64,000 nt of DNA from Pseudomonadota bacterium (GTDB taxonomy: Bacteria; Pseudomonadota; Gammaproteobacteria; JAADHS01), in contig JAKACW010000024.1 in assembly GCA_021821045.1 (NCBI GenBank), positions 1 through 64,000 on the forward strand, given 5' to 3'. The notes below the pieces were generated by a model, which did no database searches, was not told the DNA's origin, and was given only the letters and a program-made list of their open reading frames with translations. Made by a program: the position numbers and the translations under genes. This document shows, in pieces, positions 1-64,000 of this stretch (the stretch's first letter is position 1; each line of letters starts with the position of its first letter).

Positions 1-3
1 GCC

Positions 4-795
4 ATGGGCAACATGGTGGACAAGCTGTCGCAAATCATCAGCGAAGTACGCGGAGCGGCGGACAGTCTGTCGAGCGCGTCGGAAGAGGTGAGCGCGACGG
101 CGCAGTCGATGTCGCAAGGTTCGAGCGAGCAGGCGGCGAGCGTGGAAGAAACGAGCGCGTCGATCGAGCAGATGACGGCCTCGATCACCCAGAACACGGA
201 GAACTCCAAGGCTACCGACAGCATGGCGACCAAGGCGGCCAAGGAAGCCCAAGAAGGCGGCGAGGCGGTGAAGCAAACGGTCGTAGCGATGAAGCAGATC
301 GCGGAGAAGATCAGCATTATCGATGACATCGCCTACCAAACGAACCTGCTGGCGCTGAATGCGGCGATCGAAGCGGCGCGGGCCGGCGAGCACGGCAAAG
401 GATTTGCTGTGGTTGCGGCGGAAGTACGCAAGCTGGCCGAGCGCAGCCAAGTGGCGGCGCAGGAAATCGGCGAAGTGGCGGGCGACAGCGTGCAGTTGGC
501 GGAAAAGGCGGGCAAGCTGCTGGATGAAATGGTGCCCTCGATCAAGAAGACCTCCGATCTGGTGCAGGAGATCACCGCGGCTTCCGAGGAGCAATCCTCC
601 GGCGTGGGCCAGATCAATACGGCCATGAGCCAGCTTAACCAAACCACCCAGCAGAATGCCTCGGCGTCCGAGGAGCTGGCCTCGACGGCCGAGGAGATGA
701 GCAGTCAAGCCGAACAACTCCAGGAGTTGATGGCGTTTTTCAAAGTCGAGATGGTTGCAGCGACACGGTCGACCAATAGGTCGGCATCGAAGTAA
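4..795 (+). CDS. Methyl-accepting chemotaxis protein, C-terminal signalling domain (5' end outside window)
   Basis: Conserved MCP hairpin motif [46 protein letters not shown] open to the window start. Confidence 0.95.
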
Positions 796-864
796 TCAAT
801 AGTCTTGATCCTCCATGCGACCGGCTACTCGCGCACAGGAAGTACACTGCAAAGGCATGCTTCA

Positions 865-1677
865 ATGACAACGCGAGAAATCACCGACTCGGAGTTCTTG
901 CAGATTCAAAAGTGGCTGCACCGCTCCGCCGGCATCTACTTGAGCGACGCCAAAAAGGCGCTCGTTTGCGGCAGGCTGGCAAAGCGGCTCAATGCCTTGA
1001 GATGCGCGAATTTTTCCGAGTACTTTGCCTTGCTGCAGGATCCCAAGGATCTCACCGAGCGGCAAACCGCGCTGGATCTGTTAACGACCAACGAGACGTA
1101 TTTTTTCCGTGAGCCCAAGCACTTTGATTTTCTCACTGACAGGATTGTGGCGACACGCGTCCGCGGCAAGTCTTTTAGCGTATGGAGCGCCGCCAGCTCG
1201 TCCGGCGAGGAGCCGTATACCATTGCCATGGTGCTGTCCAATCTTCTCGGCGAGGCGCCGTGGGACGTGCTGGCCTCGGACATTTCTTCTCGAGTGCTGG
1301 CCAAGGCCCGCCAGGCGGTCTATCCGATGGAGCGGGCTCGGGGAATTCCGCCAGCCTTTCTTCATCGGTTCTGCCTCAAGGGTACCGGGCCCCACGCCGG
1401 GGAAATTCTCGTAGCGAGGCAGGTGCGGCAGCGCGTTAACTTCCTTCAAGTAAACCTGAATGAGCCGTTGCCGAAGATCGGGACTTTCGATGTCGTGTTC
1501 TTGCGAAACGTGATGATTTATTTCGATGCCCCGACGAAAATTTCAGTCATACAACGGATTCAGTCCGTGCTCAAACCCGGTGGATACCTTTTTGTGAGTC
1601 ATTCGGAAAGCCTCAATGGCACGACCGACGCGTTGCGTTGCGTGACGCCGTCGATTTATCAGAAGCCGGTTGATTGA
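865..1677 (+). CDS. cheR: Chemotaxis protein methyltransferase CheR
   Basis: TNETYFFREPKHFDFL, SAASSSGEEPYTIAMVL and FDVVFLRNVMIYFD motifs; flanked by MCP, cheD and cheB; ATG at 865 preferred over ORF start. Confidence 0.95.
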   Translation: MTTREITDSEFLQIQKWLHRSAGIYLSDAKKALVCGRLAKRLNALRCANFSEYFALLQDPKDLTERQTALDLLTTNETYFFREPKHFDFLTDRIVATRVRGKSFSVWSAASSSGEEPYTIAMVLSNLLGEAPWDVLASDISSRVLAKARQAVYPMERARGIPPAFLHRFCLKGTGPHAGEILVARQVRQRVNFLQVNLNEPLPKIGTFDVVFLRNVMIYFDAPTKISVIQRIQSVLKPGGYLFVSHSESLNGTTDALRCVTPSIYQKPVD

Positions 1678-1694
1678 ACGCCGAACGCGCGACC

Positions 1695-2171
1695 ATGGTA
1701 CGGGACGTTTATATACAGCCGGGCGAGATTTTCTTCGGCTCGGGTGCGGTACGCCTGCGGACTTTGCTCGGATCGTGTGTCTCGGTAGTGTTGTGGCACG
1801 ATGGCAAACGCTGCGGCGGAATGTGTCATTTCATGCTGCCCAGCCGCAGTGGCTCGCGAATCAGCGGGTTCGACGGACGGTACGCCGACGAAGCCATCGC
1901 GATTCTACGGCGCGAGGTCGTGGCGAGCGGGACGCGCCCGGGCGAGTACAGGACAGCAATCTACGGCGGCGGCAACATGTTTCCCGACGGTCCCGCTCCA
2001 CATTTCGATGTCGGCGGCCGCAATGTGTACGCCGCGAAATCTTTACTTGGACAGCACGGATTCTTGGTCGAAAAGGAAGACGTCGGGGGGCGAGGATATC
2101 GACGGCTTACCTTGGATCTTCGAACGGGACAGGTTCATTGCGTGCAGGCTGCGTCGGGGAGCAGCGATTAG
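1695..2171 (+). CDS. cheD: Chemoreceptor glutamine deamidase CheD
   Basis: LGSCVSVVLWH and GGMCHFMLP motifs with catalytic Cys/His; between cheR and cheB. Confidence 0.93.
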   Translation: MVRDVYIQPGEIFFGSGAVRLRTLLGSCVSVVLWHDGKRCGGMCHFMLPSRSGSRISGFDGRYADEAIAILRREVVASGTRPGEYRTAIYGGGNMFPDGPAPHFDVGGRNVYAAKSLLGQHGFLVEKEDVGGRGYRRLTLDLRTGQVHCVQAASGSSD

Positions 2172-2183
2172 CGAAGGCCACCG

Positions 2184-3248
2184 ATGAAAAAGATCAGCGT
2201 GTTTATCGTCGACGATTCGGCTACGGTGCGGCGGGTTCTTCAGCAGCTCTTGAGCAAGGACCCTGCCATCGAGGTGATGGGTGTGGCTGCCGACCCGATT
2301 TTCGCAATGCAAAAGCTTAAGACTTCATGGCCGGACGTTATTGTTCTCGACATCGAGATGCCGCGCATGGACGGTGTGACGTTCCTGAAAAAGATCATGA
2401 GCGAGCGTCCTACTCCGGTGGTGATTTGTTCGACCCTTACCACTAAAGGTGCGCAAACCACCATGCAGGCTCTGGCTGCCGGCGCCGTGTCGATTATGGC
2501 CAAACCGACCATCGGCCTGAAAGATTTTCTCGAAGATGCCGCAAGCGATCTTGTGCAAGTCGTTAAGGCCGCGGCGCGGGCCAATGCCACCATCTTGCGC
2601 ACGCAAAGCGCGGTGACGGCGCCCCCGCCCAAGTGGACCGCCGATGCCGTACTGAAGAGCGGCGGCTCTGCGTTGGCGCAGACGACTGAACGCATCGTCG
2701 CCATCGGTACGTCGACCGGGGGAACGCAGGCGCTGGAGGTGATCCTGCGGTCCTTGCCGCGGCAGTGTCCCGGGATCGTCATTGTTCAGCACATGCCTGA
2801 AAAATTCACCGCTGCCTTCGCGGAACGGCTGGATGGCATATGCCAGATCGAAGTGAAAGAGGCGGTCGACGGCGATCGTATTCTCAGGGGGCGGGCGCTC
2901 ATCGCGCCAGGCGGGCGGCATATGTTGATCAAGCGCAGCGGGGCGCAGTACTTCGTGGAAGTCGTCGACGGACCTCCGGTAAATCGCCATCGTCCGTCCG
3001 TCGACGTGCTGTTTCGCTCGGCGGCGAAAATAGCGGGTAAGAACGCGCTTGGGATCATCATGACGGGGATGGGCGCCGATGGCGCGATGGGCTTGAAGGA
3101 AATGCGTGATGCCGGTGCCCGCACCGTCGCCCAAGACGAGGCCAGCTGTGTAGTGTTTGGCATGCCGAAGGAAGCGCTCAAAGCCGGTGGGGTGGAGGAG
3201 ATGGTTGGCCTCGACGGTTTGGCTGGGGAGATTCTGGGCGGGACTTGA
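2184..3248 (+). CDS. cheB: Protein-glutamate methylesterase CheB (REC + methylesterase)
   Basis: REC domain [11 protein letters not shown]...[11 protein letters not shown]; methylesterase [22 protein letters not shown] and [18 protein letters not shown]. Confidence 0.96.
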
Positions 3249-3393
3249 ACGGGCCTTCCGCAGACGGCGCGGCTTGCCCAATTCCACGCTCAAGGTTATC
3301 CTTACGCCATCAAAATATCATCGATTATATGTTTTAATTTGGGCGTACCCCGACCCAACTCTGAGCACCCCAAGTAACTAATAATATGGCGCC

Positions 3394-4386
3394 ATGGCAA
3401 TAAGTTACGAGCTGGTGCGGGCGCTCGCGTCCGGCCATTTCCGCTCCGGCGAAGAGCTGGCCCAAGAGCTTGGCATTACACGCAACGCCGTCTGGAAGCG
3501 GATAGATGCACTGCGTGATCTGGGGCTCGATGTCCATGCGGTACGCGGGCGGGGATATCGTTTGGCGCAACCCCTCGAGTTGTTGGCTCCGCAGTCGATC
3601 CTGGACGGTATATCTCACGAATCTCGGTCTTTGCTCGCCGAACTCGAGATTCTCGACAGTGTTGATTCTACCAACAGCTACGTCATGGCCCGACGCAAGG
3701 GTGGCACACAACACGCTGTGGCCGTGTTCGCCGAGCGGCAGCAGGCCGGGCGGGGGCGTCGCGGCCGGCAGTGGGTGTCGCCGTTTGGGTCTAATCTCTA
3801 CTTTTCTCTGCTGTGGCGCTTCGATCCTGCTCCGGCTCAACTTCAAGCCTTGGGCCTGGCCGCGGCGGTGATGCTCGCAAAAACCATCAATAGTCGGTTC
3901 GACAGGGACGTGGTGCGGGTGAAATGGCCAAACGACTTGTACTGTGGCACGCGCAAGCTGGCGGGAATTTTGCTCGAACTTTCCGGCGAGGCTGGGGGAC
4001 AATGCCATGTTGTCATCGGGGTTGGCGTCAATGTGGCCATGCCCCGTACTTCAGCCGAGACCATTGATCAGCCGTGGACCGATTTGTCGCAAGCGTTTGG
4101 GCGTGACGTCTCGCGCAACAGCACCGCCAGCGCCGCACTTGAAGCGCTGTTGTTGGCGCTACGGCAATTCGAGTCGGCGGGTTTCGCTTCATTTCTTCCC
4201 GATTGGCGGCGCCTCGATTATCTAGGCGACAAAGACATCATGGTTTATCAAGCCGGCAAGCAGGTGGCCGGCCGGGCGCTGGGTATTGATGCCGCCGGGG
4301 CGCTCATGGTGCAGGTCGGTGAGCGGCAAGAACGATTTTTTTCCGGAGATGTCACCGTTCGCGTTAGCAAGCCGGTGCAGGATTAA
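3394..4386 (+). CDS. birA: Biotin--[acetyl-CoA-carboxylase] ligase / biotin operon repressor BirA
   Basis: N-terminal HTH (LAQELGITRNAVWKRI); ligase motifs QQAGRGRRGRQWVSPFGSNLYFS and KWPNDLY. Confidence 0.94.
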   Translation: MAISYELVRALASGHFRSGEELAQELGITRNAVWKRIDALRDLGLDVHAVRGRGYRLAQPLELLAPQSILDGISHESRSLLAELEILDSVDSTNSYVMARRKGGTQHAVAVFAERQQAGRGRRGRQWVSPFGSNLYFSLLWRFDPAPAQLQALGLAAAVMLAKTINSRFDRDVVRVKWPNDLYCGTRKLAGILLELSGEAGGQCHVVIGVGVNVAMPRTSAETIDQPWTDLSQAFGRDVSRNSTASAALEALLLALRQFESAGFASFLPDWRRLDYLGDKDIMVYQAGKQVAGRALGIDAAGALMVQVGERQERFFSGDVTVRVSKPVQD

Positions 4387-4406
4387 CGGTCAAAGGATAA
4401 CGAATA

Positions 4407-5165
4407 GTGGCGCATTTTTTGTTGGATATCGGAAACAGCCGTTTGAAGTGGGCCATGACGTCGGGAAACGGCAAGCTCGCCAGCGTCGGCTGCGCGAATC
4501 ACCCTTCGCGTGGTGTTGATCAGTTCGCCTCGCAACATTGGGCGACGTTCGAACCGCCCGAGTCGGTGATGATTTCCTGCGTCGCGTCGCTAAAGTTTGT
4601 GGAGCAAATAACGAATTGGATAGAGAGCAATTGGGGTGTTACGCCTCAGCTTGTCGTGTCTCCTTCCCAAGGATGGGGTGTTACAAACGCCTATGTGGAT
4701 CCGTCCAAATTGGGTTGTGACCGGTGGGCCGCTTTGGTAGCGGGGCGTGCCCGTACGTCGCGGCCGTGTTTCATCGTTGATTGCGGCACGGCAGTGACCG
4801 TCGATGTCCTCGCGGCAGATGGCGTTCATCAGGGTGGTTTGATTGTGCCGGGTTTGGCATTGATGCGCGAGTCGCTCGTCAAACGCACCGCGCGGATTAG
4901 ACCACAGGGCAATCCGAACGCGAACCGCGGCACGTCGCTTTTTGCGCGGGACACCGCCGGGGCCGTGGAAGGCGGGACGCTGTACGCATTAGTTTCATTC
5001 ATTGATCGAGCAGCACAGGATGTCGAAACGGAGATGGGTGAGAAGATTCATCGCTTTCTTACCGGGGGCGATGCCCCGGCGGTGCTGCCGCTGCTGGCGG
5101 GGCCCTACGATCACGTGCCGGAGCTCGTGCTCGAAGGTCTCGCGGTAATGGCGGGCGGCCCATGA
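4407..5165 (+). CDS. coaX: Type III pantothenate kinase
   Basis: DIGNSRLKW, DRWAALVAGRA, DCGTAVTVDVL and LTGGDA motifs; next to birA. Confidence 0.93.
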   Translation: MAHFLLDIGNSRLKWAMTSGNGKLASVGCANHPSRGVDQFASQHWATFEPPESVMISCVASLKFVEQITNWIESNWGVTPQLVVSPSQGWGVTNAYVDPSKLGCDRWAALVAGRARTSRPCFIVDCGTAVTVDVLAADGVHQGGLIVPGLALMRESLVKRTARIRPQGNPNANRGTSLFARDTAGAVEGGTLYALVSFIDRAAQDVETEMGEKIHRFLTGGDAPAVLPLLAGPYDHVPELVLEGLAVMAGGP

Positions 5166-5854
5166 AATGGCTTTTCGGCCTTGTGCTGCTGCTGAACATT
5201 GCCATTGCAGCGTGGTTCGGATTCTTTGCCGGCAGCCGTGAGGAAACTTCGGCGAAGCCGCAACCATCGACGGCGAATGGCTCGATCGTCTTGCTCCGCG
5301 AGCGGGAAACGACTAACCCGCCCGCGGTCGAACCGCCTGCACCCAAACCGCCCGCGCAGCCCGTTGGCCCCGTTGAGTGTTACTCCCTGGGAGCGTTTCG
5401 CACCAACGAAGAGGCCACCGGCGCCGTCATGCAATTGAAGGCTCAAGGTTGGCTCAGCTTGGCCCGCAAAGCGGACGAACGGGTGCCCAAAGGCTACTGG
5501 GTTTTTATTCCTCCGGCGCGTAACGCCACGGACGCCAAAAAGACTTTGCGCGAGATGCACGCCGCCAACGTCGACAGCTTCCTTATCACCAAGGGGCCGA
5601 ACACAAACGCCATCTCAGTCGGCATCTACAGCGACCGCAAGTACGCCGAAGAGCGCCGCGACGAACTGCGCGCCAAAGGTTTCGATATCAAGCTTGAAGA
5701 GCGTTTTACCACGCAGTCCCAGTTCTGGGTGGACATGATGTCCGAGGGCGCACTGAGATTGACCGACGAGATACGCCACAAAATTATGATCGACTTCCCC
5801 GGGGCCGAATTGCGCCAAAGCGCCTGCGGCGAGAACTTTCTCGCCACGCCGTAG
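5162..5854 (+). CDS. SPOR-domain-containing membrane protein
   Basis: N-terminal TM segment, Pro-rich linker, SPOR-like repeats (YSLGAFRTNEEATGAVMQLKAQGW...); overlaps coaX stop. Confidence 0.75.
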   Translation: MKWLFGLVLLLNIAIAAWFGFFAGSREETSAKPQPSTANGSIVLLRERETTNPPAVEPPAPKPPAQPVGPVECYSLGAFRTNEEATGAVMQLKAQGWLSLARKADERVPKGYWVFIPPARNATDAKKTLREMHAANVDSFLITKGPNTNAISVGIYSDRKYAEERRDELRAKGFDIKLEERFTTQSQFWVDMMSEGALRLTDEIRHKIMIDFPGAELRQSACGENFLATP

Positions 5855-5917
5855 CTTCATTGCGAGGCGGGGGGCGAATCGACTAAACTAGGCGCCGCAT
5901 TGATCCTCATGTCTCAT

Positions 5918-5993
5918 GCCGACATAGCACAATTGGTAGTGCAACTGATTTGTAATCAGTAGGTTGGGGGTTCGAGTCCCTCTGTCGGCACCA
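5918..5993 (+). tRNA. tRNA-Thr (anticodon TGT)
   Basis: GCCGACA/TGTCGGC acceptor stem, ACTGA-TTTGTAA-TCAGT anticodon arm, GGTTCGAGTCC T-arm, encoded CCA. Confidence 0.97.
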
Positions 5994-6138
5994 ATAAAAC
6001 TTCCATTAGCACAGTCTATTGCAAATCTGCCCACGTTGTCTGGAATATGCGAACCTCTTTTTGGCTAGCAAATGCGGCTGTGAAGGTGGTTTGGACCCGC
6101 TTTTCCCTCGTCTCGTAATTGATCCTGTCGTCGGCCGG

Positions 6139-8181
6139 TTAGGCAGAAACCGGTTCGGCGCGGTCACGCGTGAGAATCAAGCGGTGGCCGTCCTTGATCA
6201 AACGCGCCTTGAGTTCCTCGATGGGAACGGGTTTGCTGATAAGGAACCCTTGAATTTCCTGACAGCCCTTGCTGCGCAGGAACTCCAACTGTTCCAGGTC
6301 TTCGACGCCTTCGGCCACCAGCCCTAGATTCAGGCTGTGGGCCAGCGCGGTGATTGCCGAGGTAATGGCGGCGTCCTTTTCGTTATTTATTAAGTCGCGA
6401 ATGAAGCTGCGATCGATTTTTAAGAAGTCGATTGGGAATTGCTTGAGATAGTTGAGCGACGAGTAACCGGTTCCGAAGTCATCGATCGACACGAACAGTC
6501 CGAGCTTTTTCAGATCTTCAAGAGCGCGCACGGCGGCGTCTGGGTTCTCGACCAGCAGACTTTCCGTCAGCTCCAGTTCGAGATGGCGCGGGTTCAAGCC
6601 AACATCGTTGAGGATTTTCGCGACATTGCGGGCGAGCATTTCCGACCTGAACTGAGCAGAGGAGATGTTGACCGAAACACGAATGGGCGGCAGACCTTCG
6701 TCGATCCATTGTTTGACGTCGAGGCAGGCCCGGCGAATGACCCATTCGCCGACCGGATTGATCAATCCCGAATCTTCCAGGTACGACAGGAAGCGATCCG
6801 GTGGAATCACGCCCTGTTCCGGATGCCGCCAGCGCAGCAGCGCTTCCATGCCGACGACGATGCCCGTCTCCGCCGCGACTTTCGGTTGGTAGACCAGAAA
6901 GAACTCCTCCTTGCGCAGCGCTTTGCGCAGACCGTTCTCGAGTTCCAGGCGTTCCAACGCCGAAAGGTTCATGTCCTCGGTGAAGAACTGGTAACGATTG
7001 CGGCCGGCGTCCTTGGCGCGATACATGGCGGCATCCGCATCTTTTATAAGCCGTTCCGGTGTGAGATCGTCACGGGGATAGACCGCGATGCCGATGCTGG
7101 CCGAGACGGTGACTTCACTGCGTTTGAGATCGATGGGCAGTGTGAATGACTGGATGATCCTGCGCGCCACCAGAGCAGCGTCTTCATCGGCGGCGAGATT
7201 TTCCAGCAGCACGGTGAACTCGTCGCCGCCCATGCGAAATACAGTATCGCTCTCCCGCACCGAGGCGACGATGCGCTTCGCCGCGATCGCCAGCAAGCGA
7301 TCCCCCGCATCATGACCGAGACTGTCGTTCACCACTTTGAAGCGGTCCAGATCGATAAACATGACGCCGAACGAGCGCGTTGTGCGTTTGGCGCGTTTGA
7401 CGGCTTCATCCAGTCGTTCCAGGAACATGGTGCGGTTGGGAAGCGACGTCAGGCTGTCGTGGTAGGCCTGATGTTTGATTTTGTCGGCCGACTCTTCTTG
7501 TTCCCGGGTTTGGCGGTGAATAATTCGCTCGGCGCGTGCCACGATGGTATAGAGAAATGCGTAAAGCAGGACAAGGATCGTAACGACGCCGGAGATGATT
7601 TGCAGTTGTGCTCTATGCAGCCGGCGAACCAACGGGGTCACGTCGCTGTAGAGTTCGAAAACCGCCGCCACTTCGTTGGTTTCAGAGTGATAGATGGGCA
7701 GATAAGTGGCGAGCAGGTCGCGGTCGGCGACAATTCCCTCGAAGGAATAAACTGCATTGCGGTACGTCAGCTCGCTGGCGGACTTGCCCGCTTTTGCTCG
7801 CGAGAATCCCTCGTTGTACGACTTGTCTTCGCCGATCTGGTATGGATCGGTGGAGAAAGCCGTCACGCCATTGAGTCCGTAGACTTTTACTTTGACAACG
7901 TCGGTGCCTTTCATTTGTCTGCGTACGCGCGAATCGATCGCGGCCGTTTCGGTATGGCTCAGAATGGCCTCGCGGGGCAAGGTGGAGGCATGGTCAACGA
8001 ACGTTAGAAAGCGATCGCCGATCGAGTTGGCGAACGATCGCGCGAGTGCAGTATTGCCGCGCGTCTCCTGTTCGATCAGGGCGTCGAGGGCGATGGCGCG
8101 GTACCAGAGCGCCAGAGCGACGGTGACGACGCCGATGCCGATGAAGCTGGCGATGGAGAATGACTTGCGAAGTTTGATCAT
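6139..8181 (-). CDS. GGDEF-EAL domain protein with N-terminal TM/periplasmic sensor
   Basis: RESDTVFRMGGDEF (I-site plus GGDEF), GMEALLRW (EAL), DDFGTGYSSLNYL; ATG at 8181 has an SD (AAGGGAAGA) and is preferred over the TTG at 8226. Confidence 0.92.
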   Translation of the reverse strand: MIKLRKSFSIASFIGIGVVTVALALWYRAIALDALIEQETRGNTALARSFANSIGDRFLTFVDHASTLPREAILSHTETAAIDSRVRRQMKGTDVVKVKVYGLNGVTAFSTDPYQIGEDKSYNEGFSRAKAGKSASELTYRNAVYSFEGIVADRDLLATYLPIYHSETNEVAAVFELYSDVTPLVRRLHRAQLQIISGVVTILVLLYAFLYTIVARAERIIHRQTREQEESADKIKHQAYHDSLTSLPNRTMFLERLDEAVKRAKRTTRSFGVMFIDLDRFKVVNDSLGHDAGDRLLAIAAKRIVASVRESDTVFRMGGDEFTVLLENLAADEDAALVARRIIQSFTLPIDLKRSEVTVSASIGIAVYPRDDLTPERLIKDADAAMYRAKDAGRNRYQFFTEDMNLSALERLELENGLRKALRKEEFFLVYQPKVAAETGIVVGMEALLRWRHPEQGVIPPDRFLSYLEDSGLINPVGEWVIRRACLDVKQWIDEGLPPIRVSVNISSAQFRSEMLARNVAKILNDVGLNPRHLELELTESLLVENPDAAVRALEDLKKLGLFVSIDDFGTGYSSLNYLKQFPIDFLKIDRSFIRDLINNEKDAAITSAITALAHSLNLGLVAEGVEDLEQLEFLRSKGCQEIQGFLISKPVPIEELKARLIKDGHRLILTRDRAEPVSA

Positions 8182-8224
8182 TCTTCCCTTGTCGCAATTC
8201 CTGACCAAGTCGAGGATTTTATCC

Positions 8225-8265
8225 AACCAGCGATAACTGACGGATTCTCTTGGTTATCGCTGGTT
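8225..8265. repeat. Perfect 13-bp inverted repeat AACCAGCGATAAC-N15-GTTATCGCTGGTT
   Basis: Direct reading of both arms (8225-8237 and 8253-8265), upstream of the GGDEF-EAL gene start. Confidence 0.85.
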
Positions 8266-8361
8266 AAGGGCGAAAGCTGAATAGTTCATCCCTCATGAAT
8301 CAATAGCTTGCGGACATTTCAATGGCTTAACAATTCGCCAGCCGCAGTTCGTTGTCCATCC

Positions 8362-8377
8362 TGTGACGTAGGTCACA
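8362..8377. promoter_or_regulatory. CRP/FNR-type palindrome TGTGACGTAGGTCACA
   Basis: Exact match to TGTGA-N6-TCACA, about 145 bp upstream of the exoprotein operon start. Confidence 0.6.
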
Positions 8378-8492
8378 AAAAGACCATGACGCGGTTGTCA
8401 CAAAAAGCAAGCCGGGCGTATGGTCGACAGTGGATTGGGCGGCATGGCATCGCAATCCGATTTGCCAGGGATTGTTGGCGCACTGGGTATGG

Positions 8493-8518
8493 ATACTCCC
8501 CCGGGCTTTCGGGAGTAT
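8493..8518 (+). promoter_or_regulatory. Hairpin ATACTCCC-N10-GGGAGTAT covering the SD of the next gene
   Basis: 8-bp perfect arms; the right arm contains GGGAG 7 nt before ATG 8523. Confidence 0.5.
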
Positions 8519-8522
8519 GGCT

Positions 8523-8966
8523 ATGGTCGATGCAACAACCTTCGTGCGATCGTCGCGTTCGACGTTTGGCCACGTGCTGCCAAGTATGCTGCTACTCGCC
8601 ATTCTGTGCGCCCCAGGCGCGGCCCTTGCGCAAGGCGATCTAAGGATTTGGCACCGCTGGTGGGTTGAGGCCGACCAGCTTGGTCAATCCATTGTCACGA
8701 TTTCCCTGACCCTGGAGAACCGCGGCGGCGTAGACTTCCAGTCCCCGCTCCTTGGATCAAGTGAGGCGCTGTTCCTTCTCTGCGCCGGCGAACCAATGCG
8801 GCTGCCTCTCGCGACGATCTCCAGCGGCTCGACCATTGAGCACACGTTCACTCTACCCTGCCGGGGCGATCCCGCGCCGTTGCTGTGGTCGCAGCCGTTG
8901 ATGTTCCACATCGTGGCCGGCGGCGCCCAGATGTATGTGCTGAGCACTGCGGAGACACAGCAATGA
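8523..8966 (+). CDS. Exported hypothetical protein
   Basis: Signal peptide-like VLPSMLLLAILCAPGAALA; stop overlaps next start as ATGA. Confidence 0.65.
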   Translation: MVDATTFVRSSRSTFGHVLPSMLLLAILCAPGAALAQGDLRIWHRWWVEADQLGQSIVTISLTLENRGGVDFQSPLLGSSEALFLLCAGEPMRLPLATISSGSTIEHTFTLPCRGDPAPLLWSQPLMFHIVAGGAQMYVLSTAETQQ

Positions 8967-11900
8967 TTCGGGCGGCGACATGGATATTCGGTGGCGCGTT
9001 GCTGGCATCCGTCGTTGGCGCTGCCGCGCAGCCGCAAAGTGTGACGTTGGCGAGCCGAACGCCCGCCGGCGCGGTGGGCAACAAGGCCAGTCTCTATCCG
9101 TCGGTGTCGGAGCAGGGACGCGTTGTGGTATTCAGCTCCTTGTCGAGCAACCTCATCGGGCTCGATAGCAACAACACCTACGATATTTTTGCTTACGACG
9201 CGCAGACCGGCTCCATCGAGCGAATCAGCAACGGCCTGAACGGCTCACAACCCAACAACAGCAGCTACTGGCCGACGATTAGCGCGGACGGTCGTTATGT
9301 CGCCTTCTATTCGCTGGCCAGCAATCTGGTCGCCGGCGACACCAATGGGCGGTGGGACGTGTTCGTCTTCGATCGCCTGCTTCGCGTGACCGAGCGCGTG
9401 ACGAGCAACGTTGCCGGCGCAGCGGCCAACGGCGACAGCATCAATCCCGTTATCAGCGCCGACGCTCGGTTTGTCGCGTACACATCATACGCCACGGATC
9501 TGATCGCGAACGACACGAACAATACAATTGACGTATTCATCTATGACCGGATCAACCGCACGACGGAGCGGGTCAGCGTCGCACCGGGCGGCGTGAACGG
9601 CAACGGCGGTTCCGACTGGCCGGCCCTTAGCGCGGACGGGCGCTATGTCGCGTTTCAGTCTGCGGCGACGAATTTAGTGGCCAGTGATGGCAACGGCCAG
9701 ACGGATATATTCGTGCTCGATCGGTCAACAGGCGTCTTGGTATCTGTCAGTCACGGTGGAAACGGGCCCAGCAATTGGCCGACCTTGAGCGGCGACGGGA
9801 AAGTGGTTGCCTTCTCATCCGCAGCGTCGAATCTTGTGCCGGGAGACAATAACAATGCTTACGACGTTGTCCTGGTGAATCTGGCTGACGGTTCGCGCAC
9901 CGTGGCCAGTGTGGATACGGTAGGCCGTCCGGCCAATGGTCACAGCTACTGGCCGAGGCTGGACAGCCGTGGCCGCTACGTCGCGTTCACCACGCTCGCC
10001 TCGAACCTCGGTCCCGCCGATGCCAACAACACGTGGGACGTATATGTTCACGATACGCGATCGCGGCAATCTTCGCTGATTAGCAGCGTCGGTTCGGGCG
10101 CGGGCAACAACATGAGCTACTGGCCGGCGCTGTCCGCCGACGGCCGCTATGTTGCGATGTCGTCCATGGCGAGAGACTTTGTCAGTGGGGATACCAATGG
10201 CACTTGGGACGTTTTCTTGGCCGACCGTGGACCGCTCAATCAACCGCCGGTTGCCAACGCGGGAACCGATATGGTCGCGGAGTGCGCGGGCAGTCTCACT
10301 CCCGTCTCGCTCGATGGCACCGCGTCCCACGATCCCGATGGTGACGTTATAACGTACACCTGGAACGGTGCTTTTGGTATGCGCCGCGGCGCGCAGGTAA
10401 ACGTGAATGTTCCTTTCGGTGACAGCGCGATCTCGCTGAGCGTGCAGGATCCGGATGGCGAAGCCTCCAGCGACGGGCTGCTCGTGCGCGTCGTCGACAC
10501 GGTGGCGCCGTCGATCCTGCTGCAGCCTGAGTTTCGCGCCGAAGCCCAGTCCGCACAGGGCGCGGTTGTTGCCGTCGATACGATCGTTGCGGACGCGTGC
10601 TCGGCGGTGAATGTCGTTGTCGCGCCCACGCCGTCGAGCTTTCCCATAGGCGAAACGACGGTGACCGTGACGGCGACCGACGCTTCCCAGAACAGCGCGT
10701 CCCAGACCAGCCGCGTCATCGTGCAGGACACCATCGCGCCGACGATTGCCGCCCCGGCGGCGCTGACTGTCGAAGCGCAGGGCCCGACGACCGCGGTGGA
10801 ACTCGATCCGCCCGCGGCAACGGATGCGGTAGGCGTGGTGGCGCTATATCACACCGGCCCTGGTCGCTATCCGCTTGGAACGACCCTCGTCGACTGGTTT
10901 GCCGAGGATGCGGCCGGAAACCAGGCCACGGCTGCGCAATCGGTCGCGCTTGTCGACACGACGCCGCCCGCGATTGCCGCGCCGTCCGATGTCGAGGTGC
11001 TTGCGTCGAGCGTGCTGACGGAAGTCGCGCTGGGCGAAGCGTCGGCGAACGACACCGTCGATGGCGCGGTGCCGGCCTTTGCGGACAATGTGGGACCGTT
11101 TGCCGTGGGCAGCCACGTCGTCGAATGGCGCGCGGCGGACCGCTCGGGCAACCACGCGGCCGCGACGCAGCGCGTAACGATCTTGAATAATGCTCCCGTC
11201 ATTGGAGCGCTGGCCGGAGCGAGTTTGAACGAAGGCGACGAGCTTAGCCGTGACGTTGCGTTCTCGGATCCGGATGGCCTGCAGTGGGACGTGACAATCG
11301 ACTACGGTGACGGCTCCGGCGACAGCCGTGTCGTTGCGGCCCCCGTCCAGAGTTTCTCGATTGATCATGTCTATGAGAACGACGGCGACTATCAGTTGAC
11401 CCTTCGGATACGCGATGAACGCGGCGCTGAAGCCGTCGCCGGCGCGGTCATCACTGTTGCCAATGTGATGCCCAATATCGGTGCCGTGACGTGGCCGGAC
11501 GACGTCGCGATCCAAGGCGATACGGTTGAAATGATGGCCGAGGTGAGCGATCCGGGTGTGCGCGATGCCTTGACATGGAGCATTGATTGGGGTGACGGCC
11601 ATGTCGATGAGGGTGCTGCAGACGCCGGCGGCGGATCGATTCAAGGCGGCCATGTTTATGCAACCCCGGGTTTCTTTACCATCGTGTTCAGCGTGCGCGA
11701 TGGTACGGCCAACGAAGCGCGAACGGTTAGCTCGAACATCGCCGTCGTTAACGCCGGCGAGTGGGCGGTGGTCGGCGGCGGCCGGTTCGGGGCCGTGCCG
11801 CATCCGCGTCACGCCACAGACGACGATGCGCATAAAGGCCGCATCGGCTTTCGCTTAGTCGGCCCGGCTTCGGCGCCGCAAGGTCAGGTCTCGTTGTATT

Positions 11901-12286
11901 GGAAGGACGCGGCAGGCGCCCGCTGGAAGCTTAAGGCCCGTGCCCACGACTGGATGATTGTCACTGCGCAAAACATTCATATGAAAGGCGAAGGCACCCT
12001 GAATGGGAAGGACGCGTACAGCTATCAGATTGGCATCGGCATGGTCGACTCCAAGCCTGCTACGCTGAACTGGCGCGTCTGGAACACGGCTACCGGTGAA
12101 TTAATCGCGGACGGCACGGAAGAGTTTCGCCGCGCGGGGCACGTCCTAGCCAAGCCATTGCCTGATCCGAAGCCGAAGCACCACGAGGGCAAAAAGTCCG
12201 AGCGCGACGACGATGACAATGCGCGCCACGGAAAAAACGATTCTTCCGCAGCGGTGAAACCGGTTCCGGCCAAGGGTCGTCGCTAA
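8963..12286 (+). CDS. Large exported protein: seven PD40/TolB-like propeller blades, HYR-like modules, PKD-like modules, charged C-terminus
   Basis: Seven repeats of the type S-x-D/G-G-R-Y-V-A-F-x-S-x-A-S-N-L-V-x-x-D-x-N-x-x-x-D-V-F-V-x-D; D(T/D)xxPxIxxP HYR-like repeats; VTIDYGDGSGD and WSIDWGDGHVD PKD motifs. Confidence 0.88.
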   Translation: MIRAATWIFGGALLASVVGAAAQPQSVTLASRTPAGAVGNKASLYPSVSEQGRVVVFSSLSSNLIGLDSNNTYDIFAYDAQTGSIERISNGLNGSQPNNSSYWPTISADGRYVAFYSLASNLVAGDTNGRWDVFVFDRLLRVTERVTSNVAGAAANGDSINPVISADARFVAYTSYATDLIANDTNNTIDVFIYDRINRTTERVSVAPGGVNGNGGSDWPALSADGRYVAFQSAATNLVASDGNGQTDIFVLDRSTGVLVSVSHGGNGPSNWPTLSGDGKVVAFSSAASNLVPGDNNNAYDVVLVNLADGSRTVASVDTVGRPANGHSYWPRLDSRGRYVAFTTLASNLGPADANNTWDVYVHDTRSRQSSLISSVGSGAGNNMSYWPALSADGRYVAMSSMARDFVSGDTNGTWDVFLADRGPLNQPPVANAGTDMVAECAGSLTPVSLDGTASHDPDGDVITYTWNGAFGMRRGAQVNVNVPFGDSAISLSVQDPDGEASSDGLLVRVVDTVAPSILLQPEFRAEAQSAQGAVVAVDTIVADACSAVNVVVAPTPSSFPIGETTVTVTATDASQNSASQTSRVIVQDTIAPTIAAPAALTVEAQGPTTAVELDPPAATDAVGVVALYHTGPGRYPLGTTLVDWFAEDAAGNQATAAQSVALVDTTPPAIAAPSDVEVLASSVLTEVALGEASANDTVDGAVPAFADNVGPFAVGSHVVEWRAADRSGNHAAATQRVTILNNAPVIGALAGASLNEGDELSRDVAFSDPDGLQWDVTIDYGDGSGDSRVVAAPVQSFSIDHVYENDGDYQLTLRIRDERGAEAVAGAVITVANVMPNIGAVTWPDDVAIQGDTVEMMAEVSDPGVRDALTWSIDWGDGHVDEGAADAGGGSIQGGHVYATPGFFTIVFSVRDGTANEARTVSSNIAVVNAGEWAVVGGGRFGAVPHPRHATDDDAHKGRIGFRLVGPASAPQGQVSLYWKDAAGARWKLKARAHDWMIVTAQNIHMKGEGTLNGKDAYSYQIGIGMVDSKPATLNWRVWNTATGELIADGTEEFRRAGHVLAKPLPDPKPKHHEGKKSERDDDDNARHGKNDSSAAVKPVPAKGRR

Positions 12287-12350
12287 TCAGGTCGCGTTTC
12301 GGCGCAACAATTGAGCACGGGGCGGCGCCGAAAAAGCGCGCCCGCGTGTC

Positions 12351-14279
12351 CTATTTTTCAAGCTCTGATCGTTCCTCTTCGCCGATAGCATTATTAATGC
12401 TTTGAATCTGACGGCGAATTTCGTCCCATTGTTGACTTCGCGCCGCCATCGCAAGTTCGCGGCAGGCATCGGTAAGCCAAGAAATTCCAAATGTCGCGGC
12501 CGCCGCCCCGAGACGGTTGGATTCGACGATCAGATCGCTCGCGCTGCGATTGGTGTGGGCATCTTCGATTCTTGCCAAGTGTTGGCAGGCGGCGGCGTTA
12601 AACCGCTCTAAAAGGCCCTCCGGGACACGCGCGGCCGGGCCGGCGGGAGTGGACGCGCTGCCGGCTTCGCCGGCCGTGGCGCCTTTCGGAGCCGGGGCGT
12701 TGGTGGACGGCACCTTGATCCAAAACTGACAGCCGTGCCCCGGGCGATTGTTGATGCCGATCGCGCCCCCCATGCTTTCGACAAGCCGCTTGGCGATGAC
12801 CAGGCCGATGCCAGAGCCCTCGATGTCGCTGCACTCGGCGCCAAGGCGATTGAAGGGCTGGAACAGCTCCCGTAGTTTCTCCTGCGCTATGCCTGGGCCG
12901 GTATCGGTGACACTGATGCGAATGAAGCTCTCGCCGTGCCCGTTCACATCGACGCGCACTTCGCCGCCGTCCCGGTTGTATTTCACGGCGTTGGTCAAGA
13001 GATTGAGCAACACCTGTTTGAGCCGCGTGGCATCGGCGTCGACCCAGCGGGCGCCGATCGCGTCTACCGGGCAGATGAGCGCGATCGAGCGCGACCGCGC
13101 CAACGGTTCGACGTACTGGATGCACTCGTCAATGACAGACTTCAGCGGGATCGGTTCGCTATGTACCGTGAGCGCGCCGGACTCGATTTTGGAGAGATCG
13201 AGTATGTCGTTGATCAAGCGCAAAAGGTGATCCCCCGCGTTTCTTATCTCCTTGATGAATTCACGCTGCGTAGGCGAGGTGGCCGGATCGAGGTCGAGAA
13301 GCTGTGCGAATCCCAGCACCGCGTTCATCGGCGTACGCAGCTCATGGCTCATGCTGGAGAGAAAGTGCGACTTGGCGCGATTGGCCTTTTCCGCTTGTTC
13401 CTTGGCCTTCAGTAGCTCCAATTCAGGTTTCTTGCGCTGGCTGATATCCTGCACCACACCCAGCATGCGCAAAGGTTCACCGTTGTCGTCGCGGATCACA
13501 TCTCCGCTTTCCAGCAACCAATGAGTTTCCCCGTTCGGCCACACGACGCGATGTTCGATGTAATATTCCTTGTTCTTGTGGATGCACTCGTTGACCGCCG
13601 CAATCACCGCCTCGCGATCGTCGGGGTGCACGGCGGCGAGAAAAGCCTCGTAGGTTGTCTCCGGCACTTTGGCGTTGTAGCCAAACAACTGGCCGATGCG
13701 ATCAGACCAAAACACCTCGCCGGTGCGAATGTTCCAATCCCAGGTGCCGATGTTGGCGAAGCGCTGACTGCGGGCGAGGCGGTCCTCGCTGATGCGCAGC
13801 GCGGCTTCCGTCTGCTTGTAGCGGCTTACGTCGCGTATGATGCCGGTGAAGAAACGCTGGCCGTCGAACACCGTCTCGCTAACGGCGATGTCGACGGGAA
13901 AGTGACGGCCGTCCCGGTGACGCGCCAGAATCTCCCGTCCTCTGCCGACCACCGATGAGCCTTTTGCGCCGTTGTAGTGCTGCAAGTATCGGGTGTGCGC
14001 GTCGGCGTCTTGTTCCGGCGTCAGTATGCTGACATTCGCGCCCAGCACCTCGGCGGACGAGTAGCCAAACATGCGTTCGGCCCCTTGGTTGAAGGCGCGA
14101 ATATTTCCCTGCTCATCGATCAATATGATGCCGTCGATGGCCGTATCGACAATGGACTTGTAATGACTGCGCGCGAGGCGTGCCTGATAACGGGCGCGGC
14201 GAAGTGAGAATACACACCCCGCGCCGACCGCAGCGAACACGGTGAGACCGGTAACCAAGGCCACGGCGGCGGATTCCAC
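12351..14279 (-). CDS. PAS-PAS sensor histidine kinase with C-terminal degenerate Hpt-like domain
   Basis: FLSSMSHELRTPMNAVLGFA (HisKA), ATPase N/G boxes (NLLTNAVKYN, VTDTGPGIA, GSGIGLVIAKRLVESMGG); C-terminus ESNRLGAAAATFG...CRELAMAAR. Confidence 0.92.
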   Translation of the reverse strand: MESAAVALVTGLTVFAAVGAGCVFSLRRARYQARLARSHYKSIVDTAIDGIILIDEQGNIRAFNQGAERMFGYSSAEVLGANVSILTPEQDADAHTRYLQHYNGAKGSSVVGRGREILARHRDGRHFPVDIAVSETVFDGQRFFTGIIRDVSRYKQTEAALRISEDRLARSQRFANIGTWDWNIRTGEVFWSDRIGQLFGYNAKVPETTYEAFLAAVHPDDREAVIAAVNECIHKNKEYYIEHRVVWPNGETHWLLESGDVIRDDNGEPLRMLGVVQDISQRKKPELELLKAKEQAEKANRAKSHFLSSMSHELRTPMNAVLGFAQLLDLDPATSPTQREFIKEIRNAGDHLLRLINDILDLSKIESGALTVHSEPIPLKSVIDECIQYVEPLARSRSIALICPVDAIGARWVDADATRLKQVLLNLLTNAVKYNRDGGEVRVDVNGHGESFIRISVTDTGPGIAQEKLRELFQPFNRLGAECSDIEGSGIGLVIAKRLVESMGGAIGINNRPGHGCQFWIKVPSTNAPAPKGATAGEAGSASTPAGPAARVPEGLLERFNAAACQHLARIEDAHTNRSASDLIVESNRLGAAAATFGISWLTDACRELAMAARSQQWDEIRRQIQSINNAIGEEERSELEK

Positions 14280-14290
14280 GTTCTATCCCT

Positions 14291-15949
14291 TTACAACATC
14301 AGGGTGGCGACGGCGCGTCGTCCGCCGTCTTCGAAGCGAAGAGAGGAGCACAAGGAGTTGACGATCATGAGTCCGCGACCGCTCAGCTTGTCCTCGCTAT
14401 CGAAACTCGCTCTATCAGAAGCGAAGCCGCCGCGACTTTGTTCGACATTGATCTGTATCTTCGGAATCGTCGGGTCGGGTACGGTCTGGATGCGTACTCG
14501 CACCCAACCGTCGTGGGACGACGCCAGGCGCGCCATGCGTTCATGATAAAAGGCCGAGAAATCCGCGTTGGCGGATTTGTCTATCCCGCTCATGTCCAAT
14601 AGCCCGTAGTCGACGGCGTTGTTGAATAGCTCCGCCAGAACCGAGTACACCATGTCGCGCTTGGCGTTGACGCGCGGGTGCTGGGTGATGGCGCGAATAA
14701 TTTGGGACAAAGGGTCGGCGTCGCGGATGGCGTCGCAGTCCAACGTTGCCTCGAAGCTGAACGGCAGCAGGGGCGGTGCGTCGCTGTTGTCGATTTGGAT
14801 GGCGTCAATGGTATCGGGGATGCCGTCGCATAATATTTCGACCAGCGACAAGTCATCCGTTTGGCTGTTGCCGCCCAAATGGCGCAGCAGCGCTGCGGTT
14901 ACGGCTTGAACCAGATTTTCGTCGCCGGTTTCAAGCGCCTGGATCAAGCGGCCGTCGCCAAACTCACCGTCGCTGTCGGTGCGGGCCTCGATGACGCCGT
15001 CGGTGTAGAGAAACAGTTTGTCTCCCGGGTCGGTGTTGTAGAAGCCGACGTGGGGATCGAACTCGCCTTCTTCGAGGATGCCCAGGGGCATGTGGCGGGA
15101 GGGGATCGGGATCGCCGAGCCGCCGCGCACCAAGTATGCATCGGGCATGCCGCCGCTCCACACCGCAATGCGATTGCGGCCGGGATAGATTTCGATCAAC
15201 GTTGCGGCGAGGAACATGTCTACCGGCAATAGCGCCGTGAGCTGACGGTTGATCTCGCGGGCGACGTCGCCGACCACATAACCGGCTCTGACGGTGCCGA
15301 AAAAAGCCTGAGCGACAGGAAGCGTTCCCATGGCGGCGCTAAGCCCGTGGCCGGTGAAGTCGCCCAGCAGGACGTAGACATGGCCGCGCGGGCTGCGCTC
15401 GGCGAGAAATACATCGCCGTTGAACGCCGACACCGCCGACACATGGTAGCGAATATAGCTGGAGTCCAAGTAGCTCTGGCTCAGCGCGTGGTCGAAAAAG
15501 TGGCGGACCAAATCATGCTCGCGCACCAACCGTCTGTTGTGAGCCGCCAGATCGCGATTCTTCTCCGCCAACTGGGAGTTCAATTCCCGTATGCGCAGGT
15601 GGGCGCGGATTTTGGCTTCCAGAATGTCGTGGCTGACGGGCTTGATGACGAAATCATCGCCGCCTGCAGCGATGGCGGACTTGTGCACTTCATCGGAGTT
15701 CAGCGCGGTGACGAAAATGATCGGCGTGTGGACTTCCGGCGATATGGCTTTCATCAGGGTGGCGGTTTGGCGGCCATCCATGCCGGGCATCATGATGTCG
15801 AGCAGCACCAAATCGATCGAATGGGTTTGAAAGCAGGCGAGCGCCTCCTCGCTGTTACCCGCTTCGATTACGTTGTAGCCTTTGGCGGCGAGGAAGCGCG
15901 CGATATGCGTTCGGCTGGGTGTGTGGTCGTCGACGACGAGAACGGCCAT
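14291..15949 (-). CDS. Response regulator with SpoIIE-type PP2C phosphatase and HATPase (RsbW-like) domains
   Basis: REC VLVVDDHTPSR...LVLLDIMMPGMDG; PP2C LLGDFTGHGLSAAMGT and LYTDGVIEA; C-terminal AELFNNAVDYGLL and GRGLMIVNSL. Confidence 0.93.
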   Translation of the reverse strand: MAVLVVDDHTPSRTHIARFLAAKGYNVIEAGNSEEALACFQTHSIDLVLLDIMMPGMDGRQTATLMKAISPEVHTPIIFVTALNSDEVHKSAIAAGGDDFVIKPVSHDILEAKIRAHLRIRELNSQLAEKNRDLAAHNRRLVREHDLVRHFFDHALSQSYLDSSYIRYHVSAVSAFNGDVFLAERSPRGHVYVLLGDFTGHGLSAAMGTLPVAQAFFGTVRAGYVVGDVAREINRQLTALLPVDMFLAATLIEIYPGRNRIAVWSGGMPDAYLVRGGSAIPIPSRHMPLGILEEGEFDPHVGFYNTDPGDKLFLYTDGVIEARTDSDGEFGDGRLIQALETGDENLVQAVTAALLRHLGGNSQTDDLSLVEILCDGIPDTIDAIQIDNSDAPPLLPFSFEATLDCDAIRDADPLSQIIRAITQHPRVNAKRDMVYSVLAELFNNAVDYGLLDMSGIDKSANADFSAFYHERMARLASSHDGWVRVRIQTVPDPTIPKIQINVEQSRGGFASDRASFDSEDKLSGRGLMIVNSLCSSLRFEDGGRRAVATLML

Positions 15950-15950
15950 G

Positions 15951-16259
15951 CTATTCGATGCGAAACTTGCGGTCGAAACGAGTGATCTGCAGCACGCGCT
16001 TGACCGTTTCGGTGGCGTTGACGATGCGTATGGCGCCGTCGGACTTGTTCAAGTGGCGCTGCATGTTGAGCAAAATGCCCAGAGCCGAACTGTCGATGTT
16101 TTCGGTGTTTCGCAGGTCTACGACAAAATCGTACTGCGGGTCGGACTTAAGGTAGGCGTCGCGAAACTGCGGCAGCAGGTCATAGTTGAACGTCCCAGTC
16201 ACCGCGATAGTTATGGTGTGGTCGTCATCACAAGACGTGATCACTGTGTTCATGCCCAT
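15951..16259 (-). CDS. STAS domain anti-sigma factor antagonist
   Basis: VVDLRNTENIDSSALGILLNMQRHL STAS motif; directly upstream of the phosphatase gene on the minus strand. Confidence 0.92.
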   Translation of the reverse strand: MGMNTVITSCDDDHTITIAVTGTFNYDLLPQFRDAYLKSDPQYDFVVDLRNTENIDSSALGILLNMQRHLNKSDGAIRIVNATETVKRVLQITRFDRKFRIE

Positions 16260-16448
16260 TGCGCCTCGTTGATCGAGCAGGGTCTAAACGCACAGCCGGG
16301 CCGGAAGGATCTCGCGTCGATCCGGCGGTAAAGTCGGTCGCGCTGTTCCGGCATGGATCTTAGCGGCCTCAGCGAAAATCTGTTTACATTGTAAGCCTAA
16401 GTTCCGCGCCAAGGAATGTCCAAATTGTCCAGTAAACTTATCAACAAA

Positions 16449-18341
16449 TCAATGAGGTAAAAGTTTGACTCGCTGGAGTTCGTCGGCCACTGCGCGCGCT
16501 AAGGCCTTGGCGCCGTTAACGTTGAGATGGACATCGTCATAATAAATTCCCGTCGTGCGCGGCAGTGCGGTGGCCACGTCGAGACAGTGCGCGCCGCCGG
16601 CGGCGCAAACATTGAGGCTCTGCTGGTTGTACTGGTCGAGAAGAGTATTCAGTACGGAAGCTGAGTAGTAAGTGTTGGGCGGGTTTTGGCTAAATGGGTT
16701 CGCATCGACGCTGCCGAACCAGAGAAGATTTTCCTCGCTGGGGGTCAGGTTCGTCCGGTACAGGGAACCTTGGGTGAGCAGCATCAAGGCGATGCCGGAC
16801 TCGCGTGCTATATTGGCGATCGAGTCCAGGTTAAAGCGATACGCGGCAAGGCATTCGCCTATGTCGGGTATACGCTGCTCTTTTCTCGCGACTTGCCGCC
16901 GTCGCCGTTGTTCGTTGTAGAACTCGGCGGCTTGGTCTTGTACCACGAAGTCGAGAGGCACAACGGGCCCCGATGCGGCCGGTTCGAACAGCGCCCGTTT
17001 GGCGCGGCGAAAAAGGTCAACCAGCCGCCAGGACGAATTCATCTGCGCGGGGCGAATTTCGTGAAATACAAACTTTCCGTAGTCCTCGAAAAATCCGGGC
17101 TGGCGGATCATGCGCGCGCTGTCGCGCATCGCCGCCATCCCGCCCGAGATACAAGAATTTAGATCATTGATCCCGGCTTGCAGAATCACCACGTTCGGTC
17201 GTAATTCGCTCTGGTAGTAGTGGAACTGAACAACGTGACCGAAACTGTTCAGTCCCGACTTGCCCGCATTGCCGACCCAGACGGGCTTCGAAAAGGACTC
17301 GGTGAGCAGTGTCTGGAGCACGTGAGGCCAGGCGTCCGGGTCGTCCAGGAAAAGTCCTTCCGTGCTGCTGCCTCCGATGACGAGAATGCGCGGCGTGGAA
17401 TCTTCCTCGGGCACCGGATCCCCGCGAACCCCGGCGTTGTTGGTCGAGAAAAACGTCTGCTTGTTGTCGACGCCGATCATGATGCCGGGCGAGGGGACAA
17501 AACGGGTGACGCGATTGGGCGCGTGGAGCAGGTGGCTGACGACCGGTGGCTCGGGGAGAATCAGACGCAGCGCAAATTCGCTAAAGAGCAGCGTCAGCAG
17601 GGCCGAGACGATGAAGAGGGCGAAGTTCTTGAATCTGACGCCCAAGAAGCCGAGCTTCATCGCGATCAGCATCACTGTGACCGTGGCCAAAATCCCGAGC
17701 AGCACGAACGTGCGGGCGGTCATCGGATCGCGTGTTGCAGTTCGATCGCCCGCGATGCCCAGGCGCTCGGCGTCGTCCGCTAGATGACGATTCCATGTTT
17801 CGTCATCAACCACTTTCCGAGCTTCCGTCAAAATCGCTTTCGCCTCGTCGATATTTCCCAGCCGCTCGTGCGCGACAACGCGCAAGTGCTCCACTTCCGC
17901 CAGCCGTTGTGGATTGCTCAGTAAGTATTGGCGTGCCTGGTCGAGGTATTTTTTGGCCTTGTCGAGATTTCCGGTTTCGATATAAAGCTGGCCTGCGTAC
18001 TGTAGGTAGTTCGCGCTCGACATCAAGTCGCCGCGTCGTTGATGCAAGGCAAGATTCTGCTCGAAATAGCGCAGCGCTATGTCGTGCTCCCCCAGCGCCG
18101 AGTGCGCGAATCCCAACTGGTGGCGCGCCACGGCCGCGTCGCTGGCGCGGGAGAGCCGTTCAAACAGGTCGAGCGCTTTCTCGTAGGCGCCGATGGCGTT
18201 TTGAAAATGACCGGAACCGAACAATTGATCGCCTTCGCGATGAAAGGCGCGAGCGTCGTCCAGGTCGGTCGCCAGGGCGAGGTCGGACGCGCAGCAAAGA
18301 ATTAACGCAATTGCGGCGGCAAGCCAGGCGCGGTTCGTCAT
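16449..18341 (-). CDS. TPR repeat plus membrane-anchored SGNH/GDSL hydrolase-like protein
   Basis: TPR region (GHFQNAIGAYEKALDLFERL...), TM segments, GGSSTEG, NAGKSGLNSF, LQAGINDLNS and DDVHLNVNGAKALA; ATG 18341 has a good SD (AGGTGGGG). Confidence 0.8.
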   Translation of the reverse strand: MTNRAWLAAAIALILCCASDLALATDLDDARAFHREGDQLFGSGHFQNAIGAYEKALDLFERLSRASDAAVARHQLGFAHSALGEHDIALRYFEQNLALHQRRGDLMSSANYLQYAGQLYIETGNLDKAKKYLDQARQYLLSNPQRLAEVEHLRVVAHERLGNIDEAKAILTEARKVVDDETWNRHLADDAERLGIAGDRTATRDPMTARTFVLLGILATVTVMLIAMKLGFLGVRFKNFALFIVSALLTLLFSEFALRLILPEPPVVSHLLHAPNRVTRFVPSPGIMIGVDNKQTFFSTNNAGVRGDPVPEEDSTPRILVIGGSSTEGLFLDDPDAWPHVLQTLLTESFSKPVWVGNAGKSGLNSFGHVVQFHYYQSELRPNVVILQAGINDLNSCISGGMAAMRDSARMIRQPGFFEDYGKFVFHEIRPAQMNSSWRLVDLFRRAKRALFEPAASGPVVPLDFVVQDQAAEFYNEQRRRRQVARKEQRIPDIGECLAAYRFNLDSIANIARESGIALMLLTQGSLYRTNLTPSEENLLWFGSVDANPFSQNPPNTYYSASVLNTLLDQYNQQSLNVCAAGGAHCLDVATALPRTTGIYYDDVHLNVNGAKALARAVADELQRVKLLPH

Positions 18342-18468
18342 GCGACCCCACCTAAAGATAGCCGAATTGCAGAAACGCGACGATTCATCCGGATAGGCCG
18401 AGGCATGAGAAAAGTATAGATTATTCACCGCCGCGCGATGTGGCGGGTGGCGTAGGAAACGCTTGGTG

Positions 18469-18879
18469 TTAACGCTTACCGGCGACGGAGAGTTTAGCGA
18501 CCAGCGGTGCTTCGGCGCGCTGATAAGGTTTCAAGCGCTCTTTGAGCAAGCGATCCGTCGTTGCCAGCACGGTTTCGGCGATCACGTTGGCGTGAATATG
18601 ATAGTAATTGACGCGGCACTCGATCGGTGCGTGCAATCCCATGCGGGATTGGGTTTGAAAATCCGTCCAAGCGAGCACCGGCAGATCGTAGAGTGTGCGG
18701 TCGACGCAGACCCAGGCTTTGTCATCGAGCAGCACATCCATGCCGCGCAGCCCGGGCAGGGTTAGGCGCAGCGGATTTTCCAAACGAATCAAGCCGAGTC
18801 GAATTCGATTATAGATCTCAGCCTCGATGGTCGAGGGTTTGACCTTAATTACCGGGACGTCTTCCAAACGCGTCGCCAT
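18469..18879 (-). CDS. Conserved hypothetical protein
   Basis: Intact 137-aa ORF, no antisense competitor with better features. Confidence 0.6.
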   Translation of the reverse strand: MATRLEDVPVIKVKPSTIEAEIYNRIRLGLIRLENPLRLTLPGLRGMDVLLDDKAWVCVDRTLYDLPVLAWTDFQTQSRMGLHAPIECRVNYYHIHANVIAETVLATTDRLLKERLKPYQRAEAPLVAKLSVAGKR

Positions 18880-19031
18880 ACTGACCAACCTAATACACTT
18901 GCAGGGAAATCATGCAGAGGGCAGGAGTTTTTCCGTGCCCCCGGCTGCCTCCCAGGTTTACGGATCGGCGGGGAAGAACTTTAAAAAGGCGGGGTGGCGG
19001 AGGGTGATTTTGCGACGTGTGCCGCGCTTGT

Positions 19032-19436
19032 TTAGGTGTTCATGCGGGACTTGGAGTTGCTCTGGTCGTAGGGAAATCTCACGTGACCGTACCGTATGAC
19101 GAGCACGGCGAAGGCGATGAACAGAATGCCGCCCGCCACGGCGAGAATTCGCCACTCGTTCATATCTTTGATGTCCAGGATAAGATAGCGGGCCAAGGCC
19201 ACGATCGCGATGTACATCGGCAGTCGCACCGGCAGGGTATGGGATTCGAGATAAATCGCCACCATGGCCATGACTTCGAGGTAGATGAACAGCAGCAACA
19301 GATCGGCGAGGGTTACGTGCTGTTCGGTGATCATGCGCACGACTTCCTGTAGGCCGGCGATCACCGTGGCGATCGCGATCACAAGAAGTCCGGCGTACTC
19401 GACGCCGCGCAGCATGTAGCGTGTGGATTTATTCAT
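19032..19436 (-). CDS. PsiE-like (phosphate-starvation-inducible family) membrane protein
   Basis: Four hydrophobic helices, YLEVMAMVAIYLESHTLPVRLPMYIAIVALARYLI; start overlaps the upstream stop by 8 nt. Confidence 0.8.
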   Translation of the reverse strand: MNKSTRYMLRGVEYAGLLVIAIATVIAGLQEVVRMITEQHVTLADLLLLFIYLEVMAMVAIYLESHTLPVRLPMYIAIVALARYLILDIKDMNEWRILAVAGGILFIAFAVLVIRYGHVRFPYDQSNSKSRMNT

Positions 19437-21849
19437 CGTTGCCCTTTCCTTGCCGCGCAAATGATAGCGAAATTCGCGCCAGCAGGGAAAGGAATGCCAA
19501 GCCGAGGATGCCCCACGCGGCCCCGCCGCCGTCACCACCCCCGCTTGCGGCCGGGGCGGATGGGGTCGCGGGTCCGTTGGAGTTGGCAAGGATCTTTACG
19601 TTGAGCGCGTTCACCGCGCCGAGTTGAGCGCCGCCGCGGGGCGCGAGCAGGTGCACCACGAAAGCCTCGTCCGGTTCAGTCAGGTCATCGTTGTTGATCT
19701 CAACAATGATGGTCTTCGGCGCATTCTCGCCGGCGGCCCAGGAAAGGGTGCCGCGTCGCGCCGTGGCCGTGTAATCGCCTTCCGCGGCAACAGCGCTGTC
19801 ATCGGTGATCAAATAGTCGACGCTGACCGCGCCGGCGGTACCGCCGCCCGCGCGGGCAACGTCGATATTCAAGGCCCCGAAGCCTTCGATGACGTCCAAA
19901 GATGTCGCGGCGAACTGCAGCGCTCCGAAGGTCGTATCTGCGCCGTCGCTATCTACCGCGCCCGCGTCGCACTCAGCGCTGGTTCTGGCCAATAAGCGCT
20001 GGTCCGTAAAAGCGCAATCGGCCGCAGGGATCTTGTTGCGCGCCGGGCTGTCGACGGTGGGCATCGCCGTTGCCGTAAATCCGCCGTTATCGCCCAACGC
20101 GCCGAGCAATGGATCGGCAATGAGATCGCTCTCCAGTTTCTGCGCGAGGCAGCTTGCGTCGCTGATGACATTGTTGCCGTCGCTGGTAACGGCACCCGCG
20201 CAATTGGCGGCGTCGCCGGCTTCGGCAATGATGCTGTTCTTGACGCGAACCTCGCCGCCGGGAAGGGCATGGATGCTGGCCGCGCCTGCCGTGGAAAGGT
20301 TGCCGACCAAGTTCCCGGCCAAAGTGACATGATTGAGTGTGATCTTGTCGTCGGCGCTCCTTACGAAAATTGCGCCGTCGCCGCGCGCCGTGTTGCCGAC
20401 GATCGAAACGTTCTCGAGCGTAGCGCTGCCGGAGAGGGCACTGCCGCGGTAGGCGCGATTGTTGGTGATCACGCTGTGGCTAACCGTGACGGCGCCTTCG
20501 CTTGCAATGGCGCCGCCGAGGCCGCCGCTCAAGGGGTCGGACACAACGCCATTGCGGCCAACGACGTTGCCGCGGAAAATGGATTCCGCAATTGACAACG
20601 TCTGTCCTTCGGCGTTGTATATCGCCCCGCCCCAGCGCGAGGCGCCATTGTCATCGAAAACCGTTCGGTGAACGATGAGGGCGCCTTCTTCATTGGCGAT
20701 AGCGCCGCCGTCGATGTTGCACACGTAACATTCGCGTGCAGCATCATTTCCTGTAAGCGATGTTTCGATAACGTATACCACCGACGCGGCCGTGATGAAT
20801 ACGCCGGCCCCGCGGGCACCGGGTGCATCCACCGGTGCGTCGGGTGCATCGGTTTGCTCGTCGGGCAGCGGCCGTCGCTGGCCGTTGACCACATTGCCGT
20901 CGATGCGGCTGTTCGAGACCAGCAGCGTGGCGCTGAGCATGGCGCCGTCCTCACCGTGATCGCCGACATGCATGCCGCCGCCGTGGCGATCGGAGGTATT
21001 GTTGGCAATGTCCGAATCGTAAATGAACGCCGTCCCGTCGCCGAGGGCCACGCCCGCCCCAAAGACCGCGCGGGAGGATTCGATTGTCGAGGCGTCCATG
21101 GCGAAATAGCCGCTGCTGAAGATGGCGCCGCCGGCGCTGCGGTCGGCTTGATCGCGCAACAGAGGGCCGGCGATATTCCCCGTTAGCGTCGCGCGCACTA
21201 ATTCAAGACGGCCGCCCTCGTTGTAAATCGCGCCGCCGCGGGCATTGAGGCCATGGGCGGCGTTGTCGGTAAGAATCACATCTTCCAACCGCAAGTGTGC
21301 GTCGCTGTAAATTGCGCCGCCGGATTTGAGTTCGGCGTTCAACCGGCCCCGGGTCAAGGTCAGCTTGCGCAAGGTCACGGCCGTTTGTTTTTCGGCGTCC
21401 CAAATCACGTCGAAAATGCGATCGCCCAACATGCCGTCGATGATCGTTGTCGCGGCGTCATCGCCCTCGATGGCGACTGACTCGAGAAGATCCAAGTCGC
21501 CGCTGGCCGCTTGGTCTTCGTCGGGCGTGGTCAGGGAGAGGGCGTAAGTGCCGGCGGGAAGGTGGATGACGTCGGTCCCGGCCATGGCATTGGCTTCTTG
21601 TACGGCGGCGCGCAGCGTGCACGCGCCCGCCTCGGTTGCGCACAGGCCATCGCCCGGGGTTGCGTCGACGGCATCGTCGAAACTGTCCACGGTCCACTCG
21701 GAGGAGCCAATGGGCGATTCGGCGGAACTTGGTTGGGCAATCGCAGCCAATGCGCAAAAAGCCGTTGTTAGCACGACTCTCGGCCCGATGCCTTGGCGCA
21801 TAGCAAACCAGCTCCCGTCACGGCAACCCATCGTCTCATCTCGTTTCAT
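19429..21849 (-). CDS. CSLREA-type right-handed parallel beta-helix protein with Calx-beta module and GlyGly-CTERM-like tail
   Basis: TVDSFDDAVDATPGDGLCATEAGACTLRAAVQEANA; repetitive beta-helix (SGGAIYSDAHL, GGAIYNEGG); Calx-beta-like GAVSVDYLITDDSA...DLTEPDEAFVVHL; C-terminal GGGDGGGAAWGILGLAFLSLLARISLSFARQ. Confidence 0.85.
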   Translation of the reverse strand: MKRDETMGCRDGSWFAMRQGIGPRVVLTTAFCALAAIAQPSSAESPIGSSEWTVDSFDDAVDATPGDGLCATEAGACTLRAAVQEANAMAGTDVIHLPAGTYALSLTTPDEDQAASGDLDLLESVAIEGDDAATTIIDGMLGDRIFDVIWDAEKQTAVTLRKLTLTRGRLNAELKSGGAIYSDAHLRLEDVILTDNAAHGLNARGGAIYNEGGRLELVRATLTGNIAGPLLRDQADRSAGGAIFSSGYFAMDASTIESSRAVFGAGVALGDGTAFIYDSDIANNTSDRHGGGMHVGDHGEDGAMLSATLLVSNSRIDGNVVNGQRRPLPDEQTDAPDAPVDAPGARGAGVFITAASVVYVIETSLTGNDAARECYVCNIDGGAIANEEGALIVHRTVFDDNGASRWGGAIYNAEGQTLSIAESIFRGNVVGRNGVVSDPLSGGLGGAIASEGAVTVSHSVITNNRAYRGSALSGSATLENVSIVGNTARGDGAIFVRSADDKITLNHVTLAGNLVGNLSTAGAASIHALPGGEVRVKNSIIAEAGDAANCAGAVTSDGNNVISDASCLAQKLESDLIADPLLGALGDNGGFTATAMPTVDSPARNKIPAADCAFTDQRLLARTSAECDAGAVDSDGADTTFGALQFAATSLDVIEGFGALNIDVARAGGGTAGAVSVDYLITDDSAVAAEGDYTATARRGTLSWAAGENAPKTIIVEINNDDLTEPDEAFVVHLLAPRGGAQLGAVNALNVKILANSNGPATPSAPAASGGGDGGGAAWGILGLAFLSLLARISLSFARQGKGNDE

Positions 21850-22097
21850 ATTTCAGAATCCCCATCCGTCGGCTCGTCGCCGCTTATTTCCTCAATGTGC
21901 GAGCGCTAATTTTCTTGCCCGCGCCCCATTCGTGGCTATAGCCGTTTCCCCCTACGTCGAGCGACGGGCGGCGGGCGCGGATGGCATGGGCGGTGCGGAC
22001 GTTCCGTTCCTGAACCCACACTCATCCACTGGATTCCTTTACCAATTTTGCGGGCGCGCCGTTATTGAATTGACGAGCTTACAAGGACTTTCGCTTC

Positions 22098-23726
22098 ATG
22101 GCAGAAACCGCCGCCGCGAAACCGCTGTTTAAGGCGAGTGACGATGGCACGACTTTGCGCATTACCCTGCGACCGGGAGATGCGCCCATCCCGCAAGACG
22201 TGGCGGCCATCAAGGCCCTGGCCAAGGAGGCAGGCTTTGGCGCGTTTCAGTTGTTCGACGATGCTGCGATTAAGCTTTCCGCTGCGCAAGCATCGCTTAC
22301 CAAAGAAACGACGCTGGACGTCGGTACGCGTCGCGACGGCATCGTCCAGATCAAAGTTTCCAAAGACGAGATGGAAGTCACCGCCGTGGTACTCCCTCCC
22401 AAGGGCGGCGATCCGGTGACGCGGGAAGAGATTCGCGCCGCACTGCGTGCTCACAACGTGGTTACCGGCATCATGCTCGATGTCATCGATAAAGCAGTGA
22501 AAGAGCCCAAAGGTGAGCCGCTTATCGTGGCGCGCGGCACGCAACCCGTTCCCGGTGAGGATGCGCGCCTTGAAAGCCGCATTCGCAAGGTCGATGGCGC
22601 GCGTCCCCGCATTCGCGACGATGGACGGGCCGACATGCGTGAACTGGATCAGTTTGTCTCGGTAAAGGCCGGCGACTTGTTGATGGTGATTGTCCCTCCG
22701 ACGACGGGTAAAGCAGGCGTCAATGTGCGCGGCCAAGTGATTCCCGCCAAAGGGGGCAAGGACAAAGACTTTCCGCCGGATTTGCCGGGAACCAAGATCG
22801 ATCCGAAAAATCCCAAGCGCTTGCTGGCCGCCGTGGCGGGGCGGCCGGTTATAACTCCGGAAGGCATTTACGTCGACCCCAACCTCGAGATCAAGAAAGT
22901 CGACGTGTCCACCGGCAATATTCGCTTCGAGGGCGACATTTCCATTAGCGGCGACATAAGCGCGGGGTCGAAGGTGATCGCCACCGGCGGTGTCGAAATC
23001 GGCGGCACCGTCGAGGCGGCCGTGATTGAAAGCGGCGGCGACATTGCCATTCGCTACGGCGTTATGGGACGCAGCGAGCCCAGGGACGCAGCGGGCAAGT
23101 TGACACCAGGCGCGGCGGTGCTAAAGAGCGGCGGGAACGTGACGGCGCGGTTTCTTTCCAATGTGGTGGTCGATGCGCCTGGCGACGTGACCGTCGAGGA
23201 CACCGCCACACACAGCGAAATCACGGCGCAAGGCGCGGTCGTGATCGGCAGCGATTCCGCCAAGAAGGGCCAAGCCATCGGTGGACGGATCTACGGCAAG
23301 AACGGCGTGCAAGCGTCGGTGCTGGGCTCTCCCGCCGCGGTTAAGACTCGGGTCGAAGTCGGGGTGTCGCCCGACACGGTTGCCAAGTACGAAACCGTGC
23401 TAAAGGCCCTCGCCGAAAAGACCGAAGAGCTCAACAAACTCAATCTGGTGGAAGAGCAGATCAAAGGCAATGCACGCCCCGATTTGAAGGAAAAGCTGGC
23501 TCGTACCCGTGACAAAGTTCAAAAGGAGGCGACGCAGATCAGCGACGAACTCAATGCGCTAAAGCACGAAATCGACCAGCATGCTGCCGTCGAAATCGTT
23601 GTGACGAAGCGTATCTACCCGAATGTCACAGTGTGCTGCAACGGTCAGGAAGTTACCGTCACTGATGAACGGGGTCCGGGCAGTTTCGCCATCCATGACA
23701 ACGCGCTGACCTATCAGCCCCGATAA
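22098..23726 (+). CDS. FapA family (DUF342-like) protein
   Basis: Pattern GNIRFEGDISISGDISAGSKVIATGGVEIGGTVEAAVIESGGDI typical of the FapA/DUF342 beta-helix; C-terminal coiled coil. Confidence 0.85.
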   Translation: MAETAAAKPLFKASDDGTTLRITLRPGDAPIPQDVAAIKALAKEAGFGAFQLFDDAAIKLSAAQASLTKETTLDVGTRRDGIVQIKVSKDEMEVTAVVLPPKGGDPVTREEIRAALRAHNVVTGIMLDVIDKAVKEPKGEPLIVARGTQPVPGEDARLESRIRKVDGARPRIRDDGRADMRELDQFVSVKAGDLLMVIVPPTTGKAGVNVRGQVIPAKGGKDKDFPPDLPGTKIDPKNPKRLLAAVAGRPVITPEGIYVDPNLEIKKVDVSTGNIRFEGDISISGDISAGSKVIATGGVEIGGTVEAAVIESGGDIAIRYGVMGRSEPRDAAGKLTPGAAVLKSGGNVTARFLSNVVVDAPGDVTVEDTATHSEITAQGAVVIGSDSAKKGQAIGGRIYGKNGVQASVLGSPAAVKTRVEVGVSPDTVAKYETVLKALAEKTEELNKLNLVEEQIKGNARPDLKEKLARTRDKVQKEATQISDELNALKHEIDQHAAVEIVVTKRIYPNVTVCCNGQEVTVTDERGPGSFAIHDNALTYQPR

Positions 23727-23837
23727 TTTAAATCGGCCGCAGCGCATCCCGCCGCAACCGGCACACAAGCCGTTATAATGCTTTCCGCCCACGGCAATCT
23801 CGGTAGCCGTGGCTCACGTGCGGCGGCTTGCCGTGCA

Positions 23838-24029
23838 ATGGAGCAATCTATGGGTGAAGTGATCAAGTTTCCCAAAGTGTCCGAGCGATTCAAGGGTCGT
23901 ACTTTGTGTCGCAGCGGCTTTCACAAGTGGGAGATCGTCCAAGAAAAACAGTTCGACGTAAAGCGGGGGCGGCTCGTCACCTTGATGCGCTGCAAGCGCT
24001 GCGGCGCCGAAAAGACCGAGGCGGTCTAG
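23838..24029 (+). CDS. Small zinc-ribbon-like protein
   Basis: CRSGFHKW...MRCKRCGAEKTEAV with two Cys pairs; preceded by TATAAT at 23774 (start 23838 or 23850). Confidence 0.6.
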   Translation: MEQSMGEVIKFPKVSERFKGRTLCRSGFHKWEIVQEKQFDVKRGRLVTLMRCKRCGAEKTEAV

Positions 24030-24033
24030 CCCT

Positions 24034-24450
24034 CTAACCCAATGCCTCCTGGTAAGACAGACGCAAGAACTGCGCTAACACCTGCCTGTGTTTCGTCTGA
24101 AGGTTGATAAACTCCAAGCCAACGATGGCGCCGCGGTGCTGTGTTAGCGGGTTGACCGATGCAACTCGGCATTGCGCGGCGAATTCCTCCGTGCCGTTGG
24201 GGGTGGGTAGTTCGGTGGCGATGTGCAGATCTCGAGTGGGATCGATCGGAGCCGAATCGTCCAGGCGCAAAATCGCGGCTCCGCCAAGGGACAGGTCAAG
24301 CAGCAAGCCGGCGGTATGCGAATGAGACGCGTGGGAAAACGTCAGCTCTCGGCGTAGTGAAACCCGTGGCGTCAGTCGGCGATTGATTGCAGTCACGGCA
24401 GCGATTTTCCCTTTTGAGATACAATTCGCCCGGGTGTTTTCGCCGTTCAT
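24034..24450 (-). CDS. PilZ domain protein
   Basis: RRLTPRVSLRRE and LLLDLSLGGAAI PilZ motifs; convergent to the zinc-ribbon ORF. Confidence 0.82.
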   Translation of the reverse strand: MNGENTRANCISKGKIAAVTAINRRLTPRVSLRRELTFSHASHSHTAGLLLDLSLGGAAILRLDDSAPIDPTRDLHIATELPTPNGTEEFAAQCRVASVNPLTQHRGAIVGLEFINLQTKHRQVLAQFLRLSYQEALG

Positions 24451-24491
24451 TATTCATCAATCCCGGGTCAAGTGCAAAATCAAATCCTGCT

Positions 24492-27400
24492 ATGACGATA
24501 TTCGACACAATCGGGCCAGCGCTCCAAAGACATTTGGCGTCCCGTTTCGCGGTCTTGGTGGGCGTGGTCCTGCTTGTGCTGGGACTAGCCAATAGCGGGC
24601 TGTCGCCGAGCGTTATCGCCGCGGCCGGTGCCGCTGAAATCGACGCCGGAGCGGCCAATAGCGCAGTCAAGCAGACAATCCAGGCGCGAATCGCCGAGCT
24701 GGAAACAAGTGACCAGCCGGATGCGGCAAAAGATGAGTTGGCCAAGTTACGCCAAGCGTTGGACTTTGTGAAACAAGCCGCGTCGTCCGAAGAGGCGGCT
24801 GCGCGCTTTTCCCGTCAAGCGGACAACGCACCGGCAGTGGTCAGAGAGCTGGAGTCCGAAGTGGCCGCGCCGATCGAGGAGCCGGACATGTCCGCGCTTG
24901 TCGCATTGCCGCTTGATCAGTTGACGCCAAAGCTCGAGGAGGCACGGACCCAACTCGAGGCGGAGCGCACGATACGGGCCGGCGCGGAAGAAGACTCACG
25001 ATATCGCAACGAGCGGCGCCAGCAAATTCCCATTGAGGTGGCTCAAATACGGGAACGCTTGGCGTTGCTGAAATCGTTGGACACCCAGCCACCCAAAGGT
25101 GAAGCCGGTGACGAAGCAGAGGCTACGCGCCTGGTTCGCGACGCGGAACGGGCGTTCCTCGAAGCGCGCACCAAGGAGCTTGATCAAGAAGTGCACAGCT
25201 ACGATGTTCTGCGGGACCTGCTGCGACTGCGCAAGCAATTGGCTGAGAAACGCGTTCTGCAGGCGGAACGGCACTTCACGGCGCTGGAATCCGTCGTCTC
25301 GGCGCAGCGGGCCCAGCTTGCCGAGGGATCCCGTCGATTGGCGGAAGAGCAGCGGCGCAAAGCCGCCGATGCCCATCCGGTGGTGCAGCGGGTCGCCGAG
25401 GAAAACGAATCGATGGCCACCGCGCTCGCCGATTCTACGGAACGTAGCAAGACGTTGTCGACAGAGAAAAAGAACGTGGACGATCGGCTGCAGCGGCTGC
25501 GCAAGTCGTTCGAGGGCGCCAAGGACAAAGTCGAACGGGTGGGGCTTACCGATGCGATTGGCATTCATCTGCGCAATCAACGGCTGCAATTGCCCGACGA
25601 GCGAGGGTACGCCCGCGACCTTAAAGCGCGGGCCCAGGAACTCAACGCCGTTCAGCTGCGCCGGATCGAGCTTGAGGACACCTTGCTCGATTTGGTCGAC
25701 GTGGATGCGCAAGTCCAACGCCGCCTGACGGAGATCCGATTTGACAGCGCGGATGAGCGTGCTCAGATCGAAAAATCCGTGAAAGAGCTTCTGAGCAAGC
25801 AGAAAAGCGAGTACGCGCCCGCCCTGGCGAGAGCATTGGATATTTACTTCGACGAGATTCTCGTGCCCTTGCACGAGAGCGAACGCCAACTGCTCGAGAC
25901 GGCGCGGCAGTACCGCGAATTCATCGACGAACGTGTGCTGTGGGTGCAGAGTGCCCGCGCTGTGAACCTGGGCGACTTCGTGTCGATGTGGGACTCGATG
26001 CATTTCTTGTTGGTCAATCCGGCGTGGATCAACTTGGCGTGGGGGCTGCTGGGGGATGTCCTCGAAGAGCCCGTGCCATGGCTGTTGTTCGTTGGGATCG
26101 TGGCGGCCCATGTTTCCCAGCGCAAGCGAATAAGAGAAGCGATCCATGCTGCGGGTGAGCGTGCCAAGAGAAAATTCAAGGCACGCCTGCTCGATACGTT
26201 TGTCGCGGCGGCTTGCTCGGTCCTGGCTATGCTGGCGATTCCGCTGATCTTTGCGTTTTTGGCATGGCGGATCGGGCTCGTGGCCGATACGGCCATCGGC
26301 GCCGCGGTCGCCGATGCGCTTGAGAGACTGGCCATTTGGTGCCTGATGCCTTTGTTCTTGCAGCAACTGGTACGGGTCAATGGCATCGCAGAAAGCCATT
26401 TTCGCTGGTCGGAACACGTGGTTCGGCTGCTGCGCCGGCAAATGCGGTGGTATGTGCCAGTGGGCATGACCTTGTATGCTTTGAGCGCATTGACCTTCGA
26501 GCAGCCACTTGCCGCATTGCGGGATTCTTTCGGCCGCCTGACGTTCATGGGGCTCATGGGGTGCACGTTCATTCTCGCCTATCGCCTGTTTCATCCCACC
26601 GACGGTCTATTCAAAAATCTGCTTGCCGAGGAGCGCGGCGGTTGGCTGAATAAACTGCGCTATGTGTGGTATCCGCTGTTGCTCGCAATACCATTGGGCA
26701 TGATCGGCGCGGTTGCGGCAGGCTATTTTTATACCGCCATAAATTTACAGCAGCAGGTGTTCGGTACCGCGGCGTTTGTCTTGGTGGCCGTTTTTTGCCG
26801 CGAGTTCGCGCTGCGGTGGCTCGAATTGGAGCAACGGCGTATGGCTCTCGATCAGGCCCGGCGCCGCTTCGCTGCGATGACCAAGGCCCGCGAGGAGGGC
26901 GCCGGCGATACCTCCCAGGCGGAGTTGCCCGTTCCGGAGGCTGAAATCAACGTGGCGGCCGTCAGCGCCCAAACCCAGAGACTGGTTAATTTCATGGTGT
27001 CGTTCGCCGTGATGGTCGGCGCGGTGTTGATCTGGAAAGATGTTTTGCCGGCCCTCGGCTTTCTCGGCAACATCGAACTGTGGTCTCACACCATGGCGGT
27101 GGCCGCGGACACGGCGGGGAAAGCGGTTGCCCAGCTCGTTCCCGTTACCTTGGGAGACCTGTTGCTGGCGCTCATCTTCCTGATCGTCGCGGTGTTGGTC
27201 AGTCACAATATCCCGGGGCTGCTTGAGATCTTGATTTTGCAGCATCTGCCCATTACGCCGGGCGCCCGTTATGCGGTGACTACGGTGGTTCGTTACGCGC
27301 TCATGACTATTGGCGTGTTGATGGCGTTCGGGGCCATCGGTATAGGCTGGTCAAAAGTGCAGTGGCTCGCCGCCGCGATCACCGTCGGCCTCGGCTTTGG

Positions 27401-27956
27401 CCTGCAGGAAATTTTCGCCAATTTTGTCTCCGGATTGATCATTCTTTTCGAACGCCCCATACGGGTGGGCGACGCGGTGACCGTTGGGGGTGTGAGCGGT
27501 AAAGTGACGCAGATCCGCATGCGCGCGACGACGATCACGGACTGGGATCGCAAAGAAGTGATTATTCCCAACAAGACCTTTGTCACCGGTGACGTAACCA
27601 ATTGGTCCCTGTCCGACACGATATTGCGGGTCACGATTCGGGTTGGTGTGGCGTATGGATCCGACACGAATCTAGCCGCCCGATTGCTTGTGGAGACGGC
27701 GAAGAAACATCCCACTGTGCTGGTTGATCCGCCGCCCACCGCGTACTTCATCGCCTTCGGAGACAACACGCTGGGCCTTGAATTACGTGTGTTTGTGCCG
27801 ACGCCGGATGATTCGTTCCCCGTTCGTCACGATCTGTTGACCGCCATCGACAAGGCCTTCAAGGAGGCGGGTATCGAAATCGCGTTTCCCCAGCGCGATT
27901 TGCACATTCGGTCGGTCGATGAGGCCGTATTGCGGCGGCTCCAGCCCGGCGTTTGA
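24492..27956 (+). CDS. MscK/KefA-type mechanosensitive ion channel
   Basis: Long coiled-coil periplasmic region, many TMs, MscS core GFGLQEIFANFVSGLIILFERPIRVGDAVTVGGVSGKVTQIRMRATTI. Confidence 0.93.
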   Translation: MTIFDTIGPALQRHLASRFAVLVGVVLLVLGLANSGLSPSVIAAAGAAEIDAGAANSAVKQTIQARIAELETSDQPDAAKDELAKLRQALDFVKQAASSEEAAARFSRQADNAPAVVRELESEVAAPIEEPDMSALVALPLDQLTPKLEEARTQLEAERTIRAGAEEDSRYRNERRQQIPIEVAQIRERLALLKSLDTQPPKGEAGDEAEATRLVRDAERAFLEARTKELDQEVHSYDVLRDLLRLRKQLAEKRVLQAERHFTALESVVSAQRAQLAEGSRRLAEEQRRKAADAHPVVQRVAEENESMATALADSTERSKTLSTEKKNVDDRLQRLRKSFEGAKDKVERVGLTDAIGIHLRNQRLQLPDERGYARDLKARAQELNAVQLRRIELEDTLLDLVDVDAQVQRRLTEIRFDSADERAQIEKSVKELLSKQKSEYAPALARALDIYFDEILVPLHESERQLLETARQYREFIDERVLWVQSARAVNLGDFVSMWDSMHFLLVNPAWINLAWGLLGDVLEEPVPWLLFVGIVAAHVSQRKRIREAIHAAGERAKRKFKARLLDTFVAAACSVLAMLAIPLIFAFLAWRIGLVADTAIGAAVADALERLAIWCLMPLFLQQLVRVNGIAESHFRWSEHVVRLLRRQMRWYVPVGMTLYALSALTFEQPLAALRDSFGRLTFMGLMGCTFILAYRLFHPTDGLFKNLLAEERGGWLNKLRYVWYPLLLAIPLGMIGAVAAGYFYTAINLQQQVFGTAAFVLVAVFCREFALRWLELEQRRMALDQARRRFAAMTKAREEGAGDTSQAELPVPEAEINVAAVSAQTQRLVNFMVSFAVMVGAVLIWKDVLPALGFLGNIELWSHTMAVAADTAGKAVAQLVPVTLGDLLLALIFLIVAVLVSHNIPGLLEILILQHLPITPGARYAVTTVVRYALMTIGVLMAFGAIGIGWSKVQWLAAAITVGLGFGLQEIFANFVSGLIILFERPIRVGDAVTVGGVSGKVTQIRMRATTITDWDRKEVIIPNKTFVTGDVTNWSLSDTILRVTIRVGVAYGSDTNLAARLLVETAKKHPTVLVDPPPTAYFIAFGDNTLGLELRVFVPTPDDSFPVRHDLLTAIDKAFKEAGIEIAFPQRDLHIRSVDEAVLRRLQPGV

Positions 27957-28098
27957 TTGTTACTAAAATGCGGTGGTTTTGTGGTGTGCGATTGCGCTTG
28001 GTGCAATTGCCCGGAATGTACGCAATGACGAGGGTTCGATATATTATCCGCCTTCACAATTTGATCCGGTTTCCCCCCACACGAGTGCGCTACATCAG

Positions 28099-28407
28099 AT
28101 GAGTTTTTCTATCGTCGTCGATCGTCAGGTCGATCAAACCGTCGTTTTGCTGCACGGCCGATTCAACCATGAGACTCATGTGGAGTTCAAGGAGTTGGTG
28201 CGCTCACTCAAGGAAGAGGGGCTGGTTGGCGTGAGCGTGGATTTGAGTGCCGTCAAGGAAATGGACAGCTCGGGGTTGGGGTTGCTGCTGCTGTTACGCG
28301 ACGCGTTGGGCGGAAAGCGCGCGCAGATTAGGATCAGGGGCGCCAGCGGCGCGATTCGACGCATCCTGGAGGTCGCCAACTTCCAACGCTTCTTCCTTAT
28401 CGAATAG
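28099..28407 (+). CDS. STAS domain protein (anti-anti-sigma family)
   Basis: VDLSAVKEMDSSGLGLLLLLRDAL motif. Confidence 0.88.
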   Translation: MSFSIVVDRQVDQTVVLLHGRFNHETHVEFKELVRSLKEEGLVGVSVDLSAVKEMDSSGLGLLLLLRDALGGKRAQIRIRGASGAIRRILEVANFQRFFLIE

Positions 28408-28489
28408 AGCCTGCCGCTGCGTCTCTGCTTTTTCCCCGGTCAAGTGTTACTCTTTGCTCTCTTTCCAATGTCCAGATGAGATATCCGTT

Positions 28490-29665
28490 TTGCATGTTTT
28501 AGATCACGAACCGGCTTTCGAATTCATTGACTCCGCCGAAGGTTTGAGCGGGTTCTTCGCCGGTTTTCCGGCTAACGGCTGGGTGGCCGTCGACACCGAG
28601 TTCTACCGGCGCGACACCTACTTTCCCACCTTGTGTCTCGTTCAAGTCTACGACGGACGCAAGCTCGGATTGATCGATACGTTGGCGGTAGGTCGGGCGG
28701 AGCCGCTGCAAGCGATGTTCGCCGACACGGAGATTGTTAAGGTCTTTCATGCCCCGGAGCAGGACTGCGAGGCACTGTCCCGCACCTACGGGGCGATCCC
28801 GGTTTCAATTTTCGATACCCAATTGGCGGCGTCGATGCTCGGTCAGCCTTTGACAAGCGGCTATGGTCAATTGGTGGAGACGTTTCTGGGCGTCAAGCTG
28901 GGAAAGGCCCACACCCGAACCGATTGGCGCCAGCGCCCGCTGGGCGATTCCCAATTGCGATATGCCGCGGAAGATGTGCTTTACCTCGGCGAACTGTACA
29001 GCCTCTTCAAAACAAAACTGGAGCAAGCCGAAAAACTGCGCTGGTTTGAAGCCGAGAGCGCCGAGCGGGGCTGCGGCGTTGCCGAACTCACGCCCGAAGA
29101 TTTGGCGGCGAAGATCAACGTCGGGCCGGTTAAACACGTCAACCCCGAGAGCCTGCAGGTGCTGGCGGTATGGCGCGAATCGCTGGCGCAGCGGCTGGAT
29201 GTGCCGCGCCGCTGGGTGATCGATGATGAAACGCTGGCGCGTTGGTCGACCAAGCTGCCGGACAAGCAAAAGCTTGTTCACATGCTCACGGGCGTGCCGG
29301 AGGAACTTGCGCGCGACGCGGCGAACGATCTGATCGAGCGAATGGCCGCTGTGCCGGGACGCAGTGTCGAGTTGGGCCGGCCAGCGAGTGCGGAGGGCGA
29401 AGGCAGGCTGTTGTTCGACCTCGTGCGCAATGTCGTCAACATTCGCAGTCAGGCGGTCGAAATCAATCCTACTTTGCTGGCGACACGCGCTGAATTGGAA
29501 AAGTTGATCGAGGGCCGTCCGGAATCGCCCTTGCTGCGCGGATGGCGATATGAAGTGATCGGTCGTGAGCTAGAGGAATTGTTGGCGGGTAATCGGGCAA
29601 TAAAATACAACGCCGCGACGCGCAAGCTCGAAAGTGTGCTGTTGCGAGAACCTGGCGGTGACTGA
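28490..29665 (+). CDS. rnd: Ribonuclease D
   Basis: VAVDTEFYRRDTYFPTLCLVQV, FHAPEQDCEAL and RYAAEDVLYLGELY exonuclease motifs plus HRDC-like C-terminus; start codon uncertain (TTG 28490 possible). Confidence 0.9.
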   Translation: MHVLDHEPAFEFIDSAEGLSGFFAGFPANGWVAVDTEFYRRDTYFPTLCLVQVYDGRKLGLIDTLAVGRAEPLQAMFADTEIVKVFHAPEQDCEALSRTYGAIPVSIFDTQLAASMLGQPLTSGYGQLVETFLGVKLGKAHTRTDWRQRPLGDSQLRYAAEDVLYLGELYSLFKTKLEQAEKLRWFEAESAERGCGVAELTPEDLAAKINVGPVKHVNPESLQVLAVWRESLAQRLDVPRRWVIDDETLARWSTKLPDKQKLVHMLTGVPEELARDAANDLIERMAAVPGRSVELGRPASAEGEGRLLFDLVRNVVNIRSQAVEINPTLLATRAELEKLIEGRPESPLLRGWRYEVIGRELEELLAGNRAIKYNAATRKLESVLLREPGGD

Positions 29666-30821
29666 TCCCCTTCGGCTGTCCATCGTCATTCCCGCCCTTG
29701 ATGAAGCTTCGACCTTGCCTAGCTTGCTGGACGATTTGTATTCGCAGCAGCGCGGTTTGAGTCTGGAGATCATCGTTGTCGATGGCGGCAGCCGCGACGA
29801 CACCGTCGCCGAGTGCCAAGACTGGGCGCGACGCACCGGCGCGACGCTGCGCGTGCTGCAGACTCACGCCGGGAGAGGGCATCAAATGAATTGGGGCGCT
29901 CACCACGCCAGCGCGGACGTGTTGTTGTTTTTGCATGCCGATTCGCGTTTGTCTTCGGCGGATTGGCTTAACGCGTCTCTGGCCGGTTTCGAGCAGTCAC
30001 TCGATCGCGCGCCAGGCGGCCGGATCGCGGCCCATCATCCGTTGCGTTTCGGTGCGGGCAACCGCGGCGATTCCGTCGCCTATTTTTATTTCGCGGCCAA
30101 GTCGGCGCTCAACCTGCCCGAGGCGATCAACGGTGATCAAGGGCTGTGGATCAGCAAACGCTATTTCCGCGAATTGGGTGGGTTCGACGAGTCGTTGCCC
30201 TATATGGAAGACGCCCGCTTGGCGCGCAAGATTTTCGTGACCGGCCGCTGGGTTACGTTGCCCGATGTGTTGGTGACGTCGCCGCGCCGTTTCGAGTCCC
30301 AGGGTTTGGCCAGGCGCCAGTTCGTCAATGGATTGCTGCGCCTTTTCGATGCCGCGCAATGTGCCGCCTATTTTGTGCTGGCGCGCGATGCCTATAACCG
30401 GCAGAGCGCCGCGTCGAGATTGAAGGTGCTGCCCTTTGTCGCGGCGGCGCACCGCTGTGTTTGGCAAGGCGGGTTGCGCGCGGGGCTTCGTCGATCGTGG
30501 CGCTTGGCTACGGTAATCGCGCAACAATGCTGGCAGCCGTTTTTCTTCATCGATGTGATTGCGGCGCGCCGACGCGGACTTCCCCCGCGTGGGGTGGCGC
30601 CGCGCTGGCTGAACCGGTACCAGAGGTTTGTCTCGCCCGTTATGCGGTCGAGGATCGCGATCTTCGGCGTCGCATTGGCGCTGGTGATCACGTTGGGAAT
30701 AGGCCGTATCGCGGCGCTGGTCGCCGAATCAGTTGGCTTCAATACCACGGCGGGTAACGATACCAGTATGGATGTCCATACCACGGATCATAGTACCAAG
30801 GAGGAAACGGCTCATAAATGA
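29658..30821 (+). CDS. Family 2 glycosyltransferase (TIGR04283-like) with C-terminal extension
   Basis: LSIVIPALDEASTLPSLL, IVVDGGSRDDT and FLHADSRL motifs; GTG 29658 overlaps rnd stop. Confidence 0.85.
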   Translation: MTDPLRLSIVIPALDEASTLPSLLDDLYSQQRGLSLEIIVVDGGSRDDTVAECQDWARRTGATLRVLQTHAGRGHQMNWGAHHASADVLLFLHADSRLSSADWLNASLAGFEQSLDRAPGGRIAAHHPLRFGAGNRGDSVAYFYFAAKSALNLPEAINGDQGLWISKRYFRELGGFDESLPYMEDARLARKIFVTGRWVTLPDVLVTSPRRFESQGLARRQFVNGLLRLFDAAQCAAYFVLARDAYNRQSAASRLKVLPFVAAAHRCVWQGGLRAGLRRSWRLATVIAQQCWQPFFFIDVIAARRRGLPPRGVAPRWLNRYQRFVSPVMRSRIAIFGVALALVITLGIGRIAALVAESVGFNTTAGNDTSMDVHTTDHSTKEETAHK

Positions 30822-31266
30822 TGACTTCCCGTTGCGGCTCCCACAGGTGAACTGTCGCGGCATTGACGACCGGATAGAGATATGTGAACTCCCCGATGGG
30901 TTGGAGCACCGGTTTTTCCAATAGTCCGGCTACCGTGATTTGCCGTCCGTCGGCATATACCGCGGGATCGAGAAATCGTCCGACTCGGGCGATAAAACGG
31001 CCCTGAGTGGCGTCGGACTCATAGGGCTGGCCGTAGCGGCGCAAGTTGCGCGCCACCACCTCGATCCAGGTTTCGTTTTCCTTGTTTTGCACGCTGGCGA
31101 TCGTGCCGCCCCAACGCACCGCCCGTCCGATGAATTCCTCGCTCTTGGTTTGCGCATCATGCAGCGTTGGGTTGTCCGGCGGCGGATCCGCGATGTCCGG
31201 CGGCAAGCCGGTCGCGCATCCGACCAGCAGTACTGTCGAAAGGACTACCGCTGCTATAACTTTCAT
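30739..31266 (-). CDS. Slp family outer membrane lipoprotein
   Basis: Lipobox VLLVGCATG; Slp-like body VRWGGTIASVQNKENETWIEVVARNLRRYGQP. Confidence 0.88.
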   Translation of the reverse strand: MKVIAAVVLSTVLLVGCATGLPPDIADPPPDNPTLHDAQTKSEEFIGRAVRWGGTIASVQNKENETWIEVVARNLRRYGQPYESDATQGRFIARVGRFLDPAVYADGRQITVAGLLEKPVLQPIGEFTYLYPVVNAATVHLWEPQREVIIYEPFPPWYYDPWYGHPYWYRYPPWY

Positions 31267-31446
31267 CACGAACTCTTCCATGCCATGCGTGAACAATATC
31301 ACGGTTGTGAATCGGAGTTGCTCGGTATTATCCCGAAATATATTTCGGACTTTGAAAATTGAAGATTTTCACGTGCTTACCGATACGAAGTCCATGCAGG
31401 GGGAGCGTGCCGAAGCGTCGGCGTAAGCCCTCAAGGCGGAGACGGC

Positions 31447-33228
31447 GTGACGGAGCGAGATTGGAAAAGCGATTACTTCAAACAGCTGGCCGCTCAGGAA
31501 GAGCAAGCCAAGCGCTGGAGTGAGGTTGACGACGTGCTGCGCCGCACTGCGGCTCGGTTGGCACTGGCGATGCAGGGGTTGTCTCCGGAACTGGATCTGC
31601 GCTCCGAATCGCTGCGGCGGGCGTTGAAGAACAACGCGGATGTCAATGCACTGAAGTATGAACTTGACGCGCTTTCCGAGTTGCTGAGCGACAGCGAGCG
31701 GCACGGGAGCGATCGACGCTACCTCGCCGGCGCCGATGCGTTGGCTGAACTGATCGGCCGAATCACTTGGCCGCGAACGCTACGCAAACAGGCCTCGCTT
31801 CTGCGCAAACAACTGCGCACGAGCCGGTATCCCGCCGACGTCCGGCAGTATCTTGTTGATCTCTACGCCCTGGTCGATCACGTGCGGGTTGACTATGTCG
31901 CACCCGAAGCGGCGCATTCGCCGCGGTCGTTACTGACCACACTTCTGAATCGCATCGGGTTTAAACCGAATGCATTGTCGCCCGCTCTCGGGCGGTTGCT
32001 GCGGCTGGTGTATGAGCGGCTTGCTCGCGCCGGCGAATCCGACGACGCTCTGGAACGACAGCTTGAGCAGGTCGAGCTGCTCTCTACGGCAGCCTTGGCA
32101 AGGCTGGCCGACCAACTAACTGCCTTGCTGAGCGAGACTGACTTCTCTGCCCAGAACTTTGACTCGTCCGGCTGGCCCGGTCCGCGTCTTAGCGAAATGC
32201 TGACGTTGCTGTTAAGTCAGCTCAGTTTGCCCCAAGACCAGCACCGTGACCTCGAGACTTTGAAGCAGCGCCTGCAGTCGCCGGTGGATGCCGAAGAATG
32301 GCCGCAGGTGCTGGAGGATATCGCGGAACTCGTCGGGCAGATGCGCGAGACGGTGGAGTCGGAAAAACGCGATCTGGAGAATTTTCTGACTCAGGTCATG
32401 CTTAGCCTGCAGGAGCTGGACATTTCGCTGCAAAGCACGGTGACTCAGCATGACGTGGCGCAGCGCGAAGGCGATGCCTTGAGCGAGGCGTTCGCTTTGG
32501 GCGTTCGGGACATCGCCGATTCAATGGCGACAGTGAGGGACGTCGAGCAGCTCAAAAGCGTGGTGCAAAAGCGTCTCGATCTAATTCGTCAGCACATGGA
32601 CTCGTTTCGCAGCGCGGAGGCGACCCGCCACAGAGAGCAGGATGAGCAAATGCGTTCACTGGTGAATCGCCTGCACGAACTCGAAGCGGAGACCGAGACG
32701 TTGCGCCAGCGCGTTCGCGAACAACGCCAGCGCGCTCTGCGCGATCCGCTGACGGGCATATTCAATCGTCTGGCCTACGACGAGCGCATCGAGCAGGAAT
32801 TTCTGCGCTGGAAGCGCTTCAGGCAGCCGTTGACTCTGATGATCTGGGATATAGACCATTTTAAAAAGATCAACGATCGGTATGGTCACAAAGTGGGTGA
32901 TCGCGTACTGATTGCGGTGGCGCAAACGCTGGCGTCTCAGATCAGAGAAGCTGACTTCGTTGCTCGCTACGGCGGTGAGGAGTTTGTTATGATCGCGACC
33001 GGCACGGCGGGCGGCGATGCCATAAGACTTGCCGAAAAGCTGCGCGAGAAAACCTCGGCGAAAACTTTTCGCTATCAAGACCAAGACATCCCGGTGACAT
33101 TGTCCTGCGGGATCGCGGAGTTTCGGGAGGGGATGACCCCGGACGACGTGTTCTCGATCGCCGATGCGACCCTGTATGAGGCGAAGCAAGCCGGCCGCAA
33201 TTGCTGTCGGCTGGCGCAGATCGACTAG
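31447..33228 (+). CDS. GGDEF domain diguanylate cyclase
   Basis: READFVARYGGEEF (I-site plus GGEEF), DPLTGIFNRLAYDERI. Confidence 0.92.
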   Translation: MTERDWKSDYFKQLAAQEEQAKRWSEVDDVLRRTAARLALAMQGLSPELDLRSESLRRALKNNADVNALKYELDALSELLSDSERHGSDRRYLAGADALAELIGRITWPRTLRKQASLLRKQLRTSRYPADVRQYLVDLYALVDHVRVDYVAPEAAHSPRSLLTTLLNRIGFKPNALSPALGRLLRLVYERLARAGESDDALERQLEQVELLSTAALARLADQLTALLSETDFSAQNFDSSGWPGPRLSEMLTLLLSQLSLPQDQHRDLETLKQRLQSPVDAEEWPQVLEDIAELVGQMRETVESEKRDLENFLTQVMLSLQELDISLQSTVTQHDVAQREGDALSEAFALGVRDIADSMATVRDVEQLKSVVQKRLDLIRQHMDSFRSAEATRHREQDEQMRSLVNRLHELEAETETLRQRVREQRQRALRDPLTGIFNRLAYDERIEQEFLRWKRFRQPLTLMIWDIDHFKKINDRYGHKVGDRVLIAVAQTLASQIREADFVARYGGEEFVMIATGTAGGDAIRLAEKLREKTSAKTFRYQDQDIPVTLSCGIAEFREGMTPDDVFSIADATLYEAKQAGRNCCRLAQID

Positions 33229-35789
33229 AACACTCCCACCAACTGCGGGTCGATGTTGGGCGGAAAATTGTTGCGCGATGAGGGGCGTTGGCCCAATTCT
33301 TTCTCGCCCCGAGCGGCATGTTCCGCCAGTTCCGCCATGACCATGCGGTGCAGTGCGCGCGTGTTTTCCAGCACGGCGTGGGCGTTTGAAACGCATTGCT
33401 CGGGGCTTGCCAGCATGGCGTCGGGGTGTCCTGCGCGGTGCTGGAAGTAGTTGGCGATGTAGTCGGGGTCGGCTCCGCCCTGAAACGGATAGCGGCCTTG
33501 GCACAGGAATGCCAGCAGAGCGATATAGGCATCGCGGCAGCGGGTCAATTGGCGGCGCAGAGCGTTCGCGTTCATTGCCTGTTTGCCAGGTGCGGGATGC
33601 AGTCCGTGGCGAATGACATTGGCCAGGTGTAGCAGGCTGTCCATCATGGGTTTCGCCCGGGCGAGCACCTTCTGAGTCTCGATCAGCGTTTCGATCCGCA
33701 GAACGGTAGTGGCGTCGGCGTTGCGCAATGCGACCGCCAAGGCGATTCCCATGCGCCGCTCTACCAGGCTCTCGAACTGCCAGAGTTGCTGTTCTAGGCG
33801 TTCCTCGCTGATGCGCCCGGTGTGCGCGTGATAGACGTTGATCGCGCGAGGAGTGGGCGATGTGCGGAACACGCCGTTGGCCGAGGCCGCCGAAAATACT
33901 GTTCGATCCCGCGGTGTGCCGCCGCGTAGGGCATCGTAGCGCGCGAGATCCCGGGCATAGTCTTCCATGCGCGACTCGATGCGGGCGACAAGTTGCTGCA
34001 GTTCCTTGGTTACGCCGGTGAGGGAGCCAAGCGAAAGTTTGTCGCGCCGCTCCGGGACCAAGTAGCGGTCCGGATGAAAGCCGCCCCTGAAGTAGTGCTT
34101 GAGAAGGATGGCATGGCGCTCGGTGCGAGGGATATTTAATTCGCCCAGGGAGGGCCGGCTGGCGTGGCTTTCGCGATAAACCACCATCGCCTCGAAGTAG
34201 TCCTGCGTTGCCACGGCGCACAGGCTGTCGTAAGCGGCGACCAACTCGGTGGCCGCGCCGTCCAGCGCCGCCAGGCCTGCTTGGGGTAGAACCGACAGGG
34301 CGTTGAACCGTCGCTTAAGCGCGGGGTAGATGCCGAGCGGTCCGCGCGAGCGCATGTGGGCGTTGCTGCGCAGGGTTATCAGCGCATGGGCCGGCAGATT
34401 GTGCGACTGCTCGATGATAACTTGCGGGATGCGCGCCGTGCGTTCGCCCATTTGCCAGCGGTGAAAAATTTCGTCGACGACCAGCGGCTGAGCCGCGTTC
34501 AGTGCCTCGATTCGGGTCAGAGCGAGCCGGGTTTCTTTAGCGCCTGCCAGGGCGGCGGCGTATCGATCGGAATTGAGACGGAACTCGAACAGCGTGGCGC
34601 TCGAGATCAGTTCACACAAGGCATTTAATCCGACCATCGGGTAACGACTCAGTCGGACGAGCCCTTGCATGGCGACCAAGCTCAGCGCGCGCAGTCCAGT
34701 GCTGTTGCGCGCGGCTTTGTCGAGAACGCTGTCCCAATAGTCGTTCTCATAGGCGCTGTTAAAGAGCATCAAGTGAACAGCATCGATGAGATAGACCAGT
34801 CGATAGTGCGGCCGGTTGGAGAATCGCGCGAGTTCCATGGCCATTAGGCTCGCCAGTTGGGTCATGGTCAGCGCGCCGAGGGCGGGAAGTCCGATGACCA
34901 ATCGTACGCGGCGCCGAAAACTCGCCAAGATGCCGCCGTTGGCGTCAGCCATAAGGGAACTCTGCCAACTGTAGGCGAGTTCTTCGGGCACGGGCGCGGA
35001 AACGGCTTGGGCGATGCATTCGACGAAGGTGTAAAGTAACGGTTCGCGTTCAGGCGAGAACGGCATGGCGCTTGCGGGGGGGGCAATGGGGGCGACCAAG
35101 GGTTTCATGAGCATTCCGCCGATTAGCAGGCCCGCCAGCGCGACGGTCAGATAGGGAATCCACAGGATCGGCGACGAACCGGATGTGACCCAATCAAAGT
35201 TGCTCGTGATATGCCAAAATGTGCCCGCGATCACGCCGCTGGCAAGCGCCAGATAAAGCGCCGGAAGCGTAATGACGGCCATTCCAACCGCCAGTAGGCG
35301 CAGCGTGCCGGCCAGATCGATGTGGGACGGAATTAAGCGGACGTCCAGCTTCTTGCGCAGCACTGGCGCGGTCAACTCCTCCGCATCAGTTGGCGCCGCA
35401 GTCTCGGCTTGATCCGTCTTGCGTTGGCGGTCGCCTTTTGATTCTGTGGCCGGGCCGTCCGTCGCGCGCTTTGGTTTGGCGGTGACGGGTATGATTCGAG
35501 CGACGGCGCCGACGCCGTTGATCGCATGCATGTAACGCAGCGCGATAACCGCGGGCGTGTTCGATTTGAGCGTGATGACCCGCCCCGCCACCAGTTTGCG
35601 CGTTTCCTCGAGCGGCAGTCGGAGCAGTTTGGTCAAGCGGTGGGCGACCGCGGTGGGATCCTGTCCGGGGACGATTTCGCCGGTCATTACCACGTCAAAG
35701 AATTTGTCGGAGGGGGCGTTCGTCGGTGCGGCGCCTGAACGGTCCGCCGGGCGAAGGGATCGGCCCTGCAGGTTAACGACGTTTTTCAT
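33225..35789 (-). CDS. Membrane protein with degenerate M48 peptidase-like domain
   Basis: LVIGLPALGALTMTQLASLMAMELARFSNRPHYRLVYLID resembles the M48 HExxH region with both His replaced; downstream EFRLNSDRYAAALAG resembles ExxxD..A; N-terminal TMs. Confidence 0.7.
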   Translation of the reverse strand: MKNVVNLQGRSLRPADRSGAAPTNAPSDKFFDVVMTGEIVPGQDPTAVAHRLTKLLRLPLEETRKLVAGRVITLKSNTPAVIALRYMHAINGVGAVARIIPVTAKPKRATDGPATESKGDRQRKTDQAETAAPTDAEELTAPVLRKKLDVRLIPSHIDLAGTLRLLAVGMAVITLPALYLALASGVIAGTFWHITSNFDWVTSGSSPILWIPYLTVALAGLLIGGMLMKPLVAPIAPPASAMPFSPEREPLLYTFVECIAQAVSAPVPEELAYSWQSSLMADANGGILASFRRRVRLVIGLPALGALTMTQLASLMAMELARFSNRPHYRLVYLIDAVHLMLFNSAYENDYWDSVLDKAARNSTGLRALSLVAMQGLVRLSRYPMVGLNALCELISSATLFEFRLNSDRYAAALAGAKETRLALTRIEALNAAQPLVVDEIFHRWQMGERTARIPQVIIEQSHNLPAHALITLRSNAHMRSRGPLGIYPALKRRFNALSVLPQAGLAALDGAATELVAAYDSLCAVATQDYFEAMVVYRESHASRPSLGELNIPRTERHAILLKHYFRGGFHPDRYLVPERRDKLSLGSLTGVTKELQQLVARIESRMEDYARDLARYDALRGGTPRDRTVFSAASANGVFRTSPTPRAINVYHAHTGRISEERLEQQLWQFESLVERRMGIALAVALRNADATTVLRIETLIETQKVLARAKPMMDSLLHLANVIRHGLHPAPGKQAMNANALRRQLTRCRDAYIALLAFLCQGRYPFQGGADPDYIANYFQHRAGHPDAMLASPEQCVSNAHAVLENTRALHRMVMAELAEHAARGEKELGQRPSSRNNFPPNIDPQLVGVF

Positions 35790-35948
35790 GGCGTTTTCTC
35801 ATTTTTTCGTCGCTGCGCCGTGACGGCCTGTCTTACAATCGCCGGGCGCTACCTGCTACGGCTGCAATATATTTGCCACGAAAAATTTGGCACGAAAAAC
35901 AGCAGGTAAGGGGAGTTACGTATGCGGCGGGGCGCCTAAGTGTAAAGA

Positions 35949-38477
35949 ATGTCGACAAATTTGGACTCATCGATCAGCCAGGTTCTGGCCGAATTGCCAG
36001 ATGTGCTGGCCAACAATTCTTGTGTCGTGCTGCAGGCCCCGCCTGGGGCGGGCAAAACCACCCGCGTGCCCATCGCGTTGCTGCGCGCGCCATGGCTCGG
36101 GGGGCGCAAGATTGTCATGTTGGAGCCGCGCCGGTTGGCGGCGAAAGCGGCCGCCTGGTACATGGCTCACCTGCTCGGCGAACCTGTCGGCCAAACGGTC
36201 GGCTTCCGCACCCGCTACGAGCGCGCCGTATCGCCCAAGACCCGCATCGAAGTGGTGACCGAAGGAATCCTTGCGCGGCGGCTGCAGAACGATCCCGCGT
36301 TGGACGGCGTGGGCGTGGTGATATTCGACGAGTTTCACGAGCGCAGCTTGGACGCCGACTTGGCGCTGGCGCTGTGCCGTGACGTCCAATCCGGCCTGCG
36401 CGACGACCTACGCTTATTAATTATGTCGGCTACCCTCGATACTGAGCTCTTGGCGCGCAGCCTGGACGGCCCGCCGCTGCTGCGTTGCGAGGGCCGCCAA
36501 TTCCCGGTGTCGGTGCGCTATTTGCCTGGCCGCGCGTCAGACGATCTCACCAATGCGGTCGTTGCTGGCGTGTCGCGCGCGCTGGTGGAAGTCTCCGGGA
36601 GCGTGCTGGTGTTTTTGCCCGGAGAAGCGGAGATTCGCCGCATTGCGGCGGCGCTTGAAGCACGTGTTAACCAGCCGGGTATCACGATCCATGCGTTGTT
36701 CGGTGATCTGCCGCCAGCGGAGCAGGAGCGGGCGCTGGAGCCGCCGCCCGTCGGTTGTCGCAAAATCGTGCTGGCCACCTCGATCGCCGAAACCTCGTTA
36801 ACCATTGAAGGAATCGAAGCGGTGGTGGACAGTGGACTCATGCGCGTGCCGCGCTTTGATCCGCGCACGGCGATGACCCGTTTGGATACGGTGCGGGTGA
36901 CGCGAGCGGCCGCCGAGCAGCGGGCCGGGCGGGCGGGGCGGCTCGGACCGGGCGTGTGCTATCGCTTGTGGAGCGAAGGCGAGCAGGCCGGCCTATTGGC
37001 GCAGCGTCCTCCCGAAATCAGAGAAGCGGACTTGACGTCGCTGGTGTTGGATCTTGCCCAATGGGGCGTCGCCGATCCGGGCCAGTTGCGCTGGATCGAC
37101 CCGCCGCCCGCAGCGGCCTTCGAGCAAGCCAGAGCGCTATTGCGACAATTGTCGGCCTTAGATGCGCAAGGCCGCATCACCTCGACTGGACGCGCAATGG
37201 CGGATCTTCCCGTCCATCCCCGTCTCGGCTACATGTTGCTCAAGGCGCGCGCTGCCGGCCACGGATCGTTGGGATGCTGGATCGCCGCTGTCATTAGCGA
37301 GCGCGATCCATTGCGGTCAAGCGGCAAGGAGCGCTCCAGCGATCTGCGTCTGCGGGTCGAAGCGCTTGTCGGGCCAAGCGGCGGACTCGTTGCGCCGAAC
37401 GTTCGCGCCCGATTCAAACGTGTCGCCGCGCAGTTGGCGCAGCGCTTGAACGTGAGCTTGGATGATCCGGTGGATCCGAGTCGCACGGGCTGGCTGTTGG
37501 CGTATGCCTATCCCGATCGCATCGCGCAGCAGCGTGACGCCGCAGGGCGTTATTTGCTGAGCAACGGGCGCGGGGCGGTGATTTCCCTCGATGACCCATT
37601 GTCGAAAGAGTTGTTTCTTGCGGTTTGTCATCTGGGCGGGGCCGGCGCCGAGGATAGAGTCTTTTTGGCCGCGCCGATCTCGCGCGACGACATCCAAGAC
37701 GCGTTGGGAGCGCTCATTGAAGCCGCGGACGAAGTGCAATGGGACGACAACCGTCAGGCCGTCGTGGGGCGGCATTTGGTTCGCCTGGGCGCTTTGGTGC
37801 TCGAGGAGCGGGCTATGCGCCAGGTTCCGGTGTCAAGCAAGACGCAAGCTTTGCTCGCCGAACTGGAAAAACGCGGACTGGCGGGTTTGCCGTGGGCAGA
37901 GGAGAGTCGTCAGTGGTTGGCGCGGGCGCGACTGGTGGGCAATTTGTGTTCCGATCCCGCGGCGGCGGCGCGATGGGGCGGTGCAGCGACCGACTGGCCC
38001 GATTTTTCCGATGCCGCATTGCTGAAAGATTTTCAGCAATGGCTTGGTCCGTTCGTGCAGGGCATGGGGTCCATCGCCCAGGTCAACGCGCTGAACCTGC
38101 GCGACATCCTGCAAACGCGGCTCACATGGGAGCAGAACAAACTGCTGGAACAATTGGCGCCGGAACGCATCGAGGTTCCCAGCGGTTCGCGTCTGCGAAT
38201 CGATTATTGCGCGGGCGAAATTCCAGTCTTGGCGGCGCGGCTGCAAGAATTATTCGGTGCCAAGGAGACACCTTGCATCGGCGACGGCGCCGTGCCGTTG
38301 TTGTTGCATTTGCTGTCCCCCGCGGGCCGACCGGTTCAAATCACCCGCGACTTAGGCGGCTTCTGGCGCGGCTCGTATCAAGAGGTGCGCAAGGACATGA
38401 AGGGCCGCTATCCGAAACACAACTGGCCGGAAGACCCCGCCGCGGCGACCGCCCACCGCGGCGTGCGACCACGATAA
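35949..38477 (+). CDS. hrpB: ATP-dependent helicase HrpB
   Basis: DEAH-type motifs APPGAGKTT, FDEFHERSLD (DEFH), SATLD, QRAGRAGR; HrpB C-terminal region. Confidence 0.95.
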   Translation: MSTNLDSSISQVLAELPDVLANNSCVVLQAPPGAGKTTRVPIALLRAPWLGGRKIVMLEPRRLAAKAAAWYMAHLLGEPVGQTVGFRTRYERAVSPKTRIEVVTEGILARRLQNDPALDGVGVVIFDEFHERSLDADLALALCRDVQSGLRDDLRLLIMSATLDTELLARSLDGPPLLRCEGRQFPVSVRYLPGRASDDLTNAVVAGVSRALVEVSGSVLVFLPGEAEIRRIAAALEARVNQPGITIHALFGDLPPAEQERALEPPPVGCRKIVLATSIAETSLTIEGIEAVVDSGLMRVPRFDPRTAMTRLDTVRVTRAAAEQRAGRAGRLGPGVCYRLWSEGEQAGLLAQRPPEIREADLTSLVLDLAQWGVADPGQLRWIDPPPAAAFEQARALLRQLSALDAQGRITSTGRAMADLPVHPRLGYMLLKARAAGHGSLGCWIAAVISERDPLRSSGKERSSDLRLRVEALVGPSGGLVAPNVRARFKRVAAQLAQRLNVSLDDPVDPSRTGWLLAYAYPDRIAQQRDAAGRYLLSNGRGAVISLDDPLSKELFLAVCHLGGAGAEDRVFLAAPISRDDIQDALGALIEAADEVQWDDNRQAVVGRHLVRLGALVLEERAMRQVPVSSKTQALLAELEKRGLAGLPWAEESRQWLARARLVGNLCSDPAAAARWGGAATDWPDFSDAALLKDFQQWLGPFVQGMGSIAQVNALNLRDILQTRLTWEQNKLLEQLAPERIEVPSGSRLRIDYCAGEIPVLAARLQELFGAKETPCIGDGAVPLLLHLLSPAGRPVQITRDLGGFWRGSYQEVRKDMKGRYPKHNWPEDPAAATAHRGVRPR

Positions 38478-38530
38478 CTGGGGGTCAGGCCTCCAACTAA
38501 GCACGTTCGTTGGGGGTCTGACCCCCAACG
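38478..38530. repeat. REP-like palindromic pair around GGGGTCAGACCCC-type core
   Basis: CGTTGGGGGTC-T-GACCCCCAACG (38508-38530) perfect 11-bp arms; related imperfect copy CTGGGGGTCAGGCCTCCAAC at 38478-38497. Confidence 0.6.
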
Positions 38531-38537
38531 ATATACA

Positions 38538-39125
38538 ATGCGCGTCATGACTGAATCTCCGGAAAGCGTCGAGCAATGGCTTGAGTTGTACGGCGATAGC
38601 CTGTTCAAGTTCGCTCTCGCTCGAGTGCGCAACGTTCAGGTGGCAGAGGACTTGGTGCAAGAGACGTTTGTCGCCGCCATCAAAGCGCGCGACAGTTTCG
38701 AGCAGCGGTCCCAAGTTAAAACCTGGCTGACGGGGATTCTCAAGCATAAAATTATCGACCACCAGCGCCGCTGCGCGCGCGAACAAAATTACGAAGACGC
38801 GGATACGTTGTTTGATGAGTTGCGTCAGGAGAGTTTCGATGCTTCCGGTCACTGGCAGATCGATGTCGCGCAGTGGAGTAACCCCGATCAAGCCTTGGAG
38901 CGCGAGGAGTTCTGGGCGGTTATGAATCGGTGTCTCGATGAATTGCCGGAAAAAATGCGAGAAATATTCCTGTTGCGGGAGATGGAAGGCCTGTCGGCGG
39001 AGGAGATTTGTAAGGCCTTGCCGGTGTCTTCGACCAACAATGTGTGGGTTATTTTGTCCCGCCTGAGGATGAAGTTGCGCCAGTGTTTGGAGCTGCGCTG
39101 GTTTAACCGCGCACCTGATGGGTAA
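38538..39125 (+). CDS. ECF-type RNA polymerase sigma factor
   Basis: Sigma region 2 (AEDLVQETFVAAIKA) and region 4 (LPEKMREIFLLREMEGLSAEEICKALPVS). Confidence 0.93.
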   Translation: MRVMTESPESVEQWLELYGDSLFKFALARVRNVQVAEDLVQETFVAAIKARDSFEQRSQVKTWLTGILKHKIIDHQRRCAREQNYEDADTLFDELRQESFDASGHWQIDVAQWSNPDQALEREEFWAVMNRCLDELPEKMREIFLLREMEGLSAEEICKALPVSSTNNVWVILSRLRMKLRQCLELRWFNRAPDG

Positions 39126-39130
39126 TTCAC

Positions 39131-39385
39131 ATGCTGTCGTGTAAAGAGGTGACGGAGTTAGCGTCGCGCCGCCAGGACGGGGTTCTGCCCTTGCGCACCC
39201 GCGTGGCCATGCGCCTGCACCTGATGGTATGCAGAATGTGCACACGGTATGTTGCCCAGCTCGGCTTCATTCGAAGAGTTATGGCGGTTTATCGTGAGCG
39301 CGAGGAGGTCGGTAAACGCGAGGGGCTCAGCCGCGACGGCCGGGCCAAGATCCGTGAGGCGATTCGCCGTGAGTCCGAAAAGTGA
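39131..39385 (+). CDS. Zinc-finger anti-sigma factor-like protein
   Basis: HLMVCRMCTRY (HxxxCxxC ZAS motif); directly downstream of the sigma factor. Confidence 0.8.
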   Translation: MLSCKEVTELASRRQDGVLPLRTRVAMRLHLMVCRMCTRYVAQLGFIRRVMAVYREREEVGKREGLSRDGRAKIREAIRRESEK

Positions 39386-39953
39386 TCGGCGGTTGATCCG
39401 CTGGGGCGCCCCGTCGGCCGCCATTCTCCTTTGCTGCGCGTCGCACGCTGCCTACGCTCAATTCCTGCAAATCGATCTCGGCAATCAAAGCGTGAACATC
39501 GCCGTGGAACAGCATCGTTTTCGCGGTTTCAATGCTTCGCTGCTGTATACGGAGCAGAACGGTCATCAGGATCTGTTGGCCGGTGCGGGTTACACCGCTA
39601 AGAGCTGGCTGCTGGGGCGCGCGCAGAATTTTTACCTCTCCACCGGCGCAAAGTTTTACGCGACGGACGTGCTCGAATCCTATGTCAACACCGTGGCCTG
39701 GCATAACGTGATTCGAATCGAACCGCGCCGCTGGCAAGCAATGGAGTTGGCGGCCGTTTTGGATTACGGGCCGTCGTTCGCCACGTTTCGCGACGGCGAG
39801 TCCTTTTGGGGCATTGCCGTTCAACTTGATTACAGTCTTTCGCACCAGAGCAACGCGATTGTCGGCTGGCGCCGCCTGGGTGTGGAATTAACCGGCGGGG
39901 ACGAGGCCGATATCGAGCGCGGCGGCTACGTCGGATTGAGTTGGCTTTTCTGA
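39369..39953 (+). CDS. YfaZ-like outer membrane protein
   Basis: GTG start overlapping the anti-sigma stop; signal peptide AAILLCCASHAAYA; alternating beta-barrel pattern ending GYVGLSWLF. Confidence 0.72.
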   Translation: MSPKSDRRLIRWGAPSAAILLCCASHAAYAQFLQIDLGNQSVNIAVEQHRFRGFNASLLYTEQNGHQDLLAGAGYTAKSWLLGRAQNFYLSTGAKFYATDVLESYVNTVAWHNVIRIEPRRWQAMELAAVLDYGPSFATFRDGESFWGIAVQLDYSLSHQSNAIVGWRRLGVELTGGDEADIERGGYVGLSWLF

Positions 39954-40078
39954 AGATTTCCGCGTCTGGGATCCGATCCTTCGTTTCCTTGGGTTTGCTC
40001 CGGTTCGGGATAAATCATTGGGCCGCCCTGCCGATACGGGCTAGGACAACTCCGAACGGGACGCCGAGCACCGCATCT

Positions 40079-42082
<2,004 letters not shown>

Positions 42083-42335
42083 GCCTGCTTTCGGGACGAG
42101 GCGATACGTGGTCCGGGCGGCGGATTATTGCCGTCCAGCGTCGAAACTTGCGTGGCGATGCCGTAGGAGGAACGGATTGTCGTCGTTCCGGCGGCGGCGA
42201 ATTACCCGGAAAATATGAGCATCGACTCGAGCCGTGAGCATCGCGAGCCAAAACTCCAGTCAAATCAGATTAAAAGAATTTCACCTCTTGCCGTTATGTT
42301 TATCGGATCCAAAAATAGCGCGTCGAACACATTGG

Positions 42336-42350
42336 TGGCCCGCGAATTGC
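42336..42350 (+). promoter_or_regulatory. Sigma-54 (-24/-12) promoter TGGCCCG-CGAA-TTGC
   Basis: TGGC-N8-TTGC(T) with correct GG-GC spacing of 12; upstream of ORF 42393. Confidence 0.7.
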
Positions 42351-42392
42351 TTTACTAACTACGAATGATGATGCGACGTAAGGAGTAGGCAG

Positions 42393-42707
42393 ATGACGAG
42401 TCCGATCGATAACAATGTCATGCCGGCCATGAGTGGCGGCAAGGGCAAGCGTAACGAGGAAGCCGGCGGTCAGGCCCGAAAAAGCGCGGGCGGCGCCGTC
42501 GAGGGTGGCGCCACGGTTGTTGGCGATAAGGTCAATATCAGCTCGGCGGGAAGCCAGCTCAATGCATCGCCGCGGGTGCGGCTAGATGATGCCACTCAGG
42601 CCATGCAAATGGCGCAGCGCATCAAGAGCGCATTCGCCGAAAATCCTGGGTTGGCGTTGTCAGCCCAAGGCGTTCAGGTCAAGGGAGAGCTACAGGGATT
42701 GCTGTAG
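42393..42707 (+). CDS. Small protein, possibly FlgM-like
   Basis: SD AAGGAG 9 nt before ATG; predicted sigma-54 promoter; GDKVNISSAGSQL resembles the FlgM (S)VxLSxxAQxL segment, followed by a predicted helix AQRIKSAF. Confidence 0.6.
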   Translation: MTSPIDNNVMPAMSGGKGKRNEEAGGQARKSAGGAVEGGATVVGDKVNISSAGSQLNASPRVRLDDATQAMQMAQRIKSAFAENPGLALSAQGVQVKGELQGLL

Positions 42708-42799
42708 CAGGCGGGTAGGATTGGGGAACACGGACGTTCGTCTCCTTACCTTTGCGCTGTCTCTTCATGGGATCATTGTTGTTAATCCACTACGGCACC

Positions 42800-42836
42800 A
42801 AGTGTGCAATGCAGACATTGTCTGCTATGCGCACTT
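42800..42836. promoter_or_regulatory. Long dyad AAGTGTGCAATGCAGA-cattg-TCTGCTATGCGCACTT (candidate enhancer/UAS)
   Basis: 13 of 16 arm positions complementary; centre about 130 bp upstream of the predicted TSS of the second sigma-54 promoter. Confidence 0.55.
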
Positions 42837-42923
42837 TGTACGATCGTGATTGTTCAGTCTCTGCCTCATAGTAAATTCGACAAAACGCTACGATTAAAAA
42901 CACTTAGCGAAAGCTAAGCGATA

Positions 42924-42939
42924 TGGCACATCCATTGCT
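42924..42939 (+). promoter_or_regulatory. Sigma-54 (-24/-12) promoter TGGCACA-TCCA-TTGCT
   Basis: Near-exact consensus with correct GG-GC spacing of 12, upstream of the NtrC-family activator gene. Confidence 0.7.
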
Positions 42940-43236
42940 GTTGTCGCAATGCGGCGTTCGAAAATTGGTGCCGCGTTGCGCACACCCGTTCGGGTTTCTA
43001 CGATTTTCCTTGACGCATCAATTTAGTGCGCAGCAAAAGCGTAGGCGAATGGCGACGCAAAAAATTCAAAACCCCGATTTTTCAGCCATTGCTTTGCGAA
43101 AAATGCGAGTTAATATGCTTTTGGCAGTCACTCCAACAATCTTCCCAATTTGCCACGTCCATGTAACTTGGCAAAGCGTACAAAGCACGGATCGCTTAGC
43201 GCGTCGAACGCGCGCACATTCTCGGAGGCGCACATC

Positions 43237-44847
43237 ATGAATCTGGCAGGATCGAATACACCAATCGCATTGGGCGCGAGCGCAACGCTTGAACTCGCGA
43301 AGATCGTCGGCGGCTGTGTCGAGCCGGACGTGACGGTCAACGAAATGCTTAAGTTCCTCGCGCGTGAGGCTGGATTGGAGAAAGTCGGCTTATTGTTTCC
43401 CGACCGTGCCACCGGAACGCTGCGTGCCGGCTACAGTTTCGCGACCGGTGCCGATGCCCGTCTTCCCGGCGAAGGTCCGGCGAGCGAAGGAATTGCCGCC
43501 AAAGTGATGAGCACCGCGCAAATTGCGTTGTTGCCCCGCGGTGTGCCGGAATCATCCGCGGCGTACCGACTGCTCGGCCCACGCTTGGGAGAGGCCAGTG
43601 TCGACAGTTTGTCCATTGTGGCCTTGCCCGTGCTGCAGTGCGACCAAGTGGTCGGGGCGCTGGTGGCGGTCGCCGGGCATGCGAGCCGCGCACCGTCGCG
43701 AGAGGTGCTGTACATGCTGCAAATGGCGGCTGTGCTGATTGGCCAGGTATTGCGCATTGGCGAGTTGACTGAGAGAAGGAATCAAGCGGCGGCGGTTTCC
43801 CAAGAGCCGGACCTGCGCGGCGCGAACACGCCGGAAGCCCGCGTCTTCGGCATCTTGGGTTATAGCCCGGCGCTGCGTAAGTCTATCGACAAGGCTATGC
43901 GCGCCTCGCAGTCGGACGCCACGGTATTGATGGTGGGCGAGTCGGGCAGCGGCAAAGAACGCTTCGCCCGCATGGTTCACCTTGCTAGCGCGCGGTGCGA
44001 CGGACCCTTCGTCTGTGTGAACTGCGCGGCGATCCCTCCGGATTTATTGGAGTCTGAGTTGTTCGGCCATGAGCGAGGTTCGTTCACCGGCGCCACTGGA
44101 ACGCGGCAAGGCAAGTTCGAGTTAGCCGACAAAGGAACCCTCTTTCTCGATGAAATCGGCGACATGAATTTGGACCTGCAGGCGAAGCTGTTGCGCGCGT
44201 TGCAGGACAAGGTCGTGCAGCGCGTCGGCGGTACCCAAGAAATCCCGACCGATGTGCGCATCATCGCAGCCACCAATCGGAATCTCGAAGAACTCATCAA
44301 GCAGGAGACCTTCCGGCTCGATCTTTATTTTCGCCTGAATGTCTTGAAGATTCAGTTGCCGTCTTTGCGCGAGCGGCGGGGCGACATCCGAATGCTCGCC
44401 TTATATTTCTTGACCCGCGAGAATCAACGCTACCGGCGCAACTTGGTGTTGACCGGTCCAGCCTTGGAGCGGCTGGAGAATTACGATTGGCCGGGCAATG
44501 TCCGTCAGTTGGAAAATGTCATCGAACGGGCGGTCATCATGGCTGAGCGCGAACTCATTTTCGCCGACGATATCGAGCAGCTCTTAAAGGACGAACTCGT
44601 TGTCGACGGTCCCGCAGTCGTGCCGATCAGCGTGGGCGGCATGCACCGAGTGTCGCCATCGCCCCGCGAGCATGAGGATGAACGCGTGCGTCCCTATCAA
44701 CGGGTCGATTCGATGGATGGCGGCGACATCGTGCGAGCGATAAGCGTCGCGAAGGGCAACAAGACACTGGCCGCGCGCACCCTGGGCTTGACGCCCCGGC
44801 AGCTGCACTACCGTCTGTCAAAGCTGGGTTTGCGCGAGCACCACTAG
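43237..44847 (+). CDS. GAF-AAA+-Fis sigma-54-dependent transcriptional activator
   Basis: GESGSGKERFARMVH, ELFGHERGSFTGATGTRQGKFE (GAFTGA-type loop as GSFTGA), GTLFLDEIGDMNLDLQAKLLRAL; C-terminal Fis HTH KTLAARTLGLTPRQLHYRLSKLG. Confidence 0.94.
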   Translation: MNLAGSNTPIALGASATLELAKIVGGCVEPDVTVNEMLKFLAREAGLEKVGLLFPDRATGTLRAGYSFATGADARLPGEGPASEGIAAKVMSTAQIALLPRGVPESSAAYRLLGPRLGEASVDSLSIVALPVLQCDQVVGALVAVAGHASRAPSREVLYMLQMAAVLIGQVLRIGELTERRNQAAAVSQEPDLRGANTPEARVFGILGYSPALRKSIDKAMRASQSDATVLMVGESGSGKERFARMVHLASARCDGPFVCVNCAAIPPDLLESELFGHERGSFTGATGTRQGKFELADKGTLFLDEIGDMNLDLQAKLLRALQDKVVQRVGGTQEIPTDVRIIAATNRNLEELIKQETFRLDLYFRLNVLKIQLPSLRERRGDIRMLALYFLTRENQRYRRNLVLTGPALERLENYDWPGNVRQLENVIERAVIMAERELIFADDIEQLLKDELVVDGPAVVPISVGGMHRVSPSPREHEDERVRPYQRVDSMDGGDIVRAISVAKGNKTLAARTLGLTPRQLHYRLSKLGLREHH

Positions 44848-44866
44848 CCCAGCGGGACGCGCCGGG

Positions 44867-45121
44867 CTATTTCGCCGACACGACGCATTTTGTGCGCGTC
44901 GGGAAGTGGTACAGTCCTTGCGCTTCTCTGAGTTCGCGCAGTTTCTGTTTGGCGGCTCGAAAGCCGGCCCGGTAGCTGGCTTTGAAGTTGGTCAGCGTGT
45001 TGCTGCGCATCCCGTGCTCATATCCGCTTTGATAAAGCTGTTTATTTACAGTGGTCGGAAGTTGGATCGCCAATTCCGTGGCGCGCGCCAAGTTGGGTTT
45101 GAGTTTAACGACCGTGGCCAT
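44867..45121 (-). CDS. Hypothetical small basic protein
   Basis: ORF with SD (ggaggtgtcccATG on the minus strand); no recognised domain. Confidence 0.55.
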   Translation of the reverse strand: MATVVKLKPNLARATELAIQLPTTVNKQLYQSGYEHGMRSNTLTNFKASYRAGFRAAKQKLRELREAQGLYHFPTRTKCVVSAK

Positions 45122-45214
45122 GGGACACCTCCAGGTGAAGGGTTCTATGGTTTTTATCGGCCGCAAGGGGGCAGTGACTGAAGAATTGATCAAAAGCCGC
45201 TTTGGAAGTGCCAG

Positions 45215-45811
45215 TTAAGCTTTGGCGTGCAGTTTTGCCGTGAGCTCGTCGATTTGTTTCTTCATGACGCTCATCATCCGAGCAAGCTCCTGGCGCACAT
45301 AGATATTTTCGACATGCATCTGCAGAACGAAGACCAGCTTCTCAAGCAGGGCGAGATCGGTCTTGGTGAATTTGCCGTCCCCTTTCTTATTTAACACCTG
45401 AATTGCGCCGACGACCTGTTTACGGGTGACGCCCGGCACCGGGATGCAGATCATGCTGCGGGTGACAAAGCCCGTCTGGGTCGCCACCAAATCATGGGCA
45501 CCCACTTGGCCTTCCATGTCGTATTCAACCAGCATCTTTCCTTCCAGGATAACGCGGCCGACGATCGAGCCTGCCGTGGGCACCGTTACCTGCCGCTCCG
45601 CGAGCCCCGTGCCGGCTTGAACCCAGGCGTTTTTGCTGAAGGGATCCAGAATAAAAATGCTGCAGCGCTCGGCTTCCAGCGCGCGCGGCATGACTTCGAC
45701 CAAGAACTCGAGTAAGTCCTTGTTGCCGTGGCGGGTTTTCCACGCTTTTTCAACGGTATCGTGCTTTTGCTTGAGTTCGATCAGTTGTTGCTGCAGTTGG
45801 CCGATGTCCAT
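45215..45811 (-). CDS. GAF domain protein
   Basis: RCSIFILDPFSKNAWVQAGTGLAERQVTVPTAGSIVGRVI...ICIPVPGVTRKQVVGAIQVLNKKGDGKFTKTDLALLEKL. Confidence 0.88.
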   Translation of the reverse strand: MDIGQLQQQLIELKQKHDTVEKAWKTRHGNKDLLEFLVEVMPRALEAERCSIFILDPFSKNAWVQAGTGLAERQVTVPTAGSIVGRVILEGKMLVEYDMEGQVGAHDLVATQTGFVTRSMICIPVPGVTRKQVVGAIQVLNKKGDGKFTKTDLALLEKLVFVLQMHVENIYVRQELARMMSVMKKQIDELTAKLHAKA

Positions 45812-45945
45812 AGCGGTGGTCCCAATGTATTTCCAATGTTTGGCTTATCGGACGGCCGCGCCGGGGCTTGATCGCTTTTTATTCAATATATGCGCCGCTC
45901 GGCCGATTCTACTTCCGTTCACTCACATTTCAGGGACGACACCTG

Positions 45946-47265
45946 GTGTTCTGGTTTCGAATTTTCCGGCCGGCGGCCGCCTTTCTTGCGCTCCTCCTTG
46001 CTGTCACGGGGGCCCCTCGAGCCGACGAATCAACCGAAACCTTGCGCCGCCTGACCTCCCAGCAGGATTTCCGCGCGGCGTACGACCTGGCAGCCGGGTT
46101 GGTGCCCGAACTCGCCGGTGAGCCCGATTTCGACTTCCACTTTGCTTTGGCGGCGCTGGGTATCGGCCGTGCGGGAGAGGCGGCATTGGCCCTGGAGCGG
46201 GTCCTGATGAGTCAACCCAGCAATGAACGCGCACGGCTGGAGTTGGGGCGCGCCTATCTGGCCCTCGGAGAGTACGGCAACGCCAAGCGTAGCTTCGAGC
46301 GCGTTTTGGCGGCCAATCCGCCGCCAAATGTTCGGACGCGAGTCGAGAACTTGCTTGTGTTCATCGAGAAACAGCTAACCCGCGGCCGGTGGCGCCCCAG
46401 TGCCTGGGGCAGCGCCTCGGCCGGCTACGACTCAAACGTCAACGCCGCCACCGATGTGGCCAGCGTCAGCGTTCCGGCCCTGGGCGGCAACGTCGCCCTT
46501 AACCCCTCCAGCCGGGAAATTGAGGACGGGTTCACAGAACTTGCGGCCGGGGGAGAGCTTAAATACCAAGTGAACCAACAGGCATTTGGATTTGGCGCCA
46601 TGAGCGTACGCGATCGAAACAATTTTGATACAGATGCATTCGACACCGTGGTTGCGAGCGCGCAATTCGGTTGGGATCAAATGCGCCAGGACGATCGTTG
46701 GCGGATTCCGGTCAGCGTCGATGGTCTGTGGTTGGATGGCGAGCGCTATCGCGAGTCCGCGGGCCTGGGCTTGGAGTGGAATCGTGAGCGCGAAGGGCGT
46801 AGTGCGCCCGGTGTATTTGTGCAGGGCGGAGTGATCTCCTATCCGACCCAAGCGCAGCGTGATGCTCGCTATTGGACCGCTGGTGCTGGACTGACCAAGC
46901 GCTTTGCGGCTCGGTTGCTTGGCCTCAACGTCTACTACGGTGACGAAACCGCGGAAGACAGCGCGGCCGCGTACAACGGCCGCCGCTACGGCGGGGCGCG
47001 CGTGATTGGACAGTGGAGCGTGACGCAGCGCATGACGGCGGTGGCCCAAATTGGTGCTCAGGAGAGCGAGTACGATGCTGCCGACCCAGTTTTTGCCAAG
47101 GTTCGCCGGGAGTCTATGACGCACGGTGCGATCGGATTGGCGTGGCGAAGTAGCGGACGTCTGACATGGCGGTTGGACGGATCTTTCATCGCGAACGACT
47201 CGAATCTCGAGCTCTACGAGTACAGCCGCTCCGTGATCAGTGGGAGCGTGAACTATGCGTTCTAA
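45946..47265 (+). CDS. TPR plus beta-barrel outer membrane protein, SLAM (DUF560)-like
   Basis: Signal peptide after GTG 45946; TPR (ERARLELGRAYLALGEYGNAKRSFERVL); barrel strands with SAGYDSNVNAATD; terminal SGSVNYAF. Confidence 0.75.
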   Translation: MFWFRIFRPAAAFLALLLAVTGAPRADESTETLRRLTSQQDFRAAYDLAAGLVPELAGEPDFDFHFALAALGIGRAGEAALALERVLMSQPSNERARLELGRAYLALGEYGNAKRSFERVLAANPPPNVRTRVENLLVFIEKQLTRGRWRPSAWGSASAGYDSNVNAATDVASVSVPALGGNVALNPSSREIEDGFTELAAGGELKYQVNQQAFGFGAMSVRDRNNFDTDAFDTVVASAQFGWDQMRQDDRWRIPVSVDGLWLDGERYRESAGLGLEWNREREGRSAPGVFVQGGVISYPTQAQRDARYWTAGAGLTKRFAARLLGLNVYYGDETAEDSAAAYNGRRYGGARVIGQWSVTQRMTAVAQIGAQESEYDAADPVFAKVRRESMTHGAIGLAWRSSGRLTWRLDGSFIANDSNLELYEYSRSVISGSVNYAF

Positions 47266-49735
47266 CTCTTTTCGAATTTGGCTGCAGGTCGCCATTGCGG
47301 CGTTGTTGATTCAAACGGCATTTGTCGTTCGCGCTCAGGCGGCTGATGAGGCGGGCGTTGTCATTGTTGTGAGCGGCGCGTTTGTCGCCGAACGCGCAGA
47401 CGGCACCACGCATACGCTGCAACGGAGATCGAAGTTTTTCGTCGGCGATGTTTTGCGCTTAAGCGAAGTTGGGCGGGCGCAAATTCGTTTCCATGACGGC
47501 ACGATTCTTTCCTTGGCCAGCGGCACCGATCTGAAGGTGGATGCCTTTCGCTGGAGCGAAAGCGCCCCCGCGGACGAAGTCGCCAATATCGTGACCTTGC
47601 TGAAAGGCGGCTTTAGAACCATTACGGGCGCAGTGTCGAAACGCAACCGTGATGCGTATCGCGTGAACACGCCCGTGGCCACCATCGGCGTGCGCGGCAC
47701 CCACTACAGCGTGGTGCTCAGCAGCGATCTGTTCGTGGGCGTGTGGGAGGGCGGCGTAACGCTGACGAATGACACCGGCAGCCTGGATCTTGGGTTGGAT
47801 GTGGCTTACCGCTACGGTCAGGTGAGTGCCGACCAATCCTTCCAGGGCTTAGTCGACGCGCCTGCCGTACTGATAGAGACAATGGATCCTGTCGGGACCG
47901 ATCCCGGTGCCACTGCTCAATCCGATGGCGCCGCAGAGAATGAAGCTGATGCGAGCGAACAAGCGTCCGCGGGTGCAGACGGATCCATGGCGGACGCGGG
48001 TGACGGCGTTGCGGAATCCTCGGGTGATTTGAGCGTCGCCACGGCGGACGGCGAAGCCGGTTCATTCTCGGACGCGACGACAACGGCCGTGACCTCGACA
48101 ACTCAACCGTTGACTCCGGTTATACAGCCGACCGTGCCGGTCGCCGCCGACGCGCGGTTGACCGATGTGGAAACGGCGTCTCTGACCAAAGGCGGGTTCG
48201 TGCTGTTTGGTGGCGTGGGTGCCAACGGCTCCTACGGCGGCAAGGCGAGCGACGGCGCCGCGGGCGACCCGCTCTTCGCCGATAACGGGCTCTATCCCGG
48301 CGCAGCGGAATTCGACACGCGACTTGCGGATGCTGTTGTTCGGCGCGGCAGCGCCGGAACAAACCCGACGGTGAGCTATGCTTCATTCGGCGCGACCATG
48401 GGGGACTGGTCCGGCACGACTACGAATCCGGTGACGGTTCAGACGGACGCTACCGACGCGAGCATTCTGACCAGCTATTCGAGCACCGCCTTTTGGCTGA
48501 CGTTTGACTACACGTCGCTGAGCGCGCTGCAAGGCCTGTCAGGTCAAGCGCAATACCGCAATCTTGTCGATTTCAAGGCGGGAGCGAGTCACGGCAGCGT
48601 GTCGGATTTTTTCATGACGACCGATGTCGACTTTGCCACCGGCACGGTTGGCGGCGGCATGTCGATTTACACCACCGGCGGCGACATTTGGCAGGTCGAC
48701 TATGATGGCTCGATTCAGGGCGCCGCGCTCAATCTCAGCATCGACGCGCTCGACAGCAAACTGTCCACGGCGGTTGACGGCGATATGGTGGTGACAGGCG
48801 AGATCAAAATGGCCTTCGCCGGCGCCAGCGGCGATGGCTTGGCCGGGTATTTCGATGTTCAATCCGCCACCACCGGTTCGGTCAGCGGAACGCTGCATGA
48901 CGTGGACGGGATTTTTCTGCTCGATAACACGCCCGTCGGCGACCGGCGTCTAACGACAACAGAGAGCGCCAGCATCGATCGGCTGGGCTTCGCTGCGATA
49001 GGCGGCCCCGTCGGCGGATTGTTTGACGGTAGCGCCTCTGCCGGCGGTGCGAACGGCGATCCCATACTGGTCAGCAAGGAACTCGACATCGACGGCAACT
49101 ACCCGGCCGCCGTGTTGCGCAGCGGGACTGCGACGCTGAATGCGCCGACGACGTTGGCCTTTGGTACAAAGCAGGTGGAATGGGGCGAGTGGAATGCCGA
49201 TCTGACCAATCAAGCCCACAGGTACACCAGCGCCGACGATCCGCTGCAGAAAGAGTTGGTCATGGATAGGGTATATTGGCTCACCGTTGAGCCGACGGAT
49301 CCGAGCGTGCTAAGCGCGCTGGCTAGCAACAACAAGACGGGCACGTGGACAGGCACGTTGTCCCCGTCGCAGTTCTCCGGCGTCAACGCCGGAGGGAGTC
49401 CGATCGCGAGCATGTCGTTCGATGCCACGATTCAGTTCGGAACCGGCGCGGTGACAGGCGCGGCAATGAGCGCGACGGTGATGCCCGATACGTGGAACGT
49501 CAACTTCAACGATTCGACGCTCGCAGGCGGCGTTCTTAATCTCACTGCGAATCCCACAACCAGCACGATCTCCGGATTGGGCCTGACCGATAATACGGTC
49601 AGCGGCGGACTGCGGGGCGCCATCACGGGCGACGCGGGCGACACGATCGCGGCGAGCTTCAGCTTGCGCTCGAACGAAGATCCCAACATCAATCTGAACG
49701 GCGCGTTCGCCAAGACGGGAACGATCTCGCCCTAG
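47255..49735 (+). CDS. FecR domain protein with two-copy C-terminal barrel-like module
   Basis: Signal peptide without lipobox; FecR-like RSKFFVGDVLRLSEVGRAQIRFHDGTILSLASGTDLKV...VNTPVATIGVRGTHYSV; internal duplication; overlaps upstream CDS by 11 nt. Confidence 0.82.
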   Translation: MRSNSFRIWLQVAIAALLIQTAFVVRAQAADEAGVVIVVSGAFVAERADGTTHTLQRRSKFFVGDVLRLSEVGRAQIRFHDGTILSLASGTDLKVDAFRWSESAPADEVANIVTLLKGGFRTITGAVSKRNRDAYRVNTPVATIGVRGTHYSVVLSSDLFVGVWEGGVTLTNDTGSLDLGLDVAYRYGQVSADQSFQGLVDAPAVLIETMDPVGTDPGATAQSDGAAENEADASEQASAGADGSMADAGDGVAESSGDLSVATADGEAGSFSDATTTAVTSTTQPLTPVIQPTVPVAADARLTDVETASLTKGGFVLFGGVGANGSYGGKASDGAAGDPLFADNGLYPGAAEFDTRLADAVVRRGSAGTNPTVSYASFGATMGDWSGTTTNPVTVQTDATDASILTSYSSTAFWLTFDYTSLSALQGLSGQAQYRNLVDFKAGASHGSVSDFFMTTDVDFATGTVGGGMSIYTTGGDIWQVDYDGSIQGAALNLSIDALDSKLSTAVDGDMVVTGEIKMAFAGASGDGLAGYFDVQSATTGSVSGTLHDVDGIFLLDNTPVGDRRLTTTESASIDRLGFAAIGGPVGGLFDGSASAGGANGDPILVSKELDIDGNYPAAVLRSGTATLNAPTTLAFGTKQVEWGEWNADLTNQAHRYTSADDPLQKELVMDRVYWLTVEPTDPSVLSALASNNKTGTWTGTLSPSQFSGVNAGGSPIASMSFDATIQFGTGAVTGAAMSATVMPDTWNVNFNDSTLAGGVLNLTANPTTSTISGLGLTDNTVSGGLRGAITGDAGDTIAASFSLRSNEDPNINLNGAFAKTGTISP

Positions 49736-49748
49736 GCGTAGTTCGGCT

Positions 49749-51965
49749 CTATTTTTCGCGACGTTCGTAGACCCCGTCCCAAGCGGCGTCCAAGCCGCGC
49801 TGGTGTAAATCGGCGATGCGCTGTAGATAGAGCCGGTAGACCTGCGTTTGGGGATGCTGCCGAGCGAGTTGTTCGAACATATTTCGGGCTTCTTCCCACT
49901 CGCGCCGCAAATACGCGGCATAAGCCAACTCGTGGTGCGCCAGTTCGCGCGCCGTTTGTTCGGTAAGTTCACGTTGCGGGCAGATGAGTTCATACACCGC
50001 TACCGCTTCGCTCTTGCCCTTGACCCGCACTCGATCCAATTGTCGGAACACCATGTCGCGGCTGCGCGCCTTGGTTGCCTCGCCCACCACCAATTCCACC
50101 CCGTAGTATTTGGTCAGGCCTTCGAGTCGGGAGGCCAAGTTTACGGTGTCGCCGATGACCGTGTATGCCCGGCGAAACCGCGAGCCCATGTCGCCCACAT
50201 TCATGATGCCGCTGTTCAAGCCAATGCCGATGTGGATCGGCGGCAGGCCCTGTTCGACCAAGCGTTGGCGCAACGGCGCCATGGCAGTGAGCATTTGCGC
50301 GGCCGCATCCAAGCCGTGCTGGGCGTGATCGCCATCGGCGACGGGGGCGCCCCAAAACGCCATGATCATGTCCCCGACGTATTTGTCGATGGTCCCGCGC
50401 TGGGAGAAGATGATTTGGGTCATCTCACCGAAAAACTGATTGAGGAGCGCTCGCAAGCGATTGGGGTGGAGCGTTTCCGATAAGGTTGTGAAGTCCCTAA
50501 CATCGGCGAACAAGACGGTCATGTCGCGGCTTTCCCCTTCGATTGAGAAGTCCTCGTTTTCGTTCATCATGATGTCGACGAGCTGCGGCGGGACATAGTG
50601 GCCGAACATGCTTTTCAGAGCACGTCGTCGCCCGGCTTCTTTCACAAATCCAAAGCTGATGTTGAGCGCGGCCAGCACGCCCACTTGCAGCAATGGGAGC
50701 GCCAGATCGAGCGCCAGTTGCTGCTCGCTCCAGAACCACGCGTTGATGCCCGTCAGCGTGGCGATGACGGCGAGCGAAAGGGCGACCAGCCACAGTGGAC
50801 TGAGTAGGGGCAGGACAATCGCCAGCACGGCGCCGCCCAATGTCAGTAGCATCAGGTTGACGCCGTCGGCCCATCGTGGAGCCATGGGAAAATTCTCGGC
50901 GAGAATCCCCGCAAGCATGCTGGCGTGGATCTCGACCCCGGGGTAAATGCTCTGCAAAGGCGTAGCGACCACGTCCCCGAGGCCGAGCGCCGTGGCGCCG
51001 ACCAGGACGAGTTTGTTGGTGAACGTTTCGGGAGGTAGTTTGCCATTTAGCACGTCGGAGGCGGATATGTAGCGGAAAGACGGCGACGGGCCGCGGTAGG
51101 GAATGAGCGCGCGACCGCTCGCGTCGATGGGGACGCTGACTGATCCGAAATGCAAGGACTCCGGCGTGGCGACATCGCCGATCGCTCCGGTTCTGATCTC
51201 GATGTCGTTTATCAAGTAATACAAGCGAGCCATCTCCTCGGACAGGCTGCCGTAAAGCTTGCCGTCGAAGTGCATCAACAAAGGCGTGCGGCGCATAACG
51301 CCGTCGAGGTCAGGTAAGGTTGTCATGAAGCCGTTTCCGGCCGCTGCGCTTTGCAGGCGGTGTTCGTTGGTGGTGTAGGAGCGGAGGCTGGTGATCTGGG
51401 TGACCGGCCACGGTAGAGTGTTTTGCTCCAGCAGCGGTGCGGGCAGCGCGCCGGGCCGAGGATTGGGTTCGTCGTGGAACAGGTAGCCCAAGACAACATC
51501 GCGGTTTGCCAGCGAGGCCGCGAACTGCTCATCGTCGTCAAAGTCGACGATGAGCGCTTGCAGGTCATCGCGTGTTTGCGCCGCCGCGGTCTCGCCCAGC
51601 GCGTCGAGTACCGCCGTGGCGTAATTGATTTGCGGTTCCGAGAAGATGACGTCGTAGCCAACGACGACAGCACCGTCCTCGAATAGCGCATTGTTGAGCT
51701 GGGCGATCGTGCGCCGCGGCCACGGGAAGCGGCCGATTTCGGAGAGGCTTTGTTCATCGATGGCGACAATGACGATGCTGTCATCGGAGGGGGCTCGTTC
51801 AATCGGGAGAAGGCCCATGCGTACATCGTAAATAACGCCTTCGAGCCGCAAGAGGAATTGCTTGATGAACGGCGATTCGCTTTGAGACGCGCCGAAGCTC
51901 AGCCCGACAATCAACAGTCCCAACGCAATGGGGATTAGTTTGTCCTTGGTTTCTCGTCTAAGCAT
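49749..51965 (-). CDS. CHASE2 domain adenylate cyclase (class III)
   Basis: CHASE2-like periplasmic region (DSIVIVAIDEQSLSEIGRFPWPR), TMs, cyclase LFADVRDFT, GTIDKYVGDMIMAFWGAP and YTVIGDTVNLASRLE (Lys/Asp specificity pair). Confidence 0.93.
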   Translation of the reverse strand: MLRRETKDKLIPIALGLLIVGLSFGASQSESPFIKQFLLRLEGVIYDVRMGLLPIERAPSDDSIVIVAIDEQSLSEIGRFPWPRRTIAQLNNALFEDGAVVVGYDVIFSEPQINYATAVLDALGETAAAQTRDDLQALIVDFDDDEQFAASLANRDVVLGYLFHDEPNPRPGALPAPLLEQNTLPWPVTQITSLRSYTTNEHRLQSAAAGNGFMTTLPDLDGVMRRTPLLMHFDGKLYGSLSEEMARLYYLINDIEIRTGAIGDVATPESLHFGSVSVPIDASGRALIPYRGPSPSFRYISASDVLNGKLPPETFTNKLVLVGATALGLGDVVATPLQSIYPGVEIHASMLAGILAENFPMAPRWADGVNLMLLTLGGAVLAIVLPLLSPLWLVALSLAVIATLTGINAWFWSEQQLALDLALPLLQVGVLAALNISFGFVKEAGRRRALKSMFGHYVPPQLVDIMMNENEDFSIEGESRDMTVLFADVRDFTTLSETLHPNRLRALLNQFFGEMTQIIFSQRGTIDKYVGDMIMAFWGAPVADGDHAQHGLDAAAQMLTAMAPLRQRLVEQGLPPIHIGIGLNSGIMNVGDMGSRFRRAYTVIGDTVNLASRLEGLTKYYGVELVVGEATKARSRDMVFRQLDRVRVKGKSEAVAVYELICPQRELTEQTARELAHHELAYAAYLRREWEEARNMFEQLARQHPQTQVYRLYLQRIADLHQRGLDAAWDGVYERREK

Positions 51966-52071
51966 ATCGACGTTATCGGCTGGATAGAGCCGGGCCGCCA
52001 ATCATCCTGAGTCCTCGCGCAGGATCGCCTCGAGAGAGATATCGGTTTGGTGGGCTACTTCGAGAAGCGGG

Positions 52072-53064
52072 CTAGGCCGCGTGACAGGTAACCACGCGAT
52101 TGCGCCCGGTGTTTTTGGCGCGGTACAGCGCTTTGTCGGCGGCTTTTAAGGCCGTCGTCGGCGTCATGATGGTTCGGACGGGCGTGACGCCAATGCTCAC
52201 AGTAAGGAATAAGTCCGCGGGAGCATCCGGTATAACGCTGTCGCGAAGCTGCTTGCGAAAGCGCTCGGCGATAATTTCACCGTGTTCGACGTTGGTTTCG
52301 GGCAGCAGCACGCCGAATTCTTCGCCGCCCAAACGAGCGAACACATCGCTGTCGCGAAAAATACTTGCGCCTACCGCCGCAAGGGCCGCCAATGCGGCAT
52401 CACCTACCGCATGGCCGTATGTATCGTTGACCCGCTTGAAGTGATCAATGTCGATCAATAGCAACGTCACGGGTTTTCCGTAACGTCGTTGCCGCTCGAT
52501 CTCCGCTTCAAGGGCCGAGATGAAGTAACGACGGTTGTAGCACCGCGTGAGTTCATCCCGCGTTGCCAATTCGCGCAGTGCGCGTTCATTGCGCTTTTCG
52601 CGGCTGACGTCGCGCAAAATTGCCACTCGCTGTCCGGTTGAAGGCAGCGGTTTTAGCGTCAACGTGAATTCAACGGGCTCATGCTTGGGAGAACGAGCAA
52701 CTGTCACCTCCGTATGCGTGGGGCCGCGACGCGCTTTGTCGAGCAGCCTCGCAATGAGTCGTCGCTGTTCGCCGTCGCTCCCGAACAGATCGAGCATCAA
52801 GGCGCCTTCGCTGGCGTTGACAAGTTCTGCGGCGGCGGCGTTGTGCCGGGTTATTTTGTTGTCTGTGTCTAGCAACAGGACGGCGTCGTCCAATGCGTCC
52901 AATACAGCCGTCGAAATTGCGTCGGAGCGGACGGCCGTGGCGGCTTGGGAATTTGTGCGGCCGTTACGGTTGGATGCCCATCCACCTGCGCGCGCGCGAT
53001 TTTTTGCCGCGACGATGCAGTGCGTCACTGAGCTTTCGGCACCGCTTTTATCCTGCCACGCCAT
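52072..53064 (-). CDS. PAS-GGDEF diguanylate cyclase
   Basis: PAS-like DDAVLLLDTDNKITRHN; RDSDVFARLGGEEFGVLL (I-site plus GGEEF). Confidence 0.92.
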   Translation of the reverse strand: MAWQDKSGAESSVTHCIVAAKNRARAGGWASNRNGRTNSQAATAVRSDAISTAVLDALDDAVLLLDTDNKITRHNAAAAELVNASEGALMLDLFGSDGEQRRLIARLLDKARRGPTHTEVTVARSPKHEPVEFTLTLKPLPSTGQRVAILRDVSREKRNERALRELATRDELTRCYNRRYFISALEAEIERQRRYGKPVTLLLIDIDHFKRVNDTYGHAVGDAALAALAAVGASIFRDSDVFARLGGEEFGVLLPETNVEHGEIIAERFRKQLRDSVIPDAPADLFLTVSIGVTPVRTIMTPTTALKAADKALYRAKNTGRNRVVTCHAA

Positions 53065-53247
53065 GATACGAACCACTTGCTCCTAACCGTGCGTCATCGT
53101 AAGGTAACCAAACTACCTTATGGTTTTCTCGCATTGCGTTAGATTGGGCGTGTCGGCGTAAAGTTCAACTGCTTAACTTCGTGAACTTTTTTGTTGGATG
53201 ATCCTCTTACACGAAACGATGTTAACTACAATTCTAAAGGTGGATTT

Positions 53248-53430
53248 ATGGACAGTGACAAGCTCTTCATCCCTGATAAGTGGATCCATCAATTCGTCTT
53301 ACGCACGCGTGAGTACTTGTTCAGTGGCGACGCAGACCCGGCGGTGGATCGGGTCGCCAACGGATATGGCGAGACCATGAGTAGCGGGCAGAATGAATCC
53401 TCCACGCCGATTGCACGCGAAGATCTTTAA
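53248..53430 (+). CDS. Hypothetical 60-aa protein
   Basis: ATG preceded by AAAGGTGG SD; no domain. Confidence 0.4.
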   Translation: MDSDKLFIPDKWIHQFVLRTREYLFSGDADPAVDRVANGYGETMSSGQNESSTPIAREDL

Positions 53431-53499
53431 CGAGGCGGATCGACTTGAGCGCGTCGTCTATCCAACACTTCGGTTGCCGAGTTTTCTCTCGGGCGATTG

Positions 53500-54063
53500 C
53501 TACCACGTCAGCGGGAAGTAGCCGTCTTTCTGAAAATCGACCATAGCCGTTAAGCCGGCCGTGACGTATTTGAACCCAGGCAAGACATGTTTGTGCTGAA
53601 CTTTTAGGCGGCGCCCGGTATTCTGGCAGAAGTAAAATTCGACACCCATGTCCATGAGTTCCTTGACCATGGGCTGGAATGGGTTTTCCAATGAATGCCG
53701 CTCGGCGGCGTCGTTGTTCAGTGCCAGCGGCGCCCCATCTCCGAAAACGATAGCCGCGATCTCGTAGTCAACTCCGCGGCGCATGCCGTGGGTCACTTCA
53801 TAATCCAGAATCGCTTGTTTGATTTGTTTTAGAAAGTAGGGCTGACCGTTAGGCCCGTTCTGGTAAAGATTGTTGATCTGAATGACGACTTTGACCTTTG
53901 TTCGGTGCTTGAGGCAGCGCGTGTTCGCTTGTGTGCCGGCGCCGAATTCATCGTCGAGGGATTTTCCCGACACCAATCCCGCGGGACAGGCCGTTTGGTC
54001 GGCCGCCGCTGCGGCGGCCGACCAAACAAGACAAGCCAGGATCGGAAGCGCAAGTAGTCTCAT
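53500..54063 (-). CDS. Exported DsrE-like domain protein
   Basis: Signal peptide; KVKVVIQINNLYQNG...FGDGAPLAL...ELMDMGVEFYFCQNT pattern of DsrE/F-like proteins. Confidence 0.78.
   Translation of the reverse strand: MRLLALPILACLVWSAAAAAADQTACPAGLVSGKSLDDEFGAGTQANTRCLKHRTKVKVVIQINNLYQNGPNGQPYFLKQIKQAILDYEVTHGMRRGVDYEIAAIVFGDGAPLALNNDAAERHSLENPFQPMVKELMDMGVEFYFCQNTGRRLKVQHKHVLPGFKYVTAGLTAMVDFQKDGYFPLTW
53993..54027. repeat. Perfect palindrome GTTTGGTCGGCCGCCGC-T-GCGGCGGCCGACCAAAC inside CDS
   Basis: 17-bp arms exactly complementary with 1-nt centre. Confidence 0.9.
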
Positions 54064-54093
54064 CGTTACATCCTGTGTTGCCGCTGCGGTGGG

Positions 54094-55980
54094 CTAAGGA
54101 TTAACCGCCGGCTCCAGCGAAGGCATGTCGTCACGCGGTTTACGGGCCTTCTTGCCGCCGCTGCTCTGGGGCGGACGCGGCGGCCTGCCGGCCATGATGT
54201 CTTCGACTTGCTGCTTGTCCAGCGTTTCATACTCCACCAAAGCTTCCGCCATGCTATGCAGGATCTCGGCTTTTTCCTCGAGTACCTCTTGCGCGCGCTT
54301 GTAATTCGTTTCGATCAAGGTGGCGATTTCCTTGTCGATCGCTTCCGCCGTGCTCGCCGAAACTTGGTGCTCGTTGTATGAACCGCCAAGATAGCCGGGG
54401 CCGTCTTCCTCCATGAACGCGCGGGGACCGACAATGCGCGACAATCCCCAGCGTTTGACCATATTGGTTGCAAGTTCGGTCGCCCTCTGGATGTCATTCG
54501 ATGCGCCCGTCGTTACCGCATCGGGCCCGAACACAATTTCCTCGGCGATGCGGCCGCCGAACAAGCTGGCCAATTGGCTTTCCAGGCGGCGCTTGCTGTA
54601 ACTCACCCGGTCTTCTTCCGGCAGGTACATGGTCACGCCCAAGGCGCGGCCGCGGGGAATGATGCTTACTTTGTGCACAGGATCGTGCTCCGGAACGCTC
54701 AGACCGACGATGGTATGTCCGGCTTCGTGGTAAGCGGTGAGCTTCTTCTCGTAGTCGCTCATCACCATGGAGCGTCGCTCGGCACCCATGAGAATCTTGT
54801 CCTTTGCGCGTTCGAAGTCTTCATTGGTGACGTGATCGCGGCGGGCCCTGGCGGCGAACAAGGCGGCTTCGTTGACCAGGTTCGCCAAGTCGGCACCGGA
54901 AAAGCCGGGTGTGCCGCGCGCGATCGTGGTGGGATCGACGCCGGGGGTGAGGGGAATTTTGCGCATGTGGGTGCGCAGAATGTGTTCGCGGCCGCGAATG
55001 TCGGGCAGTGGAACCGTCACTTGGCGGTCGAATCGACCGGGGCGCAGCAGCGCTTTGTCGAGCACGTCAGGACGATTGGTCGCGGCAATGACGATGATGC
55101 CTTCGTTGCCTTCGAAGCCGTCCATCTCGACCAGCAATTGGTTGAGCGTTTGTTCGCGTTCATCATTGCCGCCGCCAACGCCGGAACCGCGCTTGCGGCC
55201 GACAGCGTCGATTTCATCGATGAATACAATGCACGGGGCGGCTTTTTTGGCTTCGACGAATAAGTCGCGTACGCGTGAAGCGCCGACACCAACGAACATT
55301 TCGACGAAGTCCGAGCCGGAGATAAAGAAGAACGGAACTTTGGCTTCGCCGGCGATAGCTTTGGCCAGCAGCGTCTTGCCGGTACCGGGCGGGCCGACCA
55401 TAAGGACCCCGCGTGGGATGCGGCCACCGACTTTCATGAAGCGTTCGCCATCGCGCAGATAGTCGACGATCTCAGCGACTTCTTCCTTGGCTTCGTCGAC
55501 GCCCGCAACATCGTTGAACGTGACATTTACTTGGCCGGCAGTGAAGGTCTTGGCGGTGGTCTTGCCGAAGCGAAAAGCGCCGCCTGCGCCGCCGCCTTGC
55601 GAGCGGCGAAGAAAGTAGATCCACAGTGCGATGATAATAATAAAGGGGAGCCACGATACCAGCAGGCTGCCAAGGAAGGAGGGCTCTTTCTTGCGGGCTG
55701 CGGTTATCACGACGTTGTGTTTGATCAAGTCGCCCATAAGGCCCGGATCATTGGGCGCGTAAGCGCGTATCGGCGTGCTGTCGGTTGTGTAGCCGTAAAC
55801 GATGCCTTCGTCGAGATGAACCCGGCTGAGATCGCCGCGGTCCAGTTTGGACAGAAACTCGGAATAGGGCACGGTGTAGCGCGCCTCTTCCATTTGAGAA
55901 GTGGAGTTGGATAACGCAAGCGCCAAAACTAGCGCCACGACGGTCGTCAAAATGATGACAGGAACCCCGAAATTATTCAT
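54094..55980 (-). CDS. ftsH: ATP-dependent zinc metalloprotease FtsH
   Basis: [42 protein letters not shown] zinc motif. Confidence 0.97.
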
Positions 55981-56142
55981 GACAGCTAGCCCCGCTTTGG
56001 CGCGTAAGTTGCGCGTGGATAAGAAGAAACGACCTAGGATTCAAACTCATTATCGACCGACGGGTGAGAATCCAAAGCCAGCACCTGGGTGTACCGATGC
56101 AAATCGCGGGCCGTCGAAGAGAGGGAGAGGCAAAATGGAAAG

Positions 56143-56173
56143 CACGGCGCGTGACGTTAAGTCACGCGCCGTG
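56143..56173 (-). terminator. Strong hairpin CACGGCGCGTGAC-gttaa-GTCACGCGCCGTG downstream of RRM gene
   Basis: 13-bp perfect stem; on the minus strand followed by CTTTCCATTTTG. Confidence 0.65.
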
Positions 56174-56207
56174 TGCAGATTTCAAAATCCGGTTTGTTCG
56201 CTGCTTG

Positions 56208-56480
56208 TTAACGGCGTGGACGCGGTGGCCGTGATGGTTTTTCTTGGGCGAGGTTAACCCGCAGGGGGCGTCCTCCGATGTCCTTGCCGTTAAGCGCGTC
56301 GATCGCTGACTGCGCTGCGTCCTGTTCCATTTCCACAAACCCGAAGCCGCGCGGACGACCCGTCTCGCGATCCGTGATTAGCTTGACTGAATGAACGGTG
56401 CCGTGGGCGCCGAACATGCCGCGCAGTTCATCCTCGGACGTGGTGTATGGCAGGTTGCCAACGTAGATAGACTTAAGCAT
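56208..56480 (-). CDS. RRM-type RNA-binding protein
   Basis: KSIYVGNLPYTTSEDELRGMF (RNP2) and GRPRGFGFVEM (RNP1). Confidence 0.94.
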   Translation of the reverse strand: MLKSIYVGNLPYTTSEDELRGMFGAHGTVHSVKLITDRETGRPRGFGFVEMEQDAAQSAIDALNGKDIGGRPLRVNLAQEKPSRPPRPRR

Positions 56481-56661
56481 TTTTAGAGACTCACTTTGCA
56501 CTTCAAGACACAATAAAAACGGCCGAATCAACAACCTCTCGAACCGTCAACCGGCCCCCCTGGTTGGAGGGTATGGTAAGTATAGACACAGTTGGCGATG
56601 CTTCGTCTAGATCGTAGTCTTTCGTAATCGGCGGGGGAGAGGACTCACGGACGGGTTCGGT

Positions 56662-56690
56662 GGACATCACAGGCATTGCCTATGATGTCC
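56662..56690. terminator. Hairpin GGACATCAcAGGC-att-GCCTaTGATGTCC downstream of minE
   Basis: 12 paired positions with one mismatch; sits between minE and the RRM gene. Confidence 0.45.
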
Positions 56691-56728
56691 AACCTTTTGA
56701 ATTGTCTGCTATTATTTCTTGTGCGCCG

Positions 56729-57010
56729 TTAGCGCGCGGCGGCCTGTTTGGCCATGGCTTCCGCCTCGGGCAGCATGATGTTCAGCTCCAGAATGTCGCA
56801 CTCGCCATCGCGGTCTAAATTGACCTGGACTTGATCCAAATCAATGTTCACGTACTTGGCCACCACTTCCAGCAAGTCGCGTTTCATTTGGGGCAGAAAA
56901 TCGGGGCCATCCCTGTCGCTGTGTTCCCGCGCCAGAATAATCTGCAGCCGGTCCTTGGCCACCGTGGCGGTGCGTTTTGGTCGTCGCAATAAGTAGTCCA
57001 ATATGCTCAT
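56729..57010 (-). CDS. minE: Cell division topological specificity factor MinE
   Basis: AKDRLQIILAREHSD motif; downstream of minD. Confidence 0.94.
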   Translation of the reverse strand: MSILDYLLRRPKRTATVAKDRLQIILAREHSDRDGPDFLPQMKRDLLEVVAKYVNIDLDQVQVNLDRDGECDILELNIMLPEAEAMAKQAAAR

Positions 57011-57013
57011 AGC

Positions 57014-57826
57014 TTAGGTCCCAAAAAGTCGGCTGAGAAAACCCTTCTTCTCTTCTTCCAAGAAGCGCATGGGGCGGCTTTCCCCAAGCAAACGGGCCAC
57101 GACATCTTGATAGGCTTGACCGCTAGGGCTGGTCTGATCGTGTATCACGGGGACACCGGCGTTCGATGCCTGCAAAACGGATTCTGATTCCGGGATCACG
57201 CCAACCAGCGGGATACCCAGCAGCTCTTGCACGTCGGTGATGCTCAACATCTCGCCCAGGCTGGCGCGCTTTGGAGAGTAGCGCGTCACCAGCAAGTGCT
57301 CTTTGATAGGGGTCTCTTGACCTTCCTCGGCGCGTTTCGATTTCGCCGACAGAATGCCCAATATCCGATCGGAGTCACGCACCGAAGAGACTTCTGGGTT
57401 TGTAACGACCAAGGCTTCATCGGCGTAATACAGCGCCATGACCGCGCCACGTTCGATTCCTGCGGGGGAGTCGCAAACGATGTAGTCGAAAGTCTGCTTG
57501 AGCTCTTCCAGCACTTCGCCGACGCCTTCACGGGTAAGGGCTTCCTTATCGCGTGTTTGCGAGGCGGGCAGAATGGATAGCGTGTCGCAATGCTTGTCTC
57601 GAATCAGCGCCTGCTTGAGCGAGGCTTCCTTCTGAATGACATTGACGAAGTCATACACGACGCGTCTTTCGCAGCCTAATATCAGATCAAGGTTGCGCAA
57701 ACCGATGTCGAAATCGATGACCACGGTCTTTTTGCCGCGTTGGGCAAGCCCGCTGGCCACACTTGCGCTTGTCGTGGTTTTTCCAACCCCGCCTTTGCCC
57801 GAGGTGACTACAATTACCTTTGCCAA
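57014..57826 (-). CDS. minD: Septum site-determining protein MinD
   Basis: VVTSGKGGVGKTTTSASV deviant Walker A; C-terminal amphipathic FLEEEKKGFLSRLFGT. Confidence 0.97.
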   Translation of the reverse strand: MAKVIVVTSGKGGVGKTTTSASVASGLAQRGKKTVVIDFDIGLRNLDLILGCERRVVYDFVNVIQKEASLKQALIRDKHCDTLSILPASQTRDKEALTREGVGEVLEELKQTFDYIVCDSPAGIERGAVMALYYADEALVVTNPEVSSVRDSDRILGILSAKSKRAEEGQETPIKEHLLVTRYSPKRASLGEMLSITDVQELLGIPLVGVIPESESVLQASNAGVPVIHDQTSPSGQAYQDVVARLLGESRPMRFLEEEKKGFLSRLFGT

Positions 57827-57888
57827 CGTTGTCTCCTTATCGGTCTAAAATTGTCGATGTCGGCCGCGCGATGCGCGCCGCCCCAGCC

Positions 57889-58722
57889 TTACCCGCCCAT
57901 CGGCTCGATTTTGAGTTGTTCGCTTTCGTCCAAGTAAATCTGTACCGCTTTGTGCCGCACCGCGTCCGGAACATTGTCCTCGAACACGCGGTAATGGCCC
58001 GCGATCGACACCAGTTCCGCACCCATGTTTTGACAGAAGATGCGGGCCGTGCGGTCTCCTGTAACCCCGGCCAAAGCGCGCCCGCGCAACGGGGCGTACA
58101 CGTGAATGTTGCCGTCGGCGACGATTTCCGCCCCCGCGTTTACCGCCGCGAGCACGATGAGGTCGCCGCCGCGCGCGTAAATCTGCTGTCCCGAGCGAAT
58201 GGGCTGGTAGATTACCTTGGTGATCGTGGGCACCGGGGCTGTTTCGCTCTCGGCTTGCTTTTCGATTTTGTGCTGGCGGGTGGTCGTTGTTGCTTCGGCC
58301 GATTTTGCGTCCGATTCGGGAGTCGAGGCTTTCTGCGACGGCAGGTCCCGGATTGCGCCGCCTTTCATCAGCGCCAGGCCAGCTCGCTTCGCGGCCTCCT
58401 GCTGCGGTGGTGTGGCATGTCGCACGCCAACCGGAATCAATCGCAACTCGCGCAGAAGTGTAATGAAGGGCGAAAAATCCAACTCCAGCCCCGCCTCTTT
58501 TAGCGGCTCGACGTCGATGACCACGGGCGCATCCTCGAAAAACCGCGGACCTTGGGCGATCTTACCCTTCAGTTCGGATTCGATGTCGGTGAGGTCGTTG
58601 GTGTGCAGCCGCAAGACGGTGAGAGTAAACACCGACCCTTTGAGATCAAGGGCCGCTTTGTGTTCTTTCGGCACGAATAGGTCAGTTATTTCAGCCTGGC
58701 CCGCCGTCAATACTGTCTTCAT
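57889..58722 (-). CDS. minC: Septum site-determining protein MinC
   Basis: C-terminal beta-helix RSGQQIYARGGDLIVLAAVNAGAEIVADGNIHVYAPLRGRALAG; minCDE order. Confidence 0.95.
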   Translation of the reverse strand: MKTVLTAGQAEITDLFVPKEHKAALDLKGSVFTLTVLRLHTNDLTDIESELKGKIAQGPRFFEDAPVVIDVEPLKEAGLELDFSPFITLLRELRLIPVGVRHATPPQQEAAKRAGLALMKGGAIRDLPSQKASTPESDAKSAEATTTTRQHKIEKQAESETAPVPTITKVIYQPIRSGQQIYARGGDLIVLAAVNAGAEIVADGNIHVYAPLRGRALAGVTGDRTARIFCQNMGAELVSIAGHYRVFEDNVPDAVRHKAVQIYLDESEQLKIEPMGG

Positions 58723-58866
58723 CCTTGCTGGTGCCGTCCTTGCCGTTGTGCCCGTAACGGGAGCGCCTCATGGCTGCTGCTATTGTACGAAGCAAGCGCT
58801 GCCATAAGCAACACGATCGATCACTTCATTCGCCGACTCACCCTGCAAACGTGGTCGAGCGTGTGT

Positions 58867-59718
58867 CTATTGCTGTGAGTTGTTGCCGTAAGAAAATTCG
58901 GTGGTGTGTAGCACCTTGCCGTCCTCCGCCACGACGCTGACGCGCCATTGACCCGTCTGTTTCGCGCCGAGGTATTTGCTCGAGGAGGCGCGCCATCGGT
59001 CACTGCCAACTCGGAACGTGACGTTGGCGACGGTTTCATCCGCGAACTCCCAGCGGTGGGTGATCCGCTGGCCGGCGAGCTTGCGCAATTCCGTAAAGAA
59101 AAACACTTGTTTCACGCCTTCGGACTCCGCCGCGATGGCGTCGCCCAATCGATCGGTCGGCTCCCGGTTGGTTAATGCGGACGTTAGCTGGGCGCGCGCG
59201 ACGTTGTCGGACGATACCGCCGGCGCTCGGCCGCTGTCTGCGCGGAGTTCAGCGACGGTGGCCGGCTTGGTCTGCTGCGCGGCGGTTGCGTTGTCTCTCG
59301 ACTGTTGCTCCGCTTGTTGCGCTGTTGCGTCTGCCGGTGTGCGCAATGGCGCGGCGGGGTTCGTCGGCGTTTCGGCTTGCACCTTGCCGGTAGTTTCGTC
59401 GCTGGCTTGCGCCGCAACGGGGGCAACGGCCGCTGGTTGAGTTTCGAGTTCGTCGGTGCCGCCGCGCATCACGATCACGAGCACGCCAAGCAGGAGCACT
59501 GCAGCGCCGACCGCGGATAGGGCGCGACCGGTTAAAGCCGATCTTGACGAGCTGGGTACAGAGTTTCGGTTTGGGTGGGCTACATCCTGTGCGCCTGGCA
59601 CCGTTCGCAGCGTAGGTTCGGTAGTGCGGCGCCCTCTTGGGCGGGAATCGATATCCGCTTCGGCACCGGCGTCGCCGTTGCCAAGCTTAATCTTTATCTT
59701 GAGCGTCCTTGCGGTCAT
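58867..59718 (-). CDS. DUF2914-like membrane-anchored protein
   Basis: Single TM (GRALSAVGAAVLLLGVLVIVM), C-terminal HRWEFADETVANVTFRVGSDRWRASSSKYL...GQWRVSVVAEDGKVL. Confidence 0.72.
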   Translation of the reverse strand: MTARTLKIKIKLGNGDAGAEADIDSRPRGRRTTEPTLRTVPGAQDVAHPNRNSVPSSSRSALTGRALSAVGAAVLLLGVLVIVMRGGTDELETQPAAVAPVAAQASDETTGKVQAETPTNPAAPLRTPADATAQQAEQQSRDNATAAQQTKPATVAELRADSGRAPAVSSDNVARAQLTSALTNREPTDRLGDAIAAESEGVKQVFFFTELRKLAGQRITHRWEFADETVANVTFRVGSDRWRASSSKYLGAKQTGQWRVSVVAEDGKVLHTTEFSYGNNSQQ

Positions 59719-60067
59719 CACGTGTCCTCGTGCCAAACTTCCCTTGGACATCGGGCGGGTAAGCGCTGTCTCCGGTTTGAGATCGGATCGATGGATCTCT
59801 CAACCCGCCGCGCCATCTTGCGGTCGACGCGTTCGACAACCACTACATCTAGTCCTTGCCGGCCAATCCTAGAGGACCGGATACGCTTGGTCAAGTGGCG
59901 CAACGATTTAGGTTCGCCGGAATTTCCGGTGCGACGGGCTGCTCACTTCTGCGTATATGCTGCCAAGATCCGTGCGACCCAAAAAAAGTGCTGCTCACAA
60001 TAGGGTGAATCGCCTGCGCTGCGGACGGCGCCGATGTCGCCCCGCCACAATGCATTTCATATATATA

Positions 60068-62398
60068 TTACTTGGTCAGGCTGGCGAACAAGGTGGGTAG
60101 CTTCTCCGGCAGTCGCTGCACGTGGTCGATGATGGTGTAGTTGTTGGTGCCGAAAATGCGCTTAACGTAGTTGTCGGCGTTGGGGTCCAACGTCAGGCAA
60201 TAGGTCATCACGCCTTTAGAGTAGAGTTCTTCAACGGCCTTTTTCGTATCGTGGCGCAGATGCTGCGGATCGCGCTCGTCGATGTCCGCCGGCTCGCCGT
60301 CCGTAACGATGAGCAGCAACTTGCGCCGCTCCGGCTGCTTGAGTAAATGTTGTGCCGCATGGCGCATCGCCGCGCCCATGCGTGTCGAAAGGCTACCCTG
60401 CATCCCGGCCAGGCGCGATTTCACCTCATCGTCGAACTTTTGCTTGAAGTCCTTGAAGCGAAAATACTGCACGTCGTGGCGGCCGTCGGACGCGAAGCCG
60501 TGCACCGCGAAAGGATCGCCGATGCCGTTGATTGCCGTCGCCACCAGCGTGGCTGCTTCCTTGGTCAGCTGCAGCACGGACTTGTCGCTGCCTTCGACCA
60601 GCTCGTTGGTTGACTCGGACAAATCCAGCAAGACCAGCACGGCGAGATCGCGATTCTTGATCACGTTGCGCATGGTGATGCGCGGGTTCGGCTGGTGGCC
60701 CATGCGAATGGAGATCATCGCGTCTACCGCGGCGTTGATGTCGATTTCATCGCCGTCCTCCATGTTGCGCACGCGCTGCACGCCTTCGGGTTGCAGCAGA
60801 TCGATGATCTGCTTGATGCGAAACGCGATCGGCTTGTACTCGTCGAGAATGCGATCGATGTCTTCCGGATCGCCTTTGGGTTGGCGCTTCTCGTAGAGCG
60901 TCACCCAATCCGGCCGATGCAGTTGAACCTGATAGTCCCACTCCTGATAGTGGAACGGATCCGACGCCGGTTCTTTGCCCCACATTTGGTTGTAGCTGAC
61001 GCCTTGGTCTTCGTACGGAAACAACTCGGTTTCGCAGATCCAGATTTCCTGCGCGTCGTCGCCGGCCAGTTCGCAATCGGTTTCATTGGCCATTTCAACG
61101 GCGCTGACGTACTTGCGTACCTGGCGTTGACTCGCCGGTAGGTATTCGGCGCCGGCTTCCCAGTTGATTTCGTTGAATTCCCAGACGAAGCGATTATCGT
61201 CCCGATAGGGGATGCGAATCGATTCCAGGATGCGTAGACTCGGCACGTCGCGTCGCGCGCTGAATATATTGAACAGCTCGATTCCCATGTGCCAGGAGAA
61301 GTCGCCGTCATGCTTGTTGTGTTCGATGTTGTCGTGGAACTTGCGCACCAGCGCGCTGACTTGTTGGTCCGGCGACGTGACGGTTGGGTCGAGCAGCATA
61401 TGGGCGATGTGCTCGAGGTCGACGACCGTTGAGTGTTCAATGGCGCACTCGTGCTGGATGTCGAGCAGCTTTTTCCACAGCTTGTACAAGCCGGGGAAGG
61501 CTTGGCAGGCGTTGTACTCGACCCGCGCATCTTCCAGCAGGCCGATAAAAAACATTTGCGCCGGGCTGAGCGCCTCGGCGGAAATCGCTTTGCGCGTGTA
61601 ACAGACGTGAGCCGCCATATGGGCCACCATGGCGCGATACAGTTCCAGTCCGGGCACGTCGACGATGGCATCGACCGCGTCGGGTAGATGAACGACGTTG
61701 TACTCGATATAGGGCTTGAATCCTTCGTGATCGGCGGCGGCGGGCCGTAAAAAGAAATCCCGTCCCCACAGCGCGCGCAAATAAAAATTCAGCTTGCGCT
61801 GCGTGTCGACGAACAACGTGCCGCGGCGTTCCTTCTGCAGCACAGACAAGGAGTCTTGGGTTTCAAGTGCGAAGTATTTCACCAGGTTGTTGAGGTCGCG
61901 GCGATACGCTTCGGCGCCAAAGTTCGCCCAGCGCTTCAGGCCGCTGAGCGTGAGTTTCGACAGCAACTCGTCAATGCGGACCAGCATCGGCCGCAGCCCG
62001 CGCGGGGCCTTGGCGGACAACTGGTGAATCAATTGCAGATAGCCGCGCAGCAGTTCGGGATCGCCCAAGCGCCGGGCGGCGGTCGGCAAACTGGAAAACA
62101 ATAAAGCGATGACTTCGCCGGAGGTCATGGAGGACAGCTTCAACGCCGCGTTGAGGCAGTCGCGGATGATGTCTTCGCCGCATTCCTTAACGACGGCCGG
62201 CATCTCCTGCAGGAAGCTTGCGACGAGGTTGCCGCCGCGGCCGAGATTGCACAGTCCTTTGGCGCCTTCGAGGTACTCGTGCAGCCCCGCCGGTGACATG
62301 ACCCGCGCGGCTTCCTGGAATGTGGCGTCGAAGGTTTTTTTCAGCTCCGGCGCCGTCGCCTCGAAGATTTCTCTGTAGCTGTCTCGATCGATCGTCAT
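60068..62398 (-). CDS. cbbO: RuBisCO activase-associated VWA protein CbbO
   Basis: C-terminal VWA MIDAS VLLDLSESTNE and TDGEPADIDERD; adjacent to cbbQ and cbbS. Confidence 0.94.
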   Translation of the reverse strand: MTIDRDSYREIFEATAPELKKTFDATFQEAARVMSPAGLHEYLEGAKGLCNLGRGGNLVASFLQEMPAVVKECGEDIIRDCLNAALKLSSMTSGEVIALLFSSLPTAARRLGDPELLRGYLQLIHQLSAKAPRGLRPMLVRIDELLSKLTLSGLKRWANFGAEAYRRDLNNLVKYFALETQDSLSVLQKERRGTLFVDTQRKLNFYLRALWGRDFFLRPAAADHEGFKPYIEYNVVHLPDAVDAIVDVPGLELYRAMVAHMAAHVCYTRKAISAEALSPAQMFFIGLLEDARVEYNACQAFPGLYKLWKKLLDIQHECAIEHSTVVDLEHIAHMLLDPTVTSPDQQVSALVRKFHDNIEHNKHDGDFSWHMGIELFNIFSARRDVPSLRILESIRIPYRDDNRFVWEFNEINWEAGAEYLPASQRQVRKYVSAVEMANETDCELAGDDAQEIWICETELFPYEDQGVSYNQMWGKEPASDPFHYQEWDYQVQLHRPDWVTLYEKRQPKGDPEDIDRILDEYKPIAFRIKQIIDLLQPEGVQRVRNMEDGDEIDINAAVDAMISIRMGHQPNPRITMRNVIKNRDLAVLVLLDLSESTNELVEGSDKSVLQLTKEAATLVATAINGIGDPFAVHGFASDGRHDVQYFRFKDFKQKFDDEVKSRLAGMQGSLSTRMGAAMRHAAQHLLKQPERRKLLLIVTDGEPADIDERDPQHLRHDTKKAVEELYSKGVMTYCLTLDPNADNYVKRIFGTNNYTIIDHVQRLPEKLPTLFASLTK

Positions 62399-62495
62399 AG
62401 TCGCCCGTTTTTAAGATTGATTGCGCGTTTCGTCGTGAACCCTTGCGCGGGCCATTTCGCGAGCATGCTCGCGAATCTTGCGAATCGCTTTCTCC

Positions 62496-63299
62496 TTAAC
62501 TGAAAAACGTCTGCACCGCTGCGTTTAGCGTATCGCGCATGTCGGGATCGTCGGTGAGCGGGGTGACCATGGTCATGGTGCAGGCGGCGACCGGGTCGAT
62601 GCCTTTGACGATCAACTGACCGGCATAGACCAGCAAACGGGTCGAAATGCCTTCATCGAGGCCATGCCCCTTGAGGTTGCGGGCGCGATGGGCGATCTGC
62701 ACGAGCTTGCCGGCAATGCTAGCGTCCACGCCGGTTTCTTTAGCGACGATCTCAGTTTCGAGTTCGGCTTCCGGGTAGGTGAAGTCCATGGCGCCAAAGC
62801 GCTGCTTGGTCGATTGTTTAAGGTCCTTCATCAGGCTTTGGTAGCCGGGATTGTAGGAGATGACCAACTGAAAATCGGGGTGGGCGGCGATCAGCTCGCC
62901 TTTCTTGTCCAACGGCAAGGTGCGGCGGTGATCCGTCAGCGGGTGAATGACGACCGTCGTGTCTTGGCGGGCTTCCACGACCTCATCGAGGTAGCAAATT
63001 GCGCCGATTCGCGCCGCCGTGGTGAGCGGACCGTCTTGCCATTTCGTGCCGTCCTTGTCGAGCAAGAAGCGGCCAACGAGATCGGACGCGGTCATGTCTT
63101 CGTTACAGGCGACGGTGATGAGCGGTTTGCCGAGGCGGTAGGCCATGTATTCGACAAAACGAGATTTGCCGCAACCGGTCGGACCTTTGAGCATCATCGG
63201 CATGCGTGCCGCGTAGGCCGCTTCGTACAGCTCGACTTCGGTGCCGACTGCTTTATAAAAGGGTTCCTTCTTAATCTTGTATTGTTCGATGTTCGCGCT
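62496..63299 (-). CDS. cbbQ: RuBisCO activase AAA+ protein CbbQ
   Basis: Walker [22 protein letters not shown]; MoxR/NorQ/CbbQ-type AAA+; adjacent to cbbS. Confidence 0.95.
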
Positions 63300-63350
63300 C
63301 ATGGTGTACACCTTCCTCGATCAATAGCTAGTCGTCGCATTCATCCAAAC

Positions 63351-63385
63351 AAAAACCCCTGGCCAGCTTGCACCGGCCAGGGGTT
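63351..63385 (-). terminator. Intercistronic hairpin/terminator between cbbS and cbbQ
   Basis: AACCCCTGGCC-N10-GGCCAGGGGTT perfect 11-bp stem; minus-strand reading ends in GGGGTTTTTGTTT. Confidence 0.8.
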
Positions 63386-63410
63386 CATTTTTGACATCCC
63401 TTGGCCAGGA

Positions 63411-63767
63411 TTAGACGGTCTTGCCGCGGTAGATAACCATGGCAGCGCCTTGAGACTGCTTGAAGTTGTCGTAGCCAACCAAGCGCACGTGGTTGTTGGG
63501 ATGCGCTTTGTGGCAGGCGGCAGCTTCAGCCAGGATTTTCTCGACGTCGGTTTCGCCGAACATCGGCAGCTTCCACATGTACCAGTAGTGGTCGAAGGCG
63601 TTTTCCGGCTCGGTGTGTTCGATAGCCGGGTTCCAGCCCTTGCTCACGATGTAGCTCACCTGCTTCTTGATCTGATCGGCGCTCATTGCCGGCAGGTAAG
63701 AGAAGGTCTCAAACTTGCGGCTGGCCGCATCGGTCAAGCTCGATTTGTAGTCTTGCATTTCACTCAT
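63411..63767 (-). CDS. cbbS: Ribulose-bisphosphate carboxylase small subunit (form I)
   Basis: [36 protein letters not shown]...[12 protein letters not shown]. Confidence 0.97.
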
Positions 63768-63853
63768 TGTAAAAAGTCCTCTGCAATATGATCTTGTCAG
63801 TTAGAAGTCCGAATCAAGCGGCGAGGCGGAGACGTTCCGCCTCGCCCAAGACA

Positions 63854-64000
63854 TTACTTGTGAGCAACGTCCAGCTTGTCGACGGTGTCGAATTCGAACT
63901 TGATTTCCTTCCACGTTTCCATGGCGATCTTGAGCTCGGGGCTGCTCTTAGCCGCGTTGGTGAGGATGGCTTTGCCTTCTTTTTCGATCTGCACGCCTTG
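63854..64000 (-). CDS. cbbL: Ribulose-bisphosphate carboxylase large subunit, C-terminal fragment (runs off window)
   Basis: Manual reverse translation ...[48 protein letters not shown], typical form I C-terminus upstream of cbbS. Confidence 0.9.

Follow-up and report, generated by a model that had tools for sequence, protein, structure and literature searches.

A probable diverged and self-wired sigma-54 regulatory module beside a separate sigma-54 promoter in a gammaproteobacterial contig

The window, meaning the whole stretch of 64,000 nucleotides analysed here, carries a gene for a sigma-54 activator (43237–44847, forward strand) preceded by two predicted -24/-12 promoters of the same strand, P1 (42336–42351, TGGCCCGCGAATTGCT) and P2 (42924–42939, TGGCACATCCATTGCT). 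Both promoters lie inside 839 nt of non-coding DNA around a small open reading frame (42393–42707, forward strand), which encodes a 104-aa protein of an unnamed family and has a ribosome site, AAGGAG, at 42379–42384. A putative upstream activating sequence of up to five 7-mers with a period of 9 bp occupies 42797–42839, and a leader of 287 nt (42950–43236) separates the predicted P2 start from the activator. Ahead of P1 lies a hybrid histidine kinase gene with two response-regulator matches (39941–42082), a 47% paralogue of which is found elsewhere in the genome (L170, contig C73). Further upstream, an ECF sigma factor scoring over the cut-off of TIGR02943 is followed by a small zf-HC2 protein (38538–39385), which is probably its anti-sigma factor. 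Beyond the activator are a gene for a 108-aa protein (44867–45193) and, convergent with the activator, a gene for a stand-alone GAF-domain protein of 198 aa (45215–45811, reverse strand). The adjoining region at 45868–52001 encodes a TPR/SlipAM-like outer-membrane protein, a FecR-domain protein and a convergent CHASE2 adenylate cyclase.

The activator is a protein of 536 aa in which Pfam matches delineate the order GAF, AAA+ and Fis-type helix-turn-helix. The Pfam matches are strong for Sigma54_activat (5.9e-69), clear for HTH_8 (2.4e-8) and weak for GAF. The AAA+ domain is intact, and its loop reads GSFTGA, a variant of the GAFTGA type with the F and T kept; with this loop and the C-terminal Fis-type helix-turn-helix, the protein has the characters of a bacterial enhancer-binding protein. 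The best NCBIfam model is NifA, matched over nearly its full length at 395.8 bits against a curated cut-off of 528.85, and identity as NifA was rejected on this score; none of ten relatives tested reaches the NifA cut-off either. Likewise, the NorR model gives 327.1 bits, below its curated cut-off of 476, and this identity was also set aside. Because neither of two sister genera of the same family (G001 and G002) has an orthologue, class-level relatives were used for comparison. In a contig search, the best 80 matches cover mostly the AAA+ domain only and include no close orthologue, and full-length relatives were obtained from 20 genomes of the class. The same genome holds a paralogue with 53% identity on another contig (locus L113, contig C62). 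In the tree, the two group together with support of 97/93 within a clade of ten activators supported at 99/99, the branch of the window activator being long (1.35) against that of the paralogue (0.43).

Both promoters stand exactly where the original prediction had put them, and recomputation returned its starts near 42362 (P1) and 42950 (P2) as well as its leaders of about 31 nt to the open reading frame at 42393 and about 287 nt to the activator. In each, the -24/-12 consensus has its GG and GC separated by 10 bp, the site is non-coding, and a gene follows downstream. A single consensus match is weak evidence, because the 4.5 Mb genome contains 59 matches to the pattern TGGCNYN5TTGCW and 49 to its reversed control. 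With a graded -24/-12 matrix, the weights of which are approximate and follow a Barrios-type consensus, P2 and P1 rank first and second when every 16-mer of the 64 kb is scored on either strand. One site of such score is expected in matched random sequence with P of about 0.002, and two such sites appeared in none of 4000 simulated sequences. Moreover, RpoN is encoded in the genome (Sigma54_AID, E 1.8e-17). The check that the original prediction had proposed, conservation of both -24/-12 elements, found the P2 type at eight relatives' loci and the P1 type at five. Since each is conserved ahead of its corresponding type of gene, P1 and P2 are, from comparison of sequences, both very likely to be real sigma-54 promoters. 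A third consensus site at 50689–50704 of the reverse strand (score 13.3) lies inside the CHASE2 cyclase gene and was taken as a chance match. Additionally, a perfect inverted repeat, CTTAGC-GAAA-GCTAAG (42903–42918, within 42901–42920), lies immediately upstream of P2, with its end 6 nt from the -24 element; a terminator scan lists it for the opposite strand as terminator-like, and it could serve as an extra operator.

The dyad AAGTGTGCAATGCAGA-N5-TCTGCTATGCGCACTT, which had been suggested as an enhancer of P2, is found at precisely 42800–42836, its centre being about 132 bp upstream of the predicted start. It pairs at 15 of 18 positions, a value reached by none of 200 random sequences (mean 11, maximum 14). 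The dyad, centred at 42818, sits within the longer period-9 array at 42797–42839, which reads ACCAAGT-GT-GCAATGC-AG-ACATTGT-CT-GCTATGC-GC-ACTTTGT and places its middle unit 106 bp upstream of the base at which the -24 element of P2 begins. An array matrix trained on six relatives' sites, with the window left out, gives its top match in the 64 kb at 42806–42830 (GCAATGC-AG-ACATTGT-CT-GCTATGC) with a score of 16.6, against a best score of 12.1 in 30 random sequences of 64 kb; when the other register of the paralogue's site is used in the matrix, the values are 12.7 for the window and 12.0 for random sequence. Genome-wide scans for array and promoter sites were carried out as pattern searches. 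In these, the pattern RCANTGYNNACAWTGTNNRCANTGY with up to two mismatches matches two sites in the 4.5 Mb and its control none; the window site is the better of the two, and the other (C86:2291, two mismatches) has no sigma-54 site nearby.

The surroundings of the relatives' activators were scanned for sigma-54 sites without the window. At eight loci, seven in other genomes and one the paralogous locus of the same genome, the order is array, sigma-54 promoter, a gene for a YgaP-like protein of about 80 aa, and activator. A strong sigma-54 site lies 550–1020 bp upstream of the activator (in L113, G303, G171/G024, G129, G242 and G102); an open reading frame of 78–86 aa starts 49–96 nt after it, and a gap of 250–680 bp, in some cases with terminator-like hairpins, leads to the activator. 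The small proteins are mutually homologous and exceed the Pfam cut-off for YgaP-like_TM (PF11127, DUF2892), except the one at L174, which stays below it at 16.5 bits. The flanking genes vary at every module locus, among them those for a RecQ helicase, a type II secretion ATPase, a LysR regulator, HDOD and GDPD proteins and others, so the unit consists of the promoter, the small gene and the activator. Genome-wide, at least 17 YgaP-like TM matches in the genome of the window exceed the Pfam cut-off, several of them being paired. At the paralogous locus, a palindromic element, GTGGGAGCGGATCATTCCGCGATTG, is present in tandem and dispersed copies (16570–17230 and 17740–17800 of L113), some lying in the gap that separates the YgaP-like gene from the activator and others ahead of the module. 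Just upstream of that module lies a gene (17822–18316, reverse strand) whose 164-aa product carries a cyclic-nucleotide-binding domain as its only domain.

Upstream of the promoter, 7-mers of the form ACAWTGT recur every 9 bp at all eight module loci, for instance as ACATTGT-GA-ACAATGT-CG-ACATTGT. The distance from array to promoter is 96–108 bp, and where it is 96–97 bp a neighbouring unit lies at 105–106 bp; measured from the array, the sigma-54 site is correspondingly placed in eight of eight cases. Leave-one-out values of the array matrix range from 8.0 to 36.3, and two loci obtained after the matrix was made (L216 and L217) score 37.6 and 33.9, which serves as an independent check. When 369 genomes of the class were scanned for three exact units with two mismatches, sites were found in ten genomes, against four for the control; all three perfect arrays and the G024/G171 pair are module sites. 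Five further array-like matches (L205, L206, L207, L211 and L212) look like chance, a sigma-54-like site being present at L207 only. Among 13 activators outside the clade, no upstream array scores above 8.5. The only clade member without the full module (L220, in G380) lacks both the array and the YgaP-like gene; its activator is immediately preceded by a sigma-54 site, TGGCCCATTTTTTGCT, and may be a further example of a directly wired regulator, one that uses a different enhancer.

Measured against these loci, the window dyad represents the ACAWTGT array in diverged form, which bears out the conservation expected of it. Its outer units are GCAATGC and GCTATGC instead of ACAWTGT, a symmetrical change from A to G and from T to C at the unit ends. 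Its score of 16.6 is the weakest of the family, bar the paralogue's register, most relatives scoring 23–37, and because the outer units differ from ACAWTGT, binding at the window array is less certain. Judged by sequence and by its distance to the promoter, both of which match the arrays at eight other loci with activators of the same clade, the dyad would be an enhancer for P2, as originally proposed. The window module shares the period-9 array at the relatives' distance, with diverged units, and departs from the relatives in the interval that follows, which in them also holds the YgaP-like gene. A profile of the relatives' proteins detects neither that gene nor a remnant of it in 42708–43236 (best E 0.56), and a whole-genome search with PF11127 has no match in the same interval. 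A 63-aa open reading frame at 43049–43240 has a G+C content by codon position of 0.51/0.51/0.43, which resembles non-coding DNA. Furthermore, the leader shows no unusual RNA fold (z -0.55) and no Rfam match.

P1 belongs to a different setting. The 104-aa protein downstream of it has no Pfam or NCBIfam match over the cut-off, and a plasmid search found no match; its G+C content by codon position (0.65/0.49/0.69) is like that of the neighbouring genes. Homologues of 107–112 aa occur in five other genomes (G072, G201, G337, G242 and G129; L227–L231) and share the motif M-x-x-P-[IV]-x-N-N ... D-x-[VIL]-x-[VI]-S-x-A ... LL. In five of five homologues a sigma-54 site scoring 16.0–18.4 lies 88–97 nt upstream of the start, compared with 57 nt in the window. 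None of these loci is linked to the activator module; their neighbours are unrelated genes, namely recJ, metF, a hydrolase gene or a PAPS reductase gene, and each member of the 104–112 aa family stands alone behind its sigma-54 promoter. The family resembles FlgM and the flagellin C-terminus in a D-x-V-x-x-S-x-A-x-x-L stretch and in a C-terminal A-x-A-Q ... LL. Neither identity was established, as the scores are at chance level (flagellin E 0.067; FlgM E 0.65, 14 bits against a curated cut-off of 40.75), and the predicted model is of low confidence (pLDDT 55). A flagellar link of the family is thus a possible, weak lead.

Taken together, these features are probably best explained if 42797–44847 is a diverged duplicate of a self-contained sigma-54 regulatory module. 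By analogy with the family of enhancer-binding activators, the activator would bind the period-9 ACAWTGT-like half-sites as an oligomer, a DNA loop would bring it to the closed complex of RpoN-RNA polymerase at P2, about 106 bp downstream, and ATP hydrolysis would open P2 when the GAF domain senses a signal. In the relatives, the corresponding promoter would drive the gene that precedes the activator and encodes the small YgaP-like membrane protein. In the window, where that gene appears to have been lost, P2 would transcribe the activator itself through the 287-nt leader. As the small gene is absent and P2 faces the activator, positive autoregulation is the best reading. However, the relatives' promoter seems mainly to serve the small gene, and autoregulation would for this reason not be a conserved function. 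P1 and the 104-aa gene would form a separate, adjoining sigma-54 unit, probably under another activator.

The original prediction had placed both promoters under the activator. For P2, the array and its spacing at eight loci favour this; for P1, joint control is unsupported, because no ACAWTGT array accompanies it and three of the five P1-type genomes (G337, G072 and G201) have no clade activator at E 1e-120. A single regulon, in which the activator bound at the dyad serves both promoters by also looping back to P1 about 480 bp upstream, is nevertheless conceivable: a single enhancer has both promoters within 600 bp, enhancers of the sigma-54 type are able to work from a downstream position and across hundreds of base pairs, and the genome holds no second strong array. 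Against it, the P1-type gene is unlinked in five other genomes and has no array near its promoter there, the one match of 11.8 at L229 lying inside the gene. Upstream of P1 itself nothing array-like is found, the best array-matrix score being -16.8 against 16.6 for the dyad, so that one shared regulon is unlikely, though not negligibly so. The direct repeats TGAGCATCG (42216–42224 and 42235–42243), which had been pointed out upstream of the first start and are correctly located, do not alter this picture: no conservation of them was found, and two copies of 9 nt, 19 bp apart, are at chance level (estimated expectation in 300 bp about 0.2).

A different view would make the array and P2 relics of a module that is decaying after the loss of the YgaP-like gene, the activator being made from another promoter. 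The long branch of the window activator, its weakened array and the intact second module in the same genome are in keeping with such decay, but P2 is still the best -24/-12 match in the 64 kb, the activator reading frame is intact, and the outer half-sites have changed symmetrically, as expected for a maintained palindrome; decay is accordingly regarded as quite unlikely. It is very unlikely that the dyad is mainly a feature of the transcript, a terminator of the 104-aa gene whose likeness to the array is incidental. Although it lies 93 nt past the stop codon at 42707 and has a strong hairpin fold, no T run follows it, the terminator scan does not list it, and its region folds only slightly better than shuffled sequences (z -1.88). 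Moreover, only DNA binding accounts for the dyad matching the array, keeping the 9-bp phase and lying 106 bp from P2. That P1 and P2 are chance consensus matches, as the similar genome-wide counts of pattern and control might suggest, is hardly credible, as their positions relative to homologous genes are conserved at five other loci for P1 and eight for P2.

The diverged, self-activating module thus preferred recalls known systems in part. NifA (TIGR01817) has the same domain order as the window activator, and its enhancer likewise stands some 100 bp ahead of a -24/-12 promoter. However, the NifA enhancer is TGT-N10-ACA, whereas the relatives' arrays give TGT-N2-ACA and TGT-N11-ACA and the window dyad TGT-N9-ACA, and no nitrogenase genes were recognised among the neighbouring genes tested here. 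NorR, which responds to nitric oxide, shares the GAF, AAA+ and helix-turn-helix domains and uses a three-site enhancer upstream of a sigma-54 promoter, but its site sequence differs from the window array, and no norVW-type target is present here. The target of about 80 aa in the relatives' modules belongs to the YgaP-like TM proteins, the gene type absent from the window. The single paper found to contain both terms (PMC6710368) assigns a DUF2892 gene to an NnrR regulon of Bradyrhizobium and names sigma-54 only in a reference. A literature search of incomplete coverage, which leaves novelty unproven, found no report of a DUF2892 or YgaP-like gene paired with a sigma-54 activator, nor did a search of similarly incomplete coverage find the enhancer string. 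The regulation is of a known kind, an enhancer-binding activator acting with RpoN, in a new family that is clearly delimited and has a site and a target of its own. It is tentatively proposed, at somewhat less than even confidence, that these activators, of the GAF type, make up a hitherto undescribed sigma-54 activator family, which has an enhancer code of its own (7-mers ACAWTGT with a 9-bp period) and a dedicated small membrane-protein target, and that in the lineage of the window loss of that target led to positive feedback, while the half-sites changed symmetrically.

For most of the sigma-54 activators found in genomes, neither the binding site nor the target is known; in this case, comparison alone yielded the site, the promoter spacing and the target gene. 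Additionally, the conserved promoter allows the unnamed 104-aa family to be assigned to the RpoN regulon. The local rearrangement in the window suggests self-activation, and the window would offer a natural case in which a regulatory switch lost its output gene and became wired to itself, with an intact paralogue in the same genome.
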